From Linderina pennispora (lineage: Eukaryota; Kickxellomycota; Kickxellomycetes; Kickxellales; Kickxellaceae), in NCBI RefSeq assembly GCF_002104995.1, contig NW_024468250.1, positions 620,001 through 684,000 on the forward strand: a stretch of DNA of 64,000 nt, read 5' to 3'. Position numbers and translations under genes: made by a program. Shown one piece after another: positions 1-64,000 of this stretch. The stretch's first letter is position 1. The number at the start of each line of letters is the position of its first letter. Below the pieces are notes generated by a model. It ran no database searches. It was not told the origin of the DNA and saw only the letters and a list, made by a program, of their open reading frames with translations.

Positions 1-1860
1 CGACCGCCGCAGCTTCTCGCTGTCCAGCTGGAACCGCTGCTCGGGCGTGGCCAGATCAGGATTCCAGCGGTACAGTGGCCAGGCGCCGCTGTCGACAGCC
101 AGCTTGGACTGCTGCAGGACCTCGATCGGCGAGTAGTTGTCGCTGAAGATGCCATCCGAGTGCGGCAGATAGGCCACCACCACCTGACGGGCCTGGGAAC
201 GCATCGGCCTCGTTGAGCGCCTGCAGGACCTGCGTGTATGACGAGTACACGGCAACCGAGGCCACGTAGGCGGAGCCGTAGTTCATTGCATACAGCCCAA
301 TGTCCTTCTTGCGCTGCTGGCCCTTGCTGGCCTGCCGTGAACGGATACGTGGCCGTATCCAGCACCAGCATGTTGACGTTGAGCCCGCTGGCAATCACGT
401 GGTGCACTCCGCTGCTGCCCACATCGTACGCCCACTCGTCAGGCGCCGATCAGCCAGTTCGACCGCTGCGCAAACCCGCCGCTGAGCCGCCGAACCGAGC
501 CAATCTGCTCGTGGGCACTCTGCTCGGCCTCCAGCAGCCGCACCAGCTCGGCCGCCTGCCTCGACCGTCGCTACCGCCGCACTGGTGCGTCCGCTCAGCC
601 ACTGCGTCAGCCCCGCGTGCAGCTCCTTGGACAGGGGCACATCGACGTTCCGCAGCAGCGCCGTCACCGCTGCCGCCAGCTGCTCGCGCTCCTGCTCATA
701 CGCCGCCAGCTTGCCGAAGCCGAACTCGGGGTTGGCTGCCGTGCCATTGCCCCAGATCGACGTGCTCTCGGCCGCATTTGCCACGTGCAGCCGCTGCTTG
801 AAGACATCCCGCAGAAGCTGTCCATACGGAATCCGTGACACGCGCTGCTGCTGCTCGTCGGCCGACAACCCCTCAGCCAGCTCGCTGCTGACCGACTCGC
901 CATCAATACCAAGAAGCTCCGCCGGGCTGAAGTGCGCAGGCGACGAGAACTGAGCCGCATGCGCCTGTCACCTTGGCCACCTGCTCGCTGGTCAGCGATG
1001 CAGGCGCCACAGAAGACACTCCGTCAATGAGCACCGGCCGCGTGCGCGCGTCGTCCCATTCGGACGAATGCAGCAGAGCCGCCAGATCAAACAGCAGCGG
1101 CCCCCACGGCGTCGGCTGCCGGACCGCCTGCTCCAGCGCAACCACCCGCGCCGCTGTCTCTGGGATCGCCGCCAGCAGCGCCGCGTTATTCAGCGGCCGG
1201 TACAGCCCAATCTGCACAGCCCCCGCATCTCCCTGCGGCGCGGTGGCCGCGCCAAACGTCACATACACCAGGCTGGCATCCGCCGCGCCCGCATACGCAA
1301 TCGGCTTGTAGTCGCCCAGAAGCCCCATGGCCGCTGCCACAGTCTCATAGACGCCCTCGGCCTCGATCTCCGCAAACGCCTGCTTCTCATACACCTTGAC
1401 TTCGATATCCGGCCGCCTGATCGAACACATGGATCACCGGCAACGACAGCTGCTGCGCTGTCAGCGATGCCACCACCGCATAGTCCACTGCCTGCTGCGC
1501 CGACGACGACCGCAGAATCGCCGCCCCCGCATCGCGCACCGCCAGCACATCTGTCACCTCAGACGCTGACGACACCGGCACGTGCACCACCACCGGTCGC
1601 TTCGCCCGCGCAAAATCGCGCAGCGTCGGGATCAGCCCCACCAGCGTGCTGGCTGCCGTCACAATGCTCACTACGCCCTCGCTGTCTGACGCATACGCTG
1701 CCACCTCGCTGGCCTGGCGCAGCTGCGTTGCACTGTCGCCCACAATCGCGGCATCAGATACAATGCCCGTGGCGCTCGACAGCGTCGTGGCTGCCGTGTA
1801 GACAACCGCCGCCGCAGTCGACGCGAATCCTTGCGTGTTTGACCGGAGTGTAGAAGCCAT
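1..1860 (-). CDS. MET5: Sulfite reductase [NADPH] beta (hemoprotein) component, N-terminal part, cut by window edge
   Basis: Sulfite reductase reduces sulfite to sulfide in the cytosol. The start ATG is at 1860 and the gene runs off the left edge, so only the N-terminal pyruvate:ferredoxin-oxidoreductase-like region is present; the flavodoxin-like and siroheme/Fe4S4 domains would lie beyond. Two stretches match fungal Met5 rather than Met10: NPEFGFGKLAAYEQ (near 700-740) and KKDIGLYAMNYGSAYVAS (near 250-310). The coding frame changes several times (near 1418, 920-960, 870, 395 and before 60). The change near 1418 is clearly one extra base, because HVF and PDIEVKVYEKQ join when it is dropped. 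I read these as sequence errors. The gene is divergent from MET16, the preceding step of the pathway. Identity is confident; exact frame joins are not. Confidence 0.86.
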
Positions 1861-3550
1861 TTGAAGGTGTTTTCTATAGCAATGAAGCCCTTGTAATATG
1901 GAATTGGTGAAGAGAACTACTACATAATGGCAAGGCTGGATTTTTAGTGTTTACGCTTAGGGACCCAGAACCATCCCCTATTGTTGCGGGGGAGGCCCTG
2001 GCGTTTTGCTTTCCTGGTACCGTACCTGTAGCTTAGTGGCTTGTCAGTGAAGCGGGAGTATGTCCTTCTGGATAACAGAGGCAGAGAGAAAGGGGTGTGT
2101 GGAATTGGTACAAAGAGATATTCACAAGAGACGCAAGTGCTGCTATTGCTTCCTTTTGAAAGAGAAATAATGTAGAGCTGAAGAACAGGTGTGAGGAATG
2201 GGGAGAGGAAAAGATAACGCGGGCTGTCGGTAAGGGAGCGCCATGCTGATGACTATTTATTCGTTCTGCGCCTATTTAACCACCTGAGCTGGCCAAGACA
2301 ACGTCGTTTGAAAAAATTTGGGCACGGCGATCAGACTGGTAACAGGCTTGGGCACAGACTCTGGCTTGAGCAAATTTCCTGATGAGATTATACGAATATC
2401 TCCGCGCTTGCAGGCTTCCTCCTTCCTGCTGGTATGTTTTTTTGGGTCACGTCCGCGCTCGCATAGGGAACGTGGCTCTGCTGTCCAATTTAGGGCATGG
2501 CCGCCGCCCCGTGGTGCAATTTGTCATCTGTGACTTTTTCTCTTTGCACACTCTTGATGTGTCCCGACACCAATCATTTTGCCTGCAAACAAGCACCTAC
2601 CACATCTTCTCCATGTCGTATGTGCGAGGTGCATGCCCTTGCTTTGCATTGTGACGCCTGCTTTTTCTCTCTGCTGTGACGGTGAATATCAAATTGCCCG
2701 GCTCTGAAGAGCGACAGCATTGGGGACCTAACCCAATTGCTAAACGCACAGCAATCCTCCATGGTACCAAAGAATGGATCGACCCCTTGCGTCATCAAGC
2801 TCCCACCCAATTGGTTCATAATGCGGAACCCAGATGTCGCCATCAGGACCATCAATGATGGCATAGAAAATGCCTACTCCATCTCCCTCGCTTCTTGCGT
2901 GACCGCATATCCCACTAGCCCGCAGTTGCGCTGTTGATGCCTGCTTTTAGATGTGCTGTGCGCTCCCTCTGGTACTTTTGTTTTGCCCAAATGTCTAGCA
3001 AGTGCTGAAATGTAGAGGCATACACCCAGCACGTCTTTGCTATATAAGATGGCTGTGCGAGACGCCATGGTCGGCACATCTTTTGCGCGCAGACGAAAGA
3101 TTCCAAAGGAATTCCATTTCTCCTCCACCTCCTTGTCTCTGCAGAATGGAGATGCATGGTGGAGATGACAAATGCCTGAATGTGTCGGCGGGTGGCCCTA
3201 CCCATTGGATCCTCCCCCATAGATACCCGTATTTTGATGCCGCCCCTATCTTCAGCACAGGCGATTCGCTGCCTGGTTGCCGCCTGGGCTGGAAGGTGAA
3301 TGTTGACAAATCCAGGTTATACAGATTCCCCCTGGCTGTCGCATGGCGCTATTTTTTTATTGCCAGTGCTGCTAAATGAACGGCTGCGTTTCTAATGCTT
3401 TTTTTGGGGGGAAGAACAGTGGTGCTGGCAGCGTGTAGCTGGTATAAAAGCCATGTCGGGCCCCCCGGTGCATTTAGCTTTCTATATCGTGACTATTCCC
3501 GAAACTCTTTCTGACTCCGTTACTTTTTGCTGTGGCAACATTTCACAACG
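1861..3550. promoter_or_regulatory. Divergent intergenic region between MET5 and MET16
   Basis: This 1.7-kb stretch separates the divergent starts of two sulfate-assimilation genes, so it should hold both promoters. No ORF in it looks coding. I found no perfect Cbf1 box CACGTG and no clear Met31/32 site. Partial cores (TCACGTC near 2446, CACGTC near 3030) are too weak to call. The only firm element is the TATA box before MET16. Confidence 0.5.
3443..3450 (+). promoter_or_regulatory. TATA box of MET16
   Basis: TATAAAAG lies 101 bp before the MET16 start codon, with a pyrimidine-rich stretch between. The spacing is typical of a fungal core promoter. Confidence 0.6.
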
Positions 3551-4363
3551 ATGCCGTCCTTCACTGCCTCCGCTCTACAGTTCGACGATGCCCAGCTCAA
3601 GCACATCAACGACCGGCTGGCCAAGCTCGAGCCCCAGGAGATCCTCAACTGGGCCACCATCACATTCTCGGACCTCTACCAGGAGACCGCATTCGGCCCC
3701 TCAGGCAACGTCATAACCGACATGCTTGCAGCGCAATCCCACTCCGTCCCGGTAATCTTCGTCGACACCCTGCACCATTTCGACGAGACTCTGGAGCTCT
3801 CGCAGCGCAGCCAGCAAAGGTACAGCTTCCCCCTGCACGTGTTCAAGCCCGAGGGATGCCAGAGCCGCGATGACTTTATCGCCAAGCACGGCGACCGTCT
3901 GTGGGAGCGCGACGACGTCGTCTACGACTACTCCGTGAAGGTCGAGCCGGCCCGGCGCGCCTACGAGCAATTGAACGCCAAGGCGGTTATTTCGGGCCGT
4001 CGCCGCAGCCAGAAAGGCGACCGTGCCGCCCTGCAGATTGTCGAGGTCGAGCAGGCCACCGGCCTGGTCAAGATCAATCCGCTGGCGAACTGGTCGTTCC
4101 AGCAGGTCTGGACTTATCTGCGCGCAAACGAGGTCCCGTACAATGCCCTGCTTGACCAGGGGTACAAGTCCGTCGGCGACTACCATAGCACAAGGCCGGT
4201 CAAGGAGGGCGAGGACGAGCGCGCTGGCCGCTGGGCGGGCACCGAGAAGACCGAGTGCGGGCTGCACAAGGACTACTTTGCCATGCGCTCTGCCTTTGTG
4301 GCCCGCAAGAAGAAGCAGCAGGCTGAGGCGGCTACTGCGGCGCAGACTGCTGTGGAGGCCTAA
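3551..4363 (+). CDS. MET16: Phosphoadenylyl-sulfate (PAPS) reductase
   Basis: This enzyme reduces PAPS to sulfite and adenosine 3',5'-bisphosphate using thioredoxin, just before sulfite reductase. The 270-aa product starts at MPSFTASALQ. An upstream in-frame ATG at 3527 exists but adds only MLWQHFTT, so the second is preferred. The N-type ATP-pyrophosphatase-like fold is recognisable: the FGPSGNVITDMLA loop near residue 50, the substrate-binding segment SGRRRSQKGDRA near 145, and the C-terminal catalytic motif KTECGLH near 235, whose Cys is the nucleophile. The length fits fungal PAPS reductases (about 250-300 aa). No intron or frame break is seen. It is divergent from MET5, and a TATA box lies about 100 bp upstream. 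Confidence 0.95.
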   Translation: MPSFTASALQFDDAQLKHINDRLAKLEPQEILNWATITFSDLYQETAFGPSGNVITDMLAAQSHSVPVIFVDTLHHFDETLELSQRSQQRYSFPLHVFKPEGCQSRDDFIAKHGDRLWERDDVVYDYSVKVEPARRAYEQLNAKAVISGRRRSQKGDRAALQIVEVEQATGLVKINPLANWSFQQVWTYLRANEVPYNALLDQGYKSVGDYHSTRPVKEGEDERAGRWAGTEKTECGLHKDYFAMRSAFVARKKKQQAEAATAAQTAVEA

Positions 4364-4711
4364 AGTGGCATCTTTTTCCTATTTAGCCTTTCACCCTTGC
4401 TCTCATAGTTTATGTATATTACCTCTATCTCCCTCATTCTCAGTACCCCCTCGTGTGTGTATAATCTTTGCCACTGTCATGTGAGCCTGGGGGAGATGGG
4501 TCATATGGCCCATGCCACCAATGGCGCAATCCATGTTTATAATGCCCATGCATATATGCCAGTGGTGTCCATAAGCGACAGTGTGGCCACATGTCAAGAG
4601 AAGTATCTGCGCTCCGCTACCCGCTTTTATTCAGCTACAATATATAGCCTCTTTTTTCACCTCTTGTTTATTGCCGATAATTAGCAGCTGCCTCGAGCAC
4701 CGAATGTTGAA

Positions 4712-5516
4712 ATGGACCACAAAGTGAATACGCGCGCCTTGGTAGGTGATTGAACAGGCATCATGCATGCATGCACATAGTTGCCCCCTCCCTTCACCTA
4801 ATCCACATATCATCCTCATTTGCATAGACTCTTGAGCGGAATCTGATCCCCGAAGCAATTAAAGGTACCCAACATCCCACTCCAATGCCACATCTGTCCC
4901 CTGCGCCAACTGTACTAACCATTCGATTTTTTTTTAAGTTAGCAATTCTGCATACGATCCTGTTCCACCGGTACTTTGGCAATGTTAAGCCCAAGGAACA
5001 GCGCGCCCTCTCCTCCATTACATACGTATCCGTCGACGACCCCGACGTAAGCGCTGCGGTCGACGAGAAGGTCGGTGAGCTAATGCAAACAGTATCGCCA
5101 ACCGCAGACTCCAAAACCCAAATCACGCTGTATTTTACTGAGACAAAGTCAAAGCGCGCCTGGTTCTCAAAGTCCGAAGAGGAGATTCGCTGGGAAGAGT
5201 GGGTGTTTGACATTCGAGCGCACATTAGCCGCACAGAAAGAGGTAAGTGTAAACCAAACAAACAAAGCCACTTGTATTTAGCATACAAAGTCGTAAAACA
5301 CCACCACAGGGTGTAGAATTTATCCAGATGCAGGCGCGCGCCGAGGACCAAGTCAAGGACTCGCTGCTGTACGTGATCACTCAGATGGATCAGCACAAGG
5401 ACCACATACCGCTGATTGCCAGCACGCACGGCAACCCGTTCCCATTCCACATCAGCGTCGCGCCATCTGCCGGCCTCTGGAGCTCCATGATCAAGCGCGC
5501 AATCCGTCCTGCCTAG
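4712..5516 (+). CDS. ATG101: Autophagy-related protein 101 (ATG101), four exons
   Basis: ATG101 is the HORMA-fold partner of ATG13 in the ATG1/ULK1 initiation complex of fungi and animals; budding yeast lacks it. I reconstruct exons 4712-4741, 4828-4864, 4943-5242 and 5317-5516, giving 188 aa. Introns are 86, 78 and 74 bp, all GT..AG; the second has a perfect TACTAAC at 4913-4919. The two tiny first exons yield an N-terminus that lines up without gaps with metazoan ATG101 (27 residues up to the conserved AILHT). The later FHRYFG and the WF-finger equivalent KRAWFSKSEEE are diagnostic, and the C-terminal helix WSSMIKRAI matches the family. The product is somewhat shorter than the human 218 aa. 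Identity is strong; the exact donor of exon 1 is inferred from alignment length. Confidence 0.88.
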
Positions 5517-5530
5517 TTTTAAATATATGT

Positions 5531-8500
5531 CTACTGCAATTGCTGGTGCGCACGCGCCAATGCCTCCTGAAGTTTACTCAGTCGCGCGGAAGCCGCCAGG
5601 CGCGTTCTCTTCACCGACAGTGTGCTACGGTTGATGTCCTCAGCAATAATCGACAAAGGCGGTTCAGCAAATTCAGAGCAGCACTGCGTCCGCTTGAGCG
5701 ACGGCACCGACTGCATCGATATGACGGAGGCTGGCGGCGACTCCACGACCATCGCGCCCTGGCGACACAGATCCGCAGCCTGGTCCGCCGATTGCTGGGC
5801 TGTCAGCTTTGCGTCTGCTATCTCGCTGTCGACTAGAGTCCGCTCGAGGTACAGGTCGCTGGGCATCCGCTGCTGGAGCAGATCCAGCTGGTGCCGTGTT
5901 GTAAATTCCAGTGCCCTCAGATGTGCGACCAGGGGCGATATTTGGCCGAGGGCACACGCCTGGAAAATGTCGTCTAGCGCAGCTCCCGCCACAGCACCTA
6001 GAGCTGGCATGCTGTGGAAGAAGTACTCGACGCGCAGCTCGCCCTGGGACTCATCCACATGCGCGTACGTGGAGAGCTTGGGCAGTTTGGCCCACTTTTC
6101 CAGCAGCCGCGAATTCAGAATCTCGAGGTACGAGTTGACTATGTCCACTGTCCAGTTGAACACCTTGCACATCTAGTTCGTTGCTCGATTGGTGGGTAGC
6201 CAGCTTGCAAACACTGCCCACCATCAGATGCAGGCTATTGAGCACTGCATCCTTGACCATTGTCAGCACACTCGACGACGTCACCAGCAGCGCCTGCTGT
6301 GCCTGCGCCAACTGGCTAAATACCCACCCGACAGCCCTACCAAACTGGTGCCCAGGCGCCTGGAGATCCAAAGCTGCAACCTTCAGCTGCGTCATCGTCG
6401 AAATTCCAATCTGCTTCGCCCGTTTCTCGATCAGCTTGGTTACGGTCTTTCCGGTCCGTGAATCGCTAGTCCAAAACACAAGCAGTGTATGGCGCGGTCC
6501 GCTGCCAGACCGCAGATTATCGGCAAGCGCTTGCAAGTTTGCTGCAATCTCGGCGCCCGCCGGCGAGTCACAGAGATCGCGGTGGATATCGTCCGCTACA
6601 GGCGTCTGCGACAACAGTGCAATCCGTGCATAAAGCCGCCGATCGATTACATGGAACTCGTCAGTCTCATCGGCAATCTCCAGGTCTTGTGCCTTGTTGT
6701 TGGAGTAGCTCGCCTGTCTCCCCACGTTGGAGTTCGCTTGAGTGGCGCTGGACCGGGTCAATCTGCCACCAGAGCCCGGTAGCCAGCAGGCTGTTTCCGT
6801 GTGCGCCTACCACTCCGATCTTGGCGTGGAACGGCAGACCGCCAAACTCCTCCAGTGTCCGTCGTAAGGGATGCGAATCCGCTGCGGCCCAGCTGGCACG
6901 AATCCCAGAACGTGCTCTCAGCAGGCCTGTGCCGACTGCATCGATACACTCGACACATTCGATTGCGTCCGGCTGTGTGCAGGCGAAATCATCATCGGCT
7001 GCCTAGAGAGCAGGCTTCTGGGCGGCTGCAGTGCCGGCGCACTATCGACAATTGTCTTCAAATCGTCGATATACTGCTGTCGCAGCGCTGCTTCTTGCTC
7101 CCGTGCCGTCACCTCCATCTGCCACTGCGAAAACACTGTGCTCGCCAACGCGCGCTTCCGGAATGCATCTGCCTTGGCAGTCATCACCTCTCGGTATGCC
7201 ACCTCATACGCAATAAAGGCGCTCGTATAGTCGGTCAGCGAGCTGGCAATGTCCTCAGCCAGCTGTGCCGCGATTCGCTCATTGGCACAACTGCGGTCGA
7301 GCTCAGGTGCGGCAATGTCACGCACAATAGATTCGAGCATGTTGTCCAAAATGGCATTGGACAGCATCGTCCAGTGGAATGAACCGCCGCGGCTTGTTCC
7401 ATGTTATCTCTGTCACCTTGGACGCCTCTGGCTGCGGTGTTGGAGCCACGGGCATGGAAAAGGCAGGCTTCATTACCGGCGTAGGGGTGAGCACAGGCAC
7501 ATCAGGTTTGGCAGGCGCAGTGCTGGGATTCGCGGTGCTGGTATCGGCTGGCTGCTTTGGCGGTGCAAACAACGACTGCGGGGCAGACAGCGACGACGAC
7601 TTCTAGTGCTGGCGCAGTCACTGGCTTCACCATGGCATTGCTGAATCGGCGAAATTGGGGGCAGCTGCTCGCTGGCAGGCTTGGTGCGCTCCTTTTGTGG
7701 CTTGAGCTCAGGACGCTTGGACATCTGGAAAATGCTGCTGTGGTTGCTGGCAAATGCATTTGGTGTCGACAGCGCTACCGGCTGCTCTACTTTCGTGGGT
7801 GCTGGGTTGGGCATGGCCTTTGGCGCCGGCACCTTGGGCACAGCAAACTGGACTTTGTCCGGCACTGGCGCAGCAGCTGTTTTCACTGGTGCAGCAACTG
7901 CCTTTGGCGGTACTGGTGCCTGGCTTTTAGCCACTGCAGGCATTGGCCAAAGCCCGGCGCATTGGATGGGGTTGCAAGAACGCCGGGATCCAGATCCGAA
8001 TTGATCACTTGAATAGGTGTCGCTGACTGGAAACTTGACACCCACGACTCTCAGATTCCTCCGCACCCTCTTCGCCCTTCTCGCCGGCTCGCGATACGTC
8101 AGCCGCTTATCGACCTTTGCGCCCAGCATCACGCCGCCCTCGTTAACAGGCACGTTGAATAGCGCACAAAACTCCTTTGCGTCGTTGAGCCCATCGAATG
8201 CAAAAATGTCTGCAAACTCGCCCAGCGGATACTCTCTGCCCTTCTGGTGCGGAAACGCCGAATTCATAGCCTTGAGTCCCGCTCGTCTGATGCGCGGAAA
8301 CTCGTACTCGGCCAGGCATGCCAGCAGCAAGTGGTGTCTCGGCCGAGGCTACGGCGCGGAAGAACTGCGTGGTCTGGATCTGCGCACCAAACAGATTCGG
8401 CGGCAGCTGTTTGTTGACGATCTCGTTGCTTGTCTGCGATAGCCTGTGTAGCTTCAGCGCCTGCTGAACAATCGGCGTGAGGAAGATCTGCAGCGGCAGC

Positions 8501-9277
8501 TGGTCAGCCATACGCTTGGCATCGGAATCATGCAGCTGCGACACGATGTAGTACGCCGTAAACTCAGCCTCGTTCGGACACTCCAAGCCCTCAGCCCGCA
8601 GGTCCTCGTAGACCTCAATCAGGGTCTTCAACGTCTTGTGCAGCTGCTCCATGTCCTGGTGCTCATCAAAGTCCTTGTTCCCGCACAGCACATGTAGGGA
8701 GACAATGTGAAACCGCGCAATCCGCTCGTGTGCTATCACCGACTCCCGGCTGCAGGCGTTCTGCTGCGTAAAGTCCACCCGGATCGCCCGCGTCCGGTCG
8801 CGTACAAACCCGTGACAGTTCTCCAATGTTTGGTCACCCGCAACCACCACATTCATCAAGTAATCCAGCGTCTTCAGCAGTGTCTCGGGTGTCCGCACAT
8901 CTGATGGCAGAGGCTCCTCATCGCCCGCAGACGACCGGTGGTAGATCTTGACTGTCTTTGCCGGATCCGCCCGCTTTCGTCCCAGGAATCACCTCATACT
9001 TGTGGAGGTTGTTTTGCAGTTCGCGCTCCTCTCGCTCATCGTCGGGGCACATTTTCGTGCAGGTTCCGACAAACTGCTTGGCCCCTTCTAGGGTCGTGGG
9101 TTTCTTCGGGTCGCTTATGACGCCCTGATCAATGAGCGTCTGTCGGAGTCTATTGCGAGTGTCCCTCAGTGCCTTGAGTTTGGCCGCTACGGCATCATGG
9201 TTGAACCGCACCAGGCGCTGCGCCATCAGCGTCTCCTCGTTGCGGTCGTCCAGTGACATGTCCATGCTTTGTGCCAA
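5531..9277 (-). CDS. SAC3: SAC3/GANP family mRNA export factor
   Basis: Sac3/GANP is the scaffold of the TREX-2 complex, coupling transcription to mRNA export at nuclear pores. The start is MAQSMDMSLDD at 9277. The signature GTCTKMCPDDEREERE (near 9050) is the hallmark of the Sac3/GANP domain. It is followed by the helical PCI-like core (8143-8898; DLRAEGLECPNEAEFTAYYI) and the winged-helix end (near 8090-8330; EFCALFNVP). A Pro/Ala/Lys-rich linker follows, then a helical region with MLSNAILDNMLESIVRDI (near 7340) and a long C-terminal MCM3AP-like segment ending at 5531. The total of about 1240 aa suits the family. The frame changes about six times; those near 8963 and 6170 are each resolved by dropping one base, so the gene is probably intact in nature. 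Confidence 0.85.
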
Positions 9278-10254
9278 ATACTGCGTAGGAGACTTGAAGC
9301 GAGGGGATATAATAGAAAAATAACAGTATAAAAAATACGGAGCAGAAGAAAAGCGAACGCGAGTTTGTCCCTTCCAAAGAGCTGCAAGGGCCTGAAAGGT
9401 GCTGCTAAGCCCTACTCAGCCCACTGTCGCACTCCGCACTGATTCTTTAATCCAGATCACCGTATGTATTGGCTGTTATGGAATGAGATATCAGAAGGGC
9501 TATATGATAGAGTAAACTCGCAAGACAATGTGGTAGCCCAGTGCCTTACACTCTACTACCCTGCATTGACCTTGAATACTATGTGGAGCTGATTTTTGGT
9601 GACTGTTGGCACCTTGCAACCCTGGTAGAAGGACGTAAATACACCAGGCACATCCAGAAACTCTACTCAGCAACGACAGGCCACAGCTATCCATCCTCAT
9701 GCACGCCAGAGGTAGGAATGCATACATTGCTATTGCCACAATAGATGAAAATGGCACCGTGAAAAGGATAACAAACGCCCTCTCCCAAATGGCCATCCTC
9801 GGTCTGCGTGCGTGTGGATATCAGCAAGAATCTACAGTGGAAAAAGGCCAGTTATCTGAACAGCGTAGCAGAAAACCCAAAGGGCTGCCAAGCGACACCT
9901 TAGGCAAACACACCTAGGAGAGTAGACCCAGTGTTTACAACTATTGCACAGTAGACATGAAAATAGTGCGGTGGGAGCAAACTCTGGCAGTGCTAGATAC
10001 CCATTCCTGGCCCTAACAGCGACATCCTGCCAATGCTATCGGTGCGAAAAATGCGCATCTGTCGCTACAACATTGCTGTCGCCTTTGTGGGTGTTGGCAG
10101 CGGCCAGAAAGATCCTCTTGATTTCTGAGGTTAAGAAAGTTGTCCCACCCTTGCTCCTTGTCATAAAAGCACTGCTTTTCCTCCTCAGCCTACCTCTCCA
10201 CTTGGCTCCCTAGCTATTCAAACACTAGTTCTTTTTACACCCCACTTCTCTAAT
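9278..10254. other. Intergenic region, SAC3 / F-box gene
   Basis: This gap of 977 bp lies between divergent genes and presumably holds both promoters. I see no coding ORF, RNA gene or clear repeat. A pyrimidine-rich tract directly precedes the F-box gene start. Confidence 0.4.
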
Positions 10255-11919
10255 ATGTCGACCCCAGGACCAATTACGAGACTCCCCGACGACCTCACCG
10301 ATCAGATCTTTGAGCGGCTATGCACACCCAGATACTCCCTGCGGTCAAACTATTTTGGCCTTAAGGATGTGTTGCCACTGGCACACGTGTGTCGTAGCTG
10401 GAGAGCCCTGGCTCTCAGAACGCAGGTCAAGACTGTTGGTATCGAGCGTGTTTGCACCGAGCGATGCAGTAGGAACAACGACCACGGCTTCGGGCTGGTA
10501 TCCAACATTGTGACAGTCGTTTCAATGGGGTTGACCAGCTCGGTTACCGATCTAACCATTTCCTTTGCACCTGGTTGCAGGTGCATGCCGCCGATATTGG
10601 GTATTCTAAGAGTATTCAAAGCCAATGGTAAAAAGTGGACGGGCGTCAGATCGGTTACATTTTACGGTACTGGAATTGCGAGGCATCTAACTACTCCAGA
10701 TCAAATCTCGGCCATGGATCGCGAAATTGACCAGGCGTTTGATATGTTCACTGGCCTATTCCCAAACATCACGTCGATTGCCTATAACCAGTTCAAGTAT
10801 GGCGGTGCAACACGGAACTATGACAACAGCCCTGACCCACTACTTCTGATGTACAAAAGGCTTATTCGCCACTACATGAAGCAGCTCATTTCTATTTATG
10901 GATATCATTCGCTGATACCAAGAGCCATCTCGAGCATGGAATTCGAAGCAACCAGCTTGAAAATGAACTTGGGATATATAGATCATGATAGCGGATATCC
11001 CCAGTTCAACGCATCAGTTTTACGCGAGGTGATGTTCTATAATATCAACGGAGACGTAATTTGGAACTGGTTCAAGCCTACAAAAGACAACGAAATCGTC
11101 TTCTCCAACCTGACACTACTTAGTTTGGCGTTCAGTTTCCGACCACCCCTGAGTACGAAACTAGATCCGACCAGTGGATCCATCATACGTTTCCCAAGGC
11201 TGTCATCTTTGTCGGTTGACAATTCTGCTCGATACTACGACGATTTGTACAGTCTCTTCCGTCATTCTCCGATCAAAGTCCTGAAGATGGGCGAAGACCT
11301 GAAGTATCTTTCCTCCATTGATACTCGTATTGTTTCCCAGGCCAAGTCGTTCACTCTTAATTCCCAGCCATGTGAGTATGTCTCCGCCCAGCTCCCGCAT
11401 GAGACTATCACTCGTTTTTACAATGCGATGCATAGTGCTCTGGAGGTGTCCATGACAAGCAACCCATTCCCCCTGAAGTACATCGAACGACTGGCCTGGG
11501 TCGTAAGCCTGACGATCGAGCTGAGTGATGACCAATTCCCTCAGCTGTTTGGCGCTATTCGGAAGCTACCACAGCTCAGGACTCTACATATCACACATCT
11601 AGGGAATTGGAGTGCCAGTAGTCCACTCTACATTTGGGAACCCGCATTTGAGACAGCTGAAGTTGAGGAGATCCCAATTCCTAATATCACTGAGGATTAT
11701 CTTGGTGATACTTCGGACTTGCTGCCAATCAGTACAACGCTTCGAAATCTCAAGATCCATCATGGCGGACCCGACGTACTTTGGTATACCTGTTCCCTCG
11801 TCAGAAGCCTTCCGAACTTGGAGGTGATCGCAGTCCACAGAGGAAATATATCTGGACTCGAGGCACTCCGCACTGCCAGAAAAGGGATATTCGACATCAG
11901 AATTTATTATACAAAGTAA
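10255..11919 (+). CDS. F-box domain protein (substrate adaptor of SCF ubiquitin ligase)
   Basis: This single-exon gene encodes 554 aa. Residues about 7-60 form an F-box: ITRLPDDLTDQIFERL, then the VLPLAHVCRSWRALAL helix. F-box proteins bind Skp1 and recruit substrates to cullin-RING ligases. The rest is an irregular leucine-rich region (for example FPQLFGAIRKLPQLRTLHI near residue 430 and LRNLKIHHGG near 500), compatible with a degenerate leucine-rich-repeat substrate-binding domain. I cannot name a substrate or an ortholog; such genes are often expanded within fungal lineages. No frame break is seen. Base composition is less GC-biased at third positions than in neighbouring housekeeping genes, which fits a fast-evolving family. 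Confidence 0.8.
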   Translation: MSTPGPITRLPDDLTDQIFERLCTPRYSLRSNYFGLKDVLPLAHVCRSWRALALRTQVKTVGIERVCTERCSRNNDHGFGLVSNIVTVVSMGLTSSVTDLTISFAPGCRCMPPILGILRVFKANGKKWTGVRSVTFYGTGIARHLTTPDQISAMDREIDQAFDMFTGLFPNITSIAYNQFKYGGATRNYDNSPDPLLLMYKRLIRHYMKQLISIYGYHSLIPRAISSMEFEATSLKMNLGYIDHDSGYPQFNASVLREVMFYNINGDVIWNWFKPTKDNEIVFSNLTLLSLAFSFRPPLSTKLDPTSGSIIRFPRLSSLSVDNSARYYDDLYSLFRHSPIKVLKMGEDLKYLSSIDTRIVSQAKSFTLNSQPCEYVSAQLPHETITRFYNAMHSALEVSMTSNPFPLKYIERLAWVVSLTIELSDDQFPQLFGAIRKLPQLRTLHITHLGNWSASSPLYIWEPAFETAEVEEIPIPNITEDYLGDTSDLLPISTTLRNLKIHHGGPDVLWYTCSLVRSLPNLEVIAVHRGNISGLEALRTARKGIFDIRIYYTK

Positions 11920-12331
11920 TATTTCATGCTTGTCCACTCTTACTACCAGTGATATGAAATATGAAAACTGGCATATCATTTCAGAATGAAGCATTTGACG
12001 AAGGAAAAGCGACAAAGATACTGAGGTCTGAACTCTGCTACAGGCTTTATATTATTCAGGATGTTACCAGCCTAAAATGCTACCTAGCAAGGATAGATGC
12101 TGTCTTGGTCCCGTTTCTCCTGGTCCCTGCCAGGCTGGCCGGACACCTAGCCACATGCAACTTGCTTCGCCGAACCAAGATGCCCAAGACACAGCCAGCG
12201 CCAGTACCGCGAATCAGAGGATCAGATTACACAATTTTTCCAGCGCTGTGATGACAAACCCGTCCTTTTCTGCCTGCTGATTCTTCGCTCTTCTCTGCTT
12301 TTCTTTCGACAATTCACCTCCAACCTCTGCA
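11920..12331. other. Intergenic region, F-box gene / TTC4
   Basis: This gap of 412 bp contains no convincing ORF. The last 60 bp before the TTC4 start are pyrimidine-rich, as in many fungal promoters. Confidence 0.4.
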
Positions 12332-13530
12332 ATGTCTGATAACGACCAGGCCTCGGCGGGCCCCGCACCGGCCAGCAAAGTGCACGGCAAGTCCTGGGAC
12401 GAGATTGAGCAAGATCTCAACAAGCTCCCCTTCTTCATGCGCGATCTGAACACTGACGAGGACGAAGAGAACCCCGCTCTAGAGGCACTTAAGACTCTGG
12501 CCTACGACGGCCCGCCCGAGGAGATCGCCGAGAACTTCAAGTCGCAGGGCAATGACTGCTTCAAGGCTGGCCAGTACAAAGACGCCCTTGACTTCTACAC
12601 CAAGGGTTTGGCGCCAGAGCATTACAACATCGACCTCAAGGTCTCGCTGCTCACCAACAGAGCAGCAACCAACCTGCACTTGAAAAACTATGGCAAGGTG
12701 CTCCGCGACTGCTCCGAAGCGCTGCGCCTGCGGCCCAAGTCCGCCAAGGCGCTGTTCCGCTCTGCCAAGGCATGTCTGGCGCTGGGCAAGTACGAGGAGG
12801 CCCTCGAGTGCTGCAAGTGGGGGCTGGGCATTGACGAGACTAACCGCGAGATCGCGGTCCTGCAGAAGCAAGTTGAGAAGACCAAGGCCGAGCACGAGCG
12901 CAAGATCAAGGAAAAGGAGGAGCGTGAGCGCAAGCTTGCTGAGAAGCGTCAGAAGCTCAAGCAAGCGATCGAGATCCGTAAGCTCCAATTCGACACCACC
13001 AGGAAGCTAAAGCCCGGAGGACTCGGACTCGGACTCGGACGAAGAGAAGGCAAAGAAGAAGCCCGCACCGTATGCCTGGGAGAACGACTCGGGCCGCCAG
13101 GTCTCACTCGACGAGGAATCCGGCCACCTCCTCTGGCCTGTGTTCTTCCTCTATCCGGAGTTCAAGGAGTCCGATTTCGTCCAGGACTTTGACGAGGCCC
13201 TTACTATCGGCGACATGCTAGGCGAGGTGGTTGCGCAGTCGCCGCCCTGGGACACTGAGCACAAGTACACTATCGGACAATGTCGACACGTACTTTTTGC
13301 ACCGCCCGGTCGGCGGCTTCGACGAGGACGAGAGACTCGTCAAGGTCGGCATGGGCACACGCCTGGGCGCCGCTATCGGCCACCAAAAGTATATTATCAG
13401 GGACGGAATCCCCAACTTTGTCGTGCTTCCACGCGGCGCACAGTTCACCGAGGAGTTCATTGACCGGTACCGCAAGCTGCGCGCTCAGAATGAGGCTGCA
13501 AAGACCACCTCTAGGACCCCTGCCAAGTAG
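12332..13530 (+). CDS. CNS1: TTC4/Cns1-type TPR co-chaperone of Hsp90/Hsp70
   Basis: Cns1/TTC4 binds the C-terminal EEVD tails of Hsp90 and Hsp70 and is essential in yeast. The N-terminus has the family motif SWDEIEQDLNKLPFFMRDL (residues 25-43). Three TPRs follow (about residues 70-180; NFKSQGNDCFKAGQYKDALDF), then a charged coiled coil (about 185-225). After an acidic (DS) repeat comes the C-terminal wheel domain (YAWENDSGRQ, HLLWPVFFLYPEF, PNFVVLPRGAQFTEEFI). The frame breaks twice, near 13015 and 13275; removing one base at each point restores the conserved sequence, so the natural protein should be about 398 aa. The stop is at 13528-13530. Its 3' end faces importin alpha (tail to tail). 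Confidence 0.9.
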
Positions 13531-13741
13531 ACCTAGGTGCTGCGTTCGTGTAGAATATATTGAACCTTTATTAACGGAAATTTGAGAAAAGAATGAAAAC
13601 AGTGCTGTGCCAGGACGTATGCCACCATCCTACACGCCACCAGCACATATGGACGCCATCATGTGCGGTGCGCTGTACGTGTCTCGGAGATAAACAGGTG
13701 CTTTATTTCTGGGACCCCCCTTCCTGGAGTGGCATTTTTGC

Positions 13742-15573
13742 TTACTGGTTGCCAAAGTTGAAGCCGCCCTCGGGCACCGCGACGTTGCCCTCAAAGTTGA
13801 ACTGGCCAGTCTGCTCGTCGACGCCTGGCATCAACTCGCTGTCCTCCTCGTCCTCGCCTTCCTCGGCAAAGTACTTGTCGATGATGTTGTACGCCTTCTT
13901 GTAGATCTCGATGTTGTCGTGCAGCTGCAGGTTGTGGATCTTCTCCATGCCACCAGCCTCCTCGACGTACAGCGCAAACTCATTCATGTGCGACGCGTTC
14001 TTCTCGCGGTCTGCCTCGCCCACCTTCAGGATGTTCTCCAGGCCGTCCAAGGCAACCTGGATGATTTTGTTGTCCATGCAGTTCAGCAGATCGCACAGCG
14101 GCTTGATGCACCCCTGCTGCACAATGTAGCGGATCTGGTCCGGCTGGTTCAACCCGCCCGAGGTCGCGTTCGACACGGCCCAGCACGCCTCCTTCTTGCT
14201 CTTGAAGTCGCCGTTCTGCAGCACGTGCAGCAGCGGCGGGAAGATGTTTGCGTCAATGACCGCCTGGATCTGCGTGGTGTTGCCCGCGGTGATGTTGGAA
14301 ATCGTCCAGCACGCCTCCTTGCGAATGCCGTCCTTGGGCGAGTTCAGCAGCGACAGCAGCGCCGGCAGGGCACCGCAGTTCAGCACGACCTGCGTCTGCA
14401 TATCGTCACCAGTAACAATGTTGCCGATCGAACGCAGGGCAGGCGTCTGCACAGTCGTCATCGGGTGCATCAGCAGCTCAACCAGCCGGCGGCACATGCC
14501 AGACTCAATCACCGCCTGGATCTTGTCGTTCTGTCCGTCCGACAGGTATGACACTGCCCAGCAGGCGTCCATCAGGATATCATCGTCTACCGAGTAGACG
14601 AGCTTGCTCAGCACCGGCAGCGCAGGCTTGATCTACATAATAGGCCAGCACCAAACAATACGAGTTAGTGATGCACGTCTGGCCAATAGTGCACATCTAC
14701 AAAAAAGGCATCTGCGGTTGCAGTACTTACTGTCTCCCAGTCGGGCTGCGGGTTCTTGCCACGGCAAAAGTTCGACAGCGTCCAGGTCGCATTGCGCAGC
14801 ATCGACAGCTTGTGGTTCTCGTTAAGCAGCTGGATCAGCGGCTGGAGCGCGCCCTCAGACAGCACAAAGTCGCGGCACCGCGGGCTGTCGCCAGCAATGT
14901 TACCCAGCGCCCACACCGCCTGCTCGCGCACATCCAGGTTCTCGTTGCTGAGCAGCTGGATGAACAGAGGCACGGCCTGCGCATCAATGACAACCTGTGT
15001 CTGCTGCGACGAGCCCGACGCAATGTTGGTCAGGGCCCAGCTGGCCTCAAACTACAAGCAATTTTTTTTGGGGGGGAGCGAATAGAGTGCATTCAGGAAT
15101 TAGTGGCCAGCGAGTTTTTCCAAGCACTGCGAGGCTGCATTTCGCAAATGCAGCTGTCCAGATCTGCTTACCTGAATAACCGAGTGCGTCGACCGCAGGA
15201 GCTCGACGAAGCGCGGTACGACTCCGCACGAGATAACCTCCTCAATTGGCGGCTTGTGCTCCTTGGACAGGAGCTTGCGGAACCGCGTCACCGCCGTCAG
15301 CTGGTCGTCCAGGCTCTCGGCGTACAGTCCAGAAATCATGGCGGGGAACTGTTCCTGCAGCAGCTCCTGGTTAGAGCCCAGGCCCTCCTCGTCCTCGCTG
15401 TCGGACAGGTTGTCATTCGGCAGGTTAAAGTTGCGCTTTTTGGCAAGCGACTCCTCGCGCTTCTGCCGGCGAATTTCGACGGTTTGCTCCTCGCGACGGC
15501 GACGAAGCTCCTCCGCCGCAAAAGCACCCTTTGTCTTGTATGCGTTGCGGCGATGCTCTGGAATGCGGTCCAT
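13742..15573 (-). CDS. SRP1: Importin subunit alpha (karyopherin alpha), three exons
   Basis: Importin alpha binds classical nuclear localisation signals and hands cargo to importin beta. Exons are 15172-15573, 14731-15051 and 13742-14632; introns of 120 and 98 bp have GTAAG donors and TAG acceptors. All exon lengths are multiples of three, and together they give 537 aa, the usual length. The N-terminal importin-beta-binding domain is clear ([18 protein letters not shown], then ELRRRREEQ). About ten armadillo repeats follow, with NLS-pocket sequences such as [32 protein letters not shown] and [14 protein letters not shown]. An acidic tail and a GGFNFG C-terminus end the protein. There is no frame break. 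The gene starts head-to-head with NOP7 (524 bp apart). Confidence 0.95.
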
Positions 15574-16097
15574 TTGAATAGAAAAAGCGAATTTGGTGAT
15601 AGTGGGGGACTAGACTCTGAAAAAAAAAAAAATTCAAACAGCGCAAGTGGGAAAGTGAAATGCTATAGGCTTGCGAAGAAATGCGATGTCTCCCTTGTCT
15701 GTGTATTGCGGTCACAACAGAAGGTAAACACTAAAGTCAGAGGCAAATGAATAGAGAGGGAAAGAGCAAGCGCGGCGAAAGCTTCTCCACTGTTCTTCAA
15801 ACTGTGATTTTTTGACTGGGTAAACGACACCTCGGGTTGCTGCTGCCGCAGGTTGTTTTTTTTTTTGGCTGGACTCTTTGTACGCTGCAAGGAAGAAAAA
15901 TCTGCATCGAGCCAGTCACGCCTCTGATTGGCCGTGCTGATCGGGTAGCTGATCTCTGATCCGGATCATCCACACCGACAAATCTTTTTTTTCTTGCGAT
16001 CGCTTGCTGCCTGCTGGCAACGCTCTTTCTTGCTCTCCTGCACTTGCTCTGTATACACAACACCCCCCGCCTCCATTCCATCTATTAGCCGTCAGCC
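15574..16097. promoter_or_regulatory. Divergent promoter region, importin alpha / NOP7
   Basis: This 524-bp gap between head-to-head housekeeping genes contains several poly-A/poly-T tracts (about 12 bases near 15620 and about 13 near 15857). Such tracts are typical nucleosome-excluding elements of fungal bidirectional promoters. No TATA box or ORF is convincing. Confidence 0.45.
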
Positions 16098-17921
16098 ATG
16101 GGAAAGATCAAGAAGAAGTTCACCGAGGGAGCGTCGACGACCTACATTACGCGTAACCGGGCGCTGAAGAAGCTGCAGGTATCGCTAGCCGACTTCCGGC
16201 GGCTGTGCATCCTGAAGGGCATCTACCCGGTGGAGCCCAAGAACCGCAAGAAGGCAAACCGCGGATCCTCGAAGCCAACGACGTTTTACTACGCCAAGGA
16301 CATCCAGCTTCTCCTGAGCGAGCCGTTGATTGCCAAGTTCCGCGAGCACAAGACGTTCCTGCGCAAGCTGCAGCACGCCCTGGGCAAGCACGACATCACC
16401 AAGGCCAAGGACCTGCACTCGCGCCGTCCGCAGTACACTCTTGACCACTTGGTGCGCGAGCGCTACCCGTCTTTTGCCGACGCCCTACGCGACCTCGACG
16501 ACGCCCTCTGCATGCTCTTTTTGTTTGCCACTATGCCGGTCGTGAAGAACGTCAGCAACGAGGTTGTTGAGGAGTGCAAGCGCCTGTCGGCCGAGTTCAT
16601 GCACTTTGTTGTCCACAGCCATGCCCTGCGCAAGGTGTTCCTGTCAATCAAGGGCATCTACTACCAGGCCGAGATCTCGGGCCAGACCGTGACATGGATC
16701 GTGCCGTACCAGTTCAGCCAGCACATCCCGCTGGACGTTGACTTCCGCGTCATGGCCACCTTCCTTGAGTTCTACCGCACCCTGCTTGGCTTCGTCAACT
16801 ACCGCCTCTTCACCACTGCCAACCTGGCCTACCCACCCAAGGTCGATGCCGATCTGGACGACAGCGCCGCCGGCCTAGGCTCGCTGCGTGTCGAATCCAA
16901 GCGCGTCGAGGATCTGATCAAGGAGAATGACGATGAGGAGACCACTGCCATAGAGGAGAAGCACACCAAGGTTTCCAAGGAGATGAAGCAGCGTCTGAGC
17001 ACCCTTGGTGCCAAGATCAAGTCTCTGGCCACAGCCGAGGATGCTCCCGAGTACAGCTCGGTGACCGTCGGTGGGGACGACTCGGAGGCACGCAACGAAG
17101 ACGACGACTCCAACACTGCCGAGCTCCTGTTCAACAAGCAGGTATTCTTCCTGTCGCGTGAGGTCCCTCGGTATTCGCTCGAATTTGTCATCCGTGCCTT
17201 TGGCGGCCGTCTTGGCTGGGCTAGCTCGTCGGGCGGCGGCTCACCGTACTCGGAGAATGACACCAACATCACCGTGCAGATCTGCGATCGCCCCGTCCAG
17301 GGCCACCAGTTCCTGAACCGCACATACCTGCAACCCCAGTGGGTCTACGATTCCATCAACGCCCGCCGCTTGTTGCCCACCGACGACTACCTGGTCGGCC
17401 AGCAGCTGCCGCCTCATCTCTCGCCCTTCGTTGAATATGCCGACGGTGACTACATTCCCGAGGCTGCTGCCAAGTTTGCCACTGCTGAAGGCTTTGAGGG
17501 TGACGTTGAGAAGCTGAAGCCCGAAGATGAGGACGAGGAGGAGAGCGAGGGCGAGGAGGATGCCGAGATCGAGGGTGATAGCGCTGACGAGGAAGAGTCT
17601 GATGATGAAGACGAGGACGACATTGCCGAGAAGCAGCACCAGAAGCAGCTGCTGGCTGAGAGCCAAGGCCTGTCGTTCACGGAGTACCAGCAGAAGGCAG
17701 GCAACAAGAAGGCCAAGAAGCCCGCTGCCAAGAAGCGCTCCAAGGCTGAGGAGGAAGAGGAGGAGCGGCAGCGTATTGCCATTTCGATGCTAAGCCGCAA
17801 GAAGCGCAAGCTCGTCAACCGCACCCAGGACGAGGCGAAGAAGCGCGCCAAGGATATCAACGCCTTGCATTCCCGCAAGGCACAGGTCACAAAAGCTGCC
17901 AAGAAGGCCGCGAGGAAGTGA
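16098..17921 (+). CDS. NOP7: Pescadillo homolog, ribosome biogenesis factor of the PeBoW complex
   Basis: Pescadillo/Nop7 acts in the nucleolus with Erb1 and Ytm1 in 27S pre-rRNA processing and 60S assembly. The intact 607-aa protein starts MGKIKKKFTEGASTTYITRN, typical of the family. The pescadillo N-terminal domain spans about residues 5-275 (LADFRRLCILKGIYPVEP, TFYYAKDIQLLLSEPLI). A BRCT domain lies at about 345-445 (LFNKQVFFLSREVPRYSL to WVYDSINARRLLP). A highly acidic stretch (about 470-515) and a lysine-rich C-terminus with nuclear/nucleolar signals follow. Length matches yeast Nop7 (605 aa). There is no intron or frame break. Confidence 0.96.
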   Translation: MGKIKKKFTEGASTTYITRNRALKKLQVSLADFRRLCILKGIYPVEPKNRKKANRGSSKPTTFYYAKDIQLLLSEPLIAKFREHKTFLRKLQHALGKHDITKAKDLHSRRPQYTLDHLVRERYPSFADALRDLDDALCMLFLFATMPVVKNVSNEVVEECKRLSAEFMHFVVHSHALRKVFLSIKGIYYQAEISGQTVTWIVPYQFSQHIPLDVDFRVMATFLEFYRTLLGFVNYRLFTTANLAYPPKVDADLDDSAAGLGSLRVESKRVEDLIKENDDEETTAIEEKHTKVSKEMKQRLSTLGAKIKSLATAEDAPEYSSVTVGGDDSEARNEDDDSNTAELLFNKQVFFLSREVPRYSLEFVIRAFGGRLGWASSSGGGSPYSENDTNITVQICDRPVQGHQFLNRTYLQPQWVYDSINARRLLPTDDYLVGQQLPPHLSPFVEYADGDYIPEAAAKFATAEGFEGDVEKLKPEDEDEEESEGEEDAEIEGDSADEEESDDEDEDDIAEKQHQKQLLAESQGLSFTEYQQKAGNKKAKKPAAKKRSKAEEEEEERQRIAISMLSRKKRKLVNRTQDEAKKRAKDINALHSRKAQVTKAAKKAARK

Positions 17922-20900
17922 AAGCACACTCTGTTGAGCCACTCGTTCGCTTTCGTATCTACTTTTATCACAAAAATATTTACATTACTAGAGCTGGATG
18001 TACCCGGAAGATGTGCATAGGCAGATATAGTTGGAGTATACATTTTGATGACCACATCCATAGTCGCTATATTCCTCTCCATTGTCGAAGCATCTGCTTT
18101 CCCTGTGTTAACCTTGGGAATGGGACGAGTGTTTACGAGCGTGTATGTGAGCTAAAATCAAAGGTGAAACAAGATTGACTGAAGGAAAAGGGGAGGGTTC
18201 GGTCGGCCTGAGGTCTGATTTTATGTGGTTTGGTTGTTGGCATGGTGACGTGGGAGTGGATCGGCACTCCAATGTCAACACCCTGTGCTATTCTAATCTC
18301 ACTTATATAAAAGTGTGCAAACGGTTTACCGCTTCCCAAACCCTCGCTTTGACTTTTGAGTGGCTTTGGGTCTCGAGCTCTCTTGCAGCAATGCTAAACG
18401 CATTAGTGAAATGTATCAGTGCATGCTGCGGAGAGTTTTCATTATTAGGCTATTCGAAATTCATCAAAAATGCTACGCATCAGTGTTGCCATCCCAACAG
18501 AGTGTTAAACAACAAGAAAATAGTGCTAGTTACATATAACTCCAAAATGCCTTTGGTATTATCATATATGTTTGCTTCACACTAACCAGTGTCATTTCCT
18601 ATATCTGGAACATTAATACCACCACAATCAATCTGCTCTTTGTAGAATATATAATATCGCTTCAATATACCTTAGTTGTGACCAGAGTTATATTTATTTC
18701 ATTTTGTTTGGGACTCATCTACAAAACAGTAGGTATTGAGCAGCAATATCTAGAGCATCCGACCAAGTCAACTAGACACTGAAACATGTTATTGAGTGCA
18801 GTATGTTTTAAAAATGCATCGCCACCTGCTTTGTGCTCACCAAAGCTAGCCCGTGTAATTGCCTTAATTGCCGTTCCCAAGCATTTTTGCTCCTTCGACG
18901 ACCACTATATTTTTACCAAGGTTATCTGCGAAAGGATAATCTGCATCACGAAGAGTCAAGTTTGGACTGGCAACTGATGGTGCATACATGTTTTGCTGCA
19001 TACAGTATATAGATGACGAGTATATTGCGTATTCTTAACAATGGCCGTGACAGTACGTTTTGTTGATGTATGAGTGGTTCTTAAATATATTTCCTCCGAA
19101 CAGAGTACTTCGGAATGAACATGGATCCCCAACAAATTATGTTCTGAAATTGTGCCAACCGATGCCTTCGATTGTATGCCACACAGCCGGGGTTGCCGCC
19201 ATCATTTTGCATAAACTGGTAACGCTTCTGGAAATAACAGTTCCGATTCCAGTAAGCATTAGGTGCAGATGCACAAACGAGTAGAAGCCTGTAAACCAAA
19301 TGAGCATGGCCGAATCAGACAATTGGAACATCAGCACCAAACACATGGCTTACCATGTGTCATGTTTTCGTTTGCACCTCGAATGGTTAACATAATTTAT
19401 TCGAGAAGAATAATAATAATAAAAAGACCTTAATTTACTGGTTTCTGATGAAAATCGACCTTTTGGTCTTTCTCTTGGGGGCCGGAGTAGTTTCGGTGGT
19501 AGTGTCCTGCCCCTGCTGAGTTCCAGAATCCCCCGTATCGCGTAGAATCGGCATCTCAAAAGTAGCTGTGGCTGATGTACATGTTAGAGTTCTTTGCTGT
19601 TAAATAGTTGCGTCCTTGTGAAAAATGGATAAGGAGAAAAGGATGTCGAGATCCTCTGCAGTCAAATTTATATCTGTCCGGAGGCTCCCTTGCCCGATGT
19701 ACTTGATTCAAGCTTTACTTTCAGACGTATACACCGAACCCCAACGAACAAGGCGCTAATTTCAGCATAGATCTTCTTCCACATTATGACATGCATCCTA
19801 AAATTGCAAACAATGAATATAAAATTTGCTGCATTTGACAACCTATCATCTGACTACATCATACATGTGACATGCTGGATAGATGATGGCATTTCGTCGC
19901 CTCTGATTTATAGATCACATTCTTTGATAAATAGGCTTTAATTATATCAATAAGCACATTGTGTCGACTACGTGAAATAATTCTATGCTTTGCTGCCAAG
20001 GTGCAAATACAGAAGGTTTCTGTGTGATTCTTTTAAATAGTTTATTTTACAATTATGCTTATTTTACACAGCCGGTTCGAAAGAATCTAGCTAAGGTCGT
20101 TTACACCGTATTTCTCCCATCATGAAGTCAAACCCCCGGTTATAGTAGGTAGAGCTTGCTAGAGCTCAACCGTAACAAACGCCTTTTGTTGTGGGGATGG
20201 GGTGAATATCGACACAGCCGCACGGGCTGCGCAAAATTCACCTTTTGAAAAGCTTGAGCCGGCCGAAAAGCGAGCGCTTTTGTTCATATATGCTTTCTAC
20301 ATAGTACCTGTATTTTCTGTCTGGGCTGTCAAACTCCTCCGTCAGATAGAACGTACCTGTATTGGAGCTAATCGTGTCTGTGTAGGTGGAAGAGCTATGC
20401 GCTGACACTATGTCAGAGGGAGGCTTTTTTGCCAAAGAAAAGCGCATTATAAAGGTGTGTAAAAAATGGAATGTATGGAAGTTGCAGAAACAAAGAGGAG
20501 AATGGGGGATTAGCCATTTATAAAAACAGACAAGGCACAGTGCTTCCCTGAGTCTGCTCGGGGCTGCTCTCAGCAGAATCCCAACATGGCTTGGCGAAAA
20601 CAGGTTGGCAGGTGTCTAAGGCATGTCAATTTTTGCTGTGCAAGTTGTCAACAATTTTTTATGAAAGAAAATACTGCATTTGACAAATAGTTGATTTGTT
20701 GAATATACGGATGTGTATACGAGGCGTTTGGAAGAGACACAAATGTGATGTTTCCAAATTGCAGGCTGTATGAGTATAGCAAAAAACGATGCTTGGTGTA
20801 TATACGGCATGTACTCGTATAGATGAATACATTTGTTGTATGATGCATGTTCTCGGGCTGAATAACACATTTGGCAAATAAAATGTGAGCCAACCAACAC

Positions 20901-20998
20901 TGATCATGGCCAGCCCGGCATATATGCATGATATCCAGGGGATGTGAAGATTACAAAAATATGCAACATATATAGATATTTTGAGGTATTGGATAAGC
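17922..20998. other. Long AT-rich tail-to-tail intergenic region
   Basis: This 3.1-kb gap lies between the 3' ends of NOP7 and the BRWD-like gene. It is markedly richer in A+T than its neighbours and has a short AAT microsatellite near 19409-19424. The longest ORF (136 codons at 18175) shows no family features or codon bias. A GGTTCGAAA box near 20070 resembles a tRNA B box but has no A box or cloverleaf. I see no resolved gene; decayed genes or repeats are possible. Confidence 0.4.
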
Positions 20999-23900
20999 TT
21001 AGTCATACAGTCCGTCGTCGTCGTCGTCGTCTTCGTCTTCGTCGTCCTCGGGGGCATCAAAATCGTCATCTTCGTCCCCATTGTTATTCTCTGCCATATA
21101 GTCTGATCCATCTGACGCATCCGATTCATTTGATAGTCTGCGCCGACGATTGCGCGACGACCTCCGTGTTACCCCGCCATTCATTGGCGTCTTCCTCTTC
21201 CTTGGCTGGCTCTGCAGCTTGGTGTGGCCATTGGTTGCCGAGCTCTGGCGGCGGAGCCGACGTGACGGTGACACCTGCTCAGTGCCCGACGCATCCTCAG
21301 TATGGTCGCCTAATGTCTGGTTAAACACGGACTTGTATGCATCGAGCAGGTGTTTGGCAGCCACCGGGACAGGCGTGCCGGGTTTGTTGTAGATCTCAGC
21401 ATTCTCCTTGATCAGGATCATGTCGAAGGTGACTGCGGAGGCGTAGCGGTAGAAACCGGACTCGATGCGCTGTCTAACCGTGTCGAGACACATAGGGTAG
21501 GCGACGTTCTGCAGGTAGTCTGGGTAGTCGTTGACATAGTCGACGTCGCTGATAAACCAGCCAAACTCGTCGTTCAAACGTAGCTCATCGACAATTTCGA
21601 GTAGCGCAGCCTTTTCGGTCTCGTGGATCTCAGAGTCTACGCCCTGGTCATGATCCAGCTCCCACGGCGACACCTGCTCTGTCTTCGTATCACCCTCAGT
21701 GTTGGATTCGACCGCGCTCTCCTCATCCTCGGTCCATCGCACTGTGATGCTCTTCCAAGGGTTGCGAGCGATCTGGCGAGTCATGCTGGCGTGCCGCGCT
21801 GTCGGCTTGATATCCTTGAACCCAATAATCTCAGCGCTGTGCATCTGGTCCTCGTCAAACAAGATATCAACAGAGTCGCCACGGCTCAGCGTGCGCTGCA
21901 GTGACGCGCGGTAGCGCGAGTACAGAATGATGAAGTCGGGAACGCCATCGCAGTCATGGTACTGCACTTGGATGTAGCGACGAGTGAGCTCATGCTGCAT
22001 CGGGTTCTCTGTGTTCAGCTCCTCCAGCGTCTGGAACCGGAACAGCTGGATTTTGACCGTGCAGTATGTCGGTGGGCCGACAGCGTAGGTGATGCCAACG
22101 ACACGGCCAAACACAGCCACCGAGAGATTTGGGTACTGGACATATGGGAGGAGCTTCTCGTTGAGCTGCTTGCAGCGATTCGGGCTGGCCCAGAAATCGA
22201 GGTGCCCTTCGCGGAAATACGCAATCATGTCGCCCACCTGTGGCCGGTACGGAACAGTGCTTGGGTGCGTGGCCAAGATCCACTCTGTCGGGGCATACGG
22301 GCTGTCTCGCGACGTGGACGCCTGTGCAGATGTGTGCGGCTCCTCATCGGGAATCAGGGGCTTGCGGCCACTGCGACGCCGACCTGCCCGCGTCCGTGCC
22401 ATGTCGTCAAAGTCCGAGTCGCTACCTTCACCGTTGCTGTTCGACGTTGGAACCCGTGGCTGAGCGGCGCGGCGGTCTGCACGTGACTGAGGAATCGACC
22501 GACCGTCCGACACGTCATCTTCTAGAGCCTCGCTCGAATACTCAATAGTAGTGCGCCGCGTACCGTTGGTGTGCAAGCGGGTGCTGCGCCTTGGAGTTGA
22601 TTCATTTGAGGCTGGAGGTGCGGGTTCGCTGGTGTCAGTCGCCATGCCTTCCATGTCGATGTCGTCATCGTCATCGTCGCCTTCAGAGTCGCTAGCAATC
22701 CGCCGGCTGCGCATCTGCCGACGGGTATCGGCATGGGCGACGACCGGGTCCGAGTTGCGGGGGCGGCCACGGCGGCGAGGGCGACCACGGCGGCGACCAC
22801 GGGTACTCGGTGGTTGGTGGTGAGTGCTGACCCGTGGAGGTGCTTCCTCCAGCGCAAACTCCTCGTCGGACGAGTCCATGTTGATAAAGTCTTCAGACGG
22901 GGGCTCAATGACCAAGCGCCCAGCGCGGCGACTGCGGCGTGGACGCAAGGACCCACTGTCCTCCCCTTCGCTGCCCGATCCGGCATCGGCCAGATCCTCA
23001 CGTGAGTTGCCATCTGCCTCGTCGTCGTCCGAGTCGTCTTCGTCAATGGTGCGGCGGCCTGCACGGCGATGAATGCGCGTTGTGGCAGTGTTGTGGCGGC
23101 TGCGTAGCAGTTCAAGGGCAGTCCGGCGGTCCGCACCACCTTCGTTCTCACCGTCAGCGTCGTCGTCATCATCCAACGCCAGCACGCCATCGTCCTCCTC
23201 CTCCTCATCTTCTCCGGCTGTATACTCTTCGTCGTCACTGTCATCGTCGATGGGGATAATGATCTGGAGGTCTGCTTCCGGGATGGCCTCCTCGACTGTC
23301 TCGGAGCGTGCAGGACGGCCGCGCCTACGGCGACGGCGTGCCGGCCGGGTCTCTGCCACAGGCGCCTGTGCAGCCTGCACGTCGAGATAGGCATGCTCGA
23401 GCTCGACAGCCAGTGCAGCCAGCCGGCCACGGTCTTCACTGGCAAATTTTTCGCTGTCGACGCCCATGGTGATGCCCATACCAAACTTGGGTCCCTTTTG
23501 CTTGCGATACACGCGGCCGTCAAAGTCCATCAGCGCGCTGTGAGGCACCAGGTGCGCAGCAATCTGCATCTGCTGGTCAGCGACAAAGTGGTTCTCGTCC
23601 ATGATAATCCCCGTGTAGTCGCTGGCAAACGTCTGCTCGGGCATTTTGTTTGCATCATCGTACGCCCACGTTGGACCAAGGCCAAACAGCGTTGCCGCGC
23701 CGCTCTCACTAGCCAGCGCAAAGGTAAGTCCGTCCTCGGAGAACGCGCCGTCAAAGAGCTGCTCGCCGACCTTTAGCTCATTTACGATGTTGCCGGTGCT
23801 CACGTCCCAGATGATAGCACGACCGTCGTAGCCACCCGAGACGGCGATCCGCGGGTCGGTGGGGTGGGGGATCAGAACAAACGTGTCGGCGACGCTGTGG

Positions 23901-25573
23901 GCGCGCTTTTTCCAGACGGTCTTCCCCGTGTGTGGATCAAAGAGAAAGACAGTGCCGAGATTGTTGCTGATGATGACATGCGAGCTGTCGCACATCCAGG
24001 CGACCTGGTTCGTCTCGATGCGCTTTACAGTGAGCGGCGCTGGCGTTGTTGAGTCGGTAGCAGCTTCAGGAGCGCCGGCAGGTGCGTCTGTAGGGGCTGC
24101 CGGGGCTGCCGGGGCTGCCGCTGTTGCGCTGTCCGCCACCAGCTCAGCAGGGCTGCTGATGCCGACAGATGCAAGCTGGTCGGCCAAGGCAAAGCGGTTT
24201 TGTTCGATCACTGCACTGCTGGGCTCAGAGGCTGCTGCGGCTGCTGCTGCGGACGGTAGCCCGGCTACCGACATGATGCCATCAGCCAGCATTGTCTGTG
24301 CTGGCGGCTGCTGGGCATCAGCAGGCAGTGCCGTGGGCAGTGGCGCCGGCTGGTTTAGTTCTGCCCTAGGCGCGGTTGGCTCGGCCCATGCACTGGTCAG
24401 TGCCAGTGGCAGGATATCCTCCGGCGGTGGCACGGGCTCTTTGACATCAGCTGTGACTGAGTGCCATGCCGACATGGCGCTATCACATTTCCACACCTTG
24501 GCTGTGCCGTCGTTTGCGCCTGACAGCAGCATCTCGCCATCGCCGCTGAACGCCAGCGTCGTGATGCTATCATCGTGTGCTGCCAGCCGCTTGATCAGCT
24601 TTGGCTCGCCCCACGACTGGCCAGGCTGGGCGTTGACGGCGCCTGCGATGGTCGAGTAGATGCTGATGTATCCGCCCTTTGTGGCCACAGCGAAGCGTGA
24701 ACCTGTGTGGTTGAATGTGAATGCCGTGATGCTGTCACGTGTGTCTGGCCTGGCATCAATTTCGATGGGTGTCGAATCCACCGTGAGCGACTCGCGACTC
24801 CAGCGATAGAGGCGGCACAGTCCATCGTCGCAGGACGTGGCCAGGAAACGCAGCTGTGGCACTGGCGACGGCGAAAAGCGCACTGCGGTGACAGACTTGT
24901 TGCGGCCAGTGGCGTGAGCGACCAGGACAGCGCGTGGCTCGCCGGATTTTAAGTTCCAGATCCGCACTGAGCCGTCCTGCGACGACGACGCGACCAGGGT
25001 GTTTTCGGTGTTGATGGTGATATCGGTAACCACGTCCTGGTGTCCCTTCAGCGAGTTGATGAGGTAGCCGGTGCGTGTGCACCACACTTTGACCAGGTAG
25101 TCGTCGCTCCCCGTGATCATGCGCCGCGACGTGCGGTCAAAGCTAACGCAGAATGTCGGGAACTTGTGTCCATGGCAGCGCACCAGCTTGCGCGCACTGG
25201 CAAATATCGAGACTGGGAGACGCTGTGACTGGTGCAGCTGCCGCGACGGGTTGGTGTGCCGCTCGCGTATCCGGGCCGTGATTGGCATAGGTTTTTGTGA
25301 TCGGCGGGTTGTCCGTCCTAGGACCGTCCCACCGGCGGTCTGCAGCTCAGCTGTGTCTCTATCGGTCAATGCCTGCATTACACGCAGTAGCTCAGTGCCT
25401 TTTACATGCGGGAGCTCGCGAGCAAGCTCGCTGTATGAGCGCGAATGTAAATTTCCCTGCCAGTCATGCCGCTCGGGCAGCATGGCCGGCATTGCCTCCA
25501 GTGCTGCCAGCAGCGGCGCCGTCGCGTCCCGGAGAGTGCTCTGCGACAGGTAGTGCGCAATGAGAAAGTGGAG
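20999..25573 (-). CDS. BRWD/PHIP-like WD40-CryptoTudor-bromodomain chromatin protein (5' end unresolved)
   Basis: In animals, BRWD/PHIP proteins read histone marks and act as CUL4 substrate receptors. The first Met of the long reading frame is at 25492 (1497 aa), but the frame stays open to a TTTTTTGTAG acceptor at 25574. The extra 27 residues (LHFLIAHYLSQ) match the conserved PHIP N-terminus, so a short upstream exon is missing. WD40 repeats span roughly residues 105-370 and 500-620 (HGHKFPTFCVSFDRTSRRMI, TGSDDYLVKVW), interrupted by an Ala/Pro-rich insert. A long acidic and RG/RR-rich linker follows (about 700-1060), then a CryptoTudor-like module (about 1069-1277; PYRPQVGDMIAYFREGH, ending SPWELDHD). 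A bromodomain lies at about 1285-1385, with the acetyl-lysine-binding Asn in ENAEIYNKPGT. The C-terminus is acidic and basic low-complexity. There is no frame break. Confidence 0.88.
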   Translation of the reverse strand, partial: LHFLIAHYLSQSTLRDATAPLLAALEAMPAMLPERHDWQGNLHSRSYSELARELPHVKGTELLRVMQALTDRDTAELQTAGGTVLGRTTRRSQKPMPITARIRERHTNPSRQLHQSQRLPVSIFASARKLVRCHGHKFPTFCVSFDRTSRRMITGSDDYLVKVWCTRTGYLINSLKGHQDVVTDITINTENTLVASSSQDGSVRIWNLKSGEPRAVLVAHATGRNKSVTAVRFSPSPVPQLRFLATSCDDGLCRLYRWSRESLTVDSTPIEIDARPDTRDSITAFTFNHTGSRFAVATKGGYISIYSTIAGAVNAQPGQSWGEPKLIKRLAAHDDSITTLAFSGDGEMLLSGANDGTAKVWKCDSAMSAWHSVTADVKEPVPPPEDILPLALTSAWAEPTAPRAELNQPAPLPTALPADAQQPPAQTMLADGIMSVAGLPSAAAAAAASEPSSAVIEQNRFALADQLASVGISSPAELVADSATAAAPAAPAAPTDAPAGAPEAATDSTTPAPLTVKRIETNQVAWMCDSSHVIISNNLGTVFLFDPHTGKTVWKKRAHSVADTFVLIPHPTDPRIAVSGGYDGRAIIWDVSTGNIVNELKVGEQLFDGAFSEDGLTFALASESGAATLFGLGPTWAYDDANKMPEQTFASDYTGIIMDENHFVADQQMQIAAHLVPHSALMDFDGRVYRKQKGPKFGMGITMGVDSEKFASEDRGRLAALAVELEHAYLDVQAAQAPVAETRPARRRRRRGRPARSETVEEAIPEADLQIIIPIDDDSDDEEYTAGEDEEEEDDGVLALDDDDDADGENEGGADRRTALELLRSRHNTATTRIHRRAGRRTIDEDDSDDDEADGNSREDLADAGSGSEGEDSGSLRPRRSRRAGRLVIEPPSEDFINMDSSDEEFALEEAPPRVSTHHQPPSTRGRRRGRPRRRGRPRNSDPVVAHADTRRQMRSRRIASDSEGDDDDDDIDMEGMATDTSEPAPPASNESTPRRSTRLHTNGTRRTTIEYSSEALEDDVSDGRSIPQSRADRRAAQPRVPTSNSNGEGSDSDFDDMARTRAGRRRSGRKPLIPDEEPHTSAQASTSRDSPYAPTEWILATHPSTVPYRPQVGDMIAYFREGHLDFWASPNRCKQLNEKLLPYVQYPNLSVAVFGRVVGITYAVGPPTYCTVKIQLFRFQTLEELNTENPMQHELTRRYIQVQYHDCDGVPDFIILYSRYRASLQRTLSRGDSVDILFDEDQMHSAEIIGFKDIKPTARHASMTRQIARNPWKSITVRWTEDEESAVESNTEGDTKTEQVSPWELDHDQGVDSEIHETEKAALLEIVDELRLNDEFGWFISDVDYVNDYPDYLQNVAYPMCLDTVRQRIESGFYRYASAVTFDMILIKENAEIYNKPGTPVPVAAKHLLDAYKSVFNQTLGDHTEDASGTEQVSPSRRLRRQSSATNGHTKLQSQPRKRKTPMNGGVTRRSSRNRRRRLSNESDASDGSDYMAENNNGDEDDDFDAPEDDEDEDDDDDDGLYD

Positions 25574-25907
25574 CTACAAAAAACGATTTAGTGCTTAGCA
25601 GCAAAATTGCTATTTGCTCGCAGGGGTAGGTTTCAATATAGTACTATTTATTTTCCCATTTTGAGATTTCACGTATACGTACCTCTATGTATTAGCCACG
25701 GCAGGTGAGCGGTAACCGAGGTACAGTCACGAACAAGTCGGCATGTTAGTAGGTCGTGGTATTTTGAAGCGGGCAGCAGGTTGAAATGGAATGCTCATGC
25801 GTGAAGAAAAAAAAGTCGTGGACGAAAAAAAATGCGTTGTCAGAGCTGGCACTTGGAGGTACTTGACCAGAGCCAACGTCGACATCCTATTTGCCCGGAC
25901 CGCATAA
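25574..25907. other. 5' flank of BRWD-like gene, probable intron and missing first exon
   Basis: Sequence directly upstream (minus strand) of the BRWD exon looks like an intron, ending TTTTTTGTAG at 25574. A candidate donor GTACGT lies near 25681 (minus strand), but the sequence before it contains an in-frame stop, so I could not place the first exon. Confidence 0.35.
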
Positions 25908-26842
25908 TTATTTTTCTGGGTCGCTCGGACCCTTCTTTGGCCTAGCAGTGGCAGTCTCGAGATGGTCCACCAGCTTTATTACCTCAGCAAGCGCTGGTCC
26001 CTTACCTTTCTCTACCCGAGCAGGCGCATGCCTCTTGCTCTGCTCTGTCTGTGCTGTGTCTGCGTTGGGCATGCCTTGATGCAGCATCAGAGTTGGTTCC
26101 GTAGAGTTAAAAATGATTTTGTGTGCAAGGAGGGAGAAAAAAAAGTGCTTTGTTTTTTTCAGAGAGCGCAACGGCCAAATCCATTTTTCAAAGAGAGCAA
26201 ATGCGCGCTTCTTCGATGGACGTGGAGGAAGTTTTTGAGCAACTGACCTCTGCCGCGCTGATTGGGCCGGGTCTCAGCACGCACTCCGCGATAAAAAATC
26301 GACAAGCCGAGTCGGGGCGAGCCGCGGCTCCATTGTGTCTGATGGTGTCGCCACAGTTGGCGGGAACTGCGCTGGTGGCGGCATCGAAACTGCGAATGCA
26401 GTACATGAACTGGTTCCAATATGAACATTATGAAGAAGGCATATCGCTGATGCGAATTCCAAGACAGGCCCAATCTCGGGCTTGGGCCGCGAGCAGAGCA
26501 TCGGGCGGGCAGCACTTGCAAGGTTCTGTTTTCCATTCCGGATCAGTGCTGTCAATAAGTACCTCGCACAAGGGGCAATATGCAGACCTGGGCGCCAGTT
26601 CCCAAATGGGCTTGCTGGACCAGGGAGAGTTCTTATTATACACTGCCTGCTTGTGTATTGATGTCATTTCAGGCCTGGGAACCTCGAGGGCCATAGCGCC
26701 AACAAAGAGGTGTGAGGGCTTCGCGTATGGCGGTGTCTTTCTGACAGGCAGTTCTCACTTGCGCTTATTTCTCGCAAGACAGGAGGGGAGCGGGGGGAGA
26801 GCCGTCGAATCAGCCTGCTTCATTGTGTGGCTCTATACATGA
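25908..26842. other. Unresolved coding-like region
   Basis: Both strands have ORFs here and neither is recognised. On the minus strand one frame from about 26812 to 26188 carries a zinc-site-like motif (YCPLCEVLIDSTD, then KTEPCKCC) but is broken by two stops (near 26750 and 26429); a separate frame ends at 25908. On the plus strand a 239-codon frame (26123-26842) is open, with an internal start at MDVEEVFEQLTSAALIG (26215). Either could be a small real gene; the minus-strand version could be a pseudogene or intron-containing. I assign no function. Confidence 0.25.
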
Positions 26843-27198
26843 TCTACCTTGGTTGGCCCGTCTCGCAAGCGATTTGAGCAACACGGTGGGTCTAGAATAC
26901 ACTGGCCTTTTTCTCTTCTCATCTTTGCAAAACACCTCATTTAATTCCCTCTTCGTTAACCTACATTTCACCCTTGCACGCGCCTGTACCAACGGATCCT
27001 CAACTAACGCACAGCAGGCCACTGTGGCTGGATGAAAAACAACCATATAATCTTTTAGCTGCACTTGCTCCGTTCCTCTATCGAAACCCACTTTACTGGA
27101 AAGTCCCGAAAAATCTTTCTTGTTTATTACTCGCTATTCTCTCTTTTTGTCCACTCCCTTTTTCTTAAAACCTTACATTTCACTCTCTCATTCGCAAG

Positions 27199-30100
27199 AT
27201 GAACGAAAGCCAAGGACACGGAGGGTCACAGCCCATCACCCCGCCGGGGGAGCAAGCCTACCACGGCGGTCTCTCTGCAACGCAAATTTACGGCGAGCAG
27301 GGAATGGATCCGGCGTTCGCTGATTCGTCGCGGCTCGAGGCGCCCGATTCGTTTATCCCGCGGCGCAGCGCACCGGCACCGCCGTCGGGGTCACGGCATG
27401 CTCCATCCAGCTCGGTCTCCGGGACGCCCAATGGCGGGTATGCAAACGGCTCGGGCGAGTTTGCGCAGGGCGGCATGGTCCCGTCACGGCAGGCGCCGCC
27501 GCCGCCCAAGAAGTCGGGCCACGGTCCGGGAAACACGCTGCAGCGGAGCAAGACCACAGCAGGCAATCTGCAGCAGAGCCTGCCGACGCGCAAATACTCG
27601 GACGGGAAACCCCTTAATAGCACATATCTGGGCCAGCTGGAGCCCATCCAGGTCGACAACTCGCAGGGCAACAAGTCGTTCAAGGGAGCAGTCAACAAGC
27701 TGTTCTCGTCGATGTTTGGTAAGGAGTCTGGTAAGAAAGCAAACCCCCATGCTCGTTCACTTTCTATCTTTTGTGACGCGCAGCGAAAAACGAGCACGCC
27801 TGCTGTCGTGGGCTATTCTCTCCTCTGCGAGGCTCGCTGCTGAACCGCGGCCTCTGGGAAGGGGTATAGCCTTTGTTGCATTTAAACTAACCTACTCGTT
27901 TCTTCACCTTGCTTAATTGTCGCTATTCTAGACTCGTTGTCTGGCGACAATCGGTCTGAGATTTCTGCGCCGTACAACCCCATTCACCTCACGCACGTCG
28001 GCTTCAACAACGAGACGGGCGAGTTCACGGTAAGTAGAGGGATACTCTGGCTGCACTTTTTGCTCTCCTTTATGAAAAGGCGCTCTGAAGGCTGCCAGCC
28101 GCTGGGACCGCCTATGGAATAAAAAAAGGGAGAGGCTGCAGCACCATTTGTTTTGATCTTTTTCTCTTTCAAATGGCTGCAAAAGCATGTAGCTTGCCAT
28201 GATTTACCATTCGCATGCTCACTGGGGGGAATTTTCTGCCCTTCTTAACCACCCATTCCCCTCTTCAGCGCCTGTCTTGCTGTGCTCCGGGCAGTGGGGC
28301 CAGCCAAACACGTCGGCGGGCCTGGCCTGTTTCCTAATTGGGAGCCGGAAGCTGAGACTGACTGAGCTTCTTTTTTGTCACGCTTCTTGTCGGCCTTCTT
28401 GATCAACACAAGCATCACCGATGCACATCCTAATTATTGCACATGGGCGGCGCCTTATTGTTTTAATTTGTAGGGACTGCCGCGCGAGTGGTCGATTATG
28501 CTGCGCGAGGCTGGCATCACCAAGCAGGACCAGGAGGCGAATCCGCAGGCGGTGATGGAGGTGATGCGCTTCTACCAGGAGAACACAAAGCACATGGACG
28601 ACATGGTGTGGAAGAAGATGGCCGGTGTGGACAACGGATCAGCTCCTGACGCAGGACGCCAGCAGCAGCAACAGCAACAGCAGCAGCAGACTATTCTGCA
28701 CGCTCAGCGCGAGCACCGTCAGCAACCCAGCGCCGAGGGCACGCCCGCCAGGACCCCGCCGCCGCAGCTGCCAAACATTGGCGAGGACGGGTCGCTGGTA
28801 AACCCAATCAACACGTCGCTGGAGCGCCCGCCACAGCAGCCGGCTGACCAGTACTCGCCGCAGTACCGCGCGCCTGGCGCCACTACCAGTCACCACCATC
28901 AGTACACGAACAGCGACGGAGCACGGCACCAGTCGGCGGTGGCAACGCAGCAGATGCAGCGTGCCTTTGATGAGGACGGCGAGCAGACTAGATACCGCCA
29001 GCCGCAGCGGGCAACGACGTCGGGGCCAAAGCCGTCGTACAGCCAGTCGTCGTCGGGCACCACGACTCCCAAGGCTCCCAAGGTGCACGCCAGCGCAAGT
29101 GTCCAGCAGTTCCCGTCGTCGTCGTCGTCGTCGTCATCCCAGCAGCCGCAGCAGATCAAGAAGCAACCGTCGTTCGGTGTTCTCCAGCAGCAGGCACAGC
29201 AGCAAATGCAGGCGCAGATTCAGGCCCAGCAGCAACAGCAGCAACAGCAGCAGCATGCACTGAAGCGCGGCCAGACGCTGCCAACACACCCAAAGAACAT
29301 GCAGGGGTCGTCGCACCACCACGCTCAGCAGTCACAGCCCGGGATGCCGCAACAGAGCGCGACCATGCACGGCACACATCCATCGGCGCTGAAGAAGCAG
29401 TCGAGCAGTCATCAGCTCAAGCAGCGCGGCCCGATGCCCAACAACTACGGGCAGGCACAGCAGCCGGTGCCCCAGCTGCAGCAGGCGGTTTACCAGACCA
29501 AGTCGGCGGCACAACAGCCCCAGCAGCCTGTGCAGCGTCACCAAACGATGCCCAGCAAGTCGGCGATGCCTAAGCCGCAGCAGCCGGTACCTCCACCGCA
29601 GCAGCCGATGCAGGGCCAGCCACAGCCGGTACCCCGGCCACGTCCCCGCCAGGACGAACCAGCCGTCGACGGACGAGGTTGTGATGCGGTTGCAGTCGAT
29701 CTGCAACCCGAACGACCCGACGCTGCTGTACCGCAATTTCGTCAAGATCGGGCAGGGCGCGTCAGGGCGGTGTGTTCACAGCGCAGCCGGTGGGCAGCTC
29801 CAACATTGTGGCGATCAAGCAGATGAACCTGGAGAAGCAGCCGAAGAAGGACCTGATCATCAACGAGATTCTGGTGATGCGGGAGAGCAAGCACAAGAAC
29901 ATTGTGAATTTCATCGACAGCTTCCTGCACCGCGGCGATCTGTGGGTGGTCATGGAGTACATGGAGGGTGGCAGTCTAACGGACGTCGTGACTAACAACC
30001 TGATGACCGAGGGCCAGATCGCCACGGTGTGCCGAGAGACCCTGGAGGGCCTGGAGCATCTGCATTCGAAGGGCGTGATCCACCGTGACATCAAGTCCGA

Positions 30101-30564
30101 CAACGTGCTGCTGTCGATGAATGGCGACATCAAGCTGACTGACTTTGGATTCTGCGCGCAGCTGACGGAGAACGCGGCGAAGCGCACGACGAATGGTGGG
30201 CACGCCGTACTGGATGTCGCCCGAGGTGGTGATGCGCAAGGAGTATGGGCCCAAGGTGGACGTGTGGTCGCTGGGCATCATGGCGATCGAGATGGTGGAA
30301 GGCGAGCCACCGTACCTGAACGAAAACCCGATCCGCGCGCTGTACCTGATTGCAACGAACGGGACGCCAAAGATCCAGAACCCCGAGAGCCTGTCGATGG
30401 TGTTTAGGGACTTTTTGAGCCAGGCGCTCGAGGTCAAGGAGTCGAAGCGGCCGAATGCGACTGAGCTGCTCAGGCATCCGTTCCTGCAGAAGGCTGATCC
30501 GCTGCGCTCCCTGGCGCCGCTGATCAGGGCGGCCCGGGAGGCCATTCGTACAGCACCGCACTAA
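27199..30564 (+). CDS. PAK/Ste20-family protein kinase (CRIB + kinase), three exons
   Basis: PAKs are Cdc42/Rac effectors controlling polarity and MAPK signalling. Exons are 27199-27730, 27932-28029 and 28474-30564; introns of 201 and 444 bp (GTAAG..TAG). The N-terminus has a PPPPKK SH3-ligand-like motif. The CRIB motif [16 protein letters not shown] (about residue 188) spans the exon 2/3 join, followed by GLPREW. A long Gln/Ser/Pro-rich linker (about 260-640) has polyQ and polyS. The kinase domain has IGQGASG (P-loop), VAIKQM (Lys), HRDIKSDN (catalytic loop), DFGFCAQL and TPYWMSPEV. No PH domain is visible before the CRIB, so it resembles Ste20/Pak1/Shk1 more than Cla4. Frame breaks lie near 29650-29680, 29770 and 30192. 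The last two are clear one-base insertions (GASG joins GVFTAQP; KRTT joins MVGTPYW). Confidence 0.92.
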
Positions 30565-33013
30565 TCTCTACCTCTTTTATCCTTTCTCTTTAACAACTTT
30601 GCCAATCTCGAAAACACACCCTCATATTCAAGCCCTCCATCTCTCCTCTTCTTTTTCTTCCTCTTCTTGTTCAAGTCACCCCTCAGATCATCCCCTCCCT
30701 TGCCCTTCTATACTCTTGTTCCTGGTGCACATTTATACCAGCATCTCCCTTTATCAGCAGAAAATATATATCAATTGTGGATTTATGCATTGTGGTCTGG
30801 CCGCGGACACCAAGCATGTGGTGCGTGGACCAGTGCCCGCCACCTGAGACCTATTGCGTTGTTTCTCTGAGACTTTTTTTTTTTTTTTTTTTCTTTACCG
30901 TTAGTATTTTCTTTATTTTTATTTGCGTATACCTCAGTAACATGCGTTGCCAGAGACTGCCTTGATAACTAGCTGTATCTCCCCATGGGTGCTGCTTTTC
31001 GTTTGGATCCGGTTGTCAGCAGACCCGGCAGGCTGTAAACTAGGCCTATTAGGCAGCATCCGCCCTGACACATGCAAGGCATATCTATGTGCGGACAATT
31101 TTCCGGAGCAGGCCTGGGAACAGATCCCTCATAATCGCAGTCCAAGATCAAGCCCGCAACCATGTGCTTGCCAGATCCGCCCAGCCCCAGCACAGCATCG
31201 CCCCAGGATAGCCTTGTGTGAGTCATAATAACGGATCTGGTATCGGAACCTCTATAAAAGGCAGGGAGCCGGCCAGTCCTTGTGCTCCAGCAGCGAACCA
31301 ACGAACCCGCTTACCTGGGACCGCACTAATACCCCTACATGAAGTGAGCGGCCGGGCTTATTAAGATGTTGGGCCGATCCATATATGGTGCGGAAGAGGA
31401 TTGGCACTCTGACGCTCCGTCCTCTTCCAGTGGGTGGGATTCCCGGATGGCGAAGAGTAAACACAAACACGCTGCAATTCGCCATCAACAACAGATCGAT
31501 GCGACAGGTGTACCTCTGTCTCCTTTTTTGCAGAAAGTGAGACTGGTGCGAAGCGGGGCAGGGGTCGATCTAGGCTGGCGTTGCCACGGCGGACTTTGCT
31601 ATGATGCGCAAGGCTTGTTTGGATGCTCTGTGTCGCCCGAGGGCCAGGCTGCTGGTGGCTCAGAGCGACCGTCAGTAGACGCGTCCATTCATTTAGCGGA
31701 CGTCGGCAGTTCCATATTCACATTTTTCTGACTCGGGACAAGACATGCATGATGCAGTTGGTTGTTCTCACGTCGAAAGGGTGGCGGAGATGACATGTCA
31801 TGTGGTCATCCCGCCTGCGGCCGGACTAGAGTGTACAGCTGCCATGCCAGGTCGGCATGTGTGGTGGATGCCAATAGGGGATGTGTCCTGCGGGAAGCTG
31901 GCTTGCAGTTTCTAGAAATTATTCATAGTTGGCATTCCCACATTTGCCACTTCCGCCATTTGCTTGCTATCTTGTCCCAATACGCCAGTGCGCATCCCAA
32001 ATGAGCAGGCACTCCAAAAAAGCAGCATGCGGACTTCGACGCGACGATATGTATTTTTGGGGTATCGTGGGGTGAGGTAGGAGAGGAGCGTGTCTGGGAA
32101 ACAGGTAGCCTGTTTGCCTAAATGTAGAACACAGTGTGTGCAAAAGTGAGCCCACATTGGCCCTGTGAGTACCGGCTGTCACATTCCGCCCTTTGTTAGA
32201 GATTCCATCGCCCGGCCGTGGGACAAATAGCATGTCATCTAGACAGAGATCGCCCTGGGATGCAGCATGCAGCGTGCGTGATGGAAGAGCAAAAGCGCGC
32301 AAGGAAGGACAAGACTGGGGCCATATGCAATTGGAAGCATCTGCTGCATCTTTTTTCGCTAGAGACCAACTAGGTCCGCCGGCTGTGCCAGCATTCATCT
32401 CTTTGTGCTGTCGACGGATGATCCCTCAACCGCAGATGTCGCTCTTTTTTGCTGGAGTGTTCACTGCCCATCCGCTCTTGGTGCGGTATTCGCTGCGCCG
32501 GAGATGCACCCGGAGCTGCTTTTTCAGCATGCTGCTTTCTCAGAGGAGATTGTCAAGCTCAAGCAAACTTTCGCATGCTCATAAAAGTGCTGTCTAGCAA
32601 GTGCATTGCCTCTTGGCGTGAGCACCCACACCCTTTTCGTCCAGGGAGGGGGGTGGAAGACAACCTACCCCCTCGCATTTGTCGCTTATTGTGCATATGC
32701 GTTGTTCGCTCCCCCGCACACAGGCTCTCCCTACTTTGGCTTTGGCTTTGGTCGCTTCATTTGCCAGGGTATAAAATGCCATTGCCTGGAGGACGCCATG
32801 CGCATCCCCAGTAGCCACCGTTTTCCTCCAATCCTTTCTCCCCCAGAAGGCTTCTATTTCCCCTTACTTTCTAATCCAGCAAGGAACGTTCTTGTTGATT
32901 TCTCCTTCTATCGTGCCTATTCCATATTGGACGGCCATTTGTACCAGTCATTTACTGCTTTACTGTTATCTTCCTATTAGCTACTTAAGTGATAATATTC
33001 CCGACACATAGCA
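30565..33013. other. Intergenic region between PAK and PTR2
   Basis: The gap is 2.45 kb. The first 400 bp are pyrimidine-rich with an 18-base T-run near 30873. A TATAAAAG at 31253-31260 stands well away from any coding gene and could mark an unannotated transcript. No ORF in it has coding character. The PTR2 TATA box is listed separately. Confidence 0.4.
32770..32776 (+). promoter_or_regulatory. Probable TATA box of PTR2
   Basis: TATAAAA lies 238 bp before the PTR2 start and is followed by a pyrimidine-rich leader. This is somewhat far for a yeast-like promoter but is the only TATA in the proximal region. Confidence 0.4.
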
Positions 33014-34743
33014 ATGTCGTCTGCTACTGTCAACAAGGCTGTCGTCGGAGCACGACTCTATCCACAAGGAGGACCTGCACCCAGACCATCCCGAGGACTA
33101 CCTGCGGGAGGGTGAGCGCTGGGCCACCGAGGAGGATATGAACACGCTTCGGCGCGTCAGCGACCGTCTGCCAATTGCCGCGATATTCGTGGTGCTGACT
33201 GAGTTCTGCGAGCGCTTCACATACTACGGTATCACCGGTCCGTTCCAGAACTACATCCAGAACGACTACAAGATCCCTGGTTCCGACCCGGGAGCCATCA
33301 ACGGCGGCCAGTCGATGGCGACTGGACTGGGTAACTTCTTCCAGTTCTGGTGCTATCCTGACCCCGATTTTTGGTGCGGTTATTGCCGACCAGTGGCTGG
33401 GCAAGTACAAGACCATTCTGCTGTTCGGATGCATCTACACACTAGGCGACCTGATTCTGACCCTGACCTCGATTCCGGCGTCGATTCGGCACGGCGGTGC
33501 GCTGCCTGGCCTCATTATTGCCATGATTACGATTGGTCTGGGTACCGGCGGTATCAAATCGAACGTGTCGCCGATGGTTGCCGAGCAGTACGGGCGGTAT
33601 CGTCCGTTTGTGCGCAAGAGAAAGGACGGCACTGAGGTGGTGGTTGATCGCGAGGTCACGGTGCAGTCGATCTTCAACTGGTTCTACTGGTCCATCAACG
33701 TGGGTGGTCTGTCGGCGATTGCGACGACGGAGATGGAGGCGAAGATTGACTTCTGGCCTGCTTTCCTGCTGCCGACGTGCATGTTCGTTGTGTGTGTGAC
33801 CGTGTTCTACCTGGGCCGCAACCAGTACGTGATCACCAAGCCCACGGGCTCGATCATCCTGAAGGCGTACCGTGTGATCCGCGCCGGTATCAAGAACCAC
33901 AAGGCGGCGAAGGCGGAGAACCGGCTGATCGTGAACGAGACGACCAACAAGCCGATTAACTGGCTGCACTATCGCCAAGCCGTCGTACAATGTGGCGGGC
34001 CTGAACATGGACTGGGACGACAAGTTCGTCGAGGAGCTGAGCGTGGCGGTGCGCGCGTCCAAGATCTTCCTGTGCTACCCAGTGTTCTGGCTCTGCTACG
34101 GGCAAATGTCGAACAACCTGGTGTCGCAGTCCGGCCAGATGATCACAGGCAAGGTGCCGAACGACATTATGCAGAACATCGACCCGCTGGTCATCATCAT
34201 CCTGATCCCCTTTTTCGACCGTCTCATCTACCCTGGCTTCCGTCGCTGCGGCCTCGAGCTGCGCCCGGTCACCCGTATCACCCTGGGCTTCACGTTTGCT
34301 GCTGTCGCGATGGCGTATGCCGCCGTGGTGCAGCACTTCATCTACAAGACCGGCCCGTGGTACGAGTACCCGTCGCAGAAGGTCAACGGCGTGCACCATA
34401 GCAACAACGACATCACGGCTGCTATCCAGGTGCCGTGCTACATTCTGGTGGCGATTGCCTGAGATCTTCGCTTCAGTCACTGGTCTCGAGTATGCGTACA
34501 AGAAGGCGCCTGAGAGCATGAAGTCGATTATCATGTCACTGTTCCTGCTGACCAACGCCGGTGGCTCGATCCTGGCGTTCTGCTTCAACTCGATCTCCAC
34601 CAACCCACACCTGGTCAAGAACTTTGCCATTGTCGGTGGCCTCATGGGTGGATTCACCGTCCTGTTCTATGTCTGCTTCCGCAAGTACGACCAGGCAGGA
34701 CCAGGACGAGTACCTTGGCAAGCTCGAGTTTGAGAAGAACTAG
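33014..34743 (+). CDS. PTR2: Proton-coupled di/tripeptide transporter (POT/PTR family)
   Basis: PTR2 imports di- and tripeptides with protons across the plasma membrane. The product starts MSSATVNKAVV. It carries the PTR signature LTEFCERFTYYGITGPFQNY (about residues 60-80), LIIAMITIGLGTGGIKSNVS (the second PTR signature, near 33510-33570), and the FNWFYWSINVGGL helix. Multiple further hydrophobic helices run to the C-terminus, which ends EYLGKLEFEKN; the total of about 575 aa is normal. There are five frame breaks (near 33052, 33358, 33975, 34460 and 34698). At each, dropping a single base restores conserved sequence (for example FQFWCY joins LTPIFGAVIADQWLG). The gene is probably functional in the organism. 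Confidence 0.92.
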
Positions 34744-35483
34744 CGGATTCTTTTGTCCAAATAACATGGCTCTTTTTTTTCTCTTTGCAGGCACTTTCTG
34801 ATGTGCAGTAGCATGTGAACGAAATTTCCCGCGCTGCCATGCTTGCACATGACTGGAACTTAATTTCCGGAGGATTAGCGGCTGCTAGCAGGAGGTAGAG
34901 CTAGGCGAAAATTACCCTTCCCTCGCTATGCGCTAAACTCGGGACGGTTTGAACCGGTTTTGATGTTGGATGGGGAGGTTTTTTTTCTTGTTGCCGTCGC
35001 TGTCTCTGCTGGCCTTTAAGCATCTCGCTGATATCCGAATGCATCTAGTTCCATCGGCACTGCCCAGGTGTACCTGAGAGGAGACGTACCAGCCAAACGG
35101 CATGCTGCATGTACCACTGTCCCTTATTTGGAATATACAGTTGTATGGTTATATGAAGATATCAGCATTGTGCCAAATGCACTATGCGGCTTTTCATGCC
35201 CATCTAAGCCGGCTGTGCTCGCAGGCAAAAAGGGTGGGTGTGGTGGAGAGGCGTACTTTACCCACACATCAAGGGCAGTTGCTGGCTTTCCAAGCTATTG
35301 ACAACAAGATCACGTGACAGACCAATAGAAATCGGGCTGAATTTCTCAGACCTGCCTCTACGCTAAGGAGCAAAAAGTAAACAAGCGCGAACCTCCTTTC
35401 CCTTCTGCATTCCCAGCATTTTAATCATACCGTTGCTTGGCTCTACCACCCGCTTTTTTGCTGCAGAAATCCAAGCGACAACA
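34744..35483. other. Intergenic region, PTR2 / SSX2IP-like gene
   Basis: The gap is 740 bp. It contains short poly-T tracts just after PTR2 (near 34773) and near 34980. No coding ORF, RNA gene or repeat is visible. Confidence 0.4.
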
Positions 35484-37563
35484 ATGTGGGACGAAAGCCC
35501 GAGGCCAGAGAATGGCAATGTGTTTAGGGACGACTACGGGTCGCTTCAATGATTACAACGAGCAGCGACGCGGGTCGGGGCTGGCAGCACACACATACGA
35601 AGGCCTACGGCAGATGGAGCAGACATCAGCGACCTAGCGCACGCGAGCGGTTCACACAGACGGGGATGAATCCATACGCGACCCTGCACTACATCAACCG
35701 CGAGCTGATGGAGCTGGGGCTGCCAAGCCCGTTGCTTCTGCCGGAGCTGCCCGAGTGTCTAGAGGACAACCAAGCGCGTGGTAGAGTGTCCTGCTGGCGC
35801 TGGTGGAGAAGCGCAAGGCAGATGCAGTCGTTCCGGGAGCACACAGAGGACGCAATGCGGGTGGCGATGGGCGAAGAGGACTCGCTGCGGGCGACGATCG
35901 GGCGGCTGGAGCGCGAGCTGGAGCAGGCGCAGCGCGCAGCGGCCATGGCGAATGTGCGGCTGAAGGAGAGCGAACGCATACAGGACGCCAAAGGACCAGG
36001 AGATGCAAGGCGCTGGCGACGGAGCTGCGTGTGACTAGGGCAAATGCCGCCAGCACCAAGACGCAGTATGTGCATGAAGCGAAAAAACGCGAGCTGGAGG
36101 CTGGGAAGCTGAAGGAGCGGATGCAAAAGCTGCTTGTCGACAAGCACCGGTCGGCAAAAGTCATGTTTATCCTGGCCAACGATGTGGTGCGGGACCGCAG
36201 CGGGCGGCCGGTGGACGCGGCGACGCATGAGCAGCTGATGCTGGAGGATCTGGTGGGCAAGTACGAGTCGAACGAGCAGCAGCTGGTGAAGCGCATTGTC
36301 AGGCTAGGAGGAGACGCTGCGGCAGCTGGGCGGCACGCTGGGCAAGCTGCAATGCAGCGGTGCTGGAGGACGAGGACGAAGGACGAGGCGGTGCAGGTGG
36401 TGGTGGAGCGCGATGGCAGCGTCGACATGGCGCCGTTCGTGGCCATGTTCGAGTCCATCCGTAAGGCCGTGTCCGACGAGCGCCGGCGCCAGCAGGAACT
36501 ATCGGCTGCTGATCCGGCAGAGCTCGTGCAGCGCGACATGCGCATCCGCGAGCTTGAGGCCGAGATGCAGGCTCTGAACCAGGAGATCGACAGACCAGCG
36601 GCGGATCATGGCCGAGCAGAAGAAGGTCATGGAGATGGCTGGCCGGTTTGGAGCGACAGACGCCCTGAACGCATCGTTCTCCGGCATGTCGCTGGAAGAG
36701 CTGGAGATGGAGCGCAGCGCATTGCGACAGGAAAAGGAGATGCTGGAGGAGAAGCGCCGCCAGTTCACCGAGGCGTACCTTGGAGCTGGGCAACGAACGC
36801 CAGGAGCTGCAGCGCGAGCGCAATGCCTTCGAGACGCTGCGGTCCAGCACTGCCACGCGCGAGCTGCTAGCCGACATGCCGCCCACACCGCAGTGGATAC
36901 GCAATGCCGACATGTCCTATGTCGACCCCGATGCTCATCAACCGCCTGCAGACCTCCAACGACGGCACCCCGACCAATGCCCTGCTGTCCAGCCCTCGCA
37001 TTGCCAGCAATGGATCGCCAGCTCAGCCCGCAGCGCCGCTGACTTCCAGCGACATGGATGTCGATGATGAGCAGCAGGCAATGCGAGCAGGCGTCAAGCG
37101 CAGCGCCGCCAGAGCCCGGCACGCCGAGTAGTCGCAGCCAGTCGCGCGCGCGCGGGGAATCAACGCCGACGAAGCCGCAGGGCACGCGGACGCCCGTCGA
37201 GGTGCGGTCCGGCAAGCAGCCGCGCGTATGTACGCGGCCGGGCTGCGCGGCCCATGCCCCGCATTCGCACGACGACGGCTCGCCAGCTCCCCGCATGGAG
37301 CTCAAGCCACCGGTCCCACGATTCCGCCGCCGCACCAGACACCGACGAGTCATCTGCAGGCGCCGCTCGCCGCCCAGCCTCCCAGGCCACCTCGGCGGCG
37401 ACACTGCCGGCTCGTCCCGCATCGAGTCGTCCGGCTCCTACAACTGCTGGCCTGAGGCGACCGCCGTCGGCTGCCAGGGCTGCTGGCCCTGTGGCAACAC
37501 AAAGGAAGGCGGCGCCAGGCGCTGCCAATGCGAGGACGCACTGCAGCCGAAATCTTCAAGTAG
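35484..37563 (+). CDS. ADIP-domain coiled-coil protein, SSX2IP/Msd1-like
   Basis: SSX2IP (animals) and Msd1 (fission yeast) anchor microtubule minus ends at centrosomes or spindle poles with WDR8. The start is MWDESPRPENGNVFRDDYG at 35484. The diagnostic ADIP-type segment is YINRELMELGLPSP (near 35690), matching the family's LNxELxxxGFPS motif. Long coiled coil follows (35800-36800), with KKRELEAGKLKERMQKLLVD (near 36090) resembling the conserved KxREYxKLKERL block. A Ser/Pro/Ala-rich basic tail ends at a TAG at 37561-37563. The frame breaks repeatedly (near 35548, 35640, 35790, 35990, 36300, 36590, 36780, 36930, 37090 and later). The central coiled coil is secure; the tail joins and stop are inferred. 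Family assignment is good, orthology moderate. Confidence 0.7.
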
Positions 37564-37762
37564 GTCACGGGAGATACTGCCGATTGGGCGGTGTCCGCTC
37601 CTTGGCACTCCCCATACAAGTTGTGGTGCAATTTATTTTTATGTGCTTGGCGCAACGCTCTTCCCCCGCCTCTGCGAATTTAGCCTCCTCATACCCTGCT
37701 TTTTTCTTTTCAATTTCATTAATCTCCTTATTCCTTGAGTTTGTATTATCCCAGCATAAACC

Positions 37763-39793
37763 ATGTTCCGAGCCAGCAGTCCATATGAGGAGCTTGTCAG
37801 TACGTACTTGCCGCAGCAATGATTGCGAAATTCCTGCTATGCATCCTTTGACCTCCTGTGTCACTCATGCCTATATTTTCCATGTAGACAAGACAACGAG
37901 CGAAATGCTCACCACCGAGAACTGGGAGCTCATTATGGAGGTGTGCGACCGGGTCGGCACCAGCGAGACCAAGTAAGCATTTGTGTTTGACCATAGGGCG
38001 GACCCCCATATGCATACATTTTTTACTGACGTAAGCGGCTATTTGTTGCTGTTCCATGTAGCGCTGGCGAGTGCTTCAATGCAATCAACAAGCGGTTGCT
38101 GCATCGCAATGCTAACGTAGTCCTGTACACGATGTCGGTAAGTTGACACAAGCCAAGGTGCTGCATACCTGTCACTTCTTTTTTTTTTTGCACTCTTGAC
38201 CACTAAAATCACACATACCAATGTAGCTCATCGAGGCTATGCTGAAGAACTGCGGGCAGAACGTCAAGCAGGAGGTTGCATCCCGTGCCTTCACCACTAC
38301 GCTGACACGGATTCTCAATGACAAGGTAAGCAAGGGGACCATGTGGCCTAGCCATCTTGTGCACCTTTTTTTTCTGATGCACAGCCGCTTACATTGTATG
38401 TTCGGACAATGTAGACCACACACGAGTCGGTCAAGCAGCGCATTCTGGGCAACATCCAGCAATGGGCATTCGAGTTCCGCCAGGACCCGACGCTGAGCCT
38501 GATGGAGGAAACGTACACGAAGCTGCGCGCCCAGCGGTTTGTCTTCCCGTCGCCGCAGAAGCCCGAGAAGGTCCCGAAGCCCTCGGAGCTGGAGCGGCAG
38601 AAGGAGGAGGACGACCTGCAGCTGGCGCTGGCGCTATCTCTGTCGTCGGCCGACAAGCCCGGCTTGCGCACGAACTTCCAGACGCCGGCAGCGATCCGCG
38701 GCGAGATCACGCGCCAGAAAACTATGGCTGCCAGCAATAATGCGCAGGGCGTGGCGCGGCGCAGCACCCACGTGCCCAGTGCCAAAAAGATCCAGGTCAA
38801 GGCTCTATTTGACTTTGTGCCGACCGAGCCCGGCGAGCTGGGCTTTTTCAAGGGAGATGTGATTGTTGTGCTGGATCCAAAAGTACCGCGACTGGTGGCG
38901 CGGCGAGCTGCGCAGCAAGAGTGGCATCTTCCCTGCCAATTTCGTCCAGCCCCTGGTAGATGTGCGCGCCGAGGTTATGCGCGACGTCGACGATCACCGT
39001 CGAGGTCTTCACTGAGGCCCACAATATCGAGGCCCTGCTGCGCATGCTTGGCAGCATCGATCCAATGAAGGACAATGTGTCCGATAACGAGGACGTTCAG
39101 CGTCTGTATGCGTCCACCCTGGCTTTGCGGCCCAAGATTGTCAAGCTGATCGAGAAGACTGCTAAGCGCAAGGAGGAGCTGGCAAAGTTCGAGACCCAGT
39201 TCAATGACGTGCTGAAGCTCTATGATGACCTGATGAAGCGCGATAGTACGACGCAGCCCCAGCAGCAGGCTCAGCAGCAGCCCCAGCAGATGTACCCCCA
39301 GCAAGGATTTCCACTTCAGCAGCCAGCAGGCTCAGCAGGCTCAACAGGCTCCAGGCCACAGTCAACAGGCCAGACGTACAGCAGGCAGCAGCAGCAGCAG
39401 CCAACAACAGGCTCAACTAGCACAGCAGATGCAGCTGGCACAGCAGATGCAGCAGATGCAGTTGAACCAGCAGCGGCAGCAGCAGCAGCAGCAGCCCATG
39501 TACAGTGGCAGCTACTCTGCATATAGTCTTGCCCCGCAGCACGTCCCAGTCAGTGCTGCCACCACTAGCCTCTCCTATTCGCAGCCCATCCTGGCCACCC
39601 AGCAGACACCTGCCCAGCAGATTGCTGCATCGCCTGTGCAGCCGCCTGCAGTCCAGCAGCAGGGCGTCATGTATGCTCAGCAAGGCTACGTGGCCTCCCA
39701 GCAACCCATGTCGTCGTCGCAGCAGACTATGTACTACCCGCAGCAGGCTGCCCAGGGTCACCAGCAGGTTATGACATCGCAGGCATTGCCGCC

Positions 39794-39828
<35 letters not shown>

Positions 39829-39923
39829 CTGTGCAGAACCCACAGCAGTACCAGCAGGCTGTCCAGTACCAGCAGTACCAACTCCAGCAGCAACAGCCTC
39901 AGCAGCAGCCGCCGGCAAACTAG
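37763..39923 (+). CDS. HSE1: ESCRT-0 subunit Hse1 (STAM homolog), five exons
   Basis: Hse1/STAM pairs with Vps27 to capture ubiquitylated cargo on endosomes. Exons are 37763-37799, 37888-37972, 38062-38137, 38227-38325 and 38415-39923; introns are 74-89 bp with GTA donors and TGTAG acceptors. Exons 1-5 build a VHS domain (EMLTTENWELIMEVCDRVG). A UIM follows (EEDDLQLALALSLSSADK, near 38610), then SH3 (IQVKALFDFVPTEPGELGFF, then YRDWWRGELRSKSGIFPANF). A GAT-like helical core (near 39010-39240) and a very Gln-rich C-terminus with a polyQ run near 39796 complete it. Frame breaks near 38882, 38990, 39326 and possibly others in the Q-rich tail are one-base insertions. Domain order matches yeast Hse1 exactly. 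Confidence 0.93.
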
Positions 39924-40934
39924 GCTGACATTTGATCGGTTTAATATATGATTTGTGACTTTACTGGTGGCAACCAGTGTGCTGTGTATATTAACTACCC
40001 GAGCCTTTGATGGTTTGATTCGGTGCTATTAGAGGGCACTAATCTTCGATAGAAATGGAAAGCAGTTGATGTGAACATTCTGGCAGCACCTCGCTGTTTT
40101 AAGCGATTCAGCCGCCGCTTCCTAAGCGACGCTCTCATCTCCTAACATCACTTTTCTGCACTAAGTCGACTAGCAGCAAACATCAACCTCACCAGCCATT
40201 CAGGTCAATTGGCATCGACTCCCTAAGTGATGTAGAGAAGGGCAAGATGTTAGCCATTCCAAGAGGACAACGTAGCCAAGCTCAAAACTATCTTCCATGG
40301 CAGACCTGAGGCCTAATCTGATCATGTCTCTGCTTGACGCCTACGGAGAGCAGCTTGAGTGCCTGTTCTTTTGCACCATAGACTTGATTGAGATGTATAC
40401 GAACAGGATAAACCATGGGCACATTTCATGTTGGGTCAAGCTACCATCTGCATGCACTGTCGAGTGGCACCACCTATTTGTGACGGTGGTACTCGATGGT
40501 ATTTGGAACAGAGCAGATGGGCAAGAATATTGAACTGGAGAGCTTCAATAAATCGAGGGATATGAGCAAGGAGTTGTTTGAAATGCATCTCCAGTTCCCC
40601 TCGGAGAAGATATAAACTTCACGGCGAGAATGGCAAGCATGGCGATCGAATAAACTTGGCTGAAGCAGCTATTATTAGCTTATAATCAGTCGACTACCAT
40701 ATCATTATTGCCGAATACAAGTCACTGTCATAAATTACCTGGTTTAAAAGACCTACATAAGCTGGCTAGTAATGGACTAGTAGACTAGCTTAATCAATAG
40801 CATATCGGTACCAAAAGCTCGGAACTCATAATTAGTGGTTATGTAAGCGGAAGCGAGATAGTTTAATAATGGAGAGCTTAAAGTTTTATGTGTAGGGATC
40901 ATATCTGAAACAGCATATATATAGCATGATGCTG
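39924..40934. other. Intergenic region, possible gene remnant
   Basis: About 1 kb separates HSE1 from the left inverted arm. Around 40240-40560 short coding-like fragments occur in different frames (for example EDNVAKLKTIFHGRPE, and MSLLDAYGEQLECLF near 40325). This suggests a decayed gene, but I cannot identify a family. No RNA gene is seen. Confidence 0.35.
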
Positions 40935-41722
40935 ATATTTGTCCAGCCTGGGTCAGAATGAGTGTAGAGCTGAGTCGGCGACAGACGCAGGAGAAAATCT
41001 GACACTGCCGCAGCTGAATCAGCAGCAACAGCAGTAACAACAGCATCAACAGGCAGAGGCAGAGCAGATCAAAGGCAGAGGACAGAGACACAGACACAGA
41101 AGTGGATCTGCCGCAATCCGGATACCAGGTAGGCAGCGAAATGCACAAGTCCTGGCGGTCATGCAGCAGTAGACGATAGAGCCCGTGCGTACACTTTGCT
41201 TGTGTAGATTTGTTGGTAGTCATGCCGAGCGGCCAGCAACAGCAAGGGGGTGCGACGTAAGCAGGGCTGTGTGCAGCACAGAACCAATGACCGTGGCCAA
41301 GCATCCACCGCAGCTGATCAGCGGCGGCGGCAGCAGCAGCACACAGAACCAGTGACGGAACCCGCAGCGAGTCTGTGCCTGGCAGACCTGTTCAGCATAG
41401 GTGCTCGATTTCACATGGATTGAGGGCGGACAATCTCTGGAGGGCAAGGAGAATAGTTTGCTGGCACCTGAAAGTCTCCACGTCAATTAATTTCTCCTGC
41501 CGTAGACTTCCGACACCGAGCTCAGGGGCGCTACGGCTGTGTCGTTCCGGTCTGGCCCGTTCCACTGGCTCCGGCAGCCTTTCCTAAACGAGACATTGCT
41601 GCAACCGGCGGTGCGAGGAGTGTGTGGTTGAGAGATATGATTTGACTGAAGAAAAGGAGACGAAAGAGAAAAATTCACAGGGGGATTAAGATAGTGGGTC
41701 TAAGGGGTGGTGGTGGTGGTGC

Positions 41723-42493
41723 TTAGAGCTGGGGGCCCGCGGCAATGATCTCGGGGGTGGCCTTGTCGGCGTACTCCTTGAAGTTGGACTGGAACAGGCG
41801 CGCCAGCTTGCCGATGGTCTCCTGGAACTCCTCGGGGGAGCCCTCCCAGGCCTGCGACGGGTCCAGCACCTTGGCCGGCACGTTGGGCACCGCAGTCGGG
41901 ATCTGCAGGTTGAACACGCCGTAGTTGGTGTACTCGGCCTGCTCGAGCTCACCCGAGTGGATGGCGTCGATGATGGCGCGCGAGTACTTGAGCGAGATGC
42001 GCTTGCCGATGCCGTAGGCACCGCCGTTCCAGCCGGTGTTGACCAGCCACACGTTGACGTTGTGCTCCTGCATCTTCTGCGCCAGCATCTGCGCGTACTT
42101 GACCGGGTGCCACACCAGGAACGGCTGGCCGAAGCACGCCGAGAACGTGGCCTCGGGCTCGGTCACTCCCTCCTCGGTACCGGCGATCTTGGCGGTGTAG
42201 CCCGAGATGAAGTGGTACATGGCCTGCGCAGGCGTCAGCTTGGCCACCGGCGGCAGCACGCCGAACGCGTCGCAGGTCAGCAGCACAATGTTCTTGGGGT
42301 TGCCGCCCACGCACGGGATCTTGGCGTTCGGGATGTACTCGATCGGGTACGCGCAGCGCGTGTTCTCGGTGATCGTCTTGTCGGTGTAGTCCACCACGCG
42401 CGTGTTGCGGTCGTAGATGACGTTCTCCAGCACCGAGCCGAAGCGGATCGCGTTGAAGATCTCGGGCTCCTTCTCGGCCGACAGGTCGATGGT

Positions 42494-42530
<37 letters not shown>

Positions 42531-43312
42531 CTCTCGGTCCACACGTGCTCGTCGTCGCCGATGAGCGGGCGCTGCGGGTCCGCCGACAGCGTCGTCTTGC
42601 CGGTGCCCGACAGGCCAAAGAACAGCGACACGTCGCCGGCGGGGCCCTCATTGCACGACGAGTGCAGCGACAGCACGCCAGCCTTGGGCATCAGGTAGTG
42701 CATCACCGTGAACACACCCTTCTTCATCTCGCCCGCGTACTCGGTGCCCAGAATCACCATCTGCTTGCGCTCGAAGCTGATCGACACGCTGGTGCTGCTG
42801 GTCATGCCCTTGGTGAACTTGTTGGCCGGGAACTGGCCCGCGTTGACGATGGTGAAGTCGGGCTCGCCAAAGTTCTCCAGCTCCTCGGCGGTCGGCCGGA
42901 TCAGCATGTTGTTCATGAACAGCGCATGGTAGGCGCGCGCGCACACAACACGCACCTTGATGCGGTACTTGGGGTCCCACCCGGCGAATCCGTCAAACAC
43001 GTACAGGCGCTCGCGCGTGTTGAGGTAGTCGGCTGCGCGCTCGTAGTTGATGGCGAACGACTCCTCCGACAGCTTCTTGTTGACCGGGCCCCACCACACG
43101 TCGTCGACCGTGGATGCCTCCTCGACAACACGCTTGTCCTTGGGCGAGCGGCCCGTCTTCTTGCCCGACTCGGCAATCAGCGCGCCCGACGACGAGATGG
43201 CAGTGCCGGGCTCGTAGCGCAGCGCATCCTCGTACAGCTGCGACGGCGACAGGTTGCGGCGGATCTTGCCCTCGTAGTTGATGCCCTCAGTGTTGATATT
43301 TGACGAAGCCAT
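41723..43312 (-). CDS. PCK1: Phosphoenolpyruvate carboxykinase (ATP), copy 1
   Basis: PEPCK converts oxaloacetate and ATP to phosphoenolpyruvate, the committed step of gluconeogenesis in the cytosol. The uninterrupted 529-aa protein has the substrate-binding segment [11 protein letters not shown] (about 55-65) and the P-loop [16 protein letters not shown] (near 245). Also present are the metal/kinase-2 region [20 protein letters not shown], the [15 protein letters not shown] segment, and [20 protein letters not shown] near 430. Length is close to yeast Pck1 (549 aa). The other copy at 58203-59792 differs by a single residue (here VPNVPAKV, there VPSVPAKV). Codon use is extremely GC-biased, typical of a highly expressed gene. 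A TATA box lies about 160 bp upstream. Confidence 0.97.
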
Positions 43313-44142
43313 TGCTGTGTTGGTGGCTGTGTGTAGTAGTAGAAGAAGAAGAGACTGAGGGGAGGTTGTTAATGTACAGGAAAGATATAGGAGAAAACAC
43401 GAAGCTTGGGGGTTGCTTTGATGAAATTGCTGTGATGTTATCGAGACCTGTCACCGATGGCGGCCGCGGGGCCTTTTATACGCAATCCACAAACCCCCAT
43501 ATGGGCACTGTGCTGGGCGGGCTGCTCCAGCCGTAGCTGGCCCGGCGCCAGGGGGCAGCAGCGATCGCACCGAGGACTAAAAAAAAAAGCAAGTCACATT
43601 TACACGGGGCAAGGAGAATAAAAAAAATTCCCGCCTTCTTCCATCCGCGTGGCCACAGCCCCACTAAGGCAAGGGGGCAGCAGCGCCGGTGGGAAATACC
43701 GGAACTGGGCTGCGAGGGCTCGTGGCGAGCCCCTTGTTTTCGTTTGTCCTGGCAAGATGGCCTGTGCTCAGGCCGCCTCTGTCTGCCTCTCCCGCGACTC
43801 GGTGGGGGCCAAAGAGGAAGGCGGATTGCCCAACTCCACGTCGATTCCGTGCTGCCATTCTTTTTGCGTCCTCGTGTCAAACGACAGAGATAAGAATAGC
43901 GGCTAATAGCTGCTGACCCGGGTTTTGTGCAGTGCCCTGTGCCTTTAACTGTGCAGTTGCTTGCAGGCTGGTGGGAAAAAATATCAACAAACACCCTCTG
44001 CGGAGAGAGACAGGGGGCAAGAACGGCAGCACACTGCCCCTCCACACACACTCGGTGGTCCATAAGCCAGGCACTGTCTGGCCCACCCAGCAAGAGACTC
44101 CGGCCTCCACTGCTACGCACACATGCAGCTCTGCCCACCTGA

Positions 44143-44182
<40 letters not shown>

Positions 44183-45929
44183 CATCCTGGCCTTATCTCT
44201 GCCTAAAACAGGAAGGCACAGTCCCAGCATAAAACTAATTCCACCCCTCGCTTGCGTGCTGTGCCTCGCCCACAAAGTGGGGGGAGTGGCCAAGCAATTG
44301 CAAACTAGCATATGAAACACGAGTGACTGGCGTGCATGGCAGGTGCTGGGCTGGGCCTGGGACCCGGAATGTCCCGCTCCCCCTCTGCCCACCACGCTCC
44401 GACACGACCCATGCAAAATAAAACACACCAGACAACAAATATCCTCTCTACATGTCGCAATAGGCAGAAATATCCACGGCTGCATCCACTGCGTCGCGGT
44501 GGAACAGGCTCCAGTCTTCCACCCAGCTGCGATATCGCCAGCCGCGTCTCCTGGATCAGACAAAGATATCCACAGAAGGGAAAAGGCGGTCTGAGCCTAA
44601 AACTCGCCTGTTATCGATGGAGGAGACCGCTTTTCGCATACATCAACCGCCCACGATCCACTGCCAAAGCGGCGGCCCGATCGATAAGGACCCCCGAAAA
44701 AAAAATAAAATAACTCTCACTGCAGCTGCTCCCAGACACCAAAGGCGTCGGTCTGCGTGCAAGGGAGTGGCGCGGGCGACCAGTGCCGCGTCTGCTGCTC
44801 GCCAGCGACCGAGTGGCGGGGCGACTAGCCAGCGCTAACTGCCTGCGTGCGAACCTGTCGCTGAGTCTCGGCAAAACGCCAGGCAGTGTTTCATGTCTCC
44901 CCCTGTTTCCCGCATCATATGCGACAAAGGCGTGCTGCCAAAAACAGCATGCCCTGGCCCGGTGGTGCCCGGGAGGGGAGCAGGACCGGGTCAGAAACTG
45001 CTGCCCTGTGCGCTCGCTGCATTTTTAGCGCATTTGCCGATCGGCTTCTCGATTGATACCAAAAAGGAAAATGTCGGGAGACCTCCCTCTGTTGCTGTGG
45101 TTCCGGGATCACCCTAGTGCACTTTGTGCTTCTACATGTTTCAGGTTGGCGGTGTCGGAAATAGCCCACCCAAAAAACAGTCCCACCTAGTGCCGGAAAA
45201 GTGTGGAGTACACTGGCTGTCGTACGAGGCATGTCCAGAAAACTTGGGGCACGTCACTGCGAACCAAGCATGCCAGAGTCTGAATCAGCGCAAGCAATGA
45301 AAAAGGTGCTGCTCGGTGAGCCCGAGGCACGCCGCTGCTACAGTCAACCCATGTTTTGGCGACAGTGCCAGGATTGCTGTAGGCTGCCTCGTTTTGCACA
45401 ACCCTAGCCGACTAGGCGCACTGCAGGCTGTGACGATCCCTGGTACCAGTCTTATGGTGGTGTCCAGTGTTAAGGGGGGGGCATCTGCTCAGGCGCAGAA
45501 ATGCAGCAGCATGGCGTGCATTCGGACAGAAAGGGTTGCTGCACACAAGGCGTATTGTCGGTGCCATGAATAGCCGTGATATTGTCCTCTTGTTTGTCGT
45601 CGATATACGCAAATGCACTGCTATAGGAACATGACTGTGCAGAATAATACCTGATTATTGCCATATTGATGACTTTATGTGCATGCCATATGCCTTTCTA
45701 CATGGCCTTCGCTACTGCAGAGCAGTAAAGTGCCTTCTGGCTACTCAGTTGGTACCATTTGAGTGCTGTGTGCAATCTGTACCAGGCATATGCCTATACA
45801 ATCTGGTTGCTTATTTAAAATATCACAAGTTCCTCTTGCCACTAAGCCACAGCGCCTGCTTAGGTAGGTCACAGCAACAAGTAGATGAGTGACTCGAGCT
45901 GGTAGCCCACAAACTCTGCTAGCAAAAAC
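43313..45929. other. Upstream region of PCK1 copy 1 within the left arm
   Basis: This 2.6-kb region contains no ORF with coding character, although several frames are open because of GC content. It has a CAG/CTG microsatellite near 44144-44180. GTGGGG boxes near 44275, similar to Mig1-type carbon-repressor sites, would fit a gluconeogenic gene but are unproven. Toward the inner end (near 45855-45885) a minus-strand GTGGCTTAGTGGCAAGAGG resembles a tRNA A box, without the rest of a tRNA. Confidence 0.45.
43473..43480 (-). promoter_or_regulatory. TATA box of PCK1 copy 1
   Basis: TATAAAAG on the minus strand lies 160 bp before the start codon. The identical element precedes copy 2. Confidence 0.65.
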
Positions 45930-46190
45930 ATCATATAAAATTGATATATTTTTATGCTCTTACTATTCTAAAGGAGGGTATTCAAATATTCTAAATTAGT
46001 AAATAATTATTTATTCTTATACTAAATAGGGTTCTTCTCTAAAACCCCTATTAGTATCTTAGATAATTCTAGTTGATTAATTATGACCTAGCCTCTATCC
46101 CAGCAGAAGCACCCTTTTTAGTATCTTTTCTTTATTTATTATTATAGCTATCAATATATTTGGATAATATTAAATAATCTAGACTACATT
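45930..46190 (+). repeat. Start of AT-rich island with a decayed copy of the 396-bp repeat
   Basis: After the left arm ends, composition turns abruptly AT-rich. From about 45973 (GGAGGGTATTCAAA) to about 46122 the sequence follows the 396-bp repeat in the same orientation, including a mutated left hairpin stem and the CTCTATCCCAGCAGAAGCA loop portion, with many C-to-T and G-to-A changes. It is cut off before the intact copy at 46191. Confidence 0.6.
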
Positions 46191-46586
46191 GGAGGCCATT
46201 CACAAATAAGAAAGTTTAAAGAAACTTAATATCTTGTATCAGAATAACCAAGTATTAAATAACAAATCAATTACTAGCAGTTGAAAAATATTTTAAAAAT
46301 CAGAATGTTTAGTGATGGCCAAAAAGATTTTAGCAACTAGATTAACTAATAAATAAAAATATAAGAATAGACACTTCTCCGAAACCCCCTTCGGCATCCT
46401 GAAAAATTTCAGTTGATTTCTCGGGACACAGCCTGTATCTCAGTAGAAGCATATTAATTGTGTATCAACTGAAATTTTTCAGGATGCCGAAGGGGGTTTC
46501 GGAGAAGTTCAAAAAAAACAAAAGAACAAAAAGTTTTACAACTTCTAATTACTTTTTACTTAGTTTAGTGATTGTGAATGACCTCC
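46191..46586 (+). repeat. 396-bp hairpin-bearing terminal repeat, copy 1
   Basis: It starts GGAGGCCATTCACAA and ends with the reverse complement of GGAGGTCATTCACAA, a 15-bp inverted end with one mismatch. Inside are two perfectly complementary 44-nt arms (46373-46416 and 46465-46508) around a 48-nt loop; the arms are GC-rich within an AT-rich element. It differs from copy 2 at two positions. Alone it would look like a MITE. Confidence 0.9.
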
Positions 46587-46607
46587 TAGTGATTGTGAAT
46601 AACCTCC
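46587..46607 (+). repeat. Tandem duplicate of the repeat terminus
   Basis: The last 21 bases of copy 1 (46566-46586, TAGTGATTGTGAATGACCTCC) are followed directly by the same sequence with one change (TGAATAACCTCC). Either copy 1 inserted beside the end of an older element, or the terminus was duplicated. Confidence 0.7.
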
Positions 46608-46613
46608 AAATGC

Positions 46614-46870
46614 TGCCATTTTAAAACATCATGTTCTAGTCATCAAGTCGTTATCATCCTATTTATAACTATTTTTCTAATACTAAGCAATCATATATAT
46701 CATCAATTTTAGAAAGAATCAAATTATGCCATTTTAAAAAATCATAATAAATTCATCAAGTTGTTAGAATCCCATCTGTAATTAATAGATATGCACCAAG
46801 CAATCATATATGTCATCAATTTTAGAAAGCATCAAACTGTGCTAGTTTAAAACATCAAATATACAAGTCA
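46614..46870 (+). repeat. 113-bp tandem repeat, about 2.3 units
   Basis: Units begin at GCCATTTTAAAA (about 46615), about 46728 and about 46841. Each full unit contains GCAATCATATATGTCATCAATTTTAGAAAG or a close variant in its second half. The same words flank the nearby genes: CCATTTTAAAAC at the stop codons of both 79-aa genes and GTCATCAATTTTAGA at the 3' end of the transposase gene. The array therefore seems built from gene-junction sequence. Confidence 0.7.
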
Positions 46871-47475
46871 CATAAGAATATGCTCAATATGGTAAATGTT
46901 CTTAGAAGAGTTGATGATAATATATCTATTGTTCTAAATCCAAGAAATTACTTCTGGTCTATATATCCTATATCTAAGCAATATCACACTTTTAATAAGA
47001 TGTGATTAGTTTACTATTAAGAGATGCATATTAGTTAGATAGACAGAATGTACTCAAATAAGCAAATATTATGATTTGTCTATAAGAAATGTCTGAGGTG
47101 TAGTTTCTATAGGTGAACAAAAGATCAATGCACTAACAACAGTGATTGAAGATGCCATACTAGATGAAATAAGGGTAATAATTATATAAGAATCTAGATC
47201 TTAAGCCTTTAGTAAAGAGTTGCTCATATTATTCTTTATTTCAGTAATGGTTTTGTAGTTACATAATATGCACTCTGTATATTCAGAGGACATTCCTACT
47301 ACTATTTAGATATTCATATTAATAGGAGAGATATACAGCCAACTCATATTTAGATACCAGATGATAGTTCTTTTAGAAAAGCAATTACTCTATAGAAAGG
47401 AATAATACACCAACAAATATATCTAAGAGTTGTAAGTGAGAGCTACAGAATAGTCACAGTTATATAACTACCATT

Positions 47476-47715
47476 TTAAAACATATTATATGCTACCATC
47501 CACTCCATATATCTATGGGAATTTTGACACACTTCATATATATGTTCAACCTTTATCTCATAAAAAGTTCCACTAAGTTGGATCCAATTATGCACTTGGA
47601 ATGCTAAGCCAGCACTCATGTTAAAGTCATGGATAAGCACTAAAGTTAGCATGTCTCTTTCTTCAGTACTCAAATCAGCTATATGTTTCTTAAGGAAGTT
47701 ATGGAATGATGGCAT
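47476..47715 (-). CDS. Small 79-aa transposon protein A
   Basis: This intact 79-aa ORF starts MPSFHNFLKKHIADLSTEER. It aligns end to end with the 79-aa ORF at 49215-49454. Shared features are FxxF near the start, LSxEER-like residues, FNMS, a central WI, H.(Y/F)(E/D)VC and a C-terminal ME.MVA...F. It looks helical and has no signal peptide or known domain. It lies 226 bp downstream of the transposase gene, on the same strand. The function is unknown; DNA binding or transposase regulation is possible but not shown by the sequence. Confidence 0.7.
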   Translation of the reverse strand: MPSFHNFLKKHIADLSTEERDMLTLVLIHDFNMSAGLAFQVHNWIQLSGTFYEIKVEHIYEVCQNSHRYMEWMVAYNMF

Positions 47716-47941
47716 TTTCTAAAATTGATAATGAACTAGAGTTGTCTATCTTATCTTACCACCCATGAACAATCAATTATAAGAATTACAAGAGAAGGAG
47801 TAGAATGTGCATTAGATAATAAAGTTTTAAAAGTTCTAACTATCTTTTACTAAATTTAGCAGTTATGAATACCCTCTATATTGAATAATATTGATAAGAA
47901 CTAGCTATTTTAAAATCAAGTAGCTAGCATCATATCTGTTA

Positions 47942-49171
47942 TTACCCCATATCTACAAAGCAGTCATAGTTGTCATCAATTTTAGATTGTAGAAATCTAT
48001 TTTGTAGTTCAACCATTGATGCTTCAAACTCAACCTTTTGAGGTAAAGTATATGTTGGTTCCATTTGTGTTGATCTTTCATTGTGTGATTCAGGATAGTC
48101 AAAGTTTGTCATAACCCAGAGAGTATGATGATGTTCTACTTGCACATCACTGTTTGCTAGTATTTTCTTCATATTATATAATACACAGCACAGTTTCATT
48201 TGCACATTGTAAACATTCTTATTCTTTACTCGAACAATCTCCTTATTTGACAACCTTTTGAATGTTGTTCCTAGTTCTCCAAATGTGTTTTCTACCATTG
48301 AATGGAATGATCCAAGATGGGAATTGTACTCTACTTCTGCTTCTAGTAAGTTTACCCCTCTCTGCTTTCTAATTGGCAAACAAAAGTTATGCATTCCAAA
48401 GTCCTCCTGCTCTTCTTCCTCTGTCATCTCTTGAAGAACACTCTGTGGATAGCCACCATCAAGCACAATACAATCTATAGGGGATATCCTCTTTAATAAT
48501 CCCATGTTTTTAATCATTCTTGAATCTGGATTATCTCTACAGTCTTCTGTTGGTGAAACAAGTAGAACCATTCCATTTATATCAATGCAAACTTGTGTAC
48601 GATATCCTGATTTCTTCAACTTGAAGGAATAAAGTCCTGGTTTGTATGCTCCATTGTGTAGTGCTCTTGAGTCATGGCCATCTAACATTAGTGTTACATG
48701 TTTAAACCCATGAGGATTCTGCATCTTTGCTGCAAGTAGTCGTAGCTCTGGAGTAGAAAACATTGTTTGCAGATAGAATGTTAGCTTCTTATTCAAATCT
48801 TGCATTTCAGAAATGTAGAACATATTATGAATAACTTGATAGCTGCTTCTTGGAAGGAATCTTTCCATTTCATTGATTGACAATCCTTCTACAAGTTGGT
48901 ATAAGATAAGCAATCCTTTTTCTATACTTCTGTAAGGACATGGATAATGAGTGCAGCCAAACAGAACATTCAGAAAGAAGAAAACAGGAATCATCCCTAG
49001 ATGTTTAAGAAGTGTATCTTTTATAAGTTTGATTTCTCTTACTTCACGAACTTCACTTCTGTGATATTTTGTATGCTTAAGAACTACCCAGTCATCATTC
49101 AGAAATTTCCACTTATTTGTGTAGAGCTTATGATATTCCTTTTCTCTGAGTTCTTGTAATTGATGATTCAT
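47942..49171 (-). CDS. DDE-type transposase (DDE_Tnp_4/Harbinger-like)
   Basis: The intact 409-aa protein shows a DDE endonuclease layout. The first acidic site is in VTLMLDGHDSRA (about residue 170), with YSFKLKKSGYRTQVCIDINGM following. The second is in DCIVLDGGYPQS (about 235), and the Glu is in HSMVENTFGELGTTFKRL (about 300). The N-terminal half (PYRSIEKGLLILYQLVEGLS) resembles the helical region before the catalytic core in HARBI1/DDE_Tnp_4 proteins. It should cut and join the element ends bearing GGAGG. It is divergent from the 79-aa gene at 49215, 43 bp apart. Family placement is by pattern only; IS4/IS5-related alternatives are possible. Confidence 0.78.
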   Translation of the reverse strand: MNHQLQELREKEYHKLYTNKWKFLNDDWVVLKHTKYHRSEVREVREIKLIKDTLLKHLGMIPVFFFLNVLFGCTHYPCPYRSIEKGLLILYQLVEGLSINEMERFLPRSSYQVIHNMFYISEMQDLNKKLTFYLQTMFSTPELRLLAAKMQNPHGFKHVTLMLDGHDSRALHNGAYKPGLYSFKLKKSGYRTQVCIDINGMVLLVSPTEDCRDNPDSRMIKNMGLLKRISPIDCIVLDGGYPQSVLQEMTEEEEQEDFGMHNFCLPIRKQRGVNLLEAEVEYNSHLGSFHSMVENTFGELGTTFKRLSNKEIVRVKNKNVYNVQMKLCCVLYNMKKILANSDVQVEHHHTLWVMTNFDYPESHNERSTQMEPTYTLPQKVEFEASMVELQNRFLQSKIDDNYDCFVDMG

Positions 49172-49214
49172 CTGTGCGATGTACTAATAAATTTAAAAGT
49201 TGTCATTTATTATA

Positions 49215-49454
49215 ATGGGCCCATTCTATAAGTTCTTCAACACTCAACTTTCTGAGCTAGATGAGGAAGAGAGAGAAAAGCTAGTCCAACTACTTAGCAG
49301 AAATTTCAATATGAGCAGAAAATTAACAGTGTATATCAGAGCATGGATTAAGAATGTTTCAGAAGATAGGGGTGTTAGTATTAAGCATGTGTTTGATGTA
49401 TGCAACTACAGTTGTGCAGATATGGAAGTAATGGTTGCCAACTGCCCATTTTAA
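49215..49454 (+). CDS. Small 79-aa transposon protein B, paralog of protein A
   Basis: The first ATG is at 49215, giving MGPFYKFFNTQLSELDEEER and exactly 79 aa, like its partner at 47476-47715. The body keeps FNMS, WI, KHVFDVC and MEVMVA. It lies on the opposite strand from the three other genes of the element, between the transposase start and the 547-aa gene end. Its stop codon is 2 bp from the stop of the convergent gene. The function is unknown. Confidence 0.7.
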   Translation: MGPFYKFFNTQLSELDEEEREKLVQLLSRNFNMSRKLTVYIRAWIKNVSEDRGVSIKHVFDVCNYSCADMEVMVANCPF

Positions 49455-49456
49455 AA

Positions 49457-51100
49457 CTAGATCCTCTCAGTATGGATAATACGATTATGAATTCTAGTTA
49501 CTTTAAGCACCACTTCTTGATTTGGTTGGCCAATAACAGAAGCAATACATTCACCAAATGGACTACTTGCCAGTACTTTGATAAGTGTATGAGTGCTGCT
49601 AACTATTTCATTGTGAATCATAGAAATATCTAGATAGTAGAAAGGTAATCCTCTAAAAGTATATAGGAAGTAATAACTAACTAAGAACTCATCACCAACA
49701 TGAAGTATGTTGTAAGCAACTTTATATCTAGCTGGCTTGAGATCAGTATTTTCTCTTAAATATGTAGGTTCTAGATCATCAAGTTCAATATTGCTAATAT
49801 CTGCAAGAAGGTCATCTATTCCTAAACCATCAGTATTATCACTAACAATTGAGAGAGTTGAAAGCCTAACTTTCTCTCTTGCTTGCTGAGCTGTTAACCA
49901 ATCAATATGTATTCCACGATAGTTAATAAGTCCCATTTCAGCAAATGTATGTTGTTGTCTTTCTCTTGAAGCAACTGGCCAGAAGGAGTTTCTCTGACTA
50001 GGAACAATAGTGATGTTTGTGATATCTCTTCTCAGAACAACTTCAGATTCAAGAGGACCACTACTAGTAGCATATGTAAGAAGAACAGTTGGGTGTCCAT
50101 TGAATGTAAGATTAGAAACAACAGTCATCATATCCTCATTCTTTTTCAACTTTTTAGCTATTCCTTGTTTCTTCTTAGTTGTTTTATTGAACCAATGGCA
50201 GTAACCAAGAGAATGTTCTTTATGGAAGTAAATACACAATGTATGTTTGTTATGAATCTGATCAACTAGTGCCATCCATTGCTTTTCATAAGATGTTGCA
50301 AATGTCCTACAGTTATGAAGAAACTCAAGAGTATTAACAATTAAGTTTGTGTTCCATTCTACTTCCTTCAACTCAGGAGAGTGAACAGTAAGCTCAAGTC
50401 TCATTAATCCTTCATTCCTACACGCAACAAGTGTTTCACCAAACTGTTGAGAAGTTGGCATTACTAGCTCTGATAGCTTAGAAGTAAGTTGATTGCGAAC
50501 TTCACCACTTTCTAAGAGTTGAACAAATTTATTATACAACTTGTTCCTTATTCTTATCTCATCTTCATCAGTAAACCAGCTAATACAGTTTGCTCCAACT
50601 TTATTTTCATCATCAAGAATATCTTTGCTACTGATTCCATTATCAAGAAGAAATTCCTTAACAATAGCTCTAGAAGAAATATTTAGACAATCCATGGTAA
50701 TATCATAGTTTTGAAGAAATACATGTTCTTGATGCATCCTAAGAAAGATATCAGTTAGTGCAGGATCAGCTATTGCAACATTTGGAGCAGATACTTTATA
50801 CACAGAGACGTTACCATTTGTCACACTTGTGCTGCATCTTATATATTTAAAACTATAACCATCACCAAATACTCTATGCAATCTATCAAAAGGAGTAATA
50901 TTGTGAAGTTGATCCATTAGAGTATATGAGTCAGGAATCTCAACAACACATGAATCCATAAAGATATCAGATTGCTGAACAAATCCTTGCTGTTCAATGC
51001 CATTACTAGTATATCTTGCATCAGATATATCAGGCATATTATCTCTATTCTTCAACTCAAGTCCCAAAAGGGAGTTAAGATATACTCTTAAGGAGGCCAT
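49457..51100 (-). CDS. 547-aa element-encoded protein, weakly replication-initiator-like
   Basis: This large intact ORF starts MASLRVYLNSLLGLE. The first three codons lie inside the end of repeat copy 2 (51092 onward), so copy 2 probably supplies its promoter; the next in-frame Met is MPDISDAR at residue 22. I see no certain domain. The stretch NYDITMDCLNISSRAIVKEF (about 130), then IRNKLYNKFVQLLESGEVR (about 185) and EGLMRLELTVHSPELKE (about 230), recalls the D..., K.YNK...E..., G..RLE.. pattern of replication-initiator proteins such as phage CRI/gpII relatives. There is no clear HUH motif. A His/Cys cluster (HNKHTLCIYFHKEHSLGYCH, about 280-300) might bind metal. The C-terminal third is mixed. 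I infer a DNA-handling role, with low confidence. Confidence 0.6.
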   Translation of the reverse strand: MASLRVYLNSLLGLELKNRDNMPDISDARYTSNGIEQQGFVQQSDIFMDSCVVEIPDSYTLMDQLHNITPFDRLHRVFGDGYSFKYIRCSTSVTNGNVSVYKVSAPNVAIADPALTDIFLRMHQEHVFLQNYDITMDCLNISSRAIVKEFLLDNGISSKDILDDENKVGANCISWFTDEDEIRIRNKLYNKFVQLLESGEVRNQLTSKLSELVMPTSQQFGETLVACRNEGLMRLELTVHSPELKEVEWNTNLIVNTLEFLHNCRTFATSYEKQWMALVDQIHNKHTLCIYFHKEHSLGYCHWFNKTTKKKQGIAKKLKKNEDMMTVVSNLTFNGHPTVLLTYATSSGPLESEVVLRRDITNITIVPSQRNSFWPVASRERQQHTFAEMGLINYRGIHIDWLTAQQAREKVRLSTLSIVSDNTDGLGIDDLLADISNIELDDLEPTYLRENTDLKPARYKVAYNILHVGDEFLVSYYFLYTFRGLPFYYLDISMIHNEIVSSTHTLIKVLASSPFGECIASVIGQPNQEVVLKVTRIHNRIIHTERI

Positions 51101-51487
51101 TCACAAATAAGAAAGTTTAAAGAAACTTAATATCTTGTATCAGAATAACCAAGTATTAAATAACAAATCAATTACTAGCAGTTGAAAAATATTTTAAAAA
51201 TCAGAATGTTTAGTGATGGCCAAAAAGATTTTAGCAACTAGATTAACTAATAAATAAAAATATAAGAATAGACACTTCTCCGAAACCCCCTTTGGCATCC
51301 TGAAAAATTTCAGTTGATTTCTCGGGACGCAGCCTGTATCTCAGTAGAAGCATATTAATTGTGTATCAACTGAAATTTTTCAGGATGCCGAAGGGGGTTT
51401 CGGAGAAGTTCAAAAAAAACAAAAGAACAAAAAGTTTTACAACTTCTAATTACTTTTTACTTAGTTTAGTGATTGTGAATGACCTCC
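51092..51487 (+). repeat. 396-bp hairpin-bearing terminal repeat, copy 2
   Basis: It differs from copy 1 at only two bases (one, in the left stem arm, gives a single stem mismatch). Stem arms are at 51274-51317 and 51366-51409. It lies directly upstream of the 547-aa gene and contributes its start codon. The right flank ATT matches the left flank of copy 1. Confidence 0.9.
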
Positions 51488-52300
51488 ATTATTTATAGTT
51501 TATATTAGTAATTGGTATAAATATATTCTTATTTGATTATTCTTTTATAAGATTCTTAAGCATTTTAAATTTTCTATCTTTAAATAACTACTATAGTAAG
51601 AATACAACATTATTAGCTAGGATATCTAGAGTTGGAAAACAATAAAAAAAAAATAATAAAAATAATAGCTTAAATTGTATAAGCTACTACTAAGATATAG
51701 GCTGGGTTATAAGAAATTAACTAAAATTTTTAGGATGCTACTAGGGGTTTCATAAAAGTGCCTATTTTAGTATTTATATAAACTAGTAAATAATTTATAT
51801 ATTATTAATTAGTTATTCTAATAAAAAATGATTAGTTCCTTTAAACTTTCTTATCTATGAATAACCTCTAGTACTAAGTATTATATACCCTATTAGAAGT
51901 TAGTCTGTAATTCTAAGTTTTATAATAATATTTTATTTTATTTAAGTTTTTCTATTCTGATACTAAATATAGTGCTTCTCTAAAACCCCCATCAGTATCC
52001 TAAAAAATTTTAGTTAATATATAATTAGTATGCTTTTACTGAGATAGAGGCTAAGCCCTACCCAATTAACTGAAATTTTTAGGATACTAAAAGGTTTTTA
52101 GAGAAGCACCATATTTGGTATCTTTTAGTTCTTTAATATTTTTGTTGTTATAATATTTATATTCATTAATAAATATTCTTGATTTTTAAAATATATATTT
52201 GAATTAGTAATTGATTTCTATACTACTAATTGATTATTCTTTTATAAGATATTTAAGTAGTTAGAACTTTCTTATATTTAAATAACTACTATTAGCTATA
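51488..52300 (-). repeat. Cluster of decayed 396-bp repeat copies
   Basis: At least three degenerate copies lie in the opposite orientation to the intact ones. One is a tail fragment ending near 51590, one runs about 51600-51888 (ending with the complement of GAGGTTATTCATAGATAAG), and one about 51890-52290 still has both hairpin arms recognisable. Substitutions are mostly C-to-T/G-to-A, making them far more AT-rich. Confidence 0.6.
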
Positions 52301-52355
52301 GTATTTAAGGTAATGTATTGGCAAAATTGGATATAGTTAATAATATAATCTATCC

Positions 52356-52577
52356 TTATGCATTACTATGGTTATTGTTTTGGCTATTGCCTTGATTATT
52401 GCCTTGATTATTGCCTTGATTATTGCCTTGGTTATTGCCTTGGTTGTTATCTTGGTTATTATTTTGGCCATTACCTCCTACATTTCCTTGAATATAATCC
52501 TGGGCTACACCAACAATTGTATCCTGGATAAGCTGTTTAACCCTAGATGAGGAAAAAGCTGCTCTAAACCTGCTCAT
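52356..52577 (-). CDS. Small Asn/Gln/Gly-repeat protein, hypothetical
   Basis: This 73-aa ORF (MSRFRAAFSSSRVKQLIQDT) has an amphipathic-looking N-terminal half (to about residue 31). A low-complexity tail of QGNN units follows, encoded by a 12-bp tandem repeat (about 52377-52445). A TATATATA-like element lies about 190 bp upstream on the minus strand. It could be a real small gene or merely an open microsatellite; no homolog is recognised. Confidence 0.35.
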   Translation of the reverse strand: MSRFRAAFSSSRVKQLIQDTIVGVAQDYIQGNVGGNGQNNNQDNNQGNNQGNNQGNNQGNNQGNSQNNNHSNA

Positions 52578-53035
52578 AGTTTTGGATAGGTTTGAATAGA
52601 GAGTATAATGTTCTTATAAAAGAAATGGCATATAAGTAAAACTAAAGTTTATAATGAAAAATGTATTGTTATAATACTAAGATGAAAAATTTATAAGAAG
52701 TAGGTTAATATATGACTATTTACGGAAGGAGTGAATGTGTGATATCTACCATAGATAGGAGAGGAGCAGGGTATATATAGCCAACCTCATGTGGCTACTC
52801 AGGATAGGGATTAATAGTATGCAAACATTTTTGAATGGCATTGCATGACTAGGACTCTCACTACAAAAACCAGCAGAACTGCTTAGTGCCTGGCTTTCCA
52901 GTTCCCTTTCTTTCTTTTTTTTTTTTGAATAGTCTCAATACTACATATTCGCAACCAACTACTGTTCTCTTTTTTTTTATACAGCACCGCAGTTTATAAT
53001 AAACTGTACTTCTAACATAGAGAATTGCTTTTATT

Positions 53036-53326
53036 GTGGGCCTGCAAAGCTACGCGACTGTCTCTTTTGCTCTCTTTCACTTCCTTTTTCACTTTCTATT
53101 TCTCAATGTGATAAACACAGACTCCATTATTGGGAAAAGGTGTCAGAGTCACAGCGCTTGCGCTAATAGTGGAATAAGTGAGAGGCCAGAGTCACTGATG
53201 ACAGAGTTGGAAAACTATGAAGGCCATGTGGTGAGTGGAACCACACTGGCTTGCGGCGCAAGCTTCACTCATTTTATTTGTAATTGCATATCAGGGTACA
53301 ACTGTGGGGCACCTCATGATTGTTAG
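53036..53326 (+). CDS. Cryptic small cysteine-rich ORF, doubtful
   Basis: This 96-codon frame has a hydrophobic start (FALFHFLFHFLFLNV, signal-peptide-like) and a Cys-rich end (CGASFTHFICNC, YNCGAPHDC). It begins with GTG and has no in-frame ATG upstream of the hydrophobic part, so it would need an upstream exon or a changed start. It may be a secreted-protein pseudogene or chance. Confidence 0.2.
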   Translation: MGLQSYATVSFALFHFLFHFLFLNVINTDSIIGKRCQSHSACANSGISERPESLMTELENYEGHVVSGTTLACGASFTHFICNCISGYNCGAPHDC

Positions 53327-53643
53327 GTGTGCTATGGCTTTATGGTGGCCACTATTCAGTCTATGTCAGCCATAGCTATCTCAATCAGTATGTCACGATT
53401 AGCTATATAGCAATGTAGGTATGCTGAAGAATAGTATTGGATATTAGCCATAATTAAAAAAATATATTTATGGCTGGCCTGGCGTAGAATGAATGCGCCA
53501 GGCTATATACGAGTTCGAATGCATCGCACAAATTCGGTCATGGAAGATCTAGAGCCAAAACCATAGCGCCAGCACTATGGTGTAAAGAAGAGAAAAGCGA
53601 GCAAGCTAGGAAGCTACTTATAAAGAGAGCACCAAAATAAAGG

Positions 53644-54366
53644 CTATGAGGTGTGATTCTTCAGCTTTTTTAGATATTCAGTTAGCTTCTCGACTTCAGA
53701 AGCAGGGGACGGGTGTTCATAGCCATCTGGGTATACTCTGTCGATATTCCACTTCTTGCTGTACGCGTTGGAAAAGTCGATCAATTTGACTTCGTCTCCG
53801 TTCACCATGATATTCTGTGGCCCCAAGTCGCCATGGACTATCCCTTGATCGTGAAGGATTTTGAGCGCTGCAAAGCATCTGCTCTTCCCTACATCCGATA
53901 GGCTGTCTACTATCGGAAGCTCCTTTCCGTCGAAATATTCCGAGACTAGGCCATTCGCTGTGACTCCGAGGTACTCCTGTATATATGAGTGCCTAGGAAG
54001 GAATTTCATTCCAATCAACGATTCAGCGATGAGAGGCAGCACATTGTCTTCGTCGCGAGCATATTTCACAAAGACATCCCTCCCCTGGTATTCAGCCCTG
54101 AAGGTCAGAGTGCCAGAAAAGCAGCGCAGAAGCTTCTTGTTCGTCAAGTCTTCTTCTTTAATGATGTGCATGTGGATATTTTCGAAACCAGCCTTGGTCG
54201 GCTGCGGTATGCTGTGTATGCCCTCAGTCAGTCTCATCGGCCAGCGAAACGTGTATTCTCCTTTAGGATACCTGAGGTAAATGAAGCTCGTGATATACAT
54301 CTTCAGCATCACAAGCCGGCTGCCAAAATCAACCAGTCTGCCATCCGACTCGATAATGGTCCTCAT
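53644..54366 (-). CDS. Kinase-like protein (atypical protein kinase fold)
   Basis: The 240-aa ORF starts MRTIIESDGRLVDFG. It has kinase landmarks: VFVKYA (candidate ATP-binding Lys, about residue 97), a Glu-containing helix (IAESLIGMKF), IVHGDLGPQNIMV (catalytic loop in which HGDL replaces HRDL, about 175-187) and VKLIDFSNA (metal-binding Asp, DFS instead of DFG). The product lacks most of a C-lobe, ending about 45 residues after DFS, as in small Bud32/RIO-like or aminoglycoside-phosphotransferase-like kinases. It lies inside the AT-rich island but is itself less AT-rich than its surroundings, so it may be cargo or a recent arrival. The substrate is unknown. Confidence 0.65.
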   Translation of the reverse strand: MRTIIESDGRLVDFGSRLVMLKMYITSFIYLRYPKGEYTFRWPMRLTEGIHSIPQPTKAGFENIHMHIIKEEDLTNKKLLRCFSGTLTFRAEYQGRDVFVKYARDEDNVLPLIAESLIGMKFLPRHSYIQEYLGVTANGLVSEYFDGKELPIVDSLSDVGKSRCFAALKILHDQGIVHGDLGPQNIMVNGDEVKLIDFSNAYSKKWNIDRVYPDGYEHPSPASEVEKLTEYLKKLKNHTS

Positions 54367-55575
54367 TGTGTTAGCTATGAGAGCGCAGGTCCAGTTGGGG
54401 GGAGGGAACTACTAAATGTTTGGCTATCTAGCGAACAGAGAATAAAGGTGTGTTGTAGACACGATTGCGACTTATACAACTAATAAGCATAAAGAAAAAC
54501 AAAAACAAAAACCACATACTGGTACAGACTGTTGTGCTTGTATAGTGGGGAACTGTCGGGTTGCGTAAGCACACGTGATCCTAATTAAGGGACTGAGAAT
54601 AATATTAACACATAATTGAAAGTCTTGCGCTTGTGATGTGTGTTTACCTCTATATAAGACAGATGCATTTGTTTGTACTTTGGTTAGTATAACTGGTCAG
54701 CTGGCTTTAATAAAGTAGATATGATAACCAAATATTGCAGCACCATAGTAGGGCTTTGGTCATAGTACTAAATTTATATAAAATTAGAAGTATTAATAAC
54801 TAGCATTGATATTATATCTATAGATCCTTAATATAATTACTACTAAAACAAGTATAGTAAGATATTTACTTTAAGCTATTAGTAGATAACTTACTATAAC
54901 TTCTGAATAATACTAGTAACAGTAAGGACAAAATCCTTAGTTAGCTTAAAGAACTATATAAATAAACACATGCTTTCAAGCTATCCTATATACCAATAAA
55001 TGTTCTATTTATAGTAATATAGTATAGAGGTTATTCATAGATAAGAAAGTTTAAATAAACAAATAACCTTTTATTAGAATAGATATTTAACAAATTATAA
55101 ATCATTTACTAGTATTGAATAAGTATTATATAACTAGATTATTCATTAACACCTAAAATAATAATAGCAACTATATTAACAAATAAACAAAAATACTAAA
55201 ATGGGTACTTTTATAAACCCCTATCAGTATCCTAAAAATATCAGTTTGGTTTCTTTATAACTTAGCCTATATCTCAGTAGAAGAATATTAATTGTTTATT
55301 AACTGAAAATTTTTCAGGATACTAGTAGGGGTTTTATAGAAATACTATGGTCACAAAGGAACAATATGTTTTAGATGTTTTAAATATCTTTCTACCTAGT
55401 TCAGTAACTATAAAGAACCTCTTATATAGTGGCCAGATAAGCAGTGGTGCTTTACCTTCCAAAAAAAAAAAATTAGGCCAAGCTGCAGTCCTTATGTAAA
55501 AGGTGTGCCTATATTCCTAGTGATAAGCATATTAAGCCTAGAAAGAGCATAGGTATATGATAATTTTACAAGAGG
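54367..55575. other. AT-rich non-coding end of the island
   Basis: This stretch of 1.2 kb has no coding ORF. It includes one decayed repeat copy (listed separately) and a short A-run near 55461. It ends where the right inverted arm starts. Confidence 0.45.
55027..55428 (+). repeat. Decayed full-length copy of the 396-bp repeat
   Basis: It runs from GAGGTTATTCATAGATAAGAAAG to a terminus ending GAACCTC and is about 400 bp long, in the same orientation as the intact copies. The hairpin arms and the TATCTCAGTAGAAGAATATTAATTG loop portion are recognisable, but many stem C and G positions have become T and A. Confidence 0.7.
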
Positions 55576-58034
55576 TTTTTGCTAGCAGGGTTTGTGGGCT
55601 ACCAGCTCAAGTCACTCATATACTTGTTGCTGTGAGCTACCTAAGCAGGCGTTGTAGCTTAGTGGTAAGAGGAACTTGTGATATTTTAAATAAGTAATCA
55701 GACTGTATGGGCATATGTCTGGTACAGATTGCGCCCAGCACTCAAATGGTACCAACTGAGTAGCCAGAAGGCACTTTACTGCTCTGTGGTAGCAAAGGCC
55801 ATGTAGCAGGGGATAAGGCATGCACATAAAGTTATCGATATGTCAATAATTAGGTGTTATTCTGCACAGCCATGTTCCTACAGCAGTGCATTTGCGTATA
55901 TCGACGACAAACAAGAGGACAATATCACGGCTATTCATGGCACCAACAATACGCCTTGTGTGCAGCAACCCTTCCTGTCCAAATGCAGGCCATGCTGCTG
56001 CATTTCTGTGCCTGAGCAGATGCCCCCCCCCCTTAACACTGGACACCACCAAAGACTGGTGCCAGGGATCGTCACAACCTGCAGTGCGCCTAGTCGGCTA
56101 GGGTTGTGTAAAACGAGGCAGCCCACAGCAATCCTGGCACTGTTGCCAAAACATGGGTTGATTGTAGCAGCGGTGTGCCTCGGGCTCACCGAGCAGCACC
56201 TTTTTCATTGCTTGCGCTGATTCCGACTTTGCCATGCTTGGCTCGCAGTGACGTGCCCCAAGTTTTCTGGACATGCCTCGTACGACAGCTAGTGTACTCC
56301 ACACTTCTCTGGCACTAGGTGGGACTGTTTTTTGGGTGGTTTATTTCCGACGCCGCCAACCTGAAACATGTAGAAGCACAAAGCACACTAGGGTGATCCC
56401 GGAACCATAGCAGCAGAGGGAGGTCTCCCGACATTTTCCTTTTTGGTATCAATCGAGAAGCCGATCGGCAAATGCGCTAAAAATGCAGCGAGCGCACAGG
56501 GCAGCAGTTTCTGACCCGGTCCTGCTCCCCTCCCGGGCACCACCGGGCCAGGGCATGCTGTTTTTGGCAGCTCGCCTTTGTCGCATATGATGCGGGAAAC
56601 AGGGGGAGACATGAAACACTGCCTGGCGTTTTGCCGAGACTCAGCGACAGGTTCGCACGCAGGCAATTAGCGCTGGCTAGTCGCCCCGCCACTCGGTCGC
56701 TGGCGAGCAGCAGACGCGGCACCGGTCGCCCGCGCCACTCCCTTGCACGCAGACCGACGCCTTTGGTGTCTGGGAGCAACTGCAGTGAGAGTTATTTTAT
56801 TTTTTTTCGGGGGTCCTTATCGATCGGGCTGCCGCTTTGGCAGTGGATCGTGGGTGGTTGATGTATGCGAAAAGCGGTCTCCTCCATCGATAACAGGCGA
56901 GTTTTAGGCTCAGACCACCTTTTCCCTTCTGTGGATATCTTTGTCTGATCCAGGAGACGCGGCTGGCGATATCGCAGCTGGGTGGAAGACTGGAGCCTGT
57001 TCCACCGCGATGCAGTGGATGCAGCCGTGGATATTTCTGCCTATTGCGACATGTAGAGAGGATATTTGTTGTCTGGTGTGTTTTATTTTGCATGGGTCGT
57101 GTCGGAGCGTGGTGGGCAGAGGGGGAGCGGGACATTCCGGGTCCCAGGCCCAGCCCAGTGCCTGCCATGCACGCCAGTCACTCGTGTTTCATATGCTAAT
57201 TTGCAATTGCTTGGCCACTCCCCCCCACTTTGTGGGCGAGGCACAGCACGCAAGCGAGGGGTGGAATTAGTTTTATGCTGGGACTGTGCCTTCCTGTTTT
57301 AGGCAGAGATAAGGCCAGGATGCGCTGCTGCTGCTGCTGCTGCTGCTACTGCTACTGCTGCTGCTGCTGCTTCAGGTGGGCAGAGCTGCATGTGTGCGTA
57401 GCAGTGGAAGCCGGAGTCTCTTGCTGGGTGGGCCAGACAGTGCCTGGTTCATGGAGCACCGGGTGTGTGTGGAGGGGCAGTGTGCTGCCGTTCTTGCCCC
57501 CTGTCTCTCTCCGCAGAGGGTGTTTGTTGATATTTTTTCCCACCAGCCTGCAAGCAACTGCACAGTTAAAGGCACAGGGCACTGCACAAAACCCGGGTCA
57601 GCAGCTATTAGCCGCTATTCTTATCTCTGTCGTTTGACACGAGGACGCAAAAAGAATGGCAGCACGGAATCGACGTGGAGTTGGGCAATCCGCCTTCCTC
57701 TTTGGCCCCCACCGAATTGCGGGAGAGGCAGACAGAGGCGGCCTGAGCACAGGCCATCTTGCCAGGACAAACGAAAACAAGGGGCTCGCCACGAGCCCTC
57801 GCAGCCCAGTTCCGGTATTTCCCACCAGCGCTGCTGCCCCCTTGCCTTAGTGGGGCTGTGGCCACGCGGATGGAAGAAGGCGGGAATTTTTTTTATTCTC
57901 CTTGCCCCGTGTAAATGTGACTTGCTTTTTTTTTTTAGTTCTCGGTGCGATCGCTGCTGCCCCCTGGCGCCGGGCCAGCTACGGCTGGAGCAGCCTGCCC
58001 AGCACAGTGCCCATATGGGGGTTTGTGGATTGCG

Positions 58035-58042
58035 TATAAAAG
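58035..58042 (+). promoter_or_regulatory. TATA box of PCK1 copy 2
   Basis: TATAAAAG lies 161 bp before the start codon, identical in sequence and position to the element before copy 1. Confidence 0.65.
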
Positions 58043-58202
58043 GCCCCGCGGCCGCCATCGGTGACAGGTCTCGATAACATCACAGCAATTTCATCAAAGC
58101 AACCCCCAAGCTTCGTGTTTTCTCCTATATCTTTCCTGTACATTAACAACCTCCCCTCAGTCTCTTCTTCTTCTACTACTACACACAGCCACCAACACAG
58201 CA

Positions 58203-58988
58203 ATGGCTTCGTCAAATATTAACACTGAGGGCATCAACTACGAGGGCAAGATCCGCCGCAACCTGTCGCCGTCGCAGCTGTACGAGGATGCGCTGCGCTA
58301 CGAGCCCGGCACTGCCATCTCGTCGTCGGGCGCGCTGATTGCCGAGTCGGGCAAGAAGACGGGCCGCTCGCCCAAGGACAAGCGTGTTGTCGAGGAGGCA
58401 TCCACGGTCGACGACGTGTGGTGGGGCCCGGTCAACAAGAAGCTGTCGGAGGAGTCGTTCGCCATCAACTACGAGCGCGCAGCCGACTACCTCAACACGC
58501 GCGAGCGCCTGTACGTGTTTGACGGATTCGCCGGGTGGGACCCCAAGTACCGCATCAAGGTGCGTGTTGTGTGCGCGCGCGCCTACCATGCGCTGTTCAT
58601 GAACAACATGCTGATCCGGCCGACCGCCGAGGAGCTGGAGAACTTTGGCGAGCCCGACTTCACCATCGTCAACGCGGGCCAGTTCCCGGCCAACAAGTTC
58701 ACCAAGGGCATGACCAGCAGCACCAGCGTGTCGATCAGCTTCGAGCGCAAGCAGATGGTGATTCTGGGCACCGAGTACGCGGGCGAGATGAAGAAGGGTG
58801 TGTTCACGGTGATGCACTACCTGATGCCCAAGGCTGGCGTGCTGTCGCTGCACTCGTCGTGCAATGAGGGCCCCGCTGGCGACGTGTCGCTGTTCTTTGG
58901 CCTGTCGGGCACCGGCAAGACGACGCTGTCGGCGGACCCGCAGCGCCCGCTGATCGGCGACGACGAGCACGTGTGGACCGAGAGCGGT

Positions 58989-59021
<33 letters not shown>

Positions 59022-59792
59022 ACCATCGACCTGTCGGCCGAGAAGGAGCCCGAGATCTTCAACGCGATCCGCTTCGGCTCGGTGCTGGAGAACGTCATCT
59101 ACGACCGCAACACGCGCGTGGTGGACTACACCGACAAGACGATCACCGAGAACACGCGCTGCGCGTACCCGATCGAGTACATCCCGAACGCCAAGATCCC
59201 GTGCGTGGGCGGCAACCCCAAGAACATTGTGCTGCTGACCTGCGACGCGTTCGGCGTGCTGCCGCCGGTGGCCAAGCTGACGCCTGCGCAGGCCATGTAC
59301 CACTTCATCTCGGGCTACACCGCCAAGATCGCCGGTACCGAGGAGGGAGTGACCGAGCCCGAGGCCACGTTCTCGGCGTGCTTCGGCCAGCCGTTCCTGG
59401 TGTGGCACCCGGTCAAGTACGCGCAGATGCTGGCGCAGAAGATGCAGGAGCACAACGTCAACGTGTGGCTGGTCAACACCGGCTGGAACGGCGGTGCCTA
59501 CGGCATCGGCAAGCGCATCTCGCTCAAGTACTCGCGTGCCATCATCGACGCCATCCACTCGGGTGAGCTCGAGCAGGCCGAGTACACCAACTACGGCGTG
59601 TTCAACCTGCAGATCCCGACTGCGGTGCCCAGCGTGCCCGCCAAGGTGCTGGACCCGTCGCAGGCCTGGGAGGGCTCCCCCGAGGAGTTCCAGGAGACCA
59701 TCGGCAAGCTGGCGCGCCTGTTCCAGTCCAACTTCAAGGAGTACGCCGACAAGGCCACCCCCGAGATCATTGCCGCGGGCCCCCAGCTCTAA
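58203..59792 (+). CDS. PCK1: Phosphoenolpyruvate carboxykinase (ATP), copy 2
   Basis: This intact 529-aa duplicate of the gene at 41723-43312 differs by one residue (Ser for Asn in VPSVPAKV, near residue 475). All catalytic motifs are kept ([40 protein letters not shown]). A few silent changes exist (for example near 58872, 58947, 58983, 59539). Because the promoter is duplicated as well, both copies should be expressed under the same gluconeogenic control, giving a dosage increase. Near-identity of the coding part, beside indels in the flanks, suggests purifying selection or ongoing gene conversion. Confidence 0.97.
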
Positions 59793-60271
59793 GCACCACC
59801 ACCACCACCCCTTAGACCCACTATCTTAATCCCCCTGTGAATTTTTCTCTTTCGTCTCCTTTTCTTCAGTCAAATCATATCTCTCAACCACACACTCCTC
59901 GCACCGCCGGTTGCAGCAATGTCTCGTTTAGGAAAGGCTGCCGGAGCCAGTGGAACGGGCCAGACCGGAACCGCACAGCCGTAGCGCCCCTGAGCTCGGT
60001 GTCGGAAGTCTACGGCAGGAGAAATTAACTGACGCGGAGACTTTCAGGTGCCAGCAAACTATTCTCCTTGCCCTCCAGAGATTGTCCGCCCTCGATCCAT
60101 GTGAAATGGAGCACCTATGCTGAATAGGTCTGCCAAGCACGACTCGCTGCAGGTTCCGTCACTGGTTCTGTGTGCTGCTGCTGCTGCTGCTGCTGCTGAT
60201 CAGCTGCGGTGGATGCCTGGCCACAGTCATTGGTTCTGTGCTGCACACAGCCCTGCTTACGTCGCACCCCC

Positions 60272-60323
<52 letters not shown>

Positions 60324-60625
60324 CGCTCGGCATGACTACCAACAAATCCACACAAGCAAAGTGTGAGCACAGGCTCTATCGTCTACTGCTGCATGACCGC
60401 CAGGACTTGTGCATTTCGCTGCCTACCTGGTATCCCATTGCGGCAGATCCACTTCTGTGTCTGTGTCTCTGCCTCTGCCTCTGCCTCTGCCTCTGCCCTG
60501 CCTTTGATGCTGCTGTTGTTACTACTGCTGTTGCTGCTGATCAGCTGCGGCAGTGTCAGATTTTCTCCTGCGTCTGTCGCCGACTCAGCTCTACACTCAT
60601 TCTGATCCCAGGCTGGACAAATATT

Positions 60626-61057
60626 AACAAGTGCGTTGTGTTTGGTATTTAATCCATTGTGTATCACACAAACATACTGTTCACTTGTATGATAGCTGAA
60701 GGCCGTGAGGGACAGTGTCTGCCTGAATGCACATGCTGTGCGTTGATTGTATGCGAGATAGGACAGCAATCCATGCCAATGAGATACAGAAATGTATGCA
60801 AAACTTGTAGTTTTACTGCTGCAATCGTGATCCATGAAAGAGGAGCAAAGTGAGCATGAACACAGATGCGGTTGTAAACAATACCTACAGTGGCTATAGC
60901 GTATCAAAAAGCCAGAGAAGAACGGAGGTGAAAGCGTATCACTCCTGATTTGCCTTTCTCCATAGTACCTGGACTGTGCGCCAAGCAGTGGGATAAACAC
61001 TATGTGAAATCATTAGGCTCTGGTGCACTCTTGCCTCCCAGTCCAGCACCCTAAGCC
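60626..61057. other. Intergenic region, right arm / MRM2
   Basis: This gap of 432 bp lies outside the inverted duplication. No coding ORF, RNA gene or repeat is recognised. Confidence 0.4.
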
Positions 61058-61777
61058 ATGATTCCGTTTTTACCAGTATCCCTAATTCCGCGCTCTCCAC
61101 AGGTTTTCCTACGGTTGTTCTCCAGTAAGAAAGCGACTGGGTCCTCCTACCGGTATCTCAACAGGCAGCAGCGTGATCCATTCGTCAAGCAGGCCAGGCT
61201 GAACAATACCGGGCACGCAGCAGCTACAAGCTAATTGAGATGCTTGACAAGCACAAGCTCCTGCCCAGCGCCCACAACATCTGCGTTGTGGATTGCGGAG
61301 CAGCGCCTGGCGGCTGGAGCCAGGTGATTGCGCGCCGTGTCAGCCAACCAAAGGACATGAAGGAGCGTATAGTGGCCGTGGATCTGCTGGACATGCGGCC
61401 AATCGCCAATGTCAAGTTTATCCAGGGCGACTTTCTTGAGTCCGGACATTAAGCAGCAGGTGGTGGAGGCACTGGATGGGAGGAAAGTAGGGCTGATATT
61501 GTCTGATATGGCGCCGTCGTTCACCGGCCACCATGCGACGGATGCAGCAAGGACCATGAATTTGTGCGAGGACGTACTGCAGTTTGCTGACGAGTTCTTG
61601 GGCTACGGCGGGTGCCTGGTGCTCAAGTTCTTCATGGGCGGCGGCGAGGCCGAATTGCGCAGGGCACTGAAGGAAGGGTTCGAGAAGGTGGTGGTAGAGA
61701 AACCCGATGCGTCGAGAAAGCAGTCGTCAGAGCAGTACTTTGTGTGCATTCGCAAAAAGGCCGCTGATGACGGGTGA
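61058..61777 (+). CDS. MRM2: Mitochondrial rRNA (uridine-2'-O-)-methyltransferase, FtsJ/RrmJ family
   Basis: Mrm2 methylates the 2'-O of a uridine in the mitochondrial large-subunit rRNA using S-adenosylmethionine. The start is MIPFLPVSLIPRSPQVFLRL, a plausible mitochondrial presequence. YLNRQQRDPFVKQAR follows, then RSSYKLIEMLDKHKLL, and SAM motif I VVDCGAAPGGWSQV (about 85). The other landmarks are ILSDMAPSFTGHHATDAART and LVLKFFMGG, with the catalytic Lys-Asp-Lys-Glu set plausible. Two frame breaks occur: near 61195 (apparently one base missing) and near 61439 (one extra base; GDFL joins SPDIKQQV). The family fit is clear; assignment to Mrm2 rather than cytosolic Trm7 or nucleolar Spb1 rests on short length and the presequence. 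Confidence 0.85.
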
Positions 61778-62000
61778 GGTCTGAGCGTTATGTGCTGTGA
61801 GATCAAGGGGGGTGGGGAGGGGGATGCAGATGATGCAATGTCTGCAACTCGACATTGATTGTCTGGGTATCCCGAGGCTGTGGTTAGAGGGAGCTAAAAC
61901 TTTGTTAGAGCGCACAGCCTTTTTTCTCGGCTAGTTTTGTCACTATACCATTTTTTCTTTTTATATTTTAAAGGCAATCCGGTTTCAATTTTGTTCGTAA

Positions 62001-64000
62001 ATGCCCCGTTTCCTCAGTCGAGCCGGAACTCACATTGACGACCTGGAACGCCAGCTCGCGCGCGTCGGCTCTGCAGGCAACGACGACGGGTCGGACAACC
62101 AAGACGAGGAAGAGGAGTACAGTGACTCGCACAGCACATCGCAGGCAGTCGAGACCTCAACCCTGCTATTGCCTAAAAGGTCCATAGATGAGCCGGCCAG
62201 CTACAACAGCATCAGCAGCGTCAGTGTGCGGCCAAGGAGGCGGCGATTCAGACGGCGTGTGTCGGCAGATGCACCACGGAAGCTCGGCACGTGGGACGGG
62301 GTGTTCATGCCAGTGATGCTGAGCATCTGGGGCATCCTGGTTTTTGTGCGCATGGGGTACTTTATCAGCCAGGTCGGCATAGTCGGCACTGTAGGCGCCT
62401 TTGTCGGCGGCTACACAATCACTACCATGACAACACTGTCGATTTCAGCCATCTCTACCAATGGCACGGTCAAGGGCGGCGGGCCATACTACATGCTGTC
62501 GCGGTCCCTGGGCCCCGAGTTTGGCGGAAGCATTGGGCTGATGTTTTACGCAGGCACGCTGCTGGCGGGCGTGCTCAACGACGTTGCCTTTGTGGAGCCA
62601 TTGCTGAACAACTTTGGGCAGAATATCGGCGACGTCGCGCAGGTGTTTCCGGAAGGCAGGTGGTGGTGCATCCTGTACAACTCTATCCTACTGATCTTCT
62701 GCACGATCGTGTGCTTGACAGGCGCACAGATGTTTGCCAAGGCCTCGACGGCCCTGTCGACTCTGATCATTGCTGCTACGATGTCGATGTTTGTGTCGTT
62801 TTGCGTACAGACTCCGTTTGAGCACGAGGAGAAACACATTCGGTATACAAGCTGGAGCATGGCGACGTTCAAGGAAAACCTATGGCCAGACCTTGCGCCA
62901 ATCGCTGAGGGCAAGTCCGGCAGAGACACTGGGCACAGTGTTTGGCGTGCTGTTCCCTGCGTGCGTTGGTATCATGGCGGGTGCCTCGATGTCGTCGAAA
63001 CCTGCGCAAGCCCGGAAAGTCGATCCCCAAAGGCACGCTGTGGGCCGTCATCATCACGTTCTTTTTGTACATTGGCGTGGTGATGATGCTGGGAGCCACC
63101 ACGCATCGCAGCACGTTGCGCCAGAACTTCAACGTGCTGCAGGAAATCAACGTTGTGCCCCTGCTGATACCCATCGGTGCAATCACCACCAGCGTCACCA
63201 GCACTCTGAGCGGGCTGCTGAGTTCTGCCAGCATCATGCAGGCAATCGCCAAGGACGACCTGTTTGCGTTCCTGCGGCCTTTCAAGCGTGTTGACCGTAG
63301 CGACAACCCTGTCAATGCCATCATACTGACATACGTGATCTCACAGCTCGCGCTGCTTGCCGGCGACATCAATGCGGTCGCCCCCTACACGACCATGTTC
63401 AACCTGATCATGTTTGGTTTTGTCAATCTGGCGTGCTTGGTTCTGAAGCTGGCTGCATCGGTGAACTTTAGGCCGACATTCCATTACTTCAAGGCATGGA
63501 CGGCATTCCTCGGCGCATCTGGGTGCTTTGCGGTCATGATTTTTGTCGACGCAATCTCAGCGCTGGTATCGACAGGCGTGGTTATCTTGCTGTTCCTGTA
63601 TGTGCACTTTACATGTCCGCCCAAGCCCTGGGGCGATGTTACGCAGAGTCTCATCTACCACCAGTGCCGCAAGTTCATGCTCCGCCTGGATGTCCGCAAA
63701 GACCACGTCAAGTTCTGGCGCCCCCAGATCCTGCTGCTGGTACACAACCCGCGCAGCTCCTTCCATCTGATCCGGTTCTGCAACGCGTTGAAGAAGGGCG
63801 GACTGTACGTCATTGGCCATGTCATCAAGGGGGATTTCTACGAGTCGCTGCCGGAAATGCGTCAGCAGGAGGCTGCCTGGATGCGCTTGATCGATTTTGC
63901 TCAAGTCAAGGCGTTTCTGAATCTGGCAGTGGATACCGACGAAGGCGCTGGTGCCCGGTCCATCATCTTTGGCGCTGGGCTTCGGCGGCATGCGGCCCAA
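62001..64000 (+). CDS. VHC1: Cation-chloride cotransporter (SLC12 family, Vhc1-like), cut by window edge
   Basis: Yeast Vhc1 is a vacuolar K-Cl cotransporter. The N-terminal 95 residues are acidic and basic and cytosolic (MPRFLSRAGTHIDDLERQ). The transmembrane core then begins with the SLC12 signature KLGTWDGVFMPVMLSIWGIL, then FVRMGYFISQVG and STNGTVKGGGPYYMLSRSLG. Later segments include GVLFPACVGIMAGASMSS, PKGTLWAVIITFFLYIG and FLRPFKRVDRSDNPVNAII. After the last membrane segment, the cytosolic region starts (KFWRPQILLLVHNPRSS) and runs off the right edge after about 665 codons. Frame breaks near 62918 and 62999 are each one extra base. Resemblance to the SLC12A9/Vhc1 branch is by impression. 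Confidence 0.88.

Follow-up and report, generated by a model that had tools for sequence, protein, structure and literature searches.

A probable DNA transposon with long terminal direct repeats, present as three families in the fungus Linderina pennispora

The element and its genes

The window analysed here is a stretch of 64,000 nt from Linderina pennispora (GCF_002104995.1, contig NW_024468250.1, positions 620,001-684,000 of the forward strand), and all positions are numbered within it. At 46191-51487 it holds an element in which a core is placed between two 396-bp long terminal direct repeats (LTDRs) in the same orientation (Table 1). The LTDRs show 2 differences (99.5% identity), and the core between them (46587-51091, 4,505 bp) encodes a DDE transposase, a 547-amino-acid (aa) protein and two 79-aa open reading frames (ORFs), with intergenic gaps of 43 bp and 2 bp as calculated from the ORF coordinates. 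Both outer flanks read ATT; the inner flanks of the two LTDRs are TAG and TAA. A preliminary description of the locus had reported the same direct repeats, core of ~4.5 kb, ORFs, gaps and ATT flanks, and our reading agrees with it on each of these.

Table 1. Features of the element and of its surroundings (window numbering)
Feature	Position	Strand	Remark
Target-site duplication, left copy (ATT)	46188..46190	.	
Left LTDR, family A	46191..46586	+	termini GGAGGCCATTCAC...GTGAATGACCTCC
Hairpin of left LTDR	46373..46508	.	perfect 45-bp arms 46373-46417 / 46464-46508, loop 46 nt
21-bp copy of LTDR 3' end	46587..46607	+	immediately after left LTDR
Tandem repeats of ~113 bp, subterminal	46607..46870	.	
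Stretch matching family C	46854..47825	-	opposite orientation, 75-76%
Second 79-aa ORF	47476..47715	-	inside the C-derived stretch
DDE transposase	47942..49171	-	409 aa, DDE_Tnp_4
79-aa protein common to families A, B, C	49215..49454	+	
547-aa orphan protein	49457..51100	-	first three codons in right LTDR terminus
Right LTDR	51092..51487	+	
Hairpin of right LTDR	51274..51409	.	45-bp arms, one mismatch
Target-site duplication, right copy (ATT)	51488..51490	.	
LTDR relic, decayed	51768..52292	-	outside the intact element
LTDR relic, decayed	55010..55424	+	outside the intact element

We surveyed copies in one genome, that of L. pennispora (26 Mb). It contains many further copies besides the window element, and three diverged families (A, B and C), all built as LTDR-core-LTDR, with LTDRs of 396-462 bp and units of 4.1-5.3 kb. 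The 21-bp repeat behind the left LTDR is present in family A and was not found at the left junctions that were read in B and C. Core positions 21-284, with the ~113-bp tandem repeats, are kept in family B at 91-94%. The stretch at 46854-47825 is missing from the family B units read and is derived from a C-type element; the second 79-aa ORF within it has 62% aa identity to family C and 33% to the neighbouring 79-aa ORF.

The preliminary description had proposed profile searches of all four proteins, and these found a domain in one of them. The transposase matches Pfam DDE_Tnp_4 (E 3.3e-13; 50 bits, cut-off 24.8), as do 12 of 14 aligned relatives; it has an RNase-H-like fold and a catalytic triad read as D164, D238 and E294. 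DDE relatives also occur in Coemansia species, which are likewise Kickxellales. Nowhere in its 409 residues is there a [CD]xxH, and so the Kolobok C/DxxH motif is absent. The 547-aa protein gave no Pfam match in family A (E<=1) or in B and C (E<=10), and neither did the two 79-aa ORFs of A (E<=1). The structure model of the 547-aa protein is too poor to judge whether it includes a His-Me finger homing endonuclease. The genes common to the families evolve under purifying selection: omega between families is 0.11-0.15 for the transposase, 0.18-0.34 for the 547-aa protein and 0.23-0.32 for the 79-aa protein, the values that involve C being rough because dS (1.2-1.9) is near saturation.

The first ATG of the 547-aa ORF (51098-51100) lies within the right LTDR, and in all three families it is the LTDR that supplies this codon. 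The LTDR holds no ATG-started ORF of at least 50 aa. Taken alone, it fits the description of a MITE: short, non-coding, ended by TIRs and accompanied by a target duplication at free copies.

Insertion sites and repeat pairs

Identical 3-bp outer flanks were found in 24 of the 32 full units whose outer ends could both be read (A, 2/3; B, 8/14; C, 14/15; two clustered A units, L012 and L013, were left out of the scoring). Flanks taken from different copies matched by chance at 0.060 per pair, and the maximum in 20,000 re-pairings was 10 matches in 32. Matching flanks were missing from 8 of the 32, 6 of them B; some of the non-matching units, L024 and L028 among them, are part of clusters that are nested or rearranged. 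For nested insertions, empty sites could be read in sibling elements: two insertions of C into B, one of B into A and one of a solo B LTDR into A, all four matching exactly at the junction and over the letters that were compared. A further site, C in A, has one substitution ~10 bp from the junction.

Of the 39 right LTDRs in the C family, 19 are preceded by an LTDR that starts 3,675-3,691 bp upstream, and the spacing is exactly the same in 13 of these 19 units; the other 20 lack an intact LTDR at this distance and belong to truncated or interrupted copies. Two LTDRs of this family, including that of C133, are shared between units, forming dimers, both near contig ends. One copy, L024, is a hybrid. 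Free or truncated LTDRs are numerous in the genome, and 7 of 10 free LTDRs examined have identical 3-bp flanks.

Within the LTDR, hairpin arms are perfect over 44-61 bp in 23 of the 26 LTDRs read. The loop between them occurs in both orientations, and in B_C1 and in B_C135 its inversion is the sole difference. Substitutions between the left and right LTDR of a unit, not counting the loop, are absent from 7 of 8 B units and from C178, number 1-2 in three A units, and reach 10 in B_C157 and 20 in C_C196. LTDRs of different units diverge by 2.7% (B-B), 20% (A-B), 43.5% (A-C) and 48% (B-C), and no side-specific (left or right) signal was present in A or B LTDRs. Since the pair is nearly identical although LTDRs diverge between families, the two LTDRs of one unit evolve in concert.

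How the element may move

At the level of sequence, we find unit boundaries, a 3-bp duplication, empty sites, three families of one plan and purifying selection on the genes that they share, together with concerted pairs, both loop orientations, dimers and free LTDRs with duplications. We conclude that the element is very probably a DNA transposon of the LTDR-INT-LTDR kind, autonomous and active until recently, which upholds the earlier suggestion that it was recently active and is mobilised together with its terminal direct repeats as one unit. In the model that we propose, the DDE transposase would recognise the GGAGG/CCTCC termini and presumably cut at the outermost LTDR ends, and the whole unit would be inserted, duplicating 3 bp of the target. 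With both ends present, an LTDR might also move alone in the manner of a MITE; alternatively, a solo LTDR may be left by recombination between two LTDRs, as for solo LTRs. LTDR-LTDR recombination (dimers, circles, gene conversion) may keep the pairs alike; the hybrid copy and the dimers fit such homogenisation and do not prove it. The many near-identical copies make the upkeep of alike direct repeats in a DNA transposon testable, and the fast-flipping loop of the hairpin offers a convenient marker of the recombination behind it. To judge from the start codon, transcription of the 547-aa gene may be driven by a promoter in the right LTDR. The product of that gene and the 79-aa protein could be accessory transposition or repeat-maintenance proteins.

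Perhaps free LTDRs and near-identical pairs arise from LTDR recombination only, with no transposition of the LTDR? This alternative, which touches one step of the model and not the whole, has a substantial chance of being correct, if somewhat under even. The dimers show LTDR recombination, and solos keep 3-bp duplications, as predicted by either route. However, both termini are present in the LTDR, and for the animal transposon KolobokP LTDR excision is reported as strongly suggested (PMC9587614).

It is improbable that the LTDR alone is the mobile unit and that LTDR-INT-LTDR is a by-product, formed either by tandem LTDR-INT arrays or by circles that recombine into resident solo LTDRs and inherit an old target duplication. 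The shared-LTDR dimers, the hybrid and the abundance of free or truncated LTDRs agree with it, and single copies could have arisen by circle integration into solo LTDRs. However, the empty sites of nested C units lie in different elements and the 3-bp duplications there differ, and 13 of 19 C units have exactly the same spacing, which is expected for transposition of the whole unit.

Less probable still is an ordinary TIR transposon core flanked by chance by two independent MITE insertions, despite the MITE-like LTDRs with their own TIRs and the target duplications of free-standing ones. Inner junctions are fixed across copies within a family, and those of the window element have no target duplication. 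Hence, the copies represent one mobile unit rather than a core between two stray MITEs. The plan also recurs in three diverged families, each with its own LTDR sequence; the pairs evolve in concert; and the LTDR provides the first ATG of the 547-aa ORF. The preliminary description had named two outcomes that would speak against its reading, core genes without the repeats in related genomes and independent target duplications of the repeats: all three gene families in this genome have the repeats, and no such duplications were seen at inner junctions.

An LTR retrotransposon that has acquired the gene of a DDE transposase, an origin proposed for Coe1 of beet (PMC2426827), would account for LTR-like direct repeats, solo copies and near-identical pairs, but its probability is negligible: a Pfam scan of the four core proteins found no reverse transcriptase, the repeats end in GGAGG..CCTCC with inverted termini and a hairpin and not in TG..CA, and the target duplication is 3 bp.

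Within the LTDR-INT-LTDR transposon that we favour, a further step can be imagined, although we think it unlikely: the orphan 547-aa protein (or the transposase) would act on the conserved LTDR hairpin, flip the loop and drive LTDR-LTDR recombination by which one LTDR is copied onto the other. LTR-like pairs would then have arisen independently in a second DNA-transposon superfamily, with the pair actively maintained by the element, a DNA-only counterpart of the reverse transcription that keeps two LTRs identical.

Comparison with known systems

Bacterial composite transposons have flanks in direct repeat that are themselves transposon-like units. The direct-repeat flanks of the Linderina element are likewise transposon-like, but its transposase is encoded in the core rather than in the flanks, which have been conserved by descent across three families. 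The earlier analogy with bacterial IS-flanked composites, which are also described in PMC9587614, is not borne out: as the flanking units carry no transposase, they are not an IS pair of the bacterial style that trapped a core. The direct repeats instead belong to the element itself: they are conserved and homogenised, and they contain the ATG with which the 547-aa ORF begins.

We take the DDE_Tnp_4 match to stand for the PHIS superfamily. That superfamily comprises PIF/Harbinger, ISL2EU, Spy, Pangu and Nuwa (PMC4482050). The likeness to it extends to a DDE_Tnp_4-type transposase accompanied by a second ORF in elements of ~4 kb, to termini starting with GG, as in several groups, and to a 3-bp duplication, as in most (PMC4482050). 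In contrast, the second protein here has no Pfam domain, so neither Myb/SANT nor YqaJ was found, and the target duplications follow neither the TWA of PIF/Harbinger (1/24) nor the ANT of Pangu (7/24) as a rule. The term "direct repeat" does not occur in the main text of that paper.

Our literature search found the same architecture for only one other transposon lineage, an unrelated one from animals: KolobokP, of the Kolobok superfamily (Kojima and Bao 2022, PMC9587614), which has the LTDR-INT-LTDR plan and was presented as unlike any other DNA transposon for its long terminal direct repeats. The preliminary description had set the element apart from Harbinger/ISL2EU-type transposons by its MITE-like terminal direct repeats and did not name the KolobokP precedent, whose transposase belongs to another superfamily. 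Both systems have LTDRs with their own short TIRs, solo LTDRs, multimers with a shared LTDR, and an internal DDE transposase plus an accessory protein. Sizes are comparable: LTDRs of ~450 or ~660 bp in KolobokP versus 396-462 bp here, autonomous units of 4.0-4.7 kb in oyster versus 4.1-5.3 kb, and solo LTDR target duplications of 3-4 or 4-5 bp versus 3 bp. The two differ in host (animals versus a fungus), in transposase (Kolobok with C/DxxH versus DDE_Tnp_4 without that motif) and, as far as the Pfam searches tell, in partner proteins (a His-Me finger homing endonuclease versus the 547-aa orphan and the 79-aa protein). The Linderina LTDR also holds a hairpin with an invertible loop and a start codon; the words hairpin, loop, start codon and promoter do not occur in the main text on KolobokP (PMC9587614).

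The Linderina element is thus a new, apparently convergent variant within a rare kind: a fungal transposon that joins the KolobokP plan to an unrelated transposase (DDE_Tnp_4) and an orphan 547-aa protein. Should that protein prove to be something other than a homing endonuclease, the plan does not depend on such an enzyme. The recurrence of the plan with an unrelated transposase in a fungus suggests that it is favoured in itself.

Organization and coding capacity

The unit in the window encloses a 4,505-bp core between long terminal direct repeats (LTDRs) that are 99.5% identical. Both LTDRs start with GGAGGCCATTCAC and end with GTGAATGACCTCC; hence, each has inverted termini of its own. ATT stands at both outer flanks of the unit, with TAG and TAA at the inner flanks. 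The preliminary description had placed a DDE transposase, a 547-aa protein and two 79-aa proteins in the core, and our ORF scan of the window agreed. The transposon is located in an AT-rich spacer separating the arms of an inverted duplication.

Features of the window containing the element
Feature	Coordinates	Strand	Details
Inverted duplication (5.09 kb), first arm	40935-45965		96.4% between arms
PEPCK_ATP ORF, first arm	41723-43312	-	529 aa, intact
Left LTDR	46191-46586		396 bp, direct orientation to right LTDR
Stretch with second 79-aa ORF	46854-47825		
Right LTDR	51092-51487		396 bp, direct orientation to left LTDR
Decayed LTDR	51768-52292	-	C>T/G>A 47 vs T>C/A>G 9, relative to a B LTDR
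AT-rich ORF	53644-54366	-	240 aa, weak match to protein-kinase/RIO-like
Decayed LTDR	55010-55424	+	C>T/G>A 43 vs T>C/A>G 20, relative to a B LTDR
Inverted duplication, second arm	55539-60624		
PEPCK_ATP ORF, second arm	58203-59792	+	529 aa, intact

Searching the core against its own genome revealed three families: A, with 5 full-length copies including the window's (98-100% identity); B, about 88-92% identical to the window core and without core 285-1347; and C, at 67-76%. Genome matches numbered at least 79 for the 547-aa protein and at least 104 for the DDE protein. B units measure ~4.25 kb; their LTDRs are 397 bp long, except for 396 bp in one. For C, one unit (C178) was read completely; it is 4,140 bp long, and its 462-bp LTDRs are identical to each other and 43-48% different from those of A and B, loop excluded. 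Gene order in C is as in A: DDE (-), 79 aa (+) and 544 aa (-), the last ORF starting inside the right LTDR.

The 409-aa DDE ORF matched DDE_Tnp_4 in a Pfam domain scan (E 3.3e-13), and we read its catalytic triad as D164, D238 and E294. A structure model, for which the input was 14 aligned sequences (one a fragment), had a pLDDT of 84.5; its top structural matches were DDE transposases and integrases. Coemansia, Mortierella and relatives of Mucor contain relatives of this protein. Many relatives (metagenomes, Mortierella, Mucor, others) carry a chromodomain; unlike them, the window element has none.

We compared intact ORFs from the window (A), the extracted locus L039 and C178. Between families, omega values were as follows: DDE protein, 0.108-0.150; 547-aa protein, 0.175-0.340; shared 79-aa protein, 0.227-0.317. 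Those involving C are rough because dS with C is 1.2-1.9. Domain searches with the 547-aa protein gave no match, and a search of 5.8 billion proteins, of word-limited sensitivity, returned relatives in three clusters, all from Linderina pennispora. The LTDR terminus (ATGGCCTCC in A and B; ATGACCCCC in C) supplies the first ATG of the 547-aa ORF in every family. Translation may instead begin at the next ATG, codon 22, which would fit a 526-aa database entry of family A; codons 1-30 alone, A versus B, gave an omega of 0.8 on few changes, with no clear selection signal.

The second 79-aa ORF of A is 62% identical to the 79-aa protein of C and 33% to A's own. The stretch containing it aligns with C in the reverse direction and has no counterpart in B. 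On these grounds, we take the stretch to be a fragment acquired from a C-type element. The ORF is still open in the window.

Flanking duplications, empty sites and free LTDRs

We examined the outer 3 bp of 32 full units (LTDR-core-LTDR) with both LTDR ends read, including nest-interrupted units. Of 19 C units, the test left out C157:152095 (right end not reached), C1:3297224 and the two C133 units (flanks unavailable or cut by the contig end). Also left out were C24:720707 and C90, whose ends we were unable to pair; L012 and L013 of family A, which lie in rearranged clusters; and B units truncated or cut by contig ends, such as L047. Flanks were identical in 24 of the 32 (A 2/3, B 8/14, C 14/15). 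When the left flank of one unit was set against the right flank of another, the match rate was 0.060, and 20,000 re-pairings produced at most 10 matches. Unmatched were C79 in A; L019, L023, L024, L026, L028 and L040b in B; and C157:1114690 in C. Target duplications were diverse (ATT, ACT, AGA, AAA, CGT, TCA and others); therefore, no TWA or ANT rule applies to the element.

Empty sites were found for the C units of C178 and C196, nested in B cores whose other copies are uninterrupted there, and for B unit L021, which lies inside an A core; the corresponding string is unbroken in the window. A further empty site is that of a solo B LTDR lodged within an A core. For C unit C212:213987, likewise in an A core, the window by eye runs on across the site, with one substitution ~10 bp off.

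Exact patterns across the genome gave, for A/B, 127 LTDR 5' ends, with inner junctions numbering 39 on the right and 41 on the left; the corresponding counts for C were 94, 39 and 28. Ends beyond the junction counts are free or truncated LTDRs, their number approximate because the patterns are exact. LTDRs adjoining a core (e.g., C129:475, C129:5315, C135:939, C144:7600, C2:373711 and C201:774599) were left out of the free count. Identical 3-bp flanks bounded 7 of 10 free A/B LTDRs examined, and two of the seven (C146 and C77) have mutated terminal bases as read; C101:96906, C168:581569 and C212:221456 were unmatched. In the two decayed window LTDRs, the excess of C>T/G>A suggests deamination-type decay.

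LTDR hairpins and probable recombination

Hairpin arms were perfect over 44-61 bp in 23 of 26 LTDRs; A_C112_R and B_C157_L have one mismatch each, and B_C157_R has 36-bp arms. The window's left LTDR folds with an energy 12 standard deviations beyond shuffles. The loop, 46 nt in A and B and ~91 nt in C, occurs in both orientations: it is inverted in 1/6 A and 5/16 B LTDRs and opposite between C178 and C196. Since inversion is the sole difference between the two LTDRs of B_C1 and of B_C135, loop inversion can outpace substitution. In the A unit of C201, the left LTDR (L011:1096-1500) has intact arms around an unrelated 54-nt loop.

We then compared LTDR pairs, loop excluded, in all 13 extracted units. 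Left and right LTDRs showed no substitutions in 7/8 B units and in C178; three A units had 1, 1 and 2, B_C157 had 10 and C_C196 had 20. Mean differences between units were 1.1% (A-A), 2.7% (B-B) and 5.9% (C-C, two units only), and across families 20% (A-B), 43.5% (A-C) and 48% (B-C). Same-side and opposite-side substitutions were alike (A 4.0 vs 3.7, B 9.5 vs 9.5). Within A, pairs were not clearly closer to one another than to LTDRs of other A units. From the near-identical pairs, the large differences between families and the like same- and opposite-side values, we infer that the two ends have been homogenised while the families diverged.

At L024:556-5051, an A-type core end joins a B LTDR, beyond which come a B core and another B LTDR; this pair is B_C157, 10 substitutions apart. 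It is a hybrid at an LTDR, of the sort expected from LTDR recombination. C133 reads LTDR-core-LTDR-core-LTDR, the middle LTDR common to both units and the junctions read; C1:3300902 is a second shared LTDR, judged by spacing.

Relationship to known transposons

The transposase is most likely PHIS-like (PIF/Harbinger and relatives), a placement by DDE_Tnp_4 match. Of the traits described within PHIS (PMC4482050), the Linderina element follows neither the TWA nor the ANT target rule and has no Myb/SANT partner. Our searches of PMC, covering listings and passages of individual papers, turned up no terminal direct repeats described for a PHIS element or for Linderina.

KolobokP is described from Kolobok elements in seven animal phyla; it has a homing endonuclease and an LTDR plan with solos and multimers, and its authors call it unlike any other DNA transposon (PMC9587614). 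The Linderina element has the same plan, with both solos and multimers. However, it lacks the Kolobok transposase motif and its transposase matches DDE_Tnp_4, which rules out membership. Because the plan is common to both and the transposases differ, we conclude that the Linderina element works like KolobokP without belonging to it.
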